54,330 bases of DNA from an uncultured Methanobrevibacter sp. (GTDB taxonomy: Archaea; Methanobacteriota; Methanobacteria; Methanobacteriales; Methanobacteriaceae): positions 1-54,330 of the forward strand of contig NZ_CAJOKH010000023.1 of NCBI RefSeq assembly GCF_905235195.1, read 5' to 3'. The position numbers and the translations under genes were made by a program. The notes beneath the pieces were generated by a model. That model saw only the letters and a program-made list of their open reading frames with translations, was not told where the DNA came from and ran no database searches. Every line of letters begins with the position of its first letter. Within the stretch, counting starts at the first letter, position 1. This document shows positions 1 to 54,330 of the stretch, one piece after another.

Positions 1-90
1 AGATTTAGAACAAAACAAGGTATATTTAACCAAATATTCAACAGAAAAAATGGATGGATGAAAAAAATAAAATCCCAACTAACAAAATGA
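1..90 (+). CDS. C-terminal end of an unidentified protein (partial)
   Basis: The reading frame is open from the first base and stops at TGA 88-90, giving 29 residues rich in Lys, Arg and Asn. The composition (RFRTKQ at the start, basic tail ending SQLTK) looks like the tail of a real protein, and tRNA-Met lies about 60 bases downstream. There is too little sequence to name a family. It could be a chance open frame, because AT-rich DNA without an early stop is not strong evidence over 90 bases. Confidence 0.35.
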   Translation, partial: RFRTKQGIFNQIFNRKNGWMKKIKSQLTK

Positions 91-105
91 CAAAGCCTTA
101 AAAGG

Positions 106-121
106 AAAAATATATATATAA
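106..121 (+). promoter_or_regulatory. TATA box of tRNA-Met
   Basis: An A-run followed by alternating TA, centred about 35 bases before the first base of the tRNA. This is the spacing expected of an archaeal TATA box for a tRNA with a short 5' leader. Confidence 0.5.
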
Positions 122-148
122 TAATCATACAAAATATAATAGTATATT

Positions 149-258
149 GCCGGGGTGGCTCAGCTGGTTAGAGCGCACGGCTCATAGGGTTTTTAGCTAT
201 GCTCTGACTGAATTCCTGGGATACCGTGAGGCCGCGGGTTCGAATCCCGCCCCCGGCA
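149..258 (+). tRNA. tRNA-Met (CAT), elongator type, with intron
   Basis: The 7-bp acceptor stem GCCGGGG/CCCCGGC, D-arm GGCTCAGCTGGTTAGAGC, T-arm with GGTTCGAATCC and discriminator A are all visible. The anticodon stem is CACGG/CCGTG around the loop CTCATA-A, giving anticodon CAT. A 36-base insertion sits after position 37. Intron-bearing elongator tRNA-Met is common in archaea. CCA is not encoded. The alternative, tRNA-Ile2 with a modified CAT anticodon, is less likely because of the intron and the GCCGGGG acceptor. Confidence 0.93.
187..222 (+). other. tRNA-Met intron
   Basis: This 36-base insertion lies between anticodon-loop positions 37 and 38, the canonical archaeal intron site. Removing it restores a 7-base loop and a perfect 5-bp anticodon stem. 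It should be excised by the bulge-helix-bulge endonuclease. No clear C/D-box guide RNA motif (TGATGA) is seen in it. Confidence 0.85.
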
Positions 259-534
259 TATATATCCCAGGAAAATATCAATCTTATTTTAAAACCTTTT
301 TAAATATTTTATAATTTGCTTATTTTAAAAATAAATAAAAATTTATACATAATATATACTTGAAAAACTATTTTTTAAATATATTAATTTTAAAATTAAA
401 GATAATTATTTAAAATTAAAAAAATAAAAATTAATTAAATAAAATAATTATTTTTGATTTGATTAATATAGCATAATAATTAAATCATGATTAAATTAAG
501 AATAATTTAAACTTAATATGATTCTGGTGTTTAA

Positions 535-1710
535 ATGGAATATAGGCAGTTAGGAAACACGAAGGAAAAAGTGTCAATTTTAGGTTTTGGAGCTATGAGA
601 CTTCCAACTGTTGAAGGTACCAATAGCCAAATTGATTATAAGAAAGCATCTGAGATTTTTTCATATGGTATAGATAATGGAATAAATATTATTGATACTG
701 CATATTCATTTCATGCAAATGAAGTTCATGGAAAAGCAGGTAATAGTGAACCATTTCTTGGAGAATTTCTTGAGACCGGTTATAGAGAAAAAGTATATCT
801 TCAAACTAAATGTCCCTCTTGGTTAATTAATACAGAGGCAGATTTAGAAAAATATTTAGACCATCAACTTGAAAGACTTAAAACTGATTATATTGACAAT
901 TACCTACTTCATGGAGTAAATAATGAAAACTGGCAAAATTATAAAAATGCAAATGTTATTGAATTTTTAGATAATGCAATTAGTGAAGGAAAAATCAAAC
1001 ATGTAGGTTTTTCAACACATGGAACATTTGAAACCCTTCTTGTTTTAACAATGGAATATGATAAATGGGAAATTGGTCTTACACAAATGAATTATTTAGA
1101 TGAAACTTATCAAACAGGTATTGAGGGATTAGATTATCTTGCATCTATGAATATTGGAACTGAAGTAATGGAACCTTTACGTGGTGGAAGACTTGTTGAA
1201 AATATTCCAAATGAAATTATGAAAATGTGGGACACATCAGAAGAAAAACGTAGCCCTCTTGAATGGGCACTGCAATATCTTTGGGATATGGAAAATGTAA
1301 ATTGTGTATTTAGTGGTATGCAAAGTCTAGAACAGGTTAAAACTAATATTGAAATCGCATCACGTTCTAAAGTAAATATGATTAGTGAAAATGATAAGCA
1401 GTTAATTAAAGATGTTGCAACTGAGTATAAACAGCATAAGGGTAATGACTGTACAAGTTGTGGATATTGTATGCCTTGTCCTAATGGAATTAATATTCCT
1501 CACTGTTTTAGGGAATACAATATTGGTAATATTTTAAATAATCCTAAAGCTTCTGCAATGCAGTATTTTACATATTTTGAAGATAATACATTGGCACATA
1601 ATTGTACATTATGTGGTGATTGTACCAGTATGTGTCCACAAGCTTTAAATATTCCTGAAGAAATGAAAAAAGTTAAAAACTTCTTTGGAGTAGAATTTAA
1701 CCATTTTTAA
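535..1710 (+). CDS. aldo/keto reductase with C-terminal [4Fe-4S] ferredoxin-like domain
   Basis: A 391-residue protein. Residues 1-295 are an aldo/keto reductase TIM barrel: the start (YRQLGNTKEKVSILGFGAMR), the catalytic Asp/Tyr region (IIDTAYSFH), Lys in LQTKCPSW and His in YLLHGVNN are present. The C-terminal 90 residues carry two cysteine clusters, CTSCGYCMPC and CTLCGDCTSMCP, which should bind iron-sulfur clusters. This is the family often annotated 'putative oxidoreductase of the aldo/keto reductase family, 4Fe-4S', found in anaerobes. The substrate is unknown. GGTG about 9 bases before the ATG supports the start. It stands alone, with the ThiF-like gene 123 bases downstream on the same strand. 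Confidence 0.9.
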   Translation: MEYRQLGNTKEKVSILGFGAMRLPTVEGTNSQIDYKKASEIFSYGIDNGINIIDTAYSFHANEVHGKAGNSEPFLGEFLETGYREKVYLQTKCPSWLINTEADLEKYLDHQLERLKTDYIDNYLLHGVNNENWQNYKNANVIEFLDNAISEGKIKHVGFSTHGTFETLLVLTMEYDKWEIGLTQMNYLDETYQTGIEGLDYLASMNIGTEVMEPLRGGRLVENIPNEIMKMWDTSEEKRSPLEWALQYLWDMENVNCVFSGMQSLEQVKTNIEIASRSKVNMISENDKQLIKDVATEYKQHKGNDCTSCGYCMPCPNGINIPHCFREYNIGNILNNPKASAMQYFTYFEDNTLAHNCTLCGDCTSMCPQALNIPEEMKKVKNFFGVEFNHF

Positions 1711-1833
1711 TTAATAAATATTAAAAGATTTATATAAAACTATATAAATAAAAAGAAAAAAAGTAGTATTGATTAAAATTAACTATTGTTATATAATATT
1801 GGATTTTTAAAAATTAAATTTTAAAGTGAGAAT

Positions 1834-2586
1834 ATGCCTGAAAGATTCATAAATATGGGATACTGGGAAATTGTATCTAGACAAATGAGTATTGTTACAA
1901 AAAGCCAACAAGAAAGATTTAAAGAAAGCAAAATAACCGTAGTTGGCTGTGGAGGAATAGGTGGATCTGCTATTGAAATGCTTGCAAGAATGGGTATTGG
2001 TAAATTAACAGTTATAGATAAAGATTATTTTGATTTTTCAAATTTAAACAGACAATTATTTAGTAGTACAGATGTTTTAAGAGAAGATAAAGCTAAAGTT
2101 GTAAAAGATAAACTAAGATTAATTAATCCTTACATTGAAGTAGAAGCAAAAATTGAGGAGATTAATGAAAATAATATTAGTGAACTTAAAGATAGTGATA
2201 TAATTATAGATGCATTAGATAATTTAGTAACTAGAGTAATTCTTTCAAGATTTGCAAAAGAAAATAATATTCCTCTTATTCATGGAGCAATAAATGGAAC
2301 TCTAGGACAAATGACAGTATTTGATAAAGAGTCAACTAAAAGCTATGAGGAATTATTTGCAATACCCTCTAAAGGAAAGGAATTAACAGATGATGTAAAA
2401 AAAGAAATTAAAAGTTTAACATACGGTGTTCCACCAGTTATAGGTCCTGTACCCAATATTATAGGTAATTTGCAAGCATTTGAAGCATTTAAATATATTA
2501 CAGACATTGGAACAATTACACGAGCACCTAAATTATTAAGCTATGATTTATTAAATTTAAATTCATTTAATATTGTAGAGTTATAA
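1834..2586 (+). CDS. ThiF/MoeB/HesA-family E1-like adenylyltransferase
   Basis: A 250-residue single-domain E1-like protein. The nucleotide-binding loop is VVGCGGIGG (about residues 37-45), followed by the acidic Asp of VIDKDYFDFSNLNRQLF, where Asn-Arg-Gln is the usual ATP-contact motif, and IDALDN. The C-terminal helix (IIGNLQAFEAFKYI) matches the MoeB/ThiF fold. Such enzymes adenylate the C-terminal Gly-Gly of MoaD, ThiS or SAMP-type ubiquitin-like proteins. The two CxxC zinc pairs and the thioester cysteine found in many MoeB/ThiF proteins are absent; the usual zinc region reads SYEELF and the C-terminus has no cysteine. The partner is therefore unclear. Given moaA and mobB elsewhere in the window, molybdopterin synthase activation is a reasonable guess only. 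Confidence 0.85.
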   Translation: MPERFINMGYWEIVSRQMSIVTKSQQERFKESKITVVGCGGIGGSAIEMLARMGIGKLTVIDKDYFDFSNLNRQLFSSTDVLREDKAKVVKDKLRLINPYIEVEAKIEEINENNISELKDSDIIIDALDNLVTRVILSRFAKENNIPLIHGAINGTLGQMTVFDKESTKSYEELFAIPSKGKELTDDVKKEIKSLTYGVPPVIGPVPNIIGNLQAFEAFKYITDIGTITRAPKLLSYDLLNLNSFNIVEL

Positions 2587-2689
2587 TAAAAATCAATTAA
2601 TTATTTTTATTATTTTAAAAAAAAATCATTTATTAATTTAATACTTTAACTACTTTTTTTTAAGAAAATGAAAAATATTTCGATTGATA

Positions 2690-2720
2690 AGAAATTTCTA
2701 TACTTAATAAGAAAATTTCT
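2690..2720. promoter_or_regulatory. two near-identical palindromes before the symporter gene
   Basis: AGAAATTTCT (2690-2699) is a perfect 10-bp palindrome and AGAAAATTTCT (2710-2720) is the same with one extra A. Both are preceded by ATA. Their centres are about 20.5 bp apart, two helical turns, and they lie directly upstream of a TATA-like stretch (2724-2735, TTTGATATATAC) of the gene starting at 2795. This is the geometry of a twin operator. The binding protein is unknown. Confidence 0.4.
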
Positions 2721-2794
2721 CTATTTGATATATACTCTTCACATATGAGAAAAATGATAAAAAATATAAAATAATATAATTAATACTTTAAATT

Positions 2795-3745
2795 ATGAAA
2801 AGATTGTTTAAATTAATAGAGAAATATTATTTTATAATCATTCTAATTAGTGTAGTCATTGCTTTTATAAATCCTAAGACCTTTAATTGGGTATTGGAAA
2901 AGTTTATAGGAATGAATATAATAAATATCCTTTTAGGTGTAATTTTATTTGGTATGGGTACCACATTAAAGATAGAACAGTTTGTAAATGTGTTTAAAAG
3001 ACCTAAAGAGATATTGTTAGGAGTTTGTGGTCAATATTTAATAATGCCACTATTAGCTTTAACAATTGCCCGTTTATTTTCTTTAAATGAAGCTTTAACC
3101 GTGGGACTTATCCTTGTTGGAACAGTTCCTGGAGGAACAGCATCTGACGTTATAACTTTCCTTGCAAAAGGAGATTTAGCATTATCAGTTTCCCTTACTG
3201 CAGTTTCAACAGTTATTTCACCAATTCTAACTCCTTTAATTACATTTATTTTAATTGGAAATGCTATTTCATTTTCTCCAGCAGATATGTTCATTTCAAT
3301 CGTTCAAATAGTAATTATTCCAATTGGATTAGGTTTGATTATTAATTATAAATTTCCTCACTTTTGTAAAGAATTAAAGGATTATTTACCTGCAGTTTCA
3401 TCTATTGTAATTGCAATAATAGTTACAGGAGTGATTGGATCAAACAAGGAAGCTATTATCAGTTCATCTATGATAATAATTTTAGTAATAATCATACAAT
3501 ATTTCATAGGAATGGCTTTAGGATTTACCCTTGCTTATCTATCTGGAATGAAACCTAAGCAAATGATTACAATTGGTATAGAACTCTGTTTCCAAAACTC
3601 TGGATTGTCTACAAGTCTTGCTAAAACACATTTTCCCAATTTAACTTTAGCAACAGTTCCAGGAGCCCTATATTCAGTATGGCAAAACTTTGCAGGATCT
3701 ATTTTAGCTTATATATTTACCCGTTATTTTAACAAAGAAGAATGA
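2795..3745 (+). CDS. bile acid:sodium symporter (BASS) family transporter
   Basis: A 316-residue integral membrane protein with about nine or ten hydrophobic helices. The family motifs LFGMGTTLKIEQF (about residues 51-63), GTVPGGTASDVITFLAKGD (about 109-127, the conserved sodium-site loop) and GIELCFQNSGLSTSLA near the C-terminus place it in the BASS/arsenite-BASS superfamily. Members move organic anions such as bile acids, pantoate or keto acids with sodium. The true substrate cannot be read from the sequence. No strong ribosome binding site precedes the ATG; a TATA-like element about 60-70 bases upstream gives a short leader. A perfect hairpin overlaps the stop codon. Confidence 0.9.
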   Translation: MKRLFKLIEKYYFIIILISVVIAFINPKTFNWVLEKFIGMNIINILLGVILFGMGTTLKIEQFVNVFKRPKEILLGVCGQYLIMPLLALTIARLFSLNEALTVGLILVGTVPGGTASDVITFLAKGDLALSVSLTAVSTVISPILTPLITFILIGNAISFSPADMFISIVQIVIIPIGLGLIINYKFPHFCKELKDYLPAVSSIVIAIIVTGVIGSNKEAIISSSMIIILVIIIQYFIGMALGFTLAYLSGMKPKQMITIGIELCFQNSGLSTSLAKTHFPNLTLATVPGALYSVWQNFAGSILAYIFTRYFNKEE

Positions 3746-3761
3746 TTTTTATATCATTCTT
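3738..3761 (+). terminator. hairpin overlapping the symporter stop codon
   Basis: AAGAATGAT-TTTTAT-ATCATTCTT is a perfect 9-bp stem with a 6-base loop, and the stop TGA (3743-3745) lies in the left arm. It is not followed by a clean T-run, so it may be a 3'-end stabilising hairpin rather than a true terminator. Confidence 0.4.
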
Positions 3762-4235
3762 AGAAAGTTTTGCCCGAATTTTTGCTAGTATAGACATATA
3801 AAATTTTACATACTCAAATTTAGCTAATATATCAATTAAATCAAAACTCAATTTTTTTATTGTTTAAAAAAAAACATTATATTTTTTAAATGAGAAAAAT
3901 TTAAAAAGTTTTAGAAATTTTGCATTGATTCTATTAATTATTTGAATAAATAATAGATTAAAACTGAAGAAAAATATGAAAAAATTTATAATAAAAAATC
4001 AATATAAATAATATTACAAGTTATATTTGATAGTAAATTTATGGTAAATTAGTGCTTAATTATGTAAAAACCTTTTTAAATTGGAAAAAATATTTTTTAA
4101 ATATATTTACCGCTACTTAAAAGAATAAAATAAAATAAGATTAATATTTTTATTTACAATTCATATAGTGTTTATTAAATTAATATTATTACTCAAATAT
4201 TATTTATCTAATTTGTACTTTTATTTCCTAAATTT
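3762..4235. other. intergenic, no gene seen
   Basis: Strongly AT-rich sequence between the symporter and the 74-bp repeat. I see no open frame with coding character on either strand and no tRNA-like fold. Confidence 0.5.
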
Positions 4236-4430
4236 GTTAAATACACAAAAATAGTGCACATAGTAGTGGAACTATTGAAATGTGAGGCCCTAATAATACT
4301 ATAATAAACTCCACATTCACAAAAAACACGCATTTGATTGTGGAGCGATTGAAATAAATGGAAGCTATAATAATATAACAAACTCCACATTCACAAAAAA
4401 CAACGCAGACGATCTGGCGGAGCTATGTAA
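4236..4430. repeat. about 2.6 copies of a degenerate 74-bp repeat with alternating complementary arms
   Basis: The segment AAACTCCACATTCACAAAAA occurs at 4306 and again 74 bases later at 4380, with the flanking ATTGAAAT and CTATAATAATA segments also repeated; a third, more diverged copy starts each side. Within the units CTCCACA (4309-4315) pairs perfectly with TGTGGAG (4339-4345), GTGGA (4266-4270) pairs with TCCAC (4310-4314), and CGCAGA-CGA-TCT-G-GCG (4404-4419) forms a small GC-rich hairpin. The period of 74 is not a multiple of three, so it is not a protein repeat. The 'spacers' are also repeated, so it is not a CRISPR array. A structured RNA or a decayed mobile element end are both possible. 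Confidence 0.5.
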
Positions 4431-4977
4431 TGCAGATACTTATTAAACAAGGTTACAGGTAAAGGGACTTTAAAAGTAATATTTTAAAACAATGAAAATA
4501 TAAAACTTTAGAATAAAAGAGAGTTGAAAATATTTAAATAATTAATTTAATTATTTTTTCCCTTTTATTCACTTATTACTTTTTTTTAAAATCTTAAATA
4601 GAAATAAAAAATATTTAAAATATAAAACTGATGATTTGTAATTTAATATTATTAAAATCTCCATATCTTTTTTTGTTATATGATACTAAAAAACAAAATT
4701 AAAAATTCTATAAATTGTTTAATATTATGAATAATATTATTAATATTGTTTAATTAAAAAAGCCAAAATTTATTTAATATAATGGACATAATTAGACATT
4801 ATAAGGTTTTGAAAAGTTTTTATAGAAATTAATTATAAACGAATTAAAAATATAATTGATATTATCTTAATTAAAGAATTAGTTAAATTTTCTAAAAAAA
4901 TCATTGAAAAATAGAATTTTTTAGAAAAAATAGATTATAGTCTAAAAATATCTTGAAATTATTTAATTTAGAAAAAG
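4431..4977. other. intergenic, no gene seen
   Basis: AT-rich sequence between the 74-bp repeat and the glnA promoter. No coding frame or RNA gene is recognised. The first 40 bases (to about 4470) are less AT-rich than the rest and could belong to the same transcript as the repeat. Confidence 0.4.
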
Positions 4978-4985
4978 TTTATATA
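4978..4985 (+). promoter_or_regulatory. TATA box of glnA
   Basis: TTTATATA preceded by GAAAAAG, a good BRE/TATA match. Transcription should start about 25 bases downstream, inside the NrpR operator, giving a leader of about 145 bases. Confidence 0.6.
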
Positions 4986-5009
4986 TTCAAAAAAATAATA
5001 TGTTTAATA

Positions 5010-5023
5010 GGAAGATGCCTTCC
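5010..5023. promoter_or_regulatory. NrpR operator of glnA
   Basis: GGAA-GATGCC-TTCC matches exactly the GGAA-N6-TTCC operator known for the methanogen nitrogen repressor NrpR. It overlaps the start site predicted from the TATA box at 4978, so NrpR binding would block glnA transcription when nitrogen is plentiful. The nrpR gene itself lies just downstream of glnA. Confidence 0.88.
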
Positions 5024-5151
5024 GACTAAAATTTATAATATATAATATGTTTAAAATTTTTTAATATTATAAGTTTAAATAAAAAATCAATTTAAAATTT
5101 TATTAGAAAAAATGATTTTAATTAAATTCATTGAAAAATGGAGCAAAAATA

Positions 5152-6492
5152 ATGAGTAAAGAAGTAGATAAAATAATGGAACAAATAGAAAAAGACGATA
5201 TACGTTTTGTGAGGTTACAATTCGTAGATATTAATGGAAAAGAGCAAAATGTTTCTATTCCACCAAGTGCCGATATGGATGAATTATTTGCCAATGGGAC
5301 ATTATTTGATGGATCATCTATTGCGGGATTTGTAGATATTAATGATAGTGACCTTGTTATAAAACCAGATATTAGTACTTATTCTAGATTACCATGGAGA
5401 GCAGAGGATTCTGCAGTATGTAGATTTATTTGTGATATTCATACTCCAGATGGAAAACCATTCCCTGGAGATCCTAGAAGTAGACTTAAAAAAGCTTTAG
5501 CTGATATTGGAAAAAAAGGATTAAAATATAATATTGGTCCAGAACCAGAATTCTTTATTGTAGATATTGATGATGAAGGATATCCAATGCCTTACGATGA
5601 TGCAGGATATTTTGATGTAGAACCTAAAGATAAAGGACCTGATTTTAGAGGAGAAATCACTTTCAATTTACAGGAATTAGGATTTGAAGTTGAAGCAAGT
5701 CACCACGAAGTAGGTCCAGGTCAAAACGAAATTGCATTTAAATTTGATGATGCACTTAAAACTGCAGATGCTGTTATAACCTTTAAAACAGCAATCAAAG
5801 CAATTGTAGCAAATATGGCTGCATTTGATGAAATGGATTATAGAGTTACTTTCATGCCTAAACCATTCTTTGGTGTAAATGGTAGTGGAATGCACTGTCA
5901 TCAAAGTTTATTTAAAGATGGATATAACCTATTTTTAGATCCAGATAGTGAAACCGGCCTATCCCAAGAAGCACTCTACTTCATTGGAGGTTTACTTGAA
6001 CACGCACCTGCTCTAACAGCTATAACTAATCCTATTGTAAATTCATACAAACGTTTAGTTCCAGGTTATGAAGCTCCAGTATACAGAGCATATGGTCTTA
6101 AAAATAGATCTGCTCTTGTTAGAGTACCTGCAGCACGTGGAAAAGCTACTCGTATTGAATACAGAGCACCTGACCCTGCATGTAACCCATACTTAGCATT
6201 TACTGCTATGCTTGCAGCAGGTATGGATGGTATTAAAAACAAAATCGACCCTGGAGACCCTACCGAAATTAACATTTATAATTTAAGTGAGGACGAACTA
6301 GAATCAAGAGGTATTAGATTATTACCTGCTAGTTTATGGGAAGCATACCATGCTTTCGAAGAAAACGAAGTTATGATGAATGCTTTAGGAGAACATATCT
6401 CAGAAAAATTCTTAGAAAGTAAATACCAAGAGTGGGATGACTACAGAGTCCAAGTATTTGGATATGAACAAAGAAGATACTTAGATATTTAA
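5152..6492 (+). CDS. glnA: glutamine synthetase, type I
   Basis: A 446-residue GSI enzyme making glutamine from glutamate, ammonia and ATP in the cytoplasm. Family blocks are in order: FDGSSIAGF near residue 55, the metal/ATP motif EPEFF, the ammonium-site region [12 protein letters not shown], and [17 protein letters not shown] in the C-terminal domain. The ATG at 5152 is chosen because GGAG lies 9 bases before it; an in-frame TTG at 5131 lies upstream of that site. The length is that of the shorter GSI-alpha form. It is preceded by a TATA box and an exact NrpR operator, so expression should rise on nitrogen limitation. The repressor gene follows after 325 bases. Confidence 0.97.
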
Positions 6493-6817
6493 ATCTAAAA
6501 AACTTCTTTATTCATTATTTTTAACTATTTAAAAAAAAATATAAATTACTAATTTTAATATTTAACTCTATTTATTAAGTAAAAAAATTATAAAAATTAA
6601 AAAATAATTAAGATAAATAGTGAAATAATTTTACTCTAATTTTATAAAAAATAATCCTCTTATTAATACCCATTAAATGAATTTATACAGATTCAACTTA
6701 TTTTTACAAACATAGTAAAAAAAATTATAACTTTTAATATTGATTTAAATAAATAAATTATATAGGATAAATAATAAAAATTAATATAATTTAAGAAAAT
6801 TTCAAAAAAGTGTAATT
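6493..6817. other. intergenic between glnA and nrpR
   Basis: AT-rich. The first 60 bases after glnA are T-rich and may end transcription. I see no second GGAA-N6-TTCC operator and no palindrome before nrpR, so autoregulation by NrpR is not supported here. Confidence 0.5.
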
Positions 6818-8509
6818 ATGTCAGAATCTGAACACCGAATGATAGAAATTTTAAGAATATTGAATCAACAAGAAAAACCTACGGGGTCTAAAATAATAGC
6901 TACTGAATTAAAAAATAGAGGATTTAATTTAGGAGAACGTGCTGTTCGTTATCATATGAAAATTTTAGATGAAAAAGGACTTACAAAAAAGGTAGGATAT
7001 TCAGGAAGAGAAATTACCAAATTAGGTAAATCTCAACTTGAAAAAGGACTTGTATATGATGAGGTAGACTTTACTTTCTCAAAATTTCAGGACTATATAT
7101 ATCAAACTGATTTTGATCTTAACACCTATGACGGAACCGTAATTGTAAATACTAGTAATGTATTAGAAAAAGATGCATTGGATATTATTAAAAAGGTTTT
7201 CAAGTCAGATATTGCAGTTAGTCCTTTAGTTGGAATAAACTGTGAAAATATTAGTGGAGAAGAAGGTTATACTGTTAAAACCATTTGTGGAACAACAATT
7301 GATGGTATATTCTTAAAAAATGGAATAGCTACCCAACCAAAATTCGGTGGAATAATTGAAGTTAAAGATTATGAACCTCAAAGATTCGAAGAAATAATTT
7401 CCTATAAGAAAACTTCAATTACCCCTCTTGATGCATTTATTGCTAAAAATATGACCTCTGTTTTAGATGTTGTTCAAGAAGGTAATGGTTCAATACCTGC
7501 AAACTTTAGAACTATTCCAAGTACAGCGAAAAATAGAGCTATCGAAATTATTAAAAAACTTAAAAAATCCAATATTGGTGGAATTATTGCTATGGGCAGA
7601 GATGGGGAAGATATTCTTGGTGTACCTGTAGGCGAAGGTTCTATAGGAATTGCAATTGCAGGAGGAGTAACACCATTTTGTGCAGCACAAGAATTAGATT
7701 ATGATGTTGATATACAACTTGGTGAAGACCTTGCAGATTATAAGGAACTTAAACCAATATGTAAAACCAATCCTCATTTAAGAGATATTAATCCTAATAA
7801 AAAATATAAGCCAATGCCTTTCTTTTTATCTAAATCAATGAATCTAATCCAAGATACAAATTATAATTGGCAAGAAGATGAAGGAAATATTATTGTAGAT
7901 ATTTCATATATTAATAAGAAAGACTTAGATAAATCATTAGATATTTATGAAAATGCATACAAAGAAAATCCTAAATGTGTAAACCCATATTATAAAATTG
8001 TTGAACATGAAAAAGATGATGAGAAGGTAGGTATTGCTACTGTATGTAGTTTGTCAATTGATGGAATTTTAATAAATAATGGAATAATGACCATTCCTAA
8101 ATATGGAGGACTTTTAGAAATTAATAAACCTCCATTATTTGTTGAATTAATATCATATAATGGAACTAGTATAGATCCTCATAAAATATTTATCTTTAAA
8201 AACCTAACTTGTATAAATAAACAAGCAAATAAAGTTCAAAGAGTCTTAGCTTCCATTAAAGAAATACCTAATATTGCTAAAGATGAAAGTAAGGAAATAT
8301 TAACTGAACTTCAAAAGAAAGATTTACCTATTTATAAAATTGGTAAACCTCGAGAATTAGTATATAATGCTCCTGTAAATAATTATAATTTTGGAATTGT
8401 TGCAGGAAGTGGATTAAATTCCATATCTGCAATTAGAGAAAAAGGAATAAATATTGATGTTAAAGCTTTAGAAGGAATAATGGCTTTAAATGAAATGGAC
8501 AAACTTTAA
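6818..8509 (+). CDS. nrpR: nitrogen regulation repressor NrpR
   Basis: A 563-residue protein with an N-terminal winged helix (about residues 5-75: NRGFNLGERAVRYHMKILD, then GREITKLGKSQLEKG) followed by two homologous NrpR effector domains, about 80-320 and 340-560. Corresponding pairs between the halves include SVCSLSIDG-like cores (TICGTTIDGIFLKNGIA versus TVCSLSIDGILINNGIM) and PKFGGIIEV versus PKYGGLLEI, showing an internal duplication. Known NrpR binds GGAA-N6-TTCC and is released by 2-oxoglutarate. An exact operator precedes glnA. This is the single-chain, two-domain form, as in Methanothermobacter and Methanococcus. GTG a few bases before the ATG may serve in ribosome binding. Confidence 0.95.
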   Translation: MSESEHRMIEILRILNQQEKPTGSKIIATELKNRGFNLGERAVRYHMKILDEKGLTKKVGYSGREITKLGKSQLEKGLVYDEVDFTFSKFQDYIYQTDFDLNTYDGTVIVNTSNVLEKDALDIIKKVFKSDIAVSPLVGINCENISGEEGYTVKTICGTTIDGIFLKNGIATQPKFGGIIEVKDYEPQRFEEIISYKKTSITPLDAFIAKNMTSVLDVVQEGNGSIPANFRTIPSTAKNRAIEIIKKLKKSNIGGIIAMGRDGEDILGVPVGEGSIGIAIAGGVTPFCAAQELDYDVDIQLGEDLADYKELKPICKTNPHLRDINPNKKYKPMPFFLSKSMNLIQDTNYNWQEDEGNIIVDISYINKKDLDKSLDIYENAYKENPKCVNPYYKIVEHEKDDEKVGIATVCSLSIDGILINNGIMTIPKYGGLLEINKPPLFVELISYNGTSIDPHKIFIFKNLTCINKQANKVQRVLASIKEIPNIAKDESKEILTELQKKDLPIYKIGKPRELVYNAPVNNYNFGIVAGSGLNSISAIREKGINIDVKALEGIMALNEMDKL

Positions 8510-8517
8510 CTTATCAA

Positions 8518-8640
8518 TAGCTTAATCCTTATTATTTTATTATTGTTTTACTTTTATTTTATTATTATTGTTTTAGTTTTATTGTTTTAATTTTATTATT
8601 TTATTTTTATACTCTCTTAACCCTATTTTTCTAGAAGTTT
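8518..8640 (+). terminator. T-rich tract after nrpR
   Basis: About 120 bases in which runs of TTTT and TTATT recur with hardly any A-run, on the coding strand immediately after nrpR. Archaeal RNA polymerase stops at such U-tracts, so this is a likely multi-site terminator. Confidence 0.45.
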
Positions 8641-9000
8641 TAATTGAAAAAAACAAATTTTCAAAGCTCCAAATCATGTATTTTAAATGAAATAATAATC
8701 CATAATTATGTAAGAATATAATTTTATTTGATTTAAATTAAGTGGCAAATCAATAATATTATGAATCTTATGATTAATTTTTAAATGAGATTAGTTCATA
8801 TATATATACATATCAACATATATAATGATAAAAATAATAAAAAATTAATAAAAATTATAAATAGTTAAAAATAATTAGAATAGATAAAAATAGTTAAAAT
8901 AGTTAAATATTAGTTAAAATAGTTAAAATCAATTCAAAATAGATAATAAAATAAAGTAAAATAAAGTAAAATAAAAAAAATATAAAATAAGTCATAAGAC
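8641..9000. other. convergent intergenic region, simple-sequence rich
   Basis: Between the ends of nrpR and the membrane protein gene. The part at about 8860-8930 holds several copies of AAATAGTTA/AAAATAGTTA, and 8940-8990 holds AAATAAAGTA repeats. On the opposite strand these are T-rich and sit next to the 3' end of the neighbouring gene, but that gene reads away from this reading only at its end, so a terminator role there is also possible. No gene seen. Confidence 0.4.
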
Positions 9001-9849
9001 TTATTCTAATTCTAATTTAAGTTTTCCTAAACTATTGGAAATTTTATTATAAACAAATACAATAATAAAAGTTCCAATAAATCCGCCGATGAAACTTGAA
9101 ACAATATTGTAAAGTGCAGAAATAGCTAATTTTTGATTAATAACAAGTAATAATAGTGACATAACTACCCCTACAACAAGAGCGATAACTGACATGATAA
9201 TAGCTGCACTTTTAGCATCCACACTTTCAACTGAAGTATATTCACGACCAGATTTTAATTCTACTTTAATACCTCCAAGATATGAGGTGAGAATATTATA
9301 AATAGATACACCAATTAAAACATCAACAAATGTTAATAAAAATGTAGACACGATTAAAATCAATGTTACAGCAGGAGAAAATAGAAGTGCAATAAGATTA
9401 TACATTAACATTGCAAGTCCTATTTGACCAGTTAACATAAGCATTTGAAGAATAGCAGATGCCATAAATGGAACAATAACCACGGACATTACATAAACAA
9501 ATATAAATGCAATTGTAGCAATGATAGCAAAGACCAATGCTGTAGATACAGTGTCAATTTTTACAATTCTACCATCTTCAATTTCAAATCCAATACAACT
9601 TAATTTTTTAGTTAACACATTATAGAGGAATCCTCTACCAAAGAAAAATATTATAGAATATAAAATAGTTCCAAAGATTATAAATGGAACCAAACTTATA
9701 TTTGCAACAAGTACATTAGCTCCTCCAACTATGAGAATATAAACAACTAAGATTAAGACAGCAATAATACTTAATACAGTATATATCCCCATACCTATAG
9801 TTGTAAGTGAAGATAAATCTAATGATTTAATTTCTTTTTTATTTACCAT
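9001..9849 (-). CDS. multi-pass membrane protein with internal repeat, function unknown
   Basis: A 282-residue hydrophobic protein with about six membrane helices. It contains a recurring soluble motif after a helix: YNVLTKKLSCIGFEIEDG, then YNILTSYLGGIKVELKSG, then YNKISNSLGKLKLELE at the C-terminus, each followed (except the last) by a hydrophobic stretch rich in Ala, Ile and Val. This suggests duplication of a two-helix unit. I do not recognise a characterised family; DUF3566-like or other small membrane families are possible. The ATG at 9849 is chosen because AAGGTGA lies just before it; the GTG at 9858 is part of that ribosome binding site. Monocistronic, with purB upstream on the same strand. 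Confidence 0.75.
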   Translation of the reverse strand: MVNKKEIKSLDLSSLTTIGMGIYTVLSIIAVLILVVYILIVGGANVLVANISLVPFIIFGTILYSIIFFFGRGFLYNVLTKKLSCIGFEIEDGRIVKIDTVSTALVFAIIATIAFIFVYVMSVVIVPFMASAILQMLMLTGQIGLAMLMYNLIALLFSPAVTLILIVSTFLLTFVDVLIGVSIYNILTSYLGGIKVELKSGREYTSVESVDAKSAAIIMSVIALVVGVVMSLLLLVINQKLAISALYNIVSSFIGGFIGTFIIVFVYNKISNSLGKLKLELE

Positions 9850-10040
9850 TTTTTTCACCTTTTAAAATAAAAATTTAAATTAAAATATTTTAATTAATAA
9901 AATTTTTTAATTATATACTTATATTATTTTATTAGAAATATACTATAAAAAGATTTTTATAAAAAAAAATTTAAAAATTTAAAATGTTAATTTTACAATA
10001 AATCAAAGAAAATCAATGATTAATTATTTAATAATTTAAT

Positions 10041-11390
10041 CTAAAACCAATTTTTAGATGCATCTACAATTTCACTTACAATTATTTCAGATGAACCTAT
10101 GTAAGTGTGAGGATCCATTATTTCTTGAACTTCCTCCTTAGATAAGAATTTACTTGCCTCTTCATCTTTTAATATTAAATCTGCAAGTAAAATTTTTTCT
10201 TTATTTGCTTTAATAGCATTTTTTCTAACAATAGCATATGCAGTTTGTTTACCCATACCTGCTCTTGTAAGTTCTGCCATTAATCTTTCAGCCATAACTA
10301 AACCATGAGTTTTATTTAGATTTTCTTCAATATTATCATCATAAAATACAAGATTAGTCATTAATTTAATTGTAAGTTGTAAAATATAATCAGTTAAAAT
10401 ACATGATTCTGGAAAGATTATTCTCTCACAAGAAGAATTGGTTAAGTCCCTTTCATGCCATAAAGGATTATTTTCTAAAGCAGGTGCAACATATGATTTT
10501 ATAATTCTAGAAACTCCACAAATCCTTTCAGCAGTAATAGGATTCATTTTATGTGGCATAGTACTACTACCTACTTGTTTTTCAGGATCAAAGAATTCAC
10601 CAAGCTCCATTATTTCAGTTCTTTGAAGGTTTCTAACTTCAAGTGCTATTTTATTTAAGGTTGATGCAAGATTTGCAAGAACCATTAAAAATTCAGCATG
10701 ATTATCCCTTTGAACAACTTGATTTGTAATTGTTGCAGGAGGAAGATTTAATTTTTCAGCAACTTTTTTGTGAACTTCCCATCCTTCAGAACCTAATGCT
10801 GCAGTTGTTCCAACTGCCCCATCTAACATTCCAACACATACATTTGCCCTTGCATTTTCTAATCTATCATATTGTCTTTTAAGTTCAGCAGCCCAATTAG
10901 CAAATTTCATACCATATGTAGTTGGAATTGCATGTTGACCATGAGTACGTCCAATACATACTTTAGATTTATTTTCATCTGCTAATTTAATAGTAAGTTC
11001 AGTTAATTTTATAATTTTCTCTTCAAGTACTTCAATAGAATCCCTAATTAATAAAGAATTAGAACTGTCTACAACATCATTAGATGTAGCTCCAAAGTGA
11101 ACATACTCTCCTGCATCACCTTCACATTGTTCTGCTAAACCTTGAACCATAGATGCAATATCATGTTTTTTAGCCCTTTCTATTTCATCTACCCTTTCAA
11201 GTTTAACATATTTTGTGCTTGCTTTTGATTTAATTTCATCAGCATATTCCTTTTTAATAATTCCCAAATCTCCCTCAGCTTGTGCTAAAGCAGATTCAAC
11301 ATCTAACATTCTTTGTAATTTATTTTCACTTTCCCAAATTCTTTTCATTTCAGGAGTACCATATCTAAATTCTATTGGATGAATAGCCAT
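10041..11390 (-). CDS. purB: adenylosuccinate lyase
   Basis: A 449-residue fumarase/aspartase superfamily enzyme. It cleaves SAICAR to AICAR and adenylosuccinate to AMP in purine synthesis. The signature loop GSSTMPHKMNPITAE is present (about residues 268-282), as are the catalytic His regions (TSNDVVDS and RTHGQHAIPTTYG). The start MAIHPIEFRYGTPEM is typical of archaeal and Bacillus-type PurB. The length is normal. It is divergent from the glutamine amidotransferase-like gene, with 410 bases between them. Confidence 0.96.
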   Translation of the reverse strand: MAIHPIEFRYGTPEMKRIWESENKLQRMLDVESALAQAEGDLGIIKKEYADEIKSKASTKYVKLERVDEIERAKKHDIASMVQGLAEQCEGDAGEYVHFGATSNDVVDSSNSLLIRDSIEVLEEKIIKLTELTIKLADENKSKVCIGRTHGQHAIPTTYGMKFANWAAELKRQYDRLENARANVCVGMLDGAVGTTAALGSEGWEVHKKVAEKLNLPPATITNQVVQRDNHAEFLMVLANLASTLNKIALEVRNLQRTEIMELGEFFDPEKQVGSSTMPHKMNPITAERICGVSRIIKSYVAPALENNPLWHERDLTNSSCERIIFPESCILTDYILQLTIKLMTNLVFYDDNIEENLNKTHGLVMAERLMAELTRAGMGKQTAYAIVRKNAIKANKEKILLADLILKDEEASKFLSKEEVQEIMDPHTYIGSSEIIVSEIVDASKNWF

Positions 11391-11800
11391 TATAACACTT
11401 CTTTTTACTTTAAATATTTAAATAATAAGTAAATTATACCAAAATATAAAATTATATAAAAAAATATATTAGTAAAATAGTAAAATTTACATAAAGTTAT
11501 AAATTATAATTTATTTTTTAAAATTAATATAATTAGTTATTTTGCCATAAGCTTAAAGTAGAACTTATTAAAAAATAGACTACGAAAAATGGATAAAAAT
11601 CCTTTATTTTGAAAATAAAGAAAATTAATTTTGTAAAAAATTATATTATTAAAGAGACACCTTAAAGAAAAAAGATAATAATATTAAATATTAAATTATC
11701 CAAATATTAAATTATTTATATCTAAAAATAATATTATAATAATGGATTAGATTAAAAAAAGAAATAATAAAAAATAATCATTATAAAAAAGGGGAATAAA
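11391..11800. other. divergent intergenic region between purB and the amidotransferase-like gene
   Basis: It should carry both promoters. The only structure I see is CTTTATTTT-G-AAAATAAAG (11602-11620), a perfect 9-bp palindrome of AT-rich sequence. That could be chance in this composition. No RNA gene or coding frame is seen. Confidence 0.4.
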
Positions 11801-12448
11801 ATGTGTGTAATAGTTATTAAACCTGAAAATACCAATATTTCAAGAGAGGATATTGAGGCAATGTATAAACAAAATCCTCATGGAGTTGGAATTAGTTACT
11901 ATGATGATAAAAAAGATACTCTCATATGGAAGAAAGGTTTAACCGATTGGGACGAAATAGAAAAAATTATAAATGATTTATATTCAGTTGAAGCTATTGT
12001 ACATTTTAGATATGGTACTTCTGGACCTAATAATGCTATCATGTGTCATCCATTCCCTATTAATGAGGAAAATAGACTCAAAGGAGAATCTAAAAAATTA
12101 TTTTATCATAATGGTGAGTTAAAACCATTTGAACCTGAAGAAAATGCACCTTGTAGTGATGCTTATATTTTCTGGAGAGATGTTATAAATAAAATAGATC
12201 TTCCACTATCCCCTGAAATTTTAAAATGGTTTGATGATGGAATAAATAAAATGGCCTTTCATACAACTGAAGGCATACAAACCGTTGGGGAATACTATGA
12301 TTGGAATGGTTTAAAAGTGAGTAATCTTAAATTTACCCGATTTTTATTTGAAAAAAGTAAACCACGCAAAGTATTATCCTACATTAAATGGAATATTGTA
12401 CTAAAAACAATTAATGGAACTATTAATTCTTGCACTAAATTAAAATAG
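11801..12448 (+). CDS. class II glutamine amidotransferase-like (Ntn hydrolase) protein
   Basis: A 215-residue protein beginning Met-Cys-Val-Ile-Val. Cysteine at position 2 is the N-terminal nucleophile of class II glutamine amidotransferases once Met is removed. Following blocks agree with the fold: NPHGVGISYYDD, AIVHFRYGTSGP (His-Phe-Arg as in the glutamine-site Arg) and FYHNGELKPF (His-Asn-Gly, the oxyanion Asn-Gly). There is no synthetase domain, so the acceptor and reaction are unknown. Similar stand-alone proteins are seen in phages, bacteria and archaea. GGGG six bases before the ATG supports the start. Confidence 0.75.
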   Translation: MCVIVIKPENTNISREDIEAMYKQNPHGVGISYYDDKKDTLIWKKGLTDWDEIEKIINDLYSVEAIVHFRYGTSGPNNAIMCHPFPINEENRLKGESKKLFYHNGELKPFEPEENAPCSDAYIFWRDVINKIDLPLSPEILKWFDDGINKMAFHTTEGIQTVGEYYDWNGLKVSNLKFTRFLFEKSKPRKVLSYIKWNIVLKTINGTINSCTKLK

Positions 12449-12495
12449 AATAGTTTCAAAATAAACTAATTATTTTTAAAAAAAAATAGAAATAA

Positions 12496-12569
12496 TGCTC
12501 CGCCCGGGATTCGAACCCAGGTCTCAGGCTCGAGAGGCCCGAATGATTGACCATCTACACTAACGGAGC
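12496..12569 (-). tRNA. tRNA-Glu (CTC)
   Basis: On the minus strand the acceptor GCTCCGT pairs with GCGGAGC, the anticodon stem CGGGC/GCCTG encloses the loop CTCTCGA (anticodon CTC, codon GAG), and the T-arm has GGTTCGAATCC. The discriminator is A; CCA is not encoded. No intron. In so AT-rich a genome GAG is the rarer codon, so a TTC isoacceptor should exist elsewhere. Confidence 0.92.
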
Positions 12570-12782
12570 AAATATTAATAATTTATAATATCTTAATTAA
12601 ATTTCTTAAATTAAGATAAAAAACTAATAAACTTAACTTATACTTTAATTATAATCATATAATTTAATGATAAATATAATTATGATAATAATTTAATGAT
12701 CATAATTTAAAATATGCTAATTTTAATAAAAAAATACAATAAGCATATTTTACTTAATTAACTATTAAACTAGTAAATTTTT

Positions 12783-12944
12783 TTATGCTGAAAACCTTAA
12801 AACAAAACAGAAAATTGCAAGTACAATAGTAACAATAACTACTTGTTGAGGTGAAAGTTTAGGTCCAACACTTTCTTCATCGAAATACCTAACTAATCCA
12901 GCACCAGTTTGTGGCATATCAACTTTCTTATCTTTTTTTGCCAT
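12783..12944 (-). CDS. secG: protein translocase subunit Sec61-beta (SecG)
   Basis: A 53-residue protein: a charged cytoplasmic N-terminus (MAKKDKKVDMPQTGAGLVRY), the conserved Gly-Pro-Lys-Leu-Ser-Pro-Gln segment at about 27-33, and one C-terminal membrane helix (VVIVTIVLAIFCFVLRF). This is the archaeal Sec61-beta pattern, a tail-anchored, non-essential subunit of the SecYEG translocon. CGGTGAT lies five bases before the ATG. It stands between tRNA-Glu (same strand, downstream) and the divergent lysS. It is too small for ordinary gene finding and easily missed. Confidence 0.9.
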   Translation of the reverse strand: MAKKDKKVDMPQTGAGLVRYFDEESVGPKLSPQQVVIVTIVLAIFCFVLRFSA

Positions 12945-13487
12945 GAAATCACCGTAAATTTTTCTTTAAAATAAATATTATAAAAGTAATAATAAAAATT
13001 CAATAATCTATAAAATTGATTATACAAGTATTTATGAAATTTCTATTATTTATATTTTAGAGGAAATTTTAAAAATTTTAACAATAAAAAAAAATATTAA
13101 AAATAATCTAGAGGAAAATAGAAATTTTTAAAAATAAATAAAATACTTCCTTTTAAAAATAAAGGACTCTTATCTATTTTTTATATTATATTTTTTAATT
13201 AAGTTGGCAAGCTATATTTTAAAAAAAAATAATCAAAAAAAATTAGAATAAAAAACTGAATCTTAATATATTTATATTATAAACTTAAAAAATATAGTAT
13301 TATAATATAAAACTTTTTTTAATAAATTTGGTTCAAAAAATATATTAAAATTGAATAAATTATATTTTGGAAATTTAAATATAAAATGAACTTATTTTAA
13401 AATTTAAGTTTTAAATTAGACTTATTAAATTATTTAAAATCTAAAATTATTAAACTAAAAAAAAATTTAAACACATATGGTGATTAT
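12945..13487. other. divergent intergenic region between secG and lysS
   Basis: About 540 AT-rich bases that should carry the secG and lysS promoters. At 13361-13381 there is a GGAAATTTAAATA promoter-like element whose 21-base surroundings recur exactly upstream of the DUF2097 gene (47222-47242). It fits a BRE plus TATA box and would give a leader of about 100 bases for lysS. Nothing else is seen. Confidence 0.4.
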
Positions 13488-15074
13488 ATGGAACATTGGA
13501 TAGAAAAAATAGCTGATGATTTAAATAATATGGATGTTAAAAAACATACAATTGCAAGTGGGACATCCATTTCTGGTTCAATACATATTGGAAATTCCTG
13601 TGATATTTTCATTGCAAATGCTGTGGGAAAAGCACTTAGAAAATTAGATAATGATGTTGAAGTTATCTGGATTGCAGATGACCATGACCCTTTAAGAAAA
13701 GTACCTTACCCACTTCCTGAATCTTACTCTAAATACTTAGGTATGCCATACTCTACAATCCCATGTCCTGATGGATGCTGTGACAACTTTGTAGAACATT
13801 TTGAAAAACCTTTATTTAATGTATTAGATGATTATGGAATAGATGTTACTATTAAATCTGGTTTTGAAATGTATAAAGCTGGAGAATATAATGATTATAT
13901 TAGAAAATCTCTTGAAAAACATAATGAAATTAAGGAAATATTCGACCAATATAGAAGAGAACCTTTAAGTGATGACTGGTTACCATATAATCCTATTTGT
14001 GAAGAATGTGGAAGAGTAAATACTACTACAGCATATGACTATGATAAAGATAAGGTCTACTACAAATGTGAATGTGGTCATGAAGGTGTAGTTGATATTA
14101 CAAAAGGTGATGGTAAACTCACCTGGAGAGTCGAATGGGCAGCAAGATGGAAAATATTCAATACTACATGTGAACCATTTGGTAAAGATCATGCTGCTAG
14201 TGGTGGAAGTTATGATGTAAGTAAATTAATCTCTAAAGAAATATTTGATTATGAAGCACCATACCCAATTCCATATGAATGGATTACTCTTGATGGTGAA
14301 GCAATGAGTAAATCCCATGGAGTTTTCTTTGCACCTGAAGAATGGTTAAAAATTGGGCCTGCTGAAAGTTTAAATTATTATTTATTTAGAAGTAAACCTT
14401 TAAAACCAAAAGATTTCTCACCTAAAATGAAATTTTTAGATTTAATGGATCAATTTGACACTGTAGAAAAAGTTTTCTATGGAGAAGAAGAAGCACCATC
14501 AGAAAAAGAAGAAGGTAAATTCAAGGAAATTTACAATGTTTGTCAGATAAATGAAAAAGAAAGTTTACCATTTAGACCTTCTTACAGATTCCTTGTAAAT
14601 GCTGTGCAAATTGTAGGAGAAGAAGATTTGGAGAAAATCTTTAAAATCTTAAAGAAAAACTCACAATTATCAAAAAGCTTTGCAGATAAAGAGTTTGAAG
14701 ATTTAAATGAAAGTGAACTTGCCCAATATAAAGAAAGAGTAGAAAATGTACAATACTGGTTAGATAACTATGCACCAGGATTTGTTAAATTCCAAGTCCA
14801 ATACAATTCTATTCCAAACTTGCCACTTCAAGAAGAACAGAACGGATTTTTAAGTGATCTTGCAGATTTACTTGAAACAAATGATTTTGAAAAATCTGAA
14901 GATCTACATGATGAAATGTATAAAATATTAGAAAAATATGGTATTAAACCACAAAAGGCTTTTCAGGCTATATATAAAATGATACTTGGTAAAAAACAAG
15001 GACCAAGAGCAGCTTCATTTTTATTATCTTTAGATAAAGACTTTGTTATTAAAAGATTAAGAAAAGAAGAATAA
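13488..15074 (+). CDS. lysS: lysyl-tRNA synthetase, class I
   Basis: A 528-residue class I LysRS, the archaeal type unrelated to the class II bacterial enzyme. The HIGH motif reads HIGN ([11 protein letters not shown], about residue 32) and the KMSKS motif reads EAMSKSHG (about residue 271). Zinc-type cysteines CEECGR...CECGH lie at about 171-197. The C-terminal helical anticodon domain ends at [15 protein letters not shown]-like sequence ([17 protein letters not shown]). GGTGAT lies six bases before the ATG. Length is normal and there is no intein. Followed by a T-rich tract. Confidence 0.96.
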
Positions 15075-15379
15075 AATCTGTTTTTAATTTTTTATTAAAT
15101 TTTTTTAAATTTTAAATTAATCTTTTTTTATTTTATATTAATTCTTTTTAAATTAAATTAAATCTTTTTTATTTTAATTATAGAAAATTAATAAATTTTA
15201 TTATACTTATTTATAAATGATTTATAATAAAAATCGGGTAAACAAGTATAAAATAAAAAAACAATAGTAAAATAGTAATAAATATTAAAATTATATTTTT
15301 AAAATGAATATAATATAAAAATAAGTAAAAAATTAGTTTTTTAATAAAAACTAATAAAAAAAGTAAAAAAAATAAAGAT
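15075..15379. terminator. convergent region with T-rich tract after lysS
   Basis: The first 105 bases after lysS (15076-15180) are dominated by T5 to T7 runs on the coding strand, typical of archaeal U-tract termination. The rest (to 15379) is A-rich on this strand, which is T-rich for the convergent coiled-coil gene, so both genes can end here. No gene seen. Confidence 0.45.
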
Positions 15380-16120
15380 TTATCCCTTTAATCTGGATAG
15401 GAAACCTTTACCCTGTTTCTCTTTTAAGTTTTCAGCCATATTACTGATTTGTTTTTTAAGGTTTTTAATTTCCTTATCTTTATTATTTAACTCTGTGTGA
15501 AGTTTATCATAATTTTTTTGTTTATTACTAACAGATTCATTTAAAATAGAAATTTGATGTTCTAATTTAACAATAGTTTCAGCATATTCCTCTTTTAACT
15601 CTTGTTTGAAATCTTCTAATTTTTTAAGTTTATTTTCTAACTCTTCATTTTTATCTTTTAAATGAGGAATGGATTTGTCTGAAGCCTCAGATAACTTATC
15701 TTCTGCAGTTTTTAAGTCCTTAGCTAATTTTTCATTATCCTTTTTTAATCTTTCAATTTCCTTATCTTTTTGACTGTCATCTTTAACTGCAGGTTCATCA
15801 ACTTTTGTATTTTGAAGACTTTTAATTTCTTCTTTTAACTGAGCATTTTCTTCTTCTAATTTTTGATGTTGTACTTTAAGAACTGCAAGGTCTGCACCTG
15901 CTTTAGTATAGGTTTCACTTAAATCTGCATTAATATCTAATTGGTCGAAATATTTTTTAGTACTTTCATCTAATGCATCAGTTAATTCCCTTTTAAGTTG
16001 TTTTAATTCTTTATTTTCATTTTTTAAGTTAGGAATAACTTCGTTCGTCAAATAATTAAGTTCATGTGCTTGATTTTTTATTCTATTTTCATTCTGTTCT
16101 AATTTACTTTCTTCTATCAT
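15380..16120 (-). CDS. coiled-coil protein, function unknown
   Basis: A 246-residue, highly charged soluble protein that is almost entirely Lys, Glu, Leu, Asn and Asp in heptad-like order from residue 5 to about 235, so one long coiled coil. It ends with a short basic tail, KGFLSRLKG. There are no cysteines, membrane segments or signal peptide. Proteins of this type are scaffold or structural; similarity to SMC or myosin in searches would be composition only. GTGG lies six bases before the ATG. It lies downstream of nrdD on the same strand with 430 bases between, so co-transcription is not obvious. Confidence 0.75.
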   Translation of the reverse strand: MIEESKLEQNENRIKNQAHELNYLTNEVIPNLKNENKELKQLKRELTDALDESTKKYFDQLDINADLSETYTKAGADLAVLKVQHQKLEEENAQLKEEIKSLQNTKVDEPAVKDDSQKDKEIERLKKDNEKLAKDLKTAEDKLSEASDKSIPHLKDKNEELENKLKKLEDFKQELKEEYAETIVKLEHQISILNESVSNKQKNYDKLHTELNNKDKEIKNLKKQISNMAENLKEKQGKGFLSRLKG

Positions 16121-16550
16121 TTAAACCACTTTAAATATATAATAGTTTAAGATCATTATATTCGTATAAAATCATTTGACAAAATTAAATCTTATTATGA
16201 AGATTTAATAACTAAATATTTTATTTTATATTGACTATTTATATAATTTTTTAAAAAAAAATGTGATGTGATTCTTAAGCTTAAATAGATTAGATAGTAT
16301 AATTAGTTAAAAATTTTTAGATTTAATATAATCTTAATGAAATCTGTTAAAATAGATATTTTAAAAATATAGATTTTTCTATCTAAAAATAAATGACATT
16401 ACATATTTTTAAATTGAATTAAATAGTTTTAAGTGGAAAATAAAAAAACTTAAAGTAAAAATATAATTAAAACCTTAAAAGAAAATAAGTGGATAAAAAT
16501 AAAATAATAAAAAAATAAATCAAAATGAAATAAATAATAAATTTATTGAT
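16121..16550. other. intergenic between nrdD and the coiled-coil gene
   Basis: AT-rich. The part nearest nrdD (16440-16550) is A-rich on the plus strand, hence T-rich after nrdD on its own strand, and may end transcription. An imperfect inverted repeat around 16350-16390 (AGATATTTT, then ATAGATTTTTCTATCT) could be a hairpin. No gene seen. Confidence 0.4.
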
Positions 16551-18869
16551 TTAGTTTTTTTGGAATCTGCGTCTATCTACAAGTTCTTGACGTTTACCTG
16601 GGTTCCATCCACCACTTGCAGATTTAGCGTGACCTACTTGTTGAACGTATCCAGTAATTCTGTCATACCATTCAACATCTTTAGTTTCACCACAGGTAGG
16701 GCATTTGTTAGATAAACCTTTCATTAAAGTTTTACAGTTTAAACAGAAACTTAATGCAGAACTGTAAGCCCAGAAACCAATATCAGATTTACGAGCAATT
16801 TTATTAGTTAAACTCATTAAAGATTGTGGATCAGAGTAAGATTCACCCATAAATGCATGGAAAATATGTCCACCCGGAGTAATTGGGTGATATTGTTCCT
16901 CGATTTTTATTTTATCTACAAGAGAAATATCTGCACTAACTGGTACATGTGAAGAGTTAGTATAATAGTTTGCACCATTATCACCTTGTAAGATAGTTTG
17001 ATCTCCAAATTGTTCTTTATCAAGAGTTGCAAATCTATAAGCTGTAGATTCTGCAGGTGTTTGGATTACAGACCATCTTAATCCAGTTTCTTTTTGTAAT
17101 TCAGAAGCTCTATCATATAAGTATTGGATACATTTTACACCAAATTTATTAGCATCTGGATTATCAATTCCTTGACCAAATAATGCCATTAACATTTCAT
17201 TAAGACCAACAAAACCAAAAGATAATGTTGAATTATCAATTCTATAATAATATTCATCTTTTATTTCTTGAGTTAAGAATGGGAGAATATCATAATCATT
17301 TAAACAATGTAGACCTTGTTCTCTTCTAATAAGTAAAGTTTCAATTGCAAGATCCATATAATTATCTAAGTATTCAAATACTTGAGATTCATCTTTAGAT
17401 TGGTATCCAATTCTAGGTAAGTTTAAAGTGACATAAGCAAGGTTACCAGTTCTAAGACAATCTTTTTCCCAGTCTCCAGTCCAGTTATCTTGGAGTTGAG
17501 TCCTACATCCCATATAATTAGCCATATTATTTCTGTATTTAGGCAACATGTTTACAAAGTAAGGAGAACCAAATTTAGCAGAGAGTTTATGAACATTAAA
17601 TAAATCCTCATCATAATCTCCTTTTAATGTTTCCTTACGTAAAGTATAAATAGTATTTGGGAAAAGATGTGGTTTACCTTCTTTATCTCCACCATATAAA
17701 GTTTCAGTGAATGCTCTTTGGATTAATCTGGTTTCTTCTTCAAAGTCACCATAAGTTCCAACAACTTCACCTTTTGGACCATATGCAGTAACATCTTGTA
17801 AGAATTTTGGAACACCGAATTCTAATTGCATACTTGTAAATGGTACTTGTGAACCTCTAGCAGCATAAGCCATGTTTAAGTTATATACTAACATTTGAAC
17901 ACATTGTTTAATGTCTTCATATGTTCTACCTCTTGCAAATGGTGCAACAAATACATTCCAGAAAGACATTGCTTGTCCACCAGACATATTCTGTTGTGCA
18001 GCAAGCATTATTTCACCAGTATGATTCATTAAAGTTTCCATATGTGCAGGTGATCCTGCAACAGAAGTATGATCACCGGTTCCATCAACTTTAAGACCAT
18101 ATTTTATGAATTGCCTAATATCATGTTGTAAACAGTTTAGTGGTCTTGATGCAAAATATTCTAAATCATGAATATGTACATCTCCTGACATGTGTGCATC
18201 TGCTAAATGAGATGGTAACATATGTAATAATGCATATTGTTTTAATGCTTCATCTGCAACATATTTATGAATAGTTTCAGGATTGTGCATCATATTAGCA
18301 TTACTATTATTTCCATTTTCTATTAAAGAGGAAATATTATAAACAGGAATACCTAAACGAGTATAACTTTTTCTTAAATCTTCTAGACCATATTCTATAA
18401 GTTTAGTATTAACCATTTCCCTAATCATTGGTGCAGTAAGGGAATCTACATTTAATTTTTTAAGTTCTTTCCATACTTCAGATGCAATTTTAAAAGCTGT
18501 TTCTTGTGATGCACCTGTTTCTTGAACTAAAGTATTTGCAATTTTTGATAAATCAAAAGATTCGATTTTATCTCTTGAAGTTCTAACTTTTAAAGTAGTA
18601 TTAGCTAAATATTTATTAGCTGATTCTTCATCAATTTCTGCTAATGATTCATAAACTATTTTTTTAATTTCTTTAGTAGTGATTCCATCATGTAATGATG
18701 ATACTACAGTTGCAATAATTTTATCAGACTCAAAAAATGGAGCTTCAACCATAACTAATGATTTCAATAATTTTTCATAACTAAATCTTTCCATAACTCC
18801 ATTATTCTTTACAACTGACACTTTAATATCTTCTTGTAAAGTTTCTGCAATATTTGACATTGTCTTCAT
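16551..18869 (-). CDS. nrdD: anaerobic (class III) ribonucleoside-triphosphate reductase
   Basis: A 772-residue glycyl-radical enzyme that reduces ribonucleoside triphosphates. An ATP-cone regulatory domain occupies about residues 15-105. The core has the NrdD motifs around DVHIHDLEYF and HDIRQFIKYG. The C-terminal zinc site is CLNCKTLMKGL...CPTCG, followed by RITGYVQQVGHAKSASGGWN, where Gly of Ile-Thr-Gly-Tyr is the likely radical glycine. It needs the activase NrdG, which is not in the window. GGAG lies eight bases before the first ATG, which supports this start over the second ATG nine bases later. A perfect palindrome lies next to its promoter. No intein. Confidence 0.95.
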   Translation of the reverse strand: MKTMSNIAETLQEDIKVSVVKNNGVMERFSYEKLLKSLVMVEAPFFESDKIIATVVSSLHDGITTKEIKKIVYESLAEIDEESANKYLANTTLKVRTSRDKIESFDLSKIANTLVQETGASQETAFKIASEVWKELKKLNVDSLTAPMIREMVNTKLIEYGLEDLRKSYTRLGIPVYNISSLIENGNNSNANMMHNPETIHKYVADEALKQYALLHMLPSHLADAHMSGDVHIHDLEYFASRPLNCLQHDIRQFIKYGLKVDGTGDHTSVAGSPAHMETLMNHTGEIMLAAQQNMSGGQAMSFWNVFVAPFARGRTYEDIKQCVQMLVYNLNMAYAARGSQVPFTSMQLEFGVPKFLQDVTAYGPKGEVVGTYGDFEEETRLIQRAFTETLYGGDKEGKPHLFPNTIYTLRKETLKGDYDEDLFNVHKLSAKFGSPYFVNMLPKYRNNMANYMGCRTQLQDNWTGDWEKDCLRTGNLAYVTLNLPRIGYQSKDESQVFEYLDNYMDLAIETLLIRREQGLHCLNDYDILPFLTQEIKDEYYYRIDNSTLSFGFVGLNEMLMALFGQGIDNPDANKFGVKCIQYLYDRASELQKETGLRWSVIQTPAESTAYRFATLDKEQFGDQTILQGDNGANYYTNSSHVPVSADISLVDKIKIEEQYHPITPGGHIFHAFMGESYSDPQSLMSLTNKIARKSDIGFWAYSSALSFCLNCKTLMKGLSNKCPTCGETKDVEWYDRITGYVQQVGHAKSASGGWNPGKRQELVDRRRFQKN

Positions 18870-19009
18870 CTTTTTATCTCCACTTATTTCATATAAATAT
18901 TTTTAGTCATTATACTGGAATTTTATTCCCTTATAAGGATTATATAAAATTTTAGACAGATTATCTGAAATTTTATTATGTATATTATACTTAAGTTAAA
19001 CTAGTATAT
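18870..19009 (-). promoter_or_regulatory. nrdD leader and promoter region
   Basis: Two TATA-like elements read toward nrdD: AAATATATAC (19004-19013), touching the 19010-19035 palindrome, and ATTTTATATAATCC (about 18937-18950). CCTTATAAGG (18929-18938) is a perfect 10-bp palindrome just downstream of the second. Which TATA is used cannot be decided by eye. Confidence 0.4.
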
Positions 19010-19035
19010 ATTTGTTCGTATAGTAACGAACAAAT
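19010..19035. promoter_or_regulatory. perfect 10+10 bp palindrome at the nrdD promoter
   Basis: ATTTGTTCGT-ATAGTA-ACGAACAAAT: two perfect 10-bp arms and a 6-base spacer. It contains CG steps that are rare in these intergenic regions. It directly adjoins a TATA-like element for nrdD. This is a strong candidate operator for an unknown regulator of ribonucleotide reductase. NrdR is not known as the regulator in these archaea. Confidence 0.6.
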
Positions 19036-19330
19036 GATATTTTTTATGGAAAATTTAAAATAACCTTAAAAAAAATCATATTCTAAATACTATAAACCAT
19101 TATTAAATTAATTTTGTATGTTTATAAACAAAATAATAAGTTTATAAAAAAATAATTTACTTAAAAATATATAACTGATTAAAATTTAAACAAATACTGA
19201 ATTAAATTAGAAAAATGATTACTAAATAATATAATTTAGACAATAATTAATATAATCTAAAAATTATTAATTTAGATAAAAATACTTCTAAAATTACGAT
19301 AACTTTCAAATAATTAAATAAAAAAATAAA
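19036..19330. other. intergenic between polC and nrdD
   Basis: AT-rich; the 80 bases next to the polC stop are T-rich on the polC strand and may terminate it. No gene or RNA is seen. Confidence 0.4.
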
Positions 19331-22300
19331 TTATAAGAAAATATCTAGTGAACTTTGTTTAGACTTATCAGATTCAAATAAAGAGTTAATTCCAAATTCT
19401 TGAATTTCCAATCTTTGCTCAAGATAATGTGAAACAGGATATCTATGTACTAACTGTTGTGAAATATCTAAGTATTTAGTAACAGAACCTTTAGATACAC
19501 TTAAAATCAAATTACCTCCACACTTACATTTACCTGATAAAGGCATACGCCTATATTTAGAATTACATTTAGTACATCTAACCTTTTGTTTGGAAAATGC
19601 ACGTACATTACCCATAATATCAGGTAAGAAATGACTTGATAAAACTCCTTCTACTACTCCTCTTTGATCAACTGCCCTAATTTTCTCTGCAAGACCAATT
19701 TGACCTTCAACTTTTTCTTTCATAGAAGGTAACTTTTTGTATAAACATAAAGTTGGCCCAGCATGAATATTAGTCGTATGATGAGAAAACATTAAATCTT
19801 CATATTGTTCAGGTTTTCCTAAATGCATACTTACATTATCAATTAAATCTAAAAAGTCAGCTGGCTTAAGACCATTTTTTTTAGTTCTCTCAAAGAATTC
19901 AAGAGGGAATCTTTCATAAATATCTAAATTATGAGATTCATCATCAATTTCTTGAGGATCTATTCTAGTAGATAAAACTAAAGGTGCATCCATACTTCCT
20001 CCACGAGTACTTGGAAGATAAGTTTTAGAAAAATTAATTAAAGGGTCTAGAAGTAACATTACAGAATCTTCATCACTATCACAATTTCTCCTTTTTGCAG
20101 AATGGAAATAAGGATGAGCATAACATCCAAGAGCCTTAGTAAAACCTACAATACGGCCTAGAACACCTGCTGATGTATGAGGTGCTAAACCTGCAATTAA
20201 ATGTCCAATTAAGTCTTCGCGACTTTTAACATTGTAAAATGTATCCATTTTATAAAACCTTTTAAGTTCATCATCAACATAATGTGCAACATTTACAAGA
20301 TACTCTGCACAATTATCAGATATAACAACATCCTGAACTTTAAGTTCTATAATTTGATTTTCATTTGTGATTGTCTGTCCATAACAATCATGATCATAAC
20401 CCATTTCATGAAGTTTTTCAACTGTAACACCAATTTCTTTTGGAATAAAATGAGTAAGAGGTAAATCTGTTGAATCATGACGAATAGTTGCATCTTTAAA
20501 TGTGAATACATTGTTTTTAGATCTAAGTATTCCTTTTTCTAAAGGTTCAGGTATTTTATTTTCAGAAATCATACCTACTACACCTTTCATTTCATCAACT
20601 TTACGAACTGCAATATTATCAGATGCCTTTGAAAGTAATTTTGAAAGGTTAATATTTTTTTCTGAATTTTTTCCAAATTCTGTAGGACTTCCACAATATG
20701 GACATAATGCCTGAAAAGAACTTAAACCACAATTTGGATTAGTACATTTACGACTAGCCAATTCTACTTTAATATTACCTTTACGAGCAGCCTCAGCAAC
20801 TAATCTCCTATTTCCCCCAAAGTTACCTATAGGGAATAAAACATTAGGTGCAGGTCTCATTAATCTTTCTTTAGATTTTTCAGGCCTACCAACACGAGTA
20901 CCAATATAAACTGGAGCTTTATATTCAATAGAAACTTCAGATATATTGTTTAAAATCTCAACACCATCTCTATCATCATTTAACTCTTCGGATGAAAATT
21001 CTCGACAAAAAGTATGTATAAGTGCATAAGACGTATTAGAGTCAATGATGACTTTACCATCAACAAGCTTATGACTTATTCCAATAACTTCCATTAGACG
21101 TTTTTCATATTGCACATCTAATTTAAGTTCATCACCCACCTTATAATCCCCTTTAAATGATAAAATATATTTAATCAAATCATTTAACTCAGATTTACTT
21201 ATATCATGATAACAGTAAGTGTATTTAGGATGTAGAGGAATATTATATTCTTTTGAAATTTCAAATGCTCGACTAGCTGAAATATCTCTGTCAAATTCTA
21301 AATCCATAAGATTTAAATTATGAGTATCTTCCTCTTGGTATTTTGAAGAATTTCTAATATGTTCAATCCACCATTCTTCACACCACCCAGACTGAAGCAT
21401 AGGCTGATTGTTTCTTAAAAATTCACCAAATGCAATTAACATATCCCCCACAAATAAAATTTCTGAAATATGATTTTTAACCTTTCGAGCTTCTTTTATA
21501 GAATTAACTTGAACTACATCACCATTTTTAAGTTTAACAATAGGTCCTTCAATGGAATCTACAGGAACAACACAATTACCTTTACCCGGTCTTTCAATTT
21601 TCATTTGAGTTCCAACTGCAATAAATTCAATAATTTCCATTGCTGCAGGATGAACTCCCATAGTTGCAAGTCCTGTATTACGAGACCTACCATATCTTAA
21701 TCTAAATCCTCCTTTCTCAGAAGGGTAACTTAAAACTGGCCTTCCACCAATAATATCTTCAATATATTTAGAGGATACTGGTACATCATCAACTTCACCA
21801 GGGAAAAGTTCTATTTCTTCTTCCCCTTCACTTTCATCACTTTCTGCCTCTTCATGTTTAGGTTTTGCATATTCCTTTAAAAATTCCCATCCTTCTAATT
21901 TTAATTTATTAGAAATTTTATGAATTTTTTTTGATTTTTGAATAACACCTTCAACCATAGCAAGAAGAGCACCACCACGAATATTATTAGTTTCTACTCT
22001 TGGTAAGTCCCTATGTGATACTTCAATTTTATCAGTCGGTTCACCACTAACTTCTACAGGGATACTGTTTGCTGCAAGTCTTACCTCATCAGGAGTAGGA
22101 GAATATTGAAGGTTAGTTACCTCAGATTCATAAATCTCTACCTCCTCAACATATCTTTCAATTTCATCATCAGTAGGTTTATAAATTTGAAGGCCTGTAG
22201 CTTCACGAATTTTATCTCCAAGTAAAACTGCTAAAGCTGCAGCAGTACCACCTGCACTCCTAATTGGACCTGCAAAATAAACTGCTACATATTTACTTCC

Positions 22301-22693
22301 ATCAGGATTATCTTTAATTTTAACTTGAGAAATACCTTCTAAAGGAGCTGCTACTACTCCTTCTGTAAGGATAGCTAAAGCAGTTCTAAGAGCTTGGTCT
22401 GCATTTGCTTCACGTTTCGCAGCACCTTCATCAGTATTTTCATACTCTTCATTAGATGCAATTTCAGCAGCAATTTCAAAAGCAACTTTTTCACGATCTT
22501 GAAGCTCGCTATCTAATTGCTTAATACGATTTGCAACACCTTTAGGACCAACAAGCCCTTCAACTCTTTCTGCTAAATCCTTAGCCCTTGGAATTTCACA
22601 TTCAGTGGTCATATCCAAACCTTTAGACCTAGCTTCATTAGCTATAGCATATAAATCAAGAGTTTCTTTTTCTAAACGTTCAAAATAATCCAT
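19331..22693 (-). CDS. polC: DNA polymerase D (PolII) large subunit DP2
   Basis: A 1120-residue catalytic subunit of the euryarchaeal replicative DNA polymerase. The N-terminus (MDYFERLEKETLDLYAIANE) and the block YFAGPIRSAGGTAAALAVLLGD (about residues 138-158, split by motif) are diagnostic. Zinc-binding clusters are CTNPNCGLSSFQALCPYCG (about 640-660) and CTKC...CKCGG near residue 1040. The catalytic aspartate region NCDSDEDSVMLLLDPL (about 880-895) is intact. Length is normal, and unlike several relatives it has no intein. The partner DP1 is not in the window. GGGGATATT before the ATG supports the start. Confidence 0.96.
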   Translation of the reverse strand: MDYFERLEKETLDLYAIANEARSKGLDMTTECEIPRAKDLAERVEGLVGPKGVANRIKQLDSELQDREKVAFEIAAEIASNEEYENTDEGAAKREANADQALRTALAILTEGVVAAPLEGISQVKIKDNPDGSKYVAVYFAGPIRSAGGTAAALAVLLGDKIREATGLQIYKPTDDEIERYVEEVEIYESEVTNLQYSPTPDEVRLAANSIPVEVSGEPTDKIEVSHRDLPRVETNNIRGGALLAMVEGVIQKSKKIHKISNKLKLEGWEFLKEYAKPKHEEAESDESEGEEEIELFPGEVDDVPVSSKYIEDIIGGRPVLSYPSEKGGFRLRYGRSRNTGLATMGVHPAAMEIIEFIAVGTQMKIERPGKGNCVVPVDSIEGPIVKLKNGDVVQVNSIKEARKVKNHISEILFVGDMLIAFGEFLRNNQPMLQSGWCEEWWIEHIRNSSKYQEEDTHNLNLMDLEFDRDISASRAFEISKEYNIPLHPKYTYCYHDISKSELNDLIKYILSFKGDYKVGDELKLDVQYEKRLMEVIGISHKLVDGKVIIDSNTSYALIHTFCREFSSEELNDDRDGVEILNNISEVSIEYKAPVYIGTRVGRPEKSKERLMRPAPNVLFPIGNFGGNRRLVAEAARKGNIKVELASRKCTNPNCGLSSFQALCPYCGSPTEFGKNSEKNINLSKLLSKASDNIAVRKVDEMKGVVGMISENKIPEPLEKGILRSKNNVFTFKDATIRHDSTDLPLTHFIPKEIGVTVEKLHEMGYDHDCYGQTITNENQIIELKVQDVVISDNCAEYLVNVAHYVDDELKRFYKMDTFYNVKSREDLIGHLIAGLAPHTSAGVLGRIVGFTKALGCYAHPYFHSAKRRNCDSDEDSVMLLLDPLINFSKTYLPSTRGGSMDAPLVLSTRIDPQEIDDESHNLDIYERFPLEFFERTKKNGLKPADFLDLIDNVSMHLGKPEQYEDLMFSHHTTNIHAGPTLCLYKKLPSMKEKVEGQIGLAEKIRAVDQRGVVEGVLSSHFLPDIMGNVRAFSKQKVRCTKCNSKYRRMPLSGKCKCGGNLILSVSKGSVTKYLDISQQLVHRYPVSHYLEQRLEIQEFGINSLFESDKSKQSSLDIFL

Positions 22694-23199
22694 AATATCC
22701 CCTATATAAATATAGAAAAGATTTTAATTAGTTAAAGATATTTTAAGTAAATTTAAATAAATAAAAATCAAGTAATTATGTAAATATTTTTATTAAAATT
22801 AGTATTTAATAGTATTGTGCTAGTGAAAACTAATATATAAATAGATATTTTTAAAATCCATTATCCCTAATTTAAAATCCAATACTATTAATTTTTAAAA
22901 TTAAATGATAATTATTATTTATTTATAAAAATATAAACTTTATTTCCATAAAATTAAAAATAAAAATTAAAAATAATATAAAAATATAAATGAAAAAAAT
23001 AGAATAAATAAAAATAAAAAAATAGCAATGAATTAAAATAAAAATTAGAAAGAAATAAAATAAAAAATAGAAATGAATGTAATAAAAAATTAGAAAGAAA
23101 TAAAATAAAAATAAAAAGAAATAAAATAAAAATAAAAAGAAATGAAAATAAAAAAATTAACTTAAATTATTAAAAACAATTAAAATAATTTTAAATTAA
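22694..23199 (-). terminator. polC upstream region and T-rich terminator tract of thiC
   Basis: The half next to thiC (about 22940-23199) is almost pure A with scattered T and G on the plus strand, thus a long U-rich tract just after thiC on its own strand. That fits archaeal U-tract termination. It includes two consecutive copies of a 21-base unit (AAATAAAATAAAAATAAAAAG, about 23099-23140) and several AGAAAGAAATAAAAT repeats. The half next to polC (22694-22940) is ordinary AT-rich sequence that should hold the polC promoter. No gene seen. Confidence 0.45.
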
Positions 23200-24504
23200 T
23201 TATATTGTATTAAATATATCATCATCTGCTTTATCTAACCAACTGTTTACTATTTTAATAGCACAGTAGTCTCCACACATAGTACATGCGTCATCATCAG
23301 ATGGGGGCCTGTTTGCTCTTTTAGCTTTTGCTACATCTGGAGCAATAGCTGCATCATATTGAGCTTGCCAATCTAATGCTTTACGAGCCTTAGCCATAGC
23401 CAAATCTTTTTCACCATTATGAATTCCTTTAGCCATGTCTCCTGCATATGCACCGATTCTTGTAGAAATAACTCCTTCTTTTACATCTTCAGGAGATGGA
23501 AGTGCTAAATGTTCAGCCGGAGTTACATAACAAATAAAGTCAGCACCAGCTTTAGCAGATTCTGCTGCACCAATAGCAGATACAATATGATCGTAACCTG
23601 GAGCAATATCACATACTAAAGGTCCTAACATATAAAATGGTACATTTCTACATAATTTTTTCTGAATAGTGACATTTGCTGGAATTTCATTAATAGGAAT
23701 ATGACCTGGACCTTCAATCATAGTCTGTACACCTGCTGCTCTTGCACGATCAACAAGTTCACCAAGAACAATAAGTTCTTGAACCTGTGCCCTATCAGTT
23801 GAATCTGCAATTGCACCTGCCCTCATAGCGTTTGCAAGTGATAAAACTACATCATATTCTTTTGAAATGTCTAAAATATAATCAAAATTTTTGTATAATG
23901 GGTTTTCAAGTTTATTTTCAACCATCCATGATGAAATAAATGATCCTCCACGAGAAACTAAACCACATTCACGACCTTGGGTTTTAAGTCTTCTTAAAGT
24001 TTCAACATTTACACTACAATGGATTGCCATAAAGTCTATTCCATCTTTAGCTTGTTTTTCTATGGTTTTAAACATGTCATCTTCTTCCATGTGTATTACA
24101 GCACCATTTTTTCTAATAGATTCAATTGCTGCCTGATATATTGGAACACTTCCAACAGGAAGTGGAGACATTGCTAAAACTCTTCTTCTTATATCGTCTA
24201 AATCCCCACCAATACTTAATTCCATTAAACAATCTGCACCTGCATCAACAGCTACTTGTGCTTTTAAAACTTCTTCATCAAAGTCAACAATATCTGTTGA
24301 AGTACCTACAGTTGCATTAACTTTGGTTTTAAGGCCTTTTCCAATACCTGTAGCTTTAATATCATGATTTACATTTTTAGGAACTACTATAGTACCATCA
24401 ACTATAGAATTTAATATAAATTCTTCTGTAACATTTTCTCTATTTGCTACAGTTTTCATTTCTTCTGTAATATTACCTTTTCTTGCCTCATCAAGTTGTG
24501 TCAT
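23200..24504 (-). CDS. thiC: phosphomethylpyrimidine synthase ThiC
   Basis: A 434-residue radical-SAM enzyme that converts aminoimidazole ribotide to HMP-phosphate, the pyrimidine part of thiamine. Visible blocks: [16 protein letters not shown] at the start, [75 protein letters not shown] and the C-terminal cluster motif CTMCGDYC. The spacing Cys-X2-Cys-X3-Cys is one residue shorter than the Cys-X2-Cys-X4-Cys of bacterial ThiC; I believe archaeal ThiC proteins can have this, but have not verified it. GGTGAT three bases before the ATG supports the start. No TPP riboswitch is recognised upstream. Confidence 0.93.
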
Positions 24505-24778
24505 TTTATCACCAATATTTTAAAAAAAAATAATATTTTAAATTAAATATTAAAATAAAATATAAATTAAAAAATTATCAAATAGATTTAACTAAAATCA
24601 ACTTTAATTAAATTAAATTTCATTTTCTAATATATTTCTTAATAGGATTTCTTAATATATAAACTAATTCTTTTAATTTGAATACAAATAAAATAATCTT
24701 GATATAAATCAAAGAAAATTTAAAACATTAAAATCAAGAAAGTAAATTGAAAAAAATAAACAAAATAAGTTTGAAAAA

Positions 24779-25542
24779 TTATAATGATTCTTTGCCCTTA
24801 ATGTAAGCTACAAATAAAAGCATTAAAATAATTATAACGAATATAGTTCCAAATAAAATAGTAATATCTTTCAATGTTTCAATCTTTTTCTTTTCAGTGT
24901 TTAATTCATATGATTTCATATGAGAACTTCCACCTGAACCAGTAGCTACTGCAGAAGGTGTGCTAAACTCACCAGGTTCACTGTAAGATGATGAATGACC
25001 ATTTCCAGAATTAGATGAATTAGAAATTAATCCCTCTCATTATTAGTATTCGCTATACCTTGACCATTAGGACGATTGGAATTTGCCCCAGAACTATTTC
25101 CATGACCTATATTTCCACTACCATTTCCTTTGAAAAATCCAGAACCATTACCACCAGATTTGATAACAATAAATTTAACCATTCAGGAATCATATCCCTA
25201 GGCATATTATGTTTAGTATTTAAATCTGTATTAATTTCAATAATATTATTTTCACCTTTACCAATATATACAGTATTATTACCGATCATGTAGCAGATTG
25301 AATTCTATTATTTGCAACTATAGAATCATCAACTGTAGAACAGTACCTGAAAGGTAAACACCAACACTGCCATCACATATAATAGTATTATACTGAATAT
25401 TGTATTTATGTTTTCCACCAGTATTTTGAGAATAACTTATACCATAATTTCTATAATCCGTATTATAAGACCCTATATTATGGATTTCAATAATGTTATT
25501 TAAGATTAAATCATCTGAATTATTTATTATAAAATTCATTCA
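24779..25542 (-). pseudogene. remnant of an adhesin-like surface protein (several frameshifts, 5' end lost)
   Basis: Coding character continues through changing frames on the minus strand. Successive fragments are: SDDLILNNIIEIHNIGSYNT... (Asn/Ile beta-helix type), up to CDGSVGVYLSGT; then STVDDSIVANNRIQSAT; then MIGNNTVYIGKGENNIIEIN up to IPEWLN; then KFIVIKSGGNGSGFFKGNGS (Gly/Ser-rich linker) up to NNERD; then SNSSNSGNGHSSSYSEPGEF, ending in a membrane anchor ITILFGTIFVIIILMLLFVA and the tail YIKGKESL. At least four frame changes are needed. The 5' end runs into the kinase gene, where a stop precedes the fragment. It resembles the C-terminal part of Methanobrevibacter/Methanosphaera adhesin-like proteins with a parallel beta-helix and a C-terminal anchor. 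Confidence 0.8.
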
Positions 25543-26440
25543 TTCTAGCAGTTGCTTCTTCTAATGTAGGAATATTAGTTTGACATCCCTGTTTTTCAAC
25601 AATAAAAGATGAAACTGATGAAGCAAATTTAATAGAATCTTTTAAACTATAATCATTTAAATAATAATATAAAAATGCTGCCTTATAAGAATCTCCAGCA
25701 CCAGTTGGATCTACTGCTGGACGGTAGATTGCATCTACAGAATCTTCACCATCACTTGTGTAAATGAAACTACCATGTTCCCGACATGTTTTAATAATTA
25801 TTTCAGGACCAAGTGATAATAGACCTTTAATATCAAGATTTAACTGGTCACATATCCTATCAATTTCATAATTATTACCGAATAATATTTTAGAATTAGA
25901 TATAACTTGTTTTAATCTTTCATCAGAGTAAATAGTTAAATCTTGACCTGGATCAAATGATACAGGTTTACCTAATTTTTTTGCTATACATGATGCCTTC
26001 CAGTTATAATCAGGATCACCTGTTGCAAGGTGGATAAAATCACAGCTAGAAATAGCTTCATCAGGTACATCATAATCTTTAAAGTATTTAGATGCACCTT
26101 CATAGAAAAAGGTTATCTGATCTGTATTTTTATCATTTACCATAATTGCTGTAGCATTAGATTCTCCTTCAACATAAATCATATTATCCATATTAACATT
26201 ATATTCATCAAAAGAGTCATAATAATCTGATTTTTGAAAATGTTCGCCAACTGCTGAAATTAAACTAATATCCATACCTAATTTAGCAGCAACCTTTGCT
26301 ACATTAGCTCCAGCACCACCGAATAAATTTAACATAGATTCCATATGAACTGAAGTGTTTGTTTCTGGAAAATTTTCAACACCTATAATTATATCAGAAG
26401 CCGTATGTCCAATAACTAATAATTTAACTTCATTTGTCAT
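25520..26440 (-). CDS. PfkB-family carbohydrate (ribokinase/nucleoside-type) kinase
   Basis: A 306-residue ribokinase-fold kinase. The N-terminal substrate region has GGAGANVAKVAAKLG (about residues 41-55) and the C-terminal catalytic motif is DPTGAGDSYKAAFLYYY, whose Asp is the base and whose Gly-Ala-Gly-Asp forms the anion hole. ATP contacts follow in FASSVSSFIVEKQGCQTNIP. It is close in layout to the Methanocaldococcus nucleoside kinase, but sugar, nucleoside or hexose-phosphate substrates cannot be told apart by eye. AAGGTGAT three bases before the ATG supports the start. Its last 20 bases overlap the adhesin remnant, so the join may be a deletion scar, although the kinase tail looks intact. 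Confidence 0.9.
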   Translation of the reverse strand: MTNEVKLLVIGHTASDIIIGVENFPETNTSVHMESMLNLFGGAGANVAKVAAKLGMDISLISAVGEHFQKSDYYDSFDEYNVNMDNMIYVEGESNATAIMVNDKNTDQITFFYEGASKYFKDYDVPDEAISSCDFIHLATGDPDYNWKASCIAKKLGKPVSFDPGQDLTIYSDERLKQVISNSKILFGNNYEIDRICDQLNLDIKGLLSLGPEIIIKTCREHGSFIYTSDGEDSVDAIYRPAVDPTGAGDSYKAAFLYYYLNDYSLKDSIKFASSVSSFIVEKQGCQTNIPTLEEATARMNEFYNK

Positions 26441-26966
26441 TTTATCACCTTAAATAAGAATAATTCTAAAAAAATTTGATTTAATAAATGATTATAAATT
26501 AAAATTATTAAATTTAATTTAATTTAAATTAATTTAATTAAATATGATTAATAATTTAATTAAATATAATTAATGTCTACTTATTTGATTAAAACATAAA
26601 AATTTTGAGCTTTTTAAAGAAATAATTGATTTAGCTTTAAAATTTAAAAATAATCCATTAAAAATTAAAATTAAATCAAATGATATAATTTAAAGAAAAA
26701 TTTATCTACAGTATAAATTTAAAAATTATTATATAAGAGATTTTTTATAGAGTTTATGAAAACTAATAATAATTTTAAAATTATTATAAAAATATTTTTT
26801 TAATTAATTTTTTTACTGATTTATTAAAACATCAAATTATTTTCAGTGCTTAATTGATTAGTTATTAATTTATTTAATGATTAGTTTAAAAATTTTAAAT
26901 TAATTATAAAATTAAAGTATTTATTTAAGTTAAAACATAGTTGATATATATTTAACTTATTTTCAA
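26441..26966. other. divergent intergenic region before the acyltransferase
   Basis: Very AT-rich, with simple repeats such as TTTAATTTAAATTAATTTAATTAA around 26515-26560 (stated in part). A TATA-like GATATATATTT (26943-26953) is close to the acyltransferase start. No gene seen. Confidence 0.4.
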
Positions 26967-28054
26967 ATGAAAAAATTAACAAAGGTAGACAAATAGAATT
27001 AGATATTGCAAAAGCATTTTCAATTATCTTTATGATATTTACACACACTGTAATAACTATTTCATATATTGGAAATTTCATTTCTCCAACTTATAATCTT
27101 GTTGTTAATTCTATTTTAGGATGTCCTTGTGCAGCACCTGTTTTTATGTTTTGTATGGGTGTTGGAATGGTATATACCAGACATAAACAGTGGAATATGA
27201 TGATAAAAAGAGGAGTGAAACTATTAATTTTAGGTATAATACTAAATGTCTTTATATACATTATTCCTTATTTTGTCCTTGGTTATGCAATAGGAAATTA
27301 TAATATAGTCCCAATATATGGAGGATTAATCTTATTTTTTGTTGATATTTTAGCATTTGCAGGGTTAAGCTTTATTTTTATGGGAATTTTTAAGAAATTT
27401 GAACTATCTAATAAATACCTGTTACTTATTGCAGTGCTTTTATCAATAATTGGATCTTTTTTAAGGAACATTACTTTTGGAGATCCTGGTTTGAATTTTC
27501 TTTTAGGTTATTTTATTGGAACTAAACTAGAATTTACTTCTTTTCCTTTCTTTAACTGGTTCATAATCCCTGTTGTAGGTTATATTTGGGGAACATATTT
27601 CATTAGAGTTAAAGATAAATCTAAATTGTTCAGATTCTGGCCAGTTTTATTAATTGTTTCATTGTTTTATTTTGTATATTCAATTAAAATACCTGGCGGA
27701 TTCTTATCATCAGAACCCAATTATTATTATTATATGACTACCTTTGATGTTATATCCTGTTTAATTTATATCCATGGAAATATAGGTTTTTGTTATTATT
27801 TATCTAAATTTTTACCAAATAAAATTACAAAGGTATTTGCTGTATTAAGTAGTAATATTACTGTAATTTATTTTATTCAGTGGATTTTAATACCTTTAAC
27901 CCTAATATTTATTATATTACTTTTTGATTATAGTTTATTTAATGATTTAGGACTATCATCTATCTCTATATTCATATTGATATTATCTACTCTATGTGCC
28001 ACCTATTATAAAAAATTAAAGAATATTAAACTTAAATTAACTAGTAAAAATTAG
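26967..28054 (+). pseudogene. acyltransferase-3/HGSNAT-like membrane protein with a frameshift in the start A-run
   Basis: From 26970 to 28054 one frame encodes an about 360-residue protein with about ten membrane helices. Its N-terminus INKGRQIELDIAKAFSIIFM then FTHTV is typical of acyltransferase-type membrane proteins, where Leu-Asp...Lys-Ala and His open the first helix. No start codon exists in that frame between the stop at 26942 and ATG 27032. ATG 26967 followed by six A is one base out; seven A would give MKKINKGRQIELD in frame. So either one A is lost (mutation, slippage-type switching or sequencing error) or translation starts at 27032, cutting off the first helix. The rest of the frame is intact. 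Function would be acyl transfer to a surface sugar; the substrate is unknown. Confidence 0.7.
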
Positions 28055-28259
28055 TATAATTCAATAAAATATTAGTAGATAAAGTTTAATAAAATTATAT
28101 CAGCATATTTAATCCCAATAATAAAAAAAGAATGGACGGGAAAGGACTTCCTATTAAAACTAAATTATGGAAATAAGAATAATGCTAATAAAATTTTATC
28201 CCATAAGTTTTGAAAGAGCCCTCAAAAAATTTATAAATACTTAATATAAACATACAATA

Positions 28260-28531
28260 ATGAAAAACAATCTGAAAGAAATACAAAGTAACCCTATTAA
28301 ATCAACCCTTATATTATCAGTCTTAAAAAGAGTTTTTATACATTTATTTTCCTTATATTTAATTTTATTTTAATCGGTTTTTTTATACTACTATTTAGTC
28401 ACTTTTTAAATTTGAAAGGCCTTGGAGTATATTTATCTATTGTTTTAACTAATATAATTGAAGCTATAAGTATGATTATACTACTTAAAACAATGTTAAA
28501 AAGGAGAATATACGAACTTGAGGTCATTTAA
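28260..28531 (+). pseudogene. remnant of a MATE-family efflux transporter
   Basis: An ATG at 28260 opens a short frame, MKNNLKEIQSNPIKSTLILS, which resembles the N-terminus of archaeal MATE transporters (Asn-Pro-x-Lys-Ser/Ala before helix 1). The frame stops at about 28373. Coding character continues in another frame with LIGFFILLFSHFLNLKGLGV and YLSIVLTNIIEAISMIILLK, ending in a basic tail at TAA 28529. This matches the last two helices of a MATE protein (Gly-Leu-Gly-Val-x-Leu-x-Ile-Val...Asn-Ile-Ile). Most of the gene (about 350 codons) is missing, so this is an internal deletion plus frameshift. Confidence 0.6.
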
Positions 28532-28717
28532 TGTGTTTTAAAGAATAAATTAAAATTTACTTTTAAATATTGGTAATAATCTTTTATATTAGCTTTAAAG
28601 AATCCATTCTAAAATAATTTAGATCTTTTAAAGAATTTAAAAAAGAATTATTAAAAAAAATTAGATAATGATATTTTGATAAAGAAAAATGGAAAATGAA
28701 AATTAAATAGAGCTATA

Positions 28718-29716
28718 TTAAAAACCAATAGGAGTAAAACCCTCTAATCTAATAATATCAGAACAGTTATTTAACACATAATCTAAAAAATCATCAACCC
28801 TTTTATTATATCCAGGTCTATGTACAAATCCTATAGAATGTCTTGTTTGATCTTTTAAAACATTACTACCATTAAAATAGCTTGCATTTAAGAAAGTATA
28901 AAGATTATCCGAATTTCTAACAAGCTTAAATGCATCAAATTGTGAAACTACTTCTTTTTCAATATTAAATGAAATATTATGATCTTTTAATGTTTCCCAT
29001 ACTAACCTTTGAGCCGTACCTTTAACCGCTACAAAATTCAAATCCTCTAAATCTTCAATATTTTCAATTTTTTTATTTGTATTAAAATTCGCATACTCAT
29101 AGGAGGTAGCTGAAGGATTAATATTCTCATCAATATTTAAGCTACCATTATCATCATAAATATTAAATTGATTATTAGAATTATTTTTAAAATTAAAATT
29201 GTTTTTAAATGAAGATACTAAAACCATATAATCAAATGCTATAGGTGTAAAATTTAAATTCTCCTGAAAAGCAAGTAACGGATCATCTAATGCAAGTATA
29301 TCAATTAGATCATCTTTTGCAAGATTAAATGCACTATCATTATCAGTACTGTATACCTCAATATTAAATGGAAGATTTAAGGATTCCAATAAACCTGTAA
29401 TAATATGCCCACCAGCAATACGAATATTTTCATTAGGTTTTAGTCTATTATTATATGTATGGTAAATGTCTAAAAGTTTCAAACCTTCTTTTGTAATTTC
29501 ACTTCCAGAACCTACTTTTCTAACTAATTTATAACCTAATTCTTTTTCTGCTTTAAGTATTCTTCTATTAAAAACAGAATGAGCAATACCTAATTGACTA
29601 GCTGCTTTTCGTTGAGAATAGGTTTTTGTAAGAAGCTCTAATGATTCAAACAATTTATAATTATAGATTTTCCCATCGACTTCAATACCAATTACTGGTT
29701 TAATATTGGAAGACAT
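28718..29716 (-). CDS. ModE/LysR-like transcriptional regulator with substrate-binding-like domain
   Basis: A 332-residue protein. Residues about 10-85 are a winged helix of ModE/LysR type: LLTKTYSQRKAASQLGIAHS then FNRRILKAEKELGYKLV and SEITKEGLKLLDIY. Residues about 95-330 (IRIAGGHIITGLLESLNLPF, DLIDILALDDPLLAF, LVWETLKDHNISF) look like a periplasmic-binding-protein-like effector domain rather than the TOBE (molbindin) domain of bacterial ModE. An Asn-rich insertion lies at about 170-210. Such proteins in methanogens are usually annotated as ModE-like or LysR-family. It is divergent from hxlB and lies near fdhAB, moaA-mobB and fwd, so control of molybdate/tungstate or formate genes is plausible but unproven. 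Confidence 0.75.
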   Translation of the reverse strand: MSSNIKPVIGIEVDGKIYNYKLFESLELLTKTYSQRKAASQLGIAHSVFNRRILKAEKELGYKLVRKVGSGSEITKEGLKLLDIYHTYNNRLKPNENIRIAGGHIITGLLESLNLPFNIEVYSTDNDSAFNLAKDDLIDILALDDPLLAFQENLNFTPIAFDYMVLVSSFKNNFNFKNNSNNQFNIYDDNGSLNIDENINPSATSYEYANFNTNKKIENIEDLEDLNFVAVKGTAQRLVWETLKDHNISFNIEKEVVSQFDAFKLVRNSDNLYTFLNASYFNGSNVLKDQTRHSIGFVHRPGYNKRVDDFLDYVLNNCSDIIRLEGFTPIGF

Positions 29717-29957
29717 AAAAACTCACTAGAATAAATTAATAAATGATTTCCAAATAAATCCAATTATATATTTAAAACTTTTAAATTAATAATCTTTAAA
29801 ATTTAAAATATCTTTAAAAATAAAGAAAAAATAATCAAGAAACCATCTAATAAAAAATTTATTTTATATACTTATCTTTAAATAAATTAAAACATATAAA
29901 CTAATATATAAATTTAATATTAATTATACTTATTTAGTAAATTAGGAAAGAGATACT

Positions 29958-30548
29958 ATGGAATTAATGAAGTCATCCATTAATGCAATAATAAATAATA
30001 TTGAAACAGCAGAGACATATCTTGATGAAAAATCCATTGAAAATTTTATGAAAGTTATAAATGATGCCGACAATGTATTTGTTATAGGTGCTGGTAGATC
30101 TGGACTCGTTGGTAAAGCATTTGCAATGAGATTAATGCATTTAGGAGTAAGTACCTTTGTTGTTGGAGAAACCATATCACCTGCAATAAATGAGGGCGAC
30201 TGTATTATTGCAATATCTGGTTCTGGTGAGACAAACACCATTGTTTCTGCAGCTAAAACTTCTAAAAATAGAGGAGCAAAAGTTTTAGCATTAACATCTT
30301 ATACAGAATCTACGCTTGGACAATTAGCTGATGTTACATTATATGTTCAAGGAAGAACTAAAACAGAAGCAGATGATAAAAACTATTTAAAACGTCAAAT
30401 TCATGGAAATTATACATCTCTTACCCCACTAGGTACTGCCTTTGAATTAACATCCCTTGTGTTTTTAGATGGTCTTATATGTTCCTTAATGAACAAAATG
30501 GGTAAAACTGAAGACGACCTAAAAAGAAGACATACCGTACTTGAATAA
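29958..30548 (+). CDS. hxlB: 6-phospho-3-hexuloisomerase
   Basis: A 196-residue single SIS-domain isomerase. It interconverts 3-hexulose-6-phosphate and fructose-6-phosphate. In methanogens the pathway runs toward ribulose-5-phosphate plus formaldehyde and supplies pentoses. Blocks: FVIGAGRSGLVGKAFAMRL (about residues 37-55), VGETISPAINEGDCIIAISG, SGSGETNTIVSAAK and the C-terminal PLGTAFELTSLVFLDGLICS. Length and the end (DDLKRRHTVLE) are typical of the archaeal enzyme. AGGAAAGAG precedes the ATG. It is followed at 104 bases by the FmdE-family gene. Confidence 0.93.
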   Translation: MELMKSSINAIINNIETAETYLDEKSIENFMKVINDADNVFVIGAGRSGLVGKAFAMRLMHLGVSTFVVGETISPAINEGDCIIAISGSGETNTIVSAAKTSKNRGAKVLALTSYTESTLGQLADVTLYVQGRTKTEADDKNYLKRQIHGNYTSLTPLGTAFELTSLVFLDGLICSLMNKMGKTEDDLKRRHTVLE

Positions 30549-30652
30549 ATAATTATAAATTATAAATTATTTTATAATAAATTAAGACATTAATATAATA
30601 ATAAAATTAAATTAAATTAAATAAATATATTAAATAGATTAAATTAAGTGAT

Positions 30653-31222
30653 ATGATGGATTTAAAAACTTATGATGAACAACTTGAAAAAGTGAAAGAG
30701 TACGGAGAAGTTTGTGGTGGAATTGCTATTGGAACAAAACTTGCAATGTATGGAATGGAATTAATGGGAATGGAACTTAATACAAGACATAAAAACTTAA
30801 TGGTATTTGTTGAACTTGATAGATGTATGTCAGATGCAATCCAAATAGTTACAAAATGTAATATGGGTAAAAGAGCATTTAAACAAATGTATTACGGTAG
30901 ATTTGCAGTAACATTCTATAATATGGATACTGAAGAAGCAATTAGAGTTTCAGATGCAGATGCAAATAAACAAACATGTCAAAAAGAGACAAAAGAAGAA
31001 ATGGTTAAAAGATTTAGAGAAACCCCTGCTGAAGAATTATTTAATGTTCAAAAGGTAAAGATCGTAGGAATCCCTGAAGCACAAAAACCTGGGCCACTAC
31101 ACAAATCAACCTTCTGTTCAGTATGTGGTGAAAAGGTAGCAGACGATCAACACCTTGTTATTGGCGGTAAACCTGTCTGTAAAGGATGTGCTTTAGGAAC
31201 CTATTATGAAATAATAGAATAA
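30653..31222 (+). CDS. fmdE: FmdE-family protein (formylmethanofuran dehydrogenase subunit E)
   Basis: A 189-residue protein. The FmdE domain spans about residues 15-140: HKNLMVFVELDRCMSDAIQI, VTKCNMGKRAFKQMYYGRFA. A zinc ribbon follows at the C-terminus (CSVCGEK...CKGCA, about 160-183). In Methanothermobacter, FmdE/FwdE copurifies with formylmethanofuran dehydrogenase, but its role is not settled. GTGAT directly precedes the ATG; ATG 30656 is an alternative start. It lies upstream of fdhA, away from the fwd operon, and a hairpin with a T-run separates it from fdhA. Confidence 0.88.
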   Translation: MMDLKTYDEQLEKVKEYGEVCGGIAIGTKLAMYGMELMGMELNTRHKNLMVFVELDRCMSDAIQIVTKCNMGKRAFKQMYYGRFAVTFYNMDTEEAIRVSDADANKQTCQKETKEEMVKRFRETPAEELFNVQKVKIVGIPEAQKPGPLHKSTFCSVCGEKVADDQHLVIGGKPVCKGCALGTYYEIIE

Positions 31223-31249
31223 AAACATTAGTTAATACACTATAAATTA

Positions 31250-31278
31250 AAGACCCTTTATTGGTCTTACTTTTTTTT
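31250..31278 (+). terminator. intrinsic-type terminator after fmdE
   Basis: AAGACC-CTTTATT-GGTCTT forms a 6-bp stem with a 7-base loop, followed two bases later by eight T. It would separate the hxlB-fmdE transcript from fdhAB. Confidence 0.65.
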
Positions 31279-31372
31279 ATAAAATAATAAATATCATTAG
31301 GTAAAATATTTACAAATGAAATTTAACTATTTCCTATTATTATCACGAAATTCTTCTTAAAACTTCAATTAA

Positions 31373-31384
31373 ACTATATATAAA
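31373..31384 (+). promoter_or_regulatory. TATA box of fdhAB
   Basis: ACTATATATAAA, about 70 bases before the fdhA ATG. The next 60 bases are AT-rich leader ending in AAAAGGAG, the ribosome binding site. Confidence 0.55.
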
Positions 31385-31451
31385 ATTTATAATAAATTAT
31401 AATAGATTATTAATTAATTTATTAGAAAATAAATTAAAAGGAGTTAAAAAA

Positions 31452-33515
31452 ATGGTTGAGATAAAATTTGTTCCAACAATATGCCCCTATTGTGGAACTG
31501 GTTGTGGACTTAACCTTGTTGTAAAAGATGGGAAAGTTTGTGGTGTAGAACCATGGAAAAGAAATCCTGTTAACTCTGGTAAATTATGTCCTAAAGGAAA
31601 CTTTTCATGGGAATTTATAAACAGGGAAGATAGATTAACAAAACCATTAATTAGAGAAAATGGTGAACTAAGAGAAGCTAGTTGGGATGAAGCTTTAGAT
31701 AAGGTTGCAAAAAAACTAAATGAAGTCAAAAATGAAGACCCAAACAAAATAGGTTTTTATGCATGTGCAAGATCTCCAAATGAGAACATATACATTACAC
31801 AAAAATTTGCAAGAGTAGCATGTAATACTCATAATGTTGACCACTGTGCACGTATTTGTCATGGACCTACTGTAGCAGGTCTTGCTACTTGCTTTGGTTC
31901 CGGTGCTATGACTAATGGATTTGACAGTATTGAAGAATCAGATTATATAATTGTCATTGGTGCAAACAGTATGGAAGCACATCCATTATTTGGCCGTAAA
32001 TTAATTAAGGCTAAAAAAAATGGTGGAAAAATTGTAGTAATTGACCCTCGTTACACACCTACAGCAAAAATTGCAGATAAATATCTTGAATTTAAAACGG
32101 GTACTGATGTAGCTCTATTAAATGGAATGATGAAAATTATTCTTGATGAAGGTCTTGAAGATAAGGAATTCATTGAAAATAGAACAAAGAACTTTGAAGA
32201 ATTTAAAAAAGTTGTAGAAAAATATGATTTAGAAACTGTAAGTGAAATTACAGAAGCAGATAAAGATTTAATAAAAGAAATTGCAATTGAATATGCTAAA
32301 GCAGATAAAGGTGCTATTGTATATTCATTAGGTATTACAGAGCATTCTCATGGTGCAGATAATGTTATGTCTACTGCAAATATGGCTATGTTAACTGGTA
32401 ATTTAGGAAGAGAAGGTACTGGTGTAAATCCACTGAGAGGGCAAAACAATGTACAAGGCGCATGTGATATGGGAGCATTACCTACTGATTATCCTGGATA
32501 TCGTAAAGTAAATGATAGCGAAACTACATCATGGATGAATGAATACTGGGGAGTGGAAATGAGTTGTGAACCAGGTTTAACATTAATTGAAATGATGAAT
32601 GCAGCTCATGATGGAGATTTAAAAGTATTATACATACATGGAGAAGATCCAGTATTATCAGATGCGGATATTACCCATACAAAAGAAGCAATTAATAATC
32701 TAGAAATGTTAATTGTTCAAGACTTATTTTTAACTGATACTGCACAATTAGCTGATGTTGTACTTCCTGCAGCTGGTTGGGGTGAACAAGACGGTACTTT
32801 CACCAATGGTGAGCGACGTGTTCAAAGAGTTCGCAGAGCCCAAGACCCACCAGGAGAGGCAAAATTAGATTGGAAGATTATGGAAGAGATTGCAATTAGA
32901 ATGGGTCCAGATGCACATCCTGAACAGTTCCATTACCAAACAGCTCAAGATATTTGGGAAGAATTAAGAGAAGTAGCCCCATCGATGGCAGGAATTACAT
33001 CTGATAGATTAGATAGGCCTGAAGGTTGTCACTGGCCATGTTATAGTGAAAAATATGAATGTGGTCCTTTAATGTATAGGGAAAAATTCTCACATCCTGA
33101 CGGATTAGGTCGATTCCAAGCAATAGAACATTTAGGACCAGTTGAAGTTCCTGATGAAGAATTTCCATTACTTTTAACTACAACACGTATATTATTCCAT
33201 TATCATGCAGCAACAACACGTAGATGTAAAACACTTGATAGAGAAGTTAAAACCGGATACATAGAAATTAGCGAAGATGATGCTAAAGAGTTAAATATTA
33301 TAGATAAAGAAATAGTAAGGGCAAGTTCTAGAAGGGGAACCATTGATATTGCTGCTAGAGTAACTAAAGATATAAAACCTGGAATAGTTAACATACCAAT
33401 GCATTTTAGTGAATGTGCAGCTAATATGTTAACTAATTCCGAATCATTAGACCCTAAAAGTAAAATGATAGAGCTTAAAGCTTGTGCTATTAAAGTGGAA
33501 AAAATTAAGGAGTAA
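31452..33515 (+). CDS. fdhA: formate dehydrogenase alpha subunit (F420-type)
   Basis: A 687-residue molybdopterin oxidoreductase. The N-terminal [4Fe-4S] site is [10 protein letters not shown]...KLCPKGN. The active-site segment is [14 protein letters not shown]; the ligand is cysteine (about residue 136), so this is not a selenocysteine enzyme. The pterin-dinucleotide-binding C-terminal domain is present ([33 protein letters not shown]). It oxidises formate to CO2 and passes electrons to FdhB. AAAAGGAG lies seven bases before the ATG. The fdhB gene starts five bases after the stop. Mo or W cannot be told from sequence. No formate transporter fdhC is next to it. Confidence 0.96.
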
Positions 33516-33520
33516 ATAAC

Positions 33521-34753
33521 ATGAGTTTTAAGGTAAATGATATGGCTTATGCATATTCTGCTAATAATGCCATTAAAGAAAAAGGAGAATATGGTGGAGT
33601 TGTAACTACCATTATGAAATATTTACTTGAAGAGAGTATTGTTGATGGAGTACTTGCAGTTGAAGAAGGATGGGATTTATATGATGCTGTACCGACCATC
33701 ATTACAGATTCTAAAGATTTAATTAAATCTGCAGGTTCACTTCACTGTGGTACATTAAACTTAGCTAAAATACTCGTCAAATATTTAAATGGTGCAAGGG
33801 ACATGAAACTTGCTATTAGCTGTAAGCCATGTGATGCTATGGCCATTAGAGAGTTAATTAGAAAAAGAAAAATCATTGAAGACAATATTATTCTAATTGG
33901 GGTAAACTGTGGCGGCACAATGCCTCCTATTGACACTATAAAAATGATTAAAAATGTTTACAAAATGGATCCTAACAGAATTGTAAAAGAAGAAATTGTA
34001 AAAGGCAATCTTGTAATGACCTCTGATGAGGGTATTGAAAAAGGAATTAAAATTGATTATTTAGAAGAAGAAAATCTCGGAGGCAGACGTGAAAATTGTC
34101 GCCGATGTAATTTAAAAATACCATTAAATGCAGATTTGGCTCTTGGAAACTGGGGAGTTATTGGTGATATAAAAGGTAAAGCTACTTTCATAGAGATTTG
34201 CTCAAAAAAAGGTGCTGATATTTTTAATAAAGTAGTCGATGCAGGATTTGTAATAAGCCAAGAACCATCTAAAAAAGGTATTGAAATTCGAAGTAAAATT
34301 GTAAACACAATGCTTAAACAGTCTAGCAAACAAAAAGAAAAAGATTTTAAAGGAACAACAGGAGATATTCTTGATGTTTTAAAAATATATAAAGAGGAAT
34401 TGTCTAAATGTATGAAATGTTATGGCTGCCGTGAAGCATGCCCATTATGTTACTGTGAAGACTGTTGTCTAGAGACTGAAGGACCTGAATGGGTACCTGG
34501 AGGATACACACCTGCTGCACCATTTTTCCACCTGACACGTATGGTTCATATGGCAGATGCATGTATTAATTGTGGACAATGCAGTGAAGTATGTCCTAGC
34601 GAAATTCCAGTTAGTAAAATCTGGGCTACTGTAAATGAGAAAATTAGAGAAACTTTCCAATATTATAGTGGAATTAATAATGGAGATATTCCATTACCAT
34701 TTAGTGAATATGAAGATAGTGGTTCAAGAACTATTAAAGATAAAAGTAAATGA
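33521..34753 (+). CDS. fdhB: formate dehydrogenase beta subunit (F420-reducing)
   Basis: A 410-residue FrhB/FdhB-family protein that reduces F420 with FAD, using electrons from FdhA. Visible parts: the start MSFKVNDMAYAYSANN, GSLHCGTLNLAK, CKPCDAMAIREL and GVNCGGTMPPIDTIKMI of the F420/FAD domain, RRENCRRCNLKIPLNADLAL, then two C-terminal iron-sulfur motifs CMKCYGCREACPLCYCEDCC and CINCGQCSEVCPSEIP. Length is normal. AGGAG lies eight bases before the ATG, inside the 3' end of fdhA, so the two are translated as an operon. Confidence 0.96.
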   Translation: MSFKVNDMAYAYSANNAIKEKGEYGGVVTTIMKYLLEESIVDGVLAVEEGWDLYDAVPTIITDSKDLIKSAGSLHCGTLNLAKILVKYLNGARDMKLAISCKPCDAMAIRELIRKRKIIEDNIILIGVNCGGTMPPIDTIKMIKNVYKMDPNRIVKEEIVKGNLVMTSDEGIEKGIKIDYLEEENLGGRRENCRRCNLKIPLNADLALGNWGVIGDIKGKATFIEICSKKGADIFNKVVDAGFVISQEPSKKGIEIRSKIVNTMLKQSSKQKEKDFKGTTGDILDVLKIYKEELSKCMKCYGCREACPLCYCEDCCLETEGPEWVPGGYTPAAPFFHLTRMVHMADACINCGQCSEVCPSEIPVSKIWATVNEKIRETFQYYSGINNGDIPLPFSEYEDSGSRTIKDKSK

Positions 34754-34832
34754 AAATTGGGTCAAAAACTTTTAAAAGAATAAAGTATATTTATACTTGA
34801 TTTAATCAAACAGAAAAAATAGATGTGAAAAT

Positions 34833-35444
34833 ATGGGAAATAAAACAGGAATTATACCGAAAAATGGCCATAGAATTCATGGGCGAAGTAGTGAAACATT
34901 TTTAGATGCAAGAGAAATAATAAACTCACTTGATTTAAAAGGAGATGAAGTTTTCATGGATGCAGGATGTGGAGATGGACATGCTGCAATTGAAGCATTA
35001 GATATATTAGATGATAATGCTCTTGTTTATGGAGTGGACATATACGAGCCATCTATTGAAGATTTAAAAAAATATAAAAATGAAAATAATATTGAAAATT
35101 TAATTCCTCTTGTTGGAGATTTAACACAGCATGTTGATGTTGCAGATAGTTCTATCGATGTTATATTAATGATTAATGTATTCCACGGATTTAAAGGCAT
35201 TCAAAAATTAGATGAAGTAGTAGAAGAATTAAAAAGAATGATTAAACCTGATGGAAAAATCGCAATTATGGATTATAAAAAACAAGAAGCTAAACATGGA
35301 CCCTCAATAACAGTTAGAAGTAGTGCTGAAGAATTAGAAAATCTTTTTAAAAATCATGGACTTAAATTATTATCTCTTGATAATGATACTGGTGAAGATA
35401 TTGAAGAGGGCAAATCTCACTTCTTAATAATCTTTACAAAATAA
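34833..35444 (+). CDS. class I SAM-dependent methyltransferase
   Basis: A 203-residue Rossmann-type methyltransferase. The SAM motif I is VFMDAGCGDGHAAIEAL (about residues 38-54), the acidic motif II is VYGVDIYEPS, and motif post-I to IV is VDVILMINVFHGF. The layout is of the UbiE/Methyltransf_11 group. The substrate is unknown. It starts 79 bases after fdhB, so it may be on the same transcript. Its last codon and stop (AAA TAA) lie inside a perfect (AAAAT)15 tract, so a change in tract length beyond the second unit would not alter the protein. Confidence 0.85.
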   Translation: MGNKTGIIPKNGHRIHGRSSETFLDAREIINSLDLKGDEVFMDAGCGDGHAAIEALDILDDNALVYGVDIYEPSIEDLKKYKNENNIENLIPLVGDLTQHVDVADSSIDVILMINVFHGFKGIQKLDEVVEELKRMIKPDGKIAIMDYKKQEAKHGPSITVRSSAEELENLFKNHGLKLLSLDNDTGEDIEEGKSHFLIIFTK

Positions 35445-35512
35445 AATAAAATAAAATAAAATAAAATAAAATAAAATAAAATAAAATAAAATAAAATAAA
35501 ATAAAATAAAAT
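35438..35512. repeat. perfect (AAAAT)15 microsatellite
   Basis: Fifteen uninterrupted copies of AAAAT (75 bases) beginning at the last codons of the methyltransferase gene and including its stop codon. Such perfection implies recent slippage expansion. It lies about 90 bases before the cysK start and could vary the distance between the two genes. Confidence 0.95.
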
Positions 35513-35603
35513 TTAATGATACCTGAATATGCAAAAATTATAAAGTGGAATTTTTATTATAAAAAATACAATCTAAATATATATTAAATTGGTTTTGAGA
35601 CTT

Positions 35604-36569
35604 ATGAATATTGATAAATTAATTGGTAATACACCAATGATAAAGATTAATTATGAATATGAAGGAAAATTAGGTAGTATATACACTAAACTTGAATATT
35701 ACAATTATTCTGGTAGTATAAAAGATAGAATTGCACATTATATTATTAAGAAAGAAAAAGAATGTGGCAAACTTAAAGATAATCAATCAATTGTAGAAGT
35801 TACAAGTGGAAATACCGGTATTGCTTTTAGTGCAATTGGGGCTTTACTTGGCCATGAAGTCCATATTTTTATGCCGGATTGGACATCTATTGAAAGAAGA
35901 AAAATTATGGAAATGTATGGAGCACATGTACATTTAGTATCAAAAGAAGAGGGAGGATTTAAAAAAGCTCTTGCACTTGCTGAAGAATTTGCAAAGAAAC
36001 ATAATGCATACAGACCTCTCCAATTTGATAATACGTTAAATGTAGATGGACAATATAAAACAACGGCAAAAGAAATATTAGATGCTCTTCCTGATGTTAA
36101 TACATTTGTTTCCGGTATTGGAACAGGTGGAACAATAATGGGTATAGGTAAAAGATTAAAAGAAAATAATCCTAACAGTAAAGTAATTGCATTAGAACCA
36201 TCTACATTATCTATTCTTAAAATGGGAATGGAAGAAGGAAGTCATATGATTGAAGGAATTGGAGATGACTTTATTCCCGGAATTGTCAATCAGGATTTAA
36301 TTGACGAAATTGTTTTAATAGATGATTGTGATGCAATAAACATGTCAAAAAGAATAGCACGAGAGTTTGGTTTAGGTGTTGGAATATCAAGTGGTGCAAA
36401 TTTCCTAGCTAGTGTTTTAGTAAATAATGATGAGTTAAAAATCGCCACTGTTTTTCCAGATGATAATAAAAAATATATAACTACCAGATTATCTGAAAAA
36501 ATAGATGAAAATCCAGAACTCATTTCAAATAAAATTAAACTAATTGATTTTGAAGTAGTCAATAGATAA
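35604..36569 (+). CDS. cysK: cysteine synthase family (PLP-dependent beta-synthase)
   Basis: A 321-residue fold-type II PLP enzyme. The PLP lysine is in NYSGSIKDRIAHYII (Lys about 42; the usual Asn-Pro-x-x-Ser-x-Lys motif reads Asn-Tyr-Ser-Gly-Ser-Ile-Lys). The substrate loop is EVTSGNTGIAFSAIG, and the phosphate loop is SGIGTGGTIMGIGKRL. It should make cysteine from O-acetylserine or O-phosphoserine and sulfide. The ATG at 35604 fits family starts (MNIDKLIGNTPMIKI); an upstream in-frame TTG at 35589 has no ribosome binding site. The tail is slightly longer than in bacterial CysK. Cystathionine beta-synthase activity is an alternative. Confidence 0.9.
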   Translation: MNIDKLIGNTPMIKINYEYEGKLGSIYTKLEYYNYSGSIKDRIAHYIIKKEKECGKLKDNQSIVEVTSGNTGIAFSAIGALLGHEVHIFMPDWTSIERRKIMEMYGAHVHLVSKEEGGFKKALALAEEFAKKHNAYRPLQFDNTLNVDGQYKTTAKEILDALPDVNTFVSGIGTGGTIMGIGKRLKENNPNSKVIALEPSTLSILKMGMEEGSHMIEGIGDDFIPGIVNQDLIDEIVLIDDCDAINMSKRIAREFGLGVGISSGANFLASVLVNNDELKIATVFPDDNKKYITTRLSEKIDENPELISNKIKLIDFEVVNR

Positions 36570-36790
36570 ATTAAGTTTAATCTAATAGAAAATAAACTAT
36601 TTTTAAATAATAAAAGAAAAAGTAATAAAATAATCTTAAACTTAGTTTATCTCTACACACTAATTACTTACACTACCTTTTGTGTCTTTAGTATTCCATC
36701 AGATATATAGTAATTATTGTTTAATATTTTCCCATAAGTTAGAAATCTCAGTTATGAATTAGCTATAAACATATCATTATCTTTAAGCGG
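36570..36790. other. intergenic after cysK, possibly remnant sequence
   Basis: Less AT-biased around 36650-36760 than neighbouring gaps. On the minus strand short peptides such as NTKDTKGSVSN appear but with stops in all frames. It may be the decayed 3' part of the broken Ig-like gene next to it. Nothing firm. Confidence 0.25.
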
Positions 36791-37208
36791 TCATGGTTCA
36801 ATAGTAATTACACCATTAAAAGAAGAACCATTAAATACTTCATCTCCAGGATAATACATTGAAACATTATATGTACCAGGACTTAACTGTAAATTTGTAG
36901 AAATATTTGTATTGTCATCATTTAAATATGAATCCGTTAAAGAATTTTCTTCAAAATGTTTAGTATGATTATTTTTATCAGTTACATTAATATAAACAGT
37001 TATTTGAATCCTCTGATAAAGCTTCAGAACTAGTGGTATTAAGCTCTACTACCATATAACCATGACCTGTAGAGAAACAATTCAAAGTAGTAGGATATAA
37101 GTCTTCATGACCTGTAAAATAATCAAAACCTTCAGCACTAACTAGAGATAATGAAAAAAGACATAAAACTAAAAGTAATAGAGATATTATAAATTTTTGA
37201 TTTTTCAT
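36791..37208 (-). pseudogene. exported Ig-like-domain protein broken by a single frameshift
   Basis: The first frame begins MKNQKFIISLLLLVLCLFSL, then SLVSAEGFDY: a clear signal peptide with a cut site after Ser-Ala. It runs through GHEDLYPTTLNCFSTGHGYM to a stop near 36987. Coding continues in a different frame from about 36995: TVYINVTDKNNHTKHF, then LSPGTYNVSMYYPGDEVFNG and GVITIEP before a TGA at 36791-36793. This second part is a typical Ig-like repeat (Pro-Gly-Thr-Tyr...Gly-Asp...Phe-Asn-Gly-Ser). The total of 418 bases is 3x139+1, so one base was gained or two lost. Intact, it would be a small secreted protein of about 139 residues. A sequencing error cannot be excluded. Confidence 0.7.
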
Positions 37209-37489
37209 AAATATTCCCCAAAAATATTAAATAAAAATATAATTTATTTTTTATTTATCTTTTAATATAATATGTAATTAACTATATAATAATTTATAAA
37301 ATTTAGCAATATGTAAAACTATTTAAAAATTAATTAAAAAAAAATTCACAGACAATATTTTTTAAAAAAAAACAATACAATATAACGAATATTTAAATAA
37401 TTAAAATAATAATAAATTTAAATAATTAAAATAATAATAAAATATAGAAATAGAATTTTATTATTTAATAAAATTTCAGCGTGATTAAT

Positions 37490-37975
37490 ATGAAAACATG
37501 GGGCAAAGTAGCAATTGGAATTATAGTAATACTAATGGTTTTATCTTTATTTACTAATGTATTATTCCTTGCATTAGATACTAGTGAAAGCCAAGAAGAA
37601 CCCGGTGCTGATATGGCTGCTCTTTGGTCAGTTCAAGGAGGATTTAGATGGATATATCCAGGTGGTACAACAGATGCCTCAGGAAATACATTACATAATA
37701 TCTATTTATTTGACGATCATAATCCAATGGCACATGCAAAGGAAATGATTGAACATACATATAACATACATCCAACCCTTTGTATAACTATAAATAACGA
37801 GGCTTCCAATAGAATATTTGGAGATGATTTAATCAACAATATTCGTGAAGAAAACTGGGGAGAAGGTAATGATAGAGGAGATGCAGTAAGTATGTCACTT
37901 GGTTCACGTTTTCCAAACCCTATTGGAATAATTATAAGTCTATTTACTGGAGATTTAAGAATATTTCCAATATAA
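37490..37975 (+). CDS. membrane-anchored extracytoplasmic protein, function unknown
   Basis: A 161-residue protein with a short cytoplasmic N-terminus (MKTWGKVAIG), one membrane helix (IIVILMVLSLFTNVLFLAL, about residues 10-28) and an outer domain with many aromatic and Asn/Asp residues: LWSVQGGFRWIYPGG, HNIYLFDDHNPMAHAKEMIE, LCITINNEASNRIFGDDL. Only one cysteine. I recognise no family. The ATG at 37490 is chosen because GTGAT lies four bases before it; the in-frame GTG at 37481 is part of that site. It is convergent with moaA and follows the broken Ig-like gene on the other strand. Confidence 0.7.
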   Translation: MKTWGKVAIGIIVILMVLSLFTNVLFLALDTSESQEEPGADMAALWSVQGGFRWIYPGGTTDASGNTLHNIYLFDDHNPMAHAKEMIEHTYNIHPTLCITINNEASNRIFGDDLINNIREENWGEGNDRGDAVSMSLGSRFPNPIGIIISLFTGDLRIFPI

Positions 37976-38104
37976 CTTTAAAATAGTAGATTAATTAAGA
38001 AAAATTAGTAAACAAATAAAAATTAATTAATCTATTATTAACTTATTTTAGATTATTTTTTCTTTAAAACATAATATTTTTTAATTGATAAATTGACGAA
38101 ATCA

Positions 38105-39052
38105 TCAGCACCTATAAGATTTATCACATTCTGCTTTATTATATGGTTCTCGTAGACTGATTCCCTCTAAAAATATTTGTTTTAATTCCTCATCACTTGC
38201 ACCATTTCTAATAGGATTAATTATATTAATTAAATTATCGTTTCTAAGTAAACATGGTTTAATTTTACCTGTAGGTGTAAGTCTTAGTCTTGTACATCTT
38301 TGACAGAAGTTTGTATTATCAAAAGGTTTAACAATCTCTATTTCGCCCTTACCAATAAAATATTTAGGACGATTCTGCATGTTTTTTCTAAGCTTTACTT
38401 CATCTGCTATTTTTTTTATTTCCTCTTCAATTGAACTAATATCTAAATGATGATTTTTTGAGAAACTATTATCATCACAACTTTCACTTTCCATAAGTTC
38501 AATTAATTGTAAAATAAGTCCATTATCTCGTGTGAATGTGAACATGTCCCATATTTCATCTTCATTAATACCTTTCATTAAAACCATATTAATCTTAACA
38601 GGATATATTCCATATTCCACAGCTTTAAGAATACCTTCTTTAACACCAGATAGATAATCTTTTTTGGTTAAAAATTTATATTTATCCTCATTTAAAGTAT
38701 CTAAAGAAACATTTATCCTATCTAAACCAGCATTTTTTAAATCCTGTGAATATTTTGATAAAAAAGTACCATTAGTTGTAAGTGAAATGTCTTTAAAACC
38801 TATTTGATTTAGTTTATCTACAATATCCACTATATCTTTTCTAAGTAAAGGTTCTCCTCCAGATAACCTAATCTTTTTAACCCCTAAATCCTTTGCAACC
38901 TCAGCAATTTTTGCAATTTCACTTGGAGTCATTTCGTCTTTTGATGGAATCATACCATCATGATGACAATACAAACAATTAAGATTACACCTATTGGTTA
39001 TGGACATTCTAAATGAAAGAATAGGCCTATCGTATTTATCTTTAATTACCAT
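38105..39052 (-). CDS. moaA: GTP 3',8-cyclase MoaA
   Basis: A 315-residue radical-SAM enzyme making the first intermediate of molybdopterin. The N-terminal cluster site is NRCNLNCLYCHHDG (Cys-X3-Cys-X2-Cys), followed by KIRLSGGEPLLRKDIV. The second, C-terminal cluster is FCQRC...KPC (about residues 272-292). The usual C-terminal Gly-Gly is missing here: the protein ends KAECDKSYRC. Several archaeal MoaA proteins, to my knowledge, also lack it. It lies six bases after mobB on the same strand, so the two form an operon divergent from fwd. Its product is needed by FdhA and FwdB. Confidence 0.93.
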   Translation of the reverse strand: MVIKDKYDRPILSFRMSITNRCNLNCLYCHHDGMIPSKDEMTPSEIAKIAEVAKDLGVKKIRLSGGEPLLRKDIVDIVDKLNQIGFKDISLTTNGTFLSKYSQDLKNAGLDRINVSLDTLNEDKYKFLTKKDYLSGVKEGILKAVEYGIYPVKINMVLMKGINEDEIWDMFTFTRDNGLILQLIELMESESCDDNSFSKNHHLDISSIEEEIKKIADEVKLRKNMQNRPKYFIGKGEIEIVKPFDNTNFCQRCTRLRLTPTGKIKPCLLRNDNLINIINPIRNGASDEELKQIFLEGISLREPYNKAECDKSYRC

Positions 39053-39058
39053 GTAAAC

Positions 39059-39766
39059 TTACTTCTCCTTTTTATTAATTGATATTTGTATATTGTTAAA
39101 ATCAGATGCCCCATATTCTTTAACTTTAATAGATTTTAACATTCCCATAATAGTATTTTTTATAAAAGCTTCTACAAATTCATTTAAGCCAATAACATTT
39201 CCATCTACAGATAAACTTACTTCTGCCTGTTTATTATTATCATAAGTCAGTTCATCATTAATTATTGCTTTAGCAATTGAATTGGGATCTTTGTAACCGC
39301 AATCTTTAGTATATAATGTAGGTAGTAGATCATATGCATATTTTTCTGCCTTATCAACTAAAAGATTTAAATCATCATCACTTAAATTTTTAGCATCCAC
39401 TACCTCAATTGTGTATTCATCATCTAAATCTGGAGATGTTGAAAATTTTGGATAATTATAATTTTTAAATCCTTCAATTACTACAAAATCAGGTTCATCA
39501 ATTAGTTTAATTAAAAAAAGTAATCTTTCTAAAGAAAAGCTTTCATTAATATTAAAATAAGTCCTGTTTCCAATACCTACTGTAAATCGAGACCCTGCCA
39601 TAGTATGTTTATAAGTATCTGTCCCTTCATGGTCCATTTCCATTTTATGATGAGAATGTTTTATACTGGCAACCTTATAATCCCTATTAGTTAATTCTTT
39701 AATAATACGGGAAGATAAGGAAGTTTTACCACTGTCTTTTTTACCTGCAACAGATATAATTCTCAT
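39059..39766 (-). CDS. mobB: molybdopterin-guanine dinucleotide biosynthesis protein MobB
   Basis: A 235-residue GTP-binding protein. The P-loop is VAGKKDSGKTSLSSRII (residues about 5-21), followed by VASIKHSHHKMEMDHEGTDT and MAGSRF, all typical of MobB; the Walker-B-type segment is PDFVVIEGFKNYNYPKF. The C-terminal 75 residues (from about 160) go beyond bacterial MobB and are common in archaeal versions. It supports formation of the guanine-dinucleotide pterin used by formate and formylmethanofuran dehydrogenases. GGTGG lies four bases before the ATG. First gene of the mobB-moaA operon. Confidence 0.92.
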   Translation of the reverse strand: MRIISVAGKKDSGKTSLSSRIIKELTNRDYKVASIKHSHHKMEMDHEGTDTYKHTMAGSRFTVGIGNRTYFNINESFSLERLLFLIKLIDEPDFVVIEGFKNYNYPKFSTSPDLDDEYTIEVVDAKNLSDDDLNLLVDKAEKYAYDLLPTLYTKDCGYKDPNSIAKAIINDELTYDNNKQAEVSLSVDGNVIGLNEFVEAFIKNTIMGMLKSIKVKEYGASDFNNIQISINKKEK

Positions 39767-40156
39767 ATAACCACCATAAAAAATTACAATAATTAATTTT
39801 TAAGAAGTTTAAATTTTATTTATATTCTTATTATAATTTATTTATGTATATGTTAATATAATGATTTAAATTTTTAAATTAAAATTTTAAAATTATTATA
39901 AATAATGGTTATTAGAATATTAGAAAAATGAAAAATTAGATAAAATGTTTATAATTAGTATTTTAAAATAATATAAACATTATTAGATTATAATTTAATT
40001 TACTGGCCATGATTTACCCTCAATAGAAATTTTAAAAACTACTTTAATTAAATAAAAAAGTTCAATACAAAAAAAATTATGGATAAAATTAAAAAAATAT
40101 AGGTGCATTTCAAGTGTAAATTAAAAAATTTTGAATATCTGTAAAATATCAAAAAA

Positions 40157-40175
40157 ATGTGTAGTAATAACACAT
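40157..40175. promoter_or_regulatory. palindrome site 1 of the fwd region
   Basis: ATGTGTAGTAATAACACAT: 6-bp perfect outer arms (ATGTGT/ACACAT), the same 19-bp frame as the other two sites. It lies 345 bases before the fwdH start and about 390 from mobB, so it could serve either operon. Confidence 0.6.
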
Positions 40176-40414
40176 ATATGATTAGTATTACTTATAACAG
40201 GAGAAACCATAGAAAAAAATAGATATTTTTAGGCGTAACTAAAAAATTTTTTACCAAATTTGAAAAAATAACATTTACTTAAAAATAGTTATAAAAGAAT
40301 TATATATAGTAAAAATCTGTTCTGATAAAAATTATAATATAAAATATTAAGATATTATATAAAAATTAATCATTAGTAAAATAAATAATAATAAGAAAAA
40401 TTAAAAAATTAAAA

Positions 40415-40433
40415 ATGTGTAGATACTACACAT
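40415..40433. promoter_or_regulatory. palindrome site 2 of the fwd region
   Basis: ATGTGTAGATACTACACAT: perfect 8-bp arms around ATA. A TATA-like CATATATAAA (40434-40443) directly follows, so binding here could block or help recruitment at a second, upstream promoter. Confidence 0.75.
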
Positions 40434-40470
40434 CATATATAAAGCTTTTTAAAAGTTTCCAGTGAGCATA

Positions 40471-40480
40471 TTTATATATA
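40471..40480 (+). promoter_or_regulatory. TATA box of the fwd operon
   Basis: TTTATATATA. Transcription should start about 25-30 bases on, near 40500-40505, which is inside palindrome site 3. Confidence 0.55.
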
Positions 40481-40491
40481 TACAAGAATAT

Positions 40492-40510
40492 ATGTGTAAT
40501 CAATACACAT
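40492..40510. promoter_or_regulatory. palindrome site 3, overlapping the predicted fwd transcription start
   Basis: ATGTGTAATCAATACACAT: perfect 7-bp arms. It ends just before the GGTGGAT ribosome binding site of fwdH and covers the start site predicted from the TATA box at 40471. That position implies repression when occupied. Confidence 0.75.
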
Positions 40511-40520
40511 GGTGGATAAT

Positions 40521-40976
40521 ATGCCGAAACATATTTCATCTGGACTTAAATATCTTGCTGCAGTCGAGTTAAAAAGTAGAGGTTTATCTCATAAAGAAAT
40601 TGCAGATGAATTAGATTTGGACCGTTCAACTGTATCCCACTATCTTAATGGCAGAAATCTTTCTTGGGGTTCAGTTGATGTTGCAAATACTATTGTAAAC
40701 ATGTGTCCAAAAGACTTTTTATCAATGGTGCAAGTATTATTTAATGATTTGGATAAAATACAAACAATTGTCTCCATATTAAAATCAGAACAATATAAGA
40801 CAATTGTTAGTAAATCATGTATCGGATGTGGATTATGTGTAGATTTATGTGTAATGAAAGCTATTAAATTAGACTCATTAAAAGCCAAAATAGAACCTGA
40901 TTTATGTTGCGGATGTCTTGTTTGCGAAGAAGAATGTCCAACTAGATCAATTAGAATTTTGGAGGTTAACAAATGA
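40521..40976 (+). CDS. fwdH: HTH-ferredoxin fusion protein, first gene of the fwd operon (FwdH-like)
   Basis: A 151-residue protein. Residues about 1-50 are a helix-turn-helix: LAAVELKSRGLSHKEIADEL then DRSTVSHYLNGRN. A helical linker follows (about 55-90). The C-terminus is a two-cluster ferredoxin: CIGCGLCVDLCVMKA and CCGCLVCEEECPTRS. The second half matches the small FwdH-type ferredoxin; the HTH suggests DNA binding and a redox-sensing role. The ATG at 40521 is chosen because GGTGGAT lies five bases before it; the ATG at 40509 is inside palindrome 3. Its stop overlaps the fwdF start (ATGA). The symbol follows position in the Methanothermobacter operon and is less certain than the domains. 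Confidence 0.8.
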   Translation: MPKHISSGLKYLAAVELKSRGLSHKEIADELDLDRSTVSHYLNGRNLSWGSVDVANTIVNMCPKDFLSMVQVLFNDLDKIQTIVSILKSEQYKTIVSKSCIGCGLCVDLCVMKAIKLDSLKAKIEPDLCCGCLVCEEECPTRSIRILEVNK

Positions 40977-42076
40977 TCAAAAATGAGAAAGAAATTAAAG
41001 GTAATGACTTTAATATAACAAGATCAGCAGAAGAATTACGTAAACTTTCTTTCAACGATCATGTTTGTATTGGTTGTGGAATTTGTGAATCCACTTGTCC
41101 TGTTGAAGCTATAAGTTTAGATGCTATAGCAAACATTGAACGTAAATATACAGGAACATACTTTAGTGGACATGAAAAAATTACACAAAACAATGTTTTG
41201 GAAACTAACAAAGCAGGAAAAAATACTAAAGTCACAATTGACGAAGAAAAATGTGTTCTTTGTGGAATGTGTAGTGGATTATGTCCTGCAAGTGCATTAA
41301 CCTTAACCATTGATGATGAACCAATTAAAAACATTGATGCGTACCCAAGTTACCTTGCTTATGCTGAGTGTGATGATGACGAATGTATTTACTGTGGTAA
41401 ATGTGAAATCGCATGTCCTAGAGATGCAATTACAGTAAAAAGGAATTTACCAGAAAGAGCAAAATTAGTTACTGGTGAAATTGACCCTGATAAAGACACT
41501 TGTATTTATTGTGGTGTTTGTGAAGAAATGTGTCCAGCAGATGCAATCGATGTAACTAAAACAATTGGTGAAGAAGACATTGTTATTGATACAGATAAAT
41601 GTGTTTACTGTTTAGTATGTAAAAAAGCATGTCCTGTTGAAGCAATCACTGCTGTATGTAGATTATGTCCATATGGTGAATACGATTTAGATGAAGCAGA
41701 TACAGAACTTACTGGAACCACCATTATCGACCAAGACACTTGTATTAGCTGTGGTTGGTGTGAAGGTGTATGTCCTACCGATGCTATGACAGTTAAAAAA
41801 CCATTTGAAGGAACTCTTGTTACCGACCCAGAGAAATGTGGAACCTGTGGAGCATGTGTAGACTTATGTCCATGTAATGCTTTATCATTCCCGAAAACTA
41901 ATGGACCTGGTGTAAGATCTGTCCAAATCGTATCAAATGATGATTATTGTATAAAATGTGGAGCATGTGCAAGAATCTGTCCTAATGATGCTATCGAAGT
42001 AAGTAGAACTTGTGTAAACCACACTCCTACAAGTTCAGAATCTTGGACAGACGCATTAGAAGCTTTAAAAAATTAG
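40973..42076 (+). CDS. fwdF: polyferredoxin subunit FwdF
   Basis: A 367-residue protein made of four tandem two-cluster ferredoxin units, eight [4Fe-4S] motifs in all: CIGCGICESTCP, CVLCGMCSGLCP, CIYCGKCEIACP, CIYCGVCEEMCP, CVYCLVCKKACP, CISCGWCEGVCP, CGTCGACVDLCP and CIKCGACARICP. It is the electron wire of formylmethanofuran dehydrogenase, linking the W/Mo centre to ferredoxin or heterodisulfide reductase. One motif differs (Cys-Val-Tyr-Cys-Leu-Val-Cys) and is followed by a CRLCP; the extra cysteine may complete a cluster. It overlaps fwdH by four bases, a sign of coupled translation. Confidence 0.95.
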   Translation: MIKNEKEIKGNDFNITRSAEELRKLSFNDHVCIGCGICESTCPVEAISLDAIANIERKYTGTYFSGHEKITQNNVLETNKAGKNTKVTIDEEKCVLCGMCSGLCPASALTLTIDDEPIKNIDAYPSYLAYAECDDDECIYCGKCEIACPRDAITVKRNLPERAKLVTGEIDPDKDTCIYCGVCEEMCPADAIDVTKTIGEEDIVIDTDKCVYCLVCKKACPVEAITAVCRLCPYGEYDLDEADTELTGTTIIDQDTCISCGWCEGVCPTDAMTVKKPFEGTLVTDPEKCGTCGACVDLCPCNALSFPKTNGPGVRSVQIVSNDDYCIKCGACARICPNDAIEVSRTCVNHTPTSSESWTDALEALKN

Positions 42077-42085
42077 GTGATATAA

Positions 42086-42316
42086 ATGGAACTTAAAGTA
42101 AATCAAGATAATTGTTTAGGATGTGGTGTCTGTGTTGTAGCATGTCCTATTAATGCTTCTATTAGTCCAGAAGTTGCTGGAGGACATGGTTCAAAAACAG
42201 AAGAAACTATTATGATGGTAGAAAATGGATTTATTAAATTATTTTCACCTGAAAAATGTGATGAATGCGGAACATGCCAAATGTTTTGTCCTGTAGACGC
42301 AATATGGTTAGAATAG
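42086..42316 (+). CDS. fwdG: ferredoxin subunit FwdG
   Basis: A 76-residue two-cluster ferredoxin: CLGCGVCVVACPINASIS near the start and CDECGTCQMFCPVDAIWLE at the end. A glycine-rich insertion with a run of Glu-Thr lies between. In the Fwd complex it bridges FwdB to FwdF. GGTGAT lies four bases before the ATG and the gene starts nine bases after fwdF. Length matches the family. Confidence 0.94.
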   Translation: MELKVNQDNCLGCGVCVVACPINASISPEVAGGHGSKTEETIMMVENGFIKLFSPEKCDECGTCQMFCPVDAIWLE

Positions 42317-42325
42317 GTGATATTT

Positions 42326-42882
42326 ATGCATTATGCTAATACTTATTTAGATAAACCAGTAGTTGGAGATTTAGAAGAAGCTACTACTGAAGGAACTGAA
42401 AAAGTACTCCATTGTATGTTAAACACAGGATCTGATATTTATCAAGGAGCTTGTAAGAAAAGAGGTTCAACCTTAAAAGAAGAATATAAAAATGTTTCTG
42501 GAACCTGTTACATGGACCCTAGAGATATGGCAGCTTTAGGTGTTAAAAACTGGGACACAGTTCTTGTCAAAACTGACTATGGTGAAGTTGTTGTAAATGC
42601 AGCAAAATCCAGAGATGCACCTCACAAAGGAACTGTCTTTATTTGTAAAGGACCATGGGCTAATACTGTTGTTAGTCATGAAACTTACTGTTGTTCAGAT
42701 CCAACATATAAAGGAGTTAAATGTACCGTTGAAAAAACTGACAGAAAAGTTTTATTAATGGCAGATTTAATGAGATGGGTTTACAAAAAATATGTTGATG
42801 AAACTGATGATGATGTTATTGAAAACATGGAATCATTAGGAGAATTACCTGTTTATAAAGGCCGTAAATGGGAGGAATTAAA

Positions 42883-42886
<4 letters not shown>
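42326..42886 (+). CDS. fwdD: formylmethanofuran dehydrogenase subunit D
   Basis: A 186-residue subunit with the molybdopterin dinucleotide-binding fold, which together with FwdB forms the CO2-reducing site. Here it has an N-terminal extension ([15 protein letters not shown]) before the core: [54 protein letters not shown]. The ATG at 42326 is used because GGTGAT lies four bases before it; an in-frame GTG at 42317 is inside that site. Its stop overlaps the fwdB start by four bases. Confidence 0.94.
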
Positions 42887-44259
<1,373 letters not shown>

Positions 44260-44273
44260 ATATAGGTGATTTT

Positions 44274-45998
44274 ATGGAATATATACTTAAAAATGGTATT
44301 GTTTATGATCCTGCTAATGAAGTAAATGGTGAAAAAAAGGATGTATACTTCAAAGATGGTAAAATCGTTGAAGATGTTTCTGCTGATGCTAAAGTGCTTG
44401 ACGTAACTGATAAAATAGTTATGCCAGCGGGTGTAGACACTCACGCTCACGTTGCAGGACCAAAATTAGTTTTAGGAAGATTATACAGACCAGAAGATTC
44501 AAGAAGAGGAGTAACTCAAAAAACCAAAAATGAAAGAGGAGAATCTGGATTTTCCATACCAAGTTGTCCTACAACTGGATACAGATACTCAAGAATGGGA
44601 TACGGAACTGTTTGTGAAGCAGCTATGCCTCCATTAGAAGCAAAACACACTCACGAAGAGATTTGTATTATACCTAACATTGATATAAACCCATTAACAT
44701 TATTTGGTAACAACTGGTTCATTTTAGAAATGGCTAGAGAAAATAAAATTGATGAAATGGCAGCATTTATATCTGCATGGTTAAAAATTACCAAAGGATA
44801 CGGTGTAAAAATTGTTAACCCTTGTGGTAGTGAAGCATGGGGATGGGGTATGAACGTACACGGATATGATGATAAACCACCATACTTTGACGTTACCTCA
44901 AGAGAAGTTGTAAGAGCTCTTGCAAAAGCAAATGAGAAATTAGGACTTCCACACTCTATACATATCCACCCTAATGATTTAGGACACCCAGGAAACACTA
45001 ATACTACAATTGAAACACTTGATTCACTTAAAGATATTGTTAAAAGTAATAGTAAAGCAGCATCTGTAAGGGATCAAATTGTTCACTGTACCCATATGCA
45101 ATTCCACTCCTACACTGGAACTAACTGGAGAGATGCAGGTTCTGGTGCAGAGGAAGTTGCTAAATTCTTAAACCACAACAAACATGTTACTGGAGATATT
45201 GGTCAAGTAACCTTAGATGAAACTACTACCATGACTGCAGATGCACCAATGGAATACGACTTATACCAATTATCTGGTTTAAAATGGGTTAATGCAGATA
45301 TTGAATGTGAAACTGCTGCAGGTATTATACCTTGTATCTACTCACCAAAAACCCCTGTTAGTACATTACAATGGGCTATTGGCCTTGAATTATTCTTACT
45401 TACTAAAAACCCATGGCAAATTAACTTAACTACTGACCATCCTAATGCTGGACCATTTACTAGATACCCAAGAATTATCTCTTGGTTAATGAGTGCTCCA
45501 AAAAGGATGTCTATGATTGAAAATGAAGAAGTACACAATTGGGCAGAAAAAAGAACTAGTCTTGCTACCCTTGACAGAGAATACGACTTCTATGATATTG
45601 CTACTATTACCAGAGCATCCAATGCTAAAGTACACGGTTTCACTGATAGAGGTAACTTATCTGTCGGATCTAACGCAGATATTGCAGTATACGACTTAGA
45701 ACCTAATAACTTTGATCCATCTAAAGATCCTGAAGCTGTTGAAAAAGCATTTAGCCGTGCTAAATACACAATCAAAGATGGTCAAATTATGGTTCAAGAT
45801 GGTGAAATTGTTAGTACTAAACCTTCCCAAGTTCTTTGGACTAATGTTAAAGGTATGGAAGATGAAGAAAAAGCAGTACTTGACCAAGTTATGCCATTCT
45901 TTACTCAATATTACTCAGTCAAATGGGAAAACTACAAAGTACACGACCACTTCTTATCTAACCCAATTAGGGTAGACATAGAGATGGAAGGTAAATAA
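44274..45998 (+). CDS. fwdA: formylmethanofuran dehydrogenase subunit A (amidohydrolase)
   Basis: A 574-residue amidohydrolase with a binuclear zinc site, which condenses formate with methanofuran. Metal ligands are visible: VDTHAHVAG (about residue 57), the carboxylated-lysine segment [36 protein letters not shown] and the late Asp in [10 protein letters not shown]. It has the family's start [20 protein letters not shown] and a normal length. AGGTGAT lies four bases before the ATG; the gene starts 14 bases after fwdB. Confidence 0.96.
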
Positions 45999-46007
45999 GG
46001 TGATAGT

Positions 46008-46874
46008 ATGAAAACCATTACTTTTGATGTTATAAAAAGAAACCAAATCGCTTTAGAAATGGACGAAGTTATTCCTGATAACATTTACTCCTGGGAAGCT
46101 GAAGACTTTGATAAATATGCTGTTCCTGTAGGAAACTCAAGATTCCCAATTACAGATTTCTTTGACATTACAGTAGAAGGAACTGCTGACTCTCCTGCTG
46201 AAGTTAAAATGATCTTTAATGGGGACTGTGGAAGAGTAAAATACATTGGAAACAAAATGAGTGCTGGAGAAATCATCGTTAACGGTGATGCAGATTTACA
46301 CGTTGGTGCTGAAATGTCTGGTGGAGCAATTACTGTACACGGTAACTGTGAAGCACATGCAGGACGTGAAATGACTGGAGGTACTCTCGAAATTTTCGGT
46401 AACACCAAAGAATTTACTGGTGCTTCTTACATTGGTGAATGGAGAGGTATGAGAGGCGGAAAAATTACCGTCCATGGAAACGCAGGAAAACAATGTGGTG
46501 AATGTTTAGTTGGTGGACATATCCATGTTAAAGGTGACTGTGATATTCTTGCAGGTATCCACATGAGAAAAGGTCTTATTGAAATTGATGGAAATGTAAA
46601 CCGTTGGCCGGGTGGACAAATGAAAAACGGTAACATTATCATCCGTGGAAGACTTGGAAGATTACTTGAAGGTTTCGTAGAAGAAGGAATCGTTACTAAC
46701 CCTGTTGTAAATGGTATAGAATTTGAAGGTACATTTATTCAATATAAAGGAGATATTGCACTTAAAGGTAAAGGCCATTTATACATCGATGCAGAGAAAA
46801 ACAGAGATAAATTATCTGCATGGGAAGATGAAGATGATGAATACATCTCCCTTGGTGACAACAGATTAAGGTAA
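46008..46874 (+). CDS. fwdC: formylmethanofuran dehydrogenase subunit C
   Basis: A 288-residue subunit made mostly of a right-handed parallel beta-helix of Gly-x-Gly-type repeats: [77 protein letters not shown]. The fold is related to the alpha-subunit of glutamate synthase. In the complex it scaffolds FwdA and FwdB. GGTGAT lies four bases before the ATG, nine bases after fwdA. Last gene of the operon, followed by a strong hairpin terminator. Confidence 0.95.
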
Positions 46875-46903
46875 GTAATCTAAAAAAATCAAAACAAACA
46901 CAG

Positions 46904-46932
46904 GGAGTAGGTTATTACCTACTCCTTTTTTT
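46904..46932 (+). terminator. intrinsic-type terminator of the fwd operon
   Basis: GGAGTAGGT-TATT-ACCTACTCC is a perfect 9-bp stem with a 4-base loop, followed by seven T. It has much more GC than the rest of the gap and resembles a bacterial rho-independent terminator. Confidence 0.85.
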
Positions 46933-47140
46933 ATAAACTATTTTTTAAAATATTTAACTTGAAAAAAAGCTCTCTTTTTTAATAAACTAATTATTTAAAA
47001 TAATTAACTTAAAAAAATTCTATCTGTTTTAATAAACTAATTGTTTAAAATAATTAACTTAAAAAAATTCTATCTGTTTTAATAAACTAATTGTTTAAAA
47101 TATTTAAGTTAAAAAAAGTATTCTATTTTTTAAAAACTAA
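46931..47140. repeat. about 4.2 copies of a 50-bp tandem repeat
   Basis: Units begin at 46931, 46981, 47031 and 47081, with a partial fifth from 47131. Each reads about AATAAACTAATTGTTTAAAA then TAATTAACTT, AAAAAAATTC and TATCTGTTTT. Units two and three differ at only two bases; the outer ones are more diverged, as expected of old slippage or unequal crossing-over. The period of 50 is not a multiple of three, so it is not coding. Each unit contains GTTTAAAATAATTAACTT, a weakly palindromic core. It begins at the end of the fwd terminator. Confidence 0.85.
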
Positions 47141-47357
47141 TTAAATATGATATAATAATCATAACAGGAAGCTTTATCATATTTACCGATAAATAGCTTA
47201 TAGTAAGATTAAATAAACAAATATATTTTGGAAATTTAAATAAAATCTAGTAATAAACAATCAAATCTAAAATTAAAATAATAAGTTTTTTTAATTATAA
47301 TAAATTAATAATAATATAATTAGGATAATATTTTTTTATTTTACTTGAGGTGAAAAT
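47141..47357. promoter_or_regulatory. promoter region of the DUF2097 gene
   Basis: Contains TATATTTTGG then AAATTTAAATA (47222-47242), identical over 21 bases to a segment before lysS, and a good BRE/TATA match. It would give a leader of about 110 bases. Otherwise AT-rich without visible structure. Confidence 0.35.
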
Positions 47358-47648
47358 ATGGCTAAAGAAATAAAAATGAACCCTGAGGATGCAATTGACT
47401 ATGTTCGTAAAAATGTAGAAGTTGGAGATACTTTAGAAATCTCATATAATCGTATATACTCTCCAGGAGAAGTACTTGGAATTACAGAAGAAGATCCTGA
47501 AACTGGAGAGGGATTAACTATTAGTTTACAATTAAATGGTGAAATGTTAACTGATGTTGTTGATATTGATTTAAAAAATATCACAGATGAAATAATTGAG
47601 ATGCGTCATATACATGATGATGAGGAAATTGTAATTGAATTTTATTAA
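47358..47648 (+). CDS. DUF2097-family methanogen protein
   Basis: A 96-residue acidic soluble protein: NPEDAIDYVRKNVEVGDTLE then ISYNRIYSPGEVLGI, LQLNGEMLTDVVDIDLKNI and a final HIHDDEEIVIEFY. I recognise the pattern of the small conserved family DUF2097, found in methanogens and without a known function. No cysteines or membrane segment. AGGTGA lies six bases before the ATG. It stands alone after the fwd operon. Confidence 0.7.
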   Translation: MAKEIKMNPEDAIDYVRKNVEVGDTLEISYNRIYSPGEVLGITEEDPETGEGLTISLQLNGEMLTDVVDIDLKNITDEIIEMRHIHDDEEIVIEFY

Positions 47649-47929
47649 ATATAATATAATTCAATAACCTCTTATTTTTTTATATATATTGCCCTTTAAA
47701 ATCATTTTAATTAACTGTAATTTCAATTAAATTATAATAAAATTTACTCTTATTTTTATAAAATTTCTTAAAATAAAAATTATAATAAAATTTACCCTAT
47801 TTTTTTTAAAATTCTTAAAATAAAAATTATAATAGTCAAAAATAATGACTAGTTTAGAAGAAAATTTTGATTATATATAAAAATTTAAAAAAAAAGAAAA
47901 GAAATAAAATAAAATAAAAAAAAGAATAA

Positions 47930-50383
47930 TTAATTATTATTTTCTCTTTTTATAGGTGGAACATAAGATTTTAATAAAAGTGAAAGTGTAATTACTGTAA
48001 CAGAGCTTAATGCCATGGCAAGAGCAGATAATTCAGGTCTAAAAAGAATTCCAAAGAAAGGATAATAAACTCCTGCAGCAAGAGGTATTAAAATAATATT
48101 ATATGCAAATGCCCAAAAAATATTTTCTTTAATTCTTTTCATTACTTTTTTAGATATCTGTAGAGCAGCTACAACATTTAAAAGATTACCTTCCATAAGA
48201 ACTATATCACCACTTTCCATAGCAATATCAGTACCTTCACCTAAAGCAATACCAATATCAGCAGCTGTAATAGCTGGTGCATCATTAATACCATCACCAG
48301 TAAATAATACCTTAATATTTTGATTATCTTGAAGTTGAACAATCTTTTCAAGCTTTTCATGAGGAAGTATTTCACTAACAACATGACCTATACCAACTTC
48401 CTCTGCTACAAGATTTGCAATTTTAGAATTATCACCAGTTAACATATATGTGGAAATATCCATTTCATGAAGTTTTTTAATTGCATATTTAGAATTATCC
48501 TTAATCTTATCAGTTAAGGTTAAAATTCCAGATAACTGACCATTAATAGCTAAAAATATTAGTGTTTTAGATTTTATCTGATTATTAATTTCATTTATAT
48601 GCTCACTCGTAATAATAATATTATTGTCTTCAAGTAGAGTTTGATTACCAACTATTATATCAACTGAATTTATTTTTCCTTTAAGGCCTTTACCAGTTAT
48701 ATTTTCAAATTCATCAACCTTTAATATATGAGAATTCTTTTTCTTTGAAAATTGTACTATTGCCTTTGCTAATGGATGATTTGAATTTTTCTCCATACTT
48801 ACAACATAGGATAAAATCTCTCCCTCATCTAAATCACATAATGATATGATTTCTACAAGTTCAGGTTTTCCTTGAGTAATTGTACCTGTCTTATCAAATA
48901 CAGCCACTTTTACTTTTTCTGCTTTTTCTAATATTTCGCCATTTTTAATCAATATGCCATATTCAGCAGCTCTACCTATCCCAACAGTAACAGCTGTAGG
49001 AGTTGCAAGACCTAAAGCACAAGGACAAGCTACAACCAATACTGATATCATAGAGCTAAGTGCAAAAAGTAAAGTTGAACCAAATACAAAATACCATAAT
49101 CCAAATACAACTATAGCAAGTGTAATGATTATAGGAATAAATACACTAACAACTTTATCTGCAAAAGCTTGGACCGGTGGTTTAGAGGATTGAGCCTTTT
49201 CAACAAGTCGGATAATTTGAGATAAGAGTGTTTGTTTACCGATTTTTTCTGCTTCAATTTTAATTATACCTTCCTGATTAATTGTACCTGCATAGACCTT
49301 AGAATCTTTAACTTTAAATTTAGGCATTGGTTCTCCATTTATCATTGATTCATCAATATAGCTTTCACCTGTTAAAACCTTACCATCAACAGGTACCTTA
49401 TCCCCTTCTTTTACAAGTAAAATATCTCCAATGGAAATCTTTTCTATTAATATTTCTTTTTCACTTATAATATTACCTTCATCATCTAATTCAACTTTAA
49501 TCGCAGTTTTAGGTTGTAGTCCAATTAAAGATTTAATTGAGGATGATGTTTGTCTTTTAGCCCTTGCCTCCAAATATCTGCCAATCATTAAAAAGGAAGG
49601 TAACATTACAGCCGTATCATATAACATAAAACTTGAATCTAAGATTATAGAAAAGGTTCCAAGAATACTTGATATATATGCTACAAGTACTCCCATAGTA
49701 TACATTACATCCATATTAAGATTTTTATGATATAGGCCAGTTAAACCAGCTTTAACAATAGGATAAGATACATAAATAAATGGAATTATTGATATTATTA
49801 ATGATAATTGACCTAATGTTAAATATTGAAGGTGTATATGTGCATACATTAAATACATTAATACTGCAGAAGATAATAGGCCCAAAATAATTCTATTTCT
49901 TTTATCTTTTAAATCCTGTTGATACAATTTTTCTTCATCAAATTCATTTAGTTCTCCTTCAAGACCTAAATATTCAAATCCTCCATCTTCAATAGCTTTT
50001 ACCATTTCATCTATAGATATCTGATTATTATCATATACAACAGTAACAATACCAGAACTTAAATCTGCATGAACATTAAATACTCCTTTTAAACGATCCA
50101 TAGATTTTTCCACTAATATTACACAAGAAGCGCAATGCATACCCTGAGTTTTAAGTTTCACTTCATCTTTTAAAATAACAAAACCTAAATCTCCAACAAT
50201 TTTGTCAATATCATCTATTGTTACCTGACGAGGATTTACTACCACATGTGCCTTATTAGAGTTTAAATCCACACTTACCTCATTTACACCTTCTAATCTA
50301 CTAAGTGATTTATCAAGTGAAATTGCACATGAAGCACAATGCATACCCTCAATTGGCAAATCCATGGTTTTTAATTTGGTCAT
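47930..50383 (-). CDS. copA: copper-translocating P-type ATPase
   Basis: An 817-residue P1B-type ATPase. Two N-terminal heavy-metal domains each carry GMHCASC (about residues 14-20 and 81-87). Eight membrane helices follow with the metal-site motif VACPCALGLATPT (Cys-Pro-Cys, about 453-465). Cytoplasmic motifs are TGES, the phosphorylated Asp in DKTGTITQG, Ser-His-Pro in NSNHPLAKA and GDGINDAPA. The Cys-Pro-Cys signature predicts Cu(I), or silver, export. The ATG at 50383 keeps MTKLKTM before the first domain; ATG 50365 is an alternative. The copper chaperone gene lies 106 bases upstream on the same strand. Confidence 0.95.
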   Translation of the reverse strand: MTKLKTMDLPIEGMHCASCAISLDKSLSRLEGVNEVSVDLNSNKAHVVVNPRQVTIDDIDKIVGDLGFVILKDEVKLKTQGMHCASCVILVEKSMDRLKGVFNVHADLSSGIVTVVYDNNQISIDEMVKAIEDGGFEYLGLEGELNEFDEEKLYQQDLKDKRNRIILGLLSSAVLMYLMYAHIHLQYLTLGQLSLIISIIPFIYVSYPIVKAGLTGLYHKNLNMDVMYTMGVLVAYISSILGTFSIILDSSFMLYDTAVMLPSFLMIGRYLEARAKRQTSSSIKSLIGLQPKTAIKVELDDEGNIISEKEILIEKISIGDILLVKEGDKVPVDGKVLTGESYIDESMINGEPMPKFKVKDSKVYAGTINQEGIIKIEAEKIGKQTLLSQIIRLVEKAQSSKPPVQAFADKVVSVFIPIIITLAIVVFGLWYFVFGSTLLFALSSMISVLVVACPCALGLATPTAVTVGIGRAAEYGILIKNGEILEKAEKVKVAVFDKTGTITQGKPELVEIISLCDLDEGEILSYVVSMEKNSNHPLAKAIVQFSKKKNSHILKVDEFENITGKGLKGKINSVDIIVGNQTLLEDNNIIITSEHINEINNQIKSKTLIFLAINGQLSGILTLTDKIKDNSKYAIKKLHEMDISTYMLTGDNSKIANLVAEEVGIGHVVSEILPHEKLEKIVQLQDNQNIKVLFTGDGINDAPAITAADIGIALGEGTDIAMESGDIVLMEGNLLNVVAALQISKKVMKRIKENIFWAFAYNIILIPLAAGVYYPFFGILFRPELSALAMALSSVTVITLSLLLKSYVPPIKRENNN

Positions 50384-50489
50384 TAATATCTACTCTAATA
50401 TAATAAATATGAAATCTATAATATAGGAATAAAATAATTAATAATGTATTTTATATTTATTTAAAATTTTAAAACAAAATAATTAATTA

Positions 50490-50702
50490 TTATTCTAGTG
50501 AAAATCCTGCTTCTTCAACAGCATCTTGAATATCTTCATCACTAACTTTACCCCTATCATAATCAATAATTACATTTTTATCTTCTAAACTAGCTTTTGC
50601 ATTATCAACCCCATCCAATTCAGTTAATGATAATTCAATTGCTTTAACACAATTAGGACAATGCATACCTACAATTTTTACTTCTTTTTTCTCATTTACC
50701 AT
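50490..50702 (-). CDS. copZ: CopZ-like heavy-metal-associated (HMA) chaperone
   Basis: A 70-residue single HMA domain: GMHCPNCVKAIELSLTELDG carries the Cys-X2-Cys metal site, and the beta-alpha-beta ends DIQDAVEEAGFSLE. It should carry Cu(I) to the P-type ATPase encoded just downstream. GAGG lies eight bases before the ATG. The proline in Cys-Pro-Asn-Cys differs from the Ala-Ser of the ATPase domains. Mercury or other soft metals cannot be ruled out. Confidence 0.88.
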   Translation of the reverse strand: MVNEKKEVKIVGMHCPNCVKAIELSLTELDGVDNAKASLEDKNVIIDYDRGKVSDEDIQDAVEEAGFSLE

Positions 50703-50896
50703 TATTTAACCTCTATTAAATCGAATAGTGAATTATATAATAATTAAGTTTATTAATATTAAAAGATATTAATTTTTCCATATTTAAAAAAACTGAAAGA
50801 AACTATTCAAATAAAAAAATTCATTATTTTATATTTCAAAAAATAAATAAACTTAGACAAAGATAATATTATTAATTAGTATTTAAGGATTATATC

Positions 50897-51703
50897 ATGT
50901 TTACAATAGAATATTTTATTGGCATAATTTTAATTGGAATTGTTATTGGTCTTCTATCAGGCATGTTAGGAGTAGGTGGAGGGATTTTAATGGTGCCATT
51001 TCAATATTTCCTTTTTTCTTATATTGGAATACCTCCACAATATGGATTATTAACTTCTTTAGGAACAAGTTTGGCCATTATAATTCCAACAGCCATTAGT
51101 GGAGCTTATGAGCATTCCCGTAAATTAGATGGCATAATTCCATTAGGAATTAAATTTGGGATTTTCGGCATTATTGGAGGATTTATTGGAGGCATTATTG
51201 CTTATTCAATACCTTATTGGATTTTACAGTTTATTTTTGCTTTAGTATTATTATTAGTCATGATAAAAACCATAGTATCATTTAAAGAAGAAGAAAATAA
51301 AGGAATTTTTACCATTAATCAGATTTCAATATGTTTAACAGGACTTTTTGTAGGTATATCCTCAGGATTACTTGGAATTGGAGGAGGACTTTTTTTAATT
51401 GGAATATTAACAGCAGTTTTCGGATTTACAACTATTAAAGCTATAGGAATTTCATCAGTGTTTATTACATTAACAGCCATTGGAGGAACAATAGCATATA
51501 TTATTTTAGGATGGGGAAATAATCCTATTCCATATACAATTGGTTTTGTAAGTATAATTAATTTTATTGTAATATGTGCATTTTCAGTACCTTTTGCTAA
51601 GCTTGGTGCAAAATATGCTCATATAATACCTGAAAAATACTTAAAAATATTATTACTTATAGGAATTATTTATATTGAAATTAAAATCTTAGGATTTATA
51701 TAA
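50897..51703 (+). CDS. TauE/SafE-family sulfite/anion exporter
   Basis: A 268-residue membrane protein with about eight helices. It has the family's internal duplication: GLLSGMLGVGGGILMVPF (about residues 18-35) and GISSGLLGIGGGLFLIG (about 153-169), each at the start of a helix. Members export sulfite, sulfoacetate or related organosulfur anions; the substrate here is unknown. It is divergent from copZ, with 194 bases between. GGAT lies a few bases before the ATG. Confidence 0.88.
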   Translation: MFTIEYFIGIILIGIVIGLLSGMLGVGGGILMVPFQYFLFSYIGIPPQYGLLTSLGTSLAIIIPTAISGAYEHSRKLDGIIPLGIKFGIFGIIGGFIGGIIAYSIPYWILQFIFALVLLLVMIKTIVSFKEEENKGIFTINQISICLTGLFVGISSGLLGIGGGLFLIGILTAVFGFTTIKAIGISSVFITLTAIGGTIAYIILGWGNNPIPYTIGFVSIINFIVICAFSVPFAKLGAKYAHIIPEKYLKILLLIGIIYIEIKILGFI

Positions 51704-51762
51704 TTCAATCAAAAAAAAGTAAAAATGTAAATTTATTTTAAATAATGTGAAATTAATAAAAT

Positions 51763-52905
51763 TTAATTTATATTAACTAAAACATATTCACATTTTCCTT
51801 CATTTCTTATTGGCCATCCCCAACCAGCTAAACCTGAAGAAACAATCTGAACCATACTATGATGCATGTATAGACCATAAGTGTAAATATTAGTTAATTC
51901 CTGAAAGAATTTAAATGGAAATACTTGTCCTGCATGAGTATGGCCAGAAAGTTGTAAATCTATTCCATTTCCTAAATCAACATCTTTATCTATAGGTTGA
52001 TGATCTAAAACAACGATATATTTAGAATAATCGCTTTCATCAAGCATATCACTTACATTGGCTCTTTTAAAATCATGATTCCATCCTAAATCGTCTCTAC
52101 CTACTAAAACTATGTTATCATCAATTATTGCTTTTTTATCCTTTAAAATTTTTATACCACTACTAGTGATTGCCTGATTCAGCTCTTTATCTGTGAAGGT
52201 TCTGTTTTCATTTTCATAATCTGTGACATATGGTTGCCTGTCATGATTTCCATAAACATAATATACACCATATGTAGAATTAATTGAACCAAATTCCTTA
52301 AAGACTTCCTTCATACTATCTTTAGATGTTCCCTCATCAACAATATCTCCCCCTAAAACAACAATATCCGGTTTTAATTCATTTATTTTAGAAATACTTT
52401 CCTTTACTAATTCAGGGTTTTGAATAGTATCATAATGAACATCACTGATAAACAAAATAGAATATGATTCATTACCAATTTTATCTGTGGTTAAATTATA
52501 TTCCGTCATATCTATATGGTTCATTCCATAAAAACCATGTATTAAAATTATTGCAAAAAATACCAATGCTAAAATTCCTTTTTTATGTAAACCTGGAATG
52601 GTTTTTAAAAAGTTATCTTTAAATAAATATTTCCAAATTAATCTGATAATATCTGCTAGAAGAGAAGCTAAAAATAAATAGAAAGTAAATACTGCAACAT
52701 TTGACCAGATATTTAACATATTAACAAAAGCTAAAATAGCAATAATACTACTTATAATAATTTTTTTATTTTTAGATAATTTAAAATCATTTATTGAAAA
52801 ATAAACTCTAAATAATGCATATAATCCAATAATAATTCCAAATATTATTCCAACCATCAAATATTCTGTTAAATATCCTAATGTATAAAAATGTATAGGA
52901 TCCAT
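51763..52905 (-). CDS. membrane metallophosphoesterase
   Basis: A 380-residue protein with about four N-terminal membrane helices (residues about 12-130) followed by a calcineurin-like phosphoesterase domain. The metal motifs are ISDVHYD, VLGGDIVD, YGNHDRQP, LDHQP and SGHTHAGQVFP, all intact. The arrangement matches YkuE/YaeI-type membrane phosphoesterases, some of which cleave UDP-diacylglucosamine-like lipids. The substrate here is unknown. Convergent with the TauE/SafE gene, 59 bases apart. Confidence 0.9.
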   Translation of the reverse strand: MDPIHFYTLGYLTEYLMVGIIFGIIIGLYALFRVYFSINDFKLSKNKKIIISSIIAILAFVNMLNIWSNVAVFTFYLFLASLLADIIRLIWKYLFKDNFLKTIPGLHKKGILALVFFAIILIHGFYGMNHIDMTEYNLTTDKIGNESYSILFISDVHYDTIQNPELVKESISKINELKPDIVVLGGDIVDEGTSKDSMKEVFKEFGSINSTYGVYYVYGNHDRQPYVTDYENENRTFTDKELNQAITSSGIKILKDKKAIIDDNIVLVGRDDLGWNHDFKRANVSDMLDESDYSKYIVVLDHQPIDKDVDLGNGIDLQLSGHTHAGQVFPFKFFQELTNIYTYGLYMHHSMVQIVSSGLAGWGWPIRNEGKCEYVLVNIN

Positions 52906-53151
52906 AAACTAATATAATCTATTTTAATATTTATATTCAATGTTTTGAATTTTTTTAAAAAAAAATCAATAATTTTCTATTATTTGCATATTAACTTATA
53001 CTCAAAGTGAAAAAATTAACACAATAATATTAAATTTTAAGATTATTAATAATATGAGTAATAAATATAATTAATATAAAAATTAAATATTATGTTAAAC
53101 ATTTTAAAAACATTATTGTATTAAAAATATTAATATAAATAAAAAAAATAG

Positions 53152-54138
53152 GTGATAAAAATTTTATTACTAGATATTTTAATATTTCTAGAGTTTATAC
53201 GTGAAGCTACTGGAGGAATATTTAATAAATTTTTCCTCGATGCATCTTTTATAGCAAATCTGCCAGAGGCAGTATTTATTATAGCTATAATTTATTGGTG
53301 CTTTGATAAAAAACTTGGAGAATTTTTACTAGTATCAATGGCATTTACTCGTAATCTTTCGTCGATGATTAAAAATACTGTAGCTATATACAGACCTTGG
53401 ATACTTAATCCTAATATACATCCTTTAGAAGAAGCAATGGAAGAAGCTACGGGATATTCTTTCCCAAGTGGACATACAGGAACTGCTACAATATTATTTG
53501 GAGGAATACTAGTTAAAAAGGAAAAAATTGTAACAAGTTTAAAAATCCTTGCAATAACTGCTATTATAATTGTAGGATTTAGCCGACTTTATGTAGGAGT
53601 ACATACAATATGGGATGTAGTTTTTGGATTTTTATTTAGTCTAATAGTTTTAATCATTATGAAAAAAGTCTTTGATAAATATGAAGACAGACCTAATTTT
53701 GATTTAATAATATTAGCAGTCGGAATAATATTTTCCATAATTTTAATTCTATATAGTACCTTTAAAGGATATCCAATGGATTATGATAGTTCAGGGAAAT
53801 TAATAGTAGAACCAAGTAAAATGATGCTTGATGCTTATAAAAATGTAGGTTTTAGTGTTGGAACACTTCTTTCATGGGTTATAGAAAGAAGATATATTAA
53901 ATTTTCAACTGATGTAGGTCTTGATTCTAAATTTGCTAGAATCATAGGAGGATTTATAGGATTTCAACTTTTAATGTGTGTAATTGCACCAGCTATGAAA
54001 CCTCATATGCCTCAAATACTTAGTAGGTTTATGACAAACTTTTTATTAAGTATATACATTATTTTAATAGTTCCAATATGTATTAAAATAGCTGAAAAAA
54101 TAAGAGAAAAAAGGGAAAATAAAGAAATTGTAGCTTAG
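53152..54138 (+). CDS. PAP2-family membrane phosphatase
   Basis: A 328-residue membrane protein with about eight helices. The three phosphatase motifs are clear: Lys-X6-Arg-Pro in KNTVAIYRPW, SFPSGHTGTA, and Ser-Arg-X5-His-X3-Asp in SRLYVGVHTIWDVV. Members remove phosphate from lipid pyrophosphates such as polyprenyl-PP or other phospholipids at the membrane. The C-terminal 120 residues add more helices and a basic tail. The start is unusual: GTG 53152 lies within GGTGAT, which elsewhere in this window is the ribosome binding site, and no ATG follows in frame before the first helix; ATT at 53161 would have the usual spacing. Confidence 0.88.
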   Translation: MIKILLLDILIFLEFIREATGGIFNKFFLDASFIANLPEAVFIIAIIYWCFDKKLGEFLLVSMAFTRNLSSMIKNTVAIYRPWILNPNIHPLEEAMEEATGYSFPSGHTGTATILFGGILVKKEKIVTSLKILAITAIIIVGFSRLYVGVHTIWDVVFGFLFSLIVLIIMKKVFDKYEDRPNFDLIILAVGIIFSIILILYSTFKGYPMDYDSSGKLIVEPSKMMLDAYKNVGFSVGTLLSWVIERRYIKFSTDVGLDSKFARIIGGFIGFQLLMCVIAPAMKPHMPQILSRFMTNFLLSIYIILIVPICIKIAEKIREKRENKEIVA

Positions 54139-54183
54139 TTATTTTAGTATTTTAAATACTTAAAATAACTTATTCTTTTTTTA
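54137..54183 (+). terminator. hairpin terminator after the PAP2 gene
   Basis: AGTTATTTTAGTATTT-T-AAATAC-(T)-TAAAATAACT: a 16-bp stem with a single bulged T, beginning in the stop codon, followed by TATTC and seven T. It is AT-only apart from two G-C pairs. Confidence 0.65.
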
Positions 54184-54330
54184 AATAATTATTATTCTAA
54201 ATTAAACTCTTTTTAATGAAAAATAGAAAAGTTTTAGGGGTCTGAAATCTTCTGAATAAAATTCGGGCTGAAATCTCTTATTTTTTATATTTATCATATT
54301 CATTTATAATTGTTTGTAAAAATACAATTC

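Follow-up and report, generated by a model that had tools for sequence, protein, structure and literature searches.

Formylmethanofuran dehydrogenase is the first CO2-reducing enzyme of methane formation and commits CO2 to methane. The closest described regulator of such an enzyme is Tfx, a helix-turn-helix (HTH) protein encoded beside a formylmethanofuran dehydrogenase operon, which binds near the promoter of this operon (PMC3087415, PMC10570040). The control of fmdECB by Tfx in Methanothermobacter (MTH916) and the locus analyzed here have in common an HTH protein placed by a formylmethanofuran dehydrogenase operon. However, the protein in our case, FwdH, carries ferredoxin clusters and gave no match to the Tfx domain (TFX_C, PF14601) in a domain search, and its target would be fwd and not fmd.

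Another related system is C.Esp1396I, a small HTH dimer that binds with strong cooperativity to several related palindromes, which precede the genes under its control (PMC3758141). The likeness to FwdH is a weak profile similarity in the HTH part (E about 0.01-0.04). In C proteins the sites OL and OR are adjacent and made of GAC half-sites, whereas the fwd sites lie 77-80 and ~260 bp apart and have TGTGTA arms; furthermore, C proteins are without Fe-S clusters, unlike FwdH. Archaeal regulators of the SurR and MsvR type exert a redox-responsive HTH control of energy metabolism via thiol switches, and differ from FwdH in having these switches instead of a ferredoxin-type domain, as well as in their operators. 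Molybdate regulators of the ModE type would tie the supply of molybdenum or tungsten to both fwd and mobB-moaA, but no site with at most one mismatch was present near modE (14 neighbourhoods), and a ModE-like protein persists in genomes without fwd. As the original prediction had supposed, we found no account of this operator in the open-access papers searched; a mapped transcription start may exist in the subscription literature.

Palindromes and genes of the fwd region

The window, that is, the whole stretch of 54,330 nucleotides analyzed, comes from an uncultured Methanobrevibacter sp. and carries the operon fwdH-F-G-D-B-A-C, with mobB-moaA in divergent orientation. Gene names were taken from NCBIfam models, several of them above cut-off. 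The features of the region are the following:

38105-39052, minus strand: moaA, molybdenum/tungsten cofactor synthesis
39059-39766, minus strand: mobB, divergent
40157-40175, no strand: distal palindrome D, ATGTGTAGTAATAACACAT, arms of 6 bp
40227-40244, no strand: second inverted repeat near D, TTTTAGGCGTAACTAAAA, iron-box-like
40415-40433, no strand: middle palindrome M, ATGTGTAGATACTACACAT, arms of 8 bp, ending 2 bp before TATA1
40436-40442, plus strand: TATA1 (TATATAA), likely the main promoter element, at a fixed distance from M in the M-anchored profile of 62 genomes
40471-40483, plus strand: TATA2-like AT-rich element, the choice of the original prediction, more weakly conserved
40492-40510, no strand: proximal palindrome P, ATGTGTAATCAATACACAT, arms of 7 bp
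40511-40515, plus strand: ribosome-binding site GGTGG of fwdH, immediately 3' of P, conserved
40521-40976, plus strand: fwdH, N-terminal HTH and two [4Fe-4S] ferredoxin motifs, candidate regulator
40973-42076, plus strand: fwdF, polyferredoxin (NF042909 above cut-off)
42086-42316, plus strand: fwdG-like ferredoxin of 76 aa, named by position and Cys motifs
42317-42886, plus strand: fwdD (NF042908 below cut-off)
42868-44259, plus strand: fwdB, catalytic subunit (TIGR03129 above cut-off)
44274-45998, plus strand: fwdA (TIGR03121 above cut-off)
46008-46874, plus strand: fwdC (TIGR03122 above cut-off)

Since the tungsten-specific models for FwdA and FwdC, and also the one for FwdD, stayed below cut-off, the metal of the enzyme may be either tungsten or molybdenum.

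The motif ATGTGT-N7-ACACAT was verified at 40157, 40415 and 40492, each copy being 19 bp long with the arm lengths of 6, 8 and 7 bp that had been reported for it. Its predicted absence from the rest of the window extends to the genome (1,891,568 bases), where these three exact copies are the total; the motif is thus not scattered, its exact copies being confined to the fwd control region. The next best are four genomic sites with one mismatch, two of them in coding sequence. When the genome was scanned with a fuller consensus, TGTGTAGT-N-ACTACACA, which had been derived from relatives, the palindromes D, M and P were the top three (1, 2 and 2 mismatches), and the remaining sites, with 3, mark a step to background. 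The clustering is also beyond chance, as had been claimed: when 39767-40520 was shuffled 20,000 times with dinucleotides preserved, not one exact copy arose. A wide regulon in this genome was rejected because the other sites are single matches at background level. Small open reading frames between D and M were likewise discarded, being only fragments of at most 41 aa.

Conservation of the sites and of the promoter

The region was compared in 62 genomes from four families, and a site was scored as present with at most three mismatches. By this measure M was kept in 57 of the 62 genomes and P in 48, against ~0.3 expected in each case. The distance upstream of the fwdH start is 27-31 bp for P and 104-109 bp for M, and the M-P spacing is 77-80 bp in the four families. 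In seven genera D precedes fwdH by ~350-390 bp; as its distance to M varies from ~244 to 282 bp across relatives, no fixed helical phase is kept, and D was rejected as a DNA-loop anchor of that kind. Among the matches listed for exact TGTGTA-N5-TACACA in the phylum, 66 of 75 lie at most 450 bp upstream of fwdH, where they occupy three tight positions, and two further exact matches (G077) resemble the same promoter interrupted by a contig end. Two of the comparison genomes are presumably those of Methanothermobacter thermautotrophicus and Methanothermus fervidus; both present the M-P module, with exact P arms in the former and with M and P degenerate in the latter. In some genomes (e.g. L039 and L105) M and P are strongly degraded. 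The same palindromes at the same spacing are kept across nearly the whole class Methanobacteria. There is thus strong support for the motif as an fwd operator, since it is neither scattered through the genome nor absent from relatives.

The M-anchored profile of the 62 genomes presented a strongly conserved TATATAA a few bp 3' of M, a conserved TTT ~10 bp beyond it, and a conserved TAGTAG where the start site is expected. This conservation, together with the weaker one of the element at 40471, favours TATA1 as the main promoter. The middle copy does adjoin a TATA-like element, namely TATA1, which starts 2 bp past M at a conserved spacing. From TATA1 the transcription start is predicted near 40461-40467, and with its favoured use M would border the TATA box on the side recognized by TFB, while P would fall within the leader, ~27-45 bp downstream of the start. 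The original placement of P over the transcription start needs TATA2 (40471) and lost ground, as the comparative data favour TATA1 (40436). Regarding translation, the ATG at 40509, inside P, was rejected as the fwdH start codon in favour of the conserved ATG at 40521 with GGTGG at 40511: the proteins of relatives begin with MPxH, and GGTGA or GGTGG follows right after P.

In some Methanobrevibacter relatives the same operator is also present 42-126 bp upstream of the mobB start. In G096 the gap between mobB and fwdH is widened and each gene retains its own perfect copy; in G084 and G098 two extra genes lie between mobB and fwdH, with sites kept on both sides and, on the mobB side, a pair at -126 and -76. 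These separate copies suggest that mobB-moaA is a second target in these three genomes and that D belongs to fwdH itself. D as an operator of mobB alone was rejected, because it stays at ~-350 from fwdH where mobB is distant or has its own copy. In the window, ~390 bp separate D from mobB, which it does not necessarily control. In two Methanobrevibacter-type genomes (L125, 3314-4534; L126, 892-2112) a two-gene ferredoxin/polyferredoxin cassette has been inserted between mobB and fwdH.

FwdH as candidate regulator and alternative readings

As candidate binders we compared FwdH, the ModE-like protein and Tfx. The latter was rejected, as it is absent from all family-f1 genomes searched. FwdH presents an HTH_3 match above cut-off, and its recognition helix, RST(V/I)SHYLNGRN, is almost invariant in 63 sequences from four families. 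It also has two CxxCxxCxxxC motifs with invariant cysteines. In its AlphaFold (AF2) model (pLDDT 90.9 for the whole protein and 95.1 for the HTH part) the helices are arranged as an HTH and the second half is ferredoxin-like. Compared with known structures, the HTH profile gave weak matches to small lambda-repressor-like DNA binders, C.Esp1396I included, with PDB E-values from 4e-5 (a designed binder) to 0.04. A Foldseek search with FwdH gave no significant match, the best ones for the whole protein being ferredoxin domains. The Protein Data Bank contained no full-length match to FwdH, although Fwd complexes have been solved; the FwdG and FwdF chains match it through the ferredoxin part only. 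The palindrome is repeated in the promoter of fwdH, the candidate regulator's own gene, at positions conserved across relatives beyond chance, as looked for under autoregulation. In genus g3, three genomes have retained fwd genes but not fwdH, and the ~5 kb upstream of these genes contain no site; it should be noted that fwdH is the gene behind the site, so that the absences of FwdH and of the site are confounded, which limits what this case can tell. FwdH is the best candidate binder of the palindromes.

We consider it fairly probable that the palindromes are the operators of one dedicated fwd regulator, most likely FwdH, and that binding most likely represses. Repression is presumed from position: M touches TATA1 on the side recognized by TFB, and P falls at the beginning of the transcript, or over the start should TATA2 be the element used. 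FwdH, presumably as a dimer, would bind TGTGTAGT-N-ACTACACA; at M and at P it would hinder TFB/TBP and the polymerase. In this way FwdH could tune its own operon to the redox state of ferredoxin or to the supply of Fe-S clusters; such feedback would act on genes whose proteins draw electrons from ferredoxin and contain many Fe-S clusters. What we observe are the sites with their spacing, conservation and exclusivity, together with the regulator-like build of FwdH; the binder and its dimeric state, the sign of the control, the signal and any looping or cooperativity are inferred. The original suggestion of cooperative repression stays a conjecture, as M and P do not adjoin but are 77-80 bp apart, and several genera lack D. 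If confirmed, the CO2 commitment step would gain a defined operator together with a named regulator candidate across Methanobacteria, gut and rumen Methanobrevibacter included; fwdH, now listed as an enzyme subunit, would become an Fe-S regulator. How hydrogenotrophic methanogenesis is controlled at its first step could then be tested directly.

The same regulator could act with the opposite sign, the operators mainly activating and M recruiting TFB/TBP, a reading that overlaps with the other alternatives as to the binder. Archaeal activators are known to act directly upstream of the TATA box, where M is located, and M is the most widely conserved site; P, however, would come after the start that TATA1 predicts, as is typical of repressor sites, and we hold a mainly activating role to be possible but on the unlikely side. 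Both signs may also be combined, M activating while P represses, by analogy with C proteins.

That a ModE-like winged-HTH protein, the main rival of FwdH, binds the sites, reads molybdate or tungstate and controls both fwd and mobB-moaA seems to us unlikely. Such a protein is present in nearly all genomes with the site, the site before mobB-moaA in several Methanobrevibacter fits a metal control, and the g3 genomes lack a strong ModE-like match as well as the site. However, a strong ModE-like protein persists in two genomes (G010 and G015) where fwdB, fwdH and moaA were not detected; exact sites are missing from G015 and limited to a single isolated match in G010. In addition, modE itself is without a neighbouring site, as mentioned above. 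The ModE of Escherichia coli reads a different palindrome, with TATATA arms.

We give little credit to the reading in which a different HTH protein binds and FwdH is an electron-carrying subunit with a leftover HTH. FwdH is indeed counted with the enzyme subunits, and in the open-access literature it was found only as such a listed subunit (PMC3087415), but unless it binds DNA, it is difficult to see why its recognition helix should be nearly invariant in four families.

P could fold a short hairpin just 5' of the ribosome-binding site, but palindromes acting as RNA hairpins or leader translation elements are very improbable and were rejected: M and D are upstream of the promoter, the leader matched no Rfam family, the arms of P are not kept paired (several genomes lose the left arm and keep the right one), and an insertion of ~190 bp between P and the ribosome-binding site in G020 leaves the M-P module unchanged, which indicates that P is not tied to translation.

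Neighbourhood of the distal site

The inverted repeat TTTTAGGCGTAACTAAAA near D is a copy of the palindrome TTTTAGGY-NN-RCCTAAAA, which occurs 5-13 times per genome, also before feoAB and a rubrerythrin gene, and is probably a DtxR-type iron box. Under autoregulation by FwdH, D would be an auxiliary site near this iron-box-like repeat, and in some Methanobrevibacter the same site would also serve the divergent mobB-moaA. Only tentatively can this be extended to FwdH as a ferredoxin-like Fe-S transcription factor whose signal is the redox state of the cell's ferredoxin pool and which feeds back via the three operators on the CO2-fixing, ferredoxin-spending enzyme. On this view D would, in addition, bring in the iron status and, in Methanobrevibacter, the synthesis of the tungsten/molybdenum cofactor.

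Other arrangements around D were observed in relatives. In one Methanobrevibacter genus the iron-box-like repeat directly adjoins D. Genus g10 (L038, L040, L041, L116 and L118) carries two D-type sites 24 bp apart, followed by the conserved block ACATATTGGAGATATAATT, and L117 (G073) has three tandem D-like sites, at ~-408 to -350 from fwdH, beside an iron-box-like repeat. Finally, conserved GTAATAC/GTATTAC repeats are present near D in many relatives, 40-90 bp downstream of it in L106-L121 and at 40184-40190 in the window.
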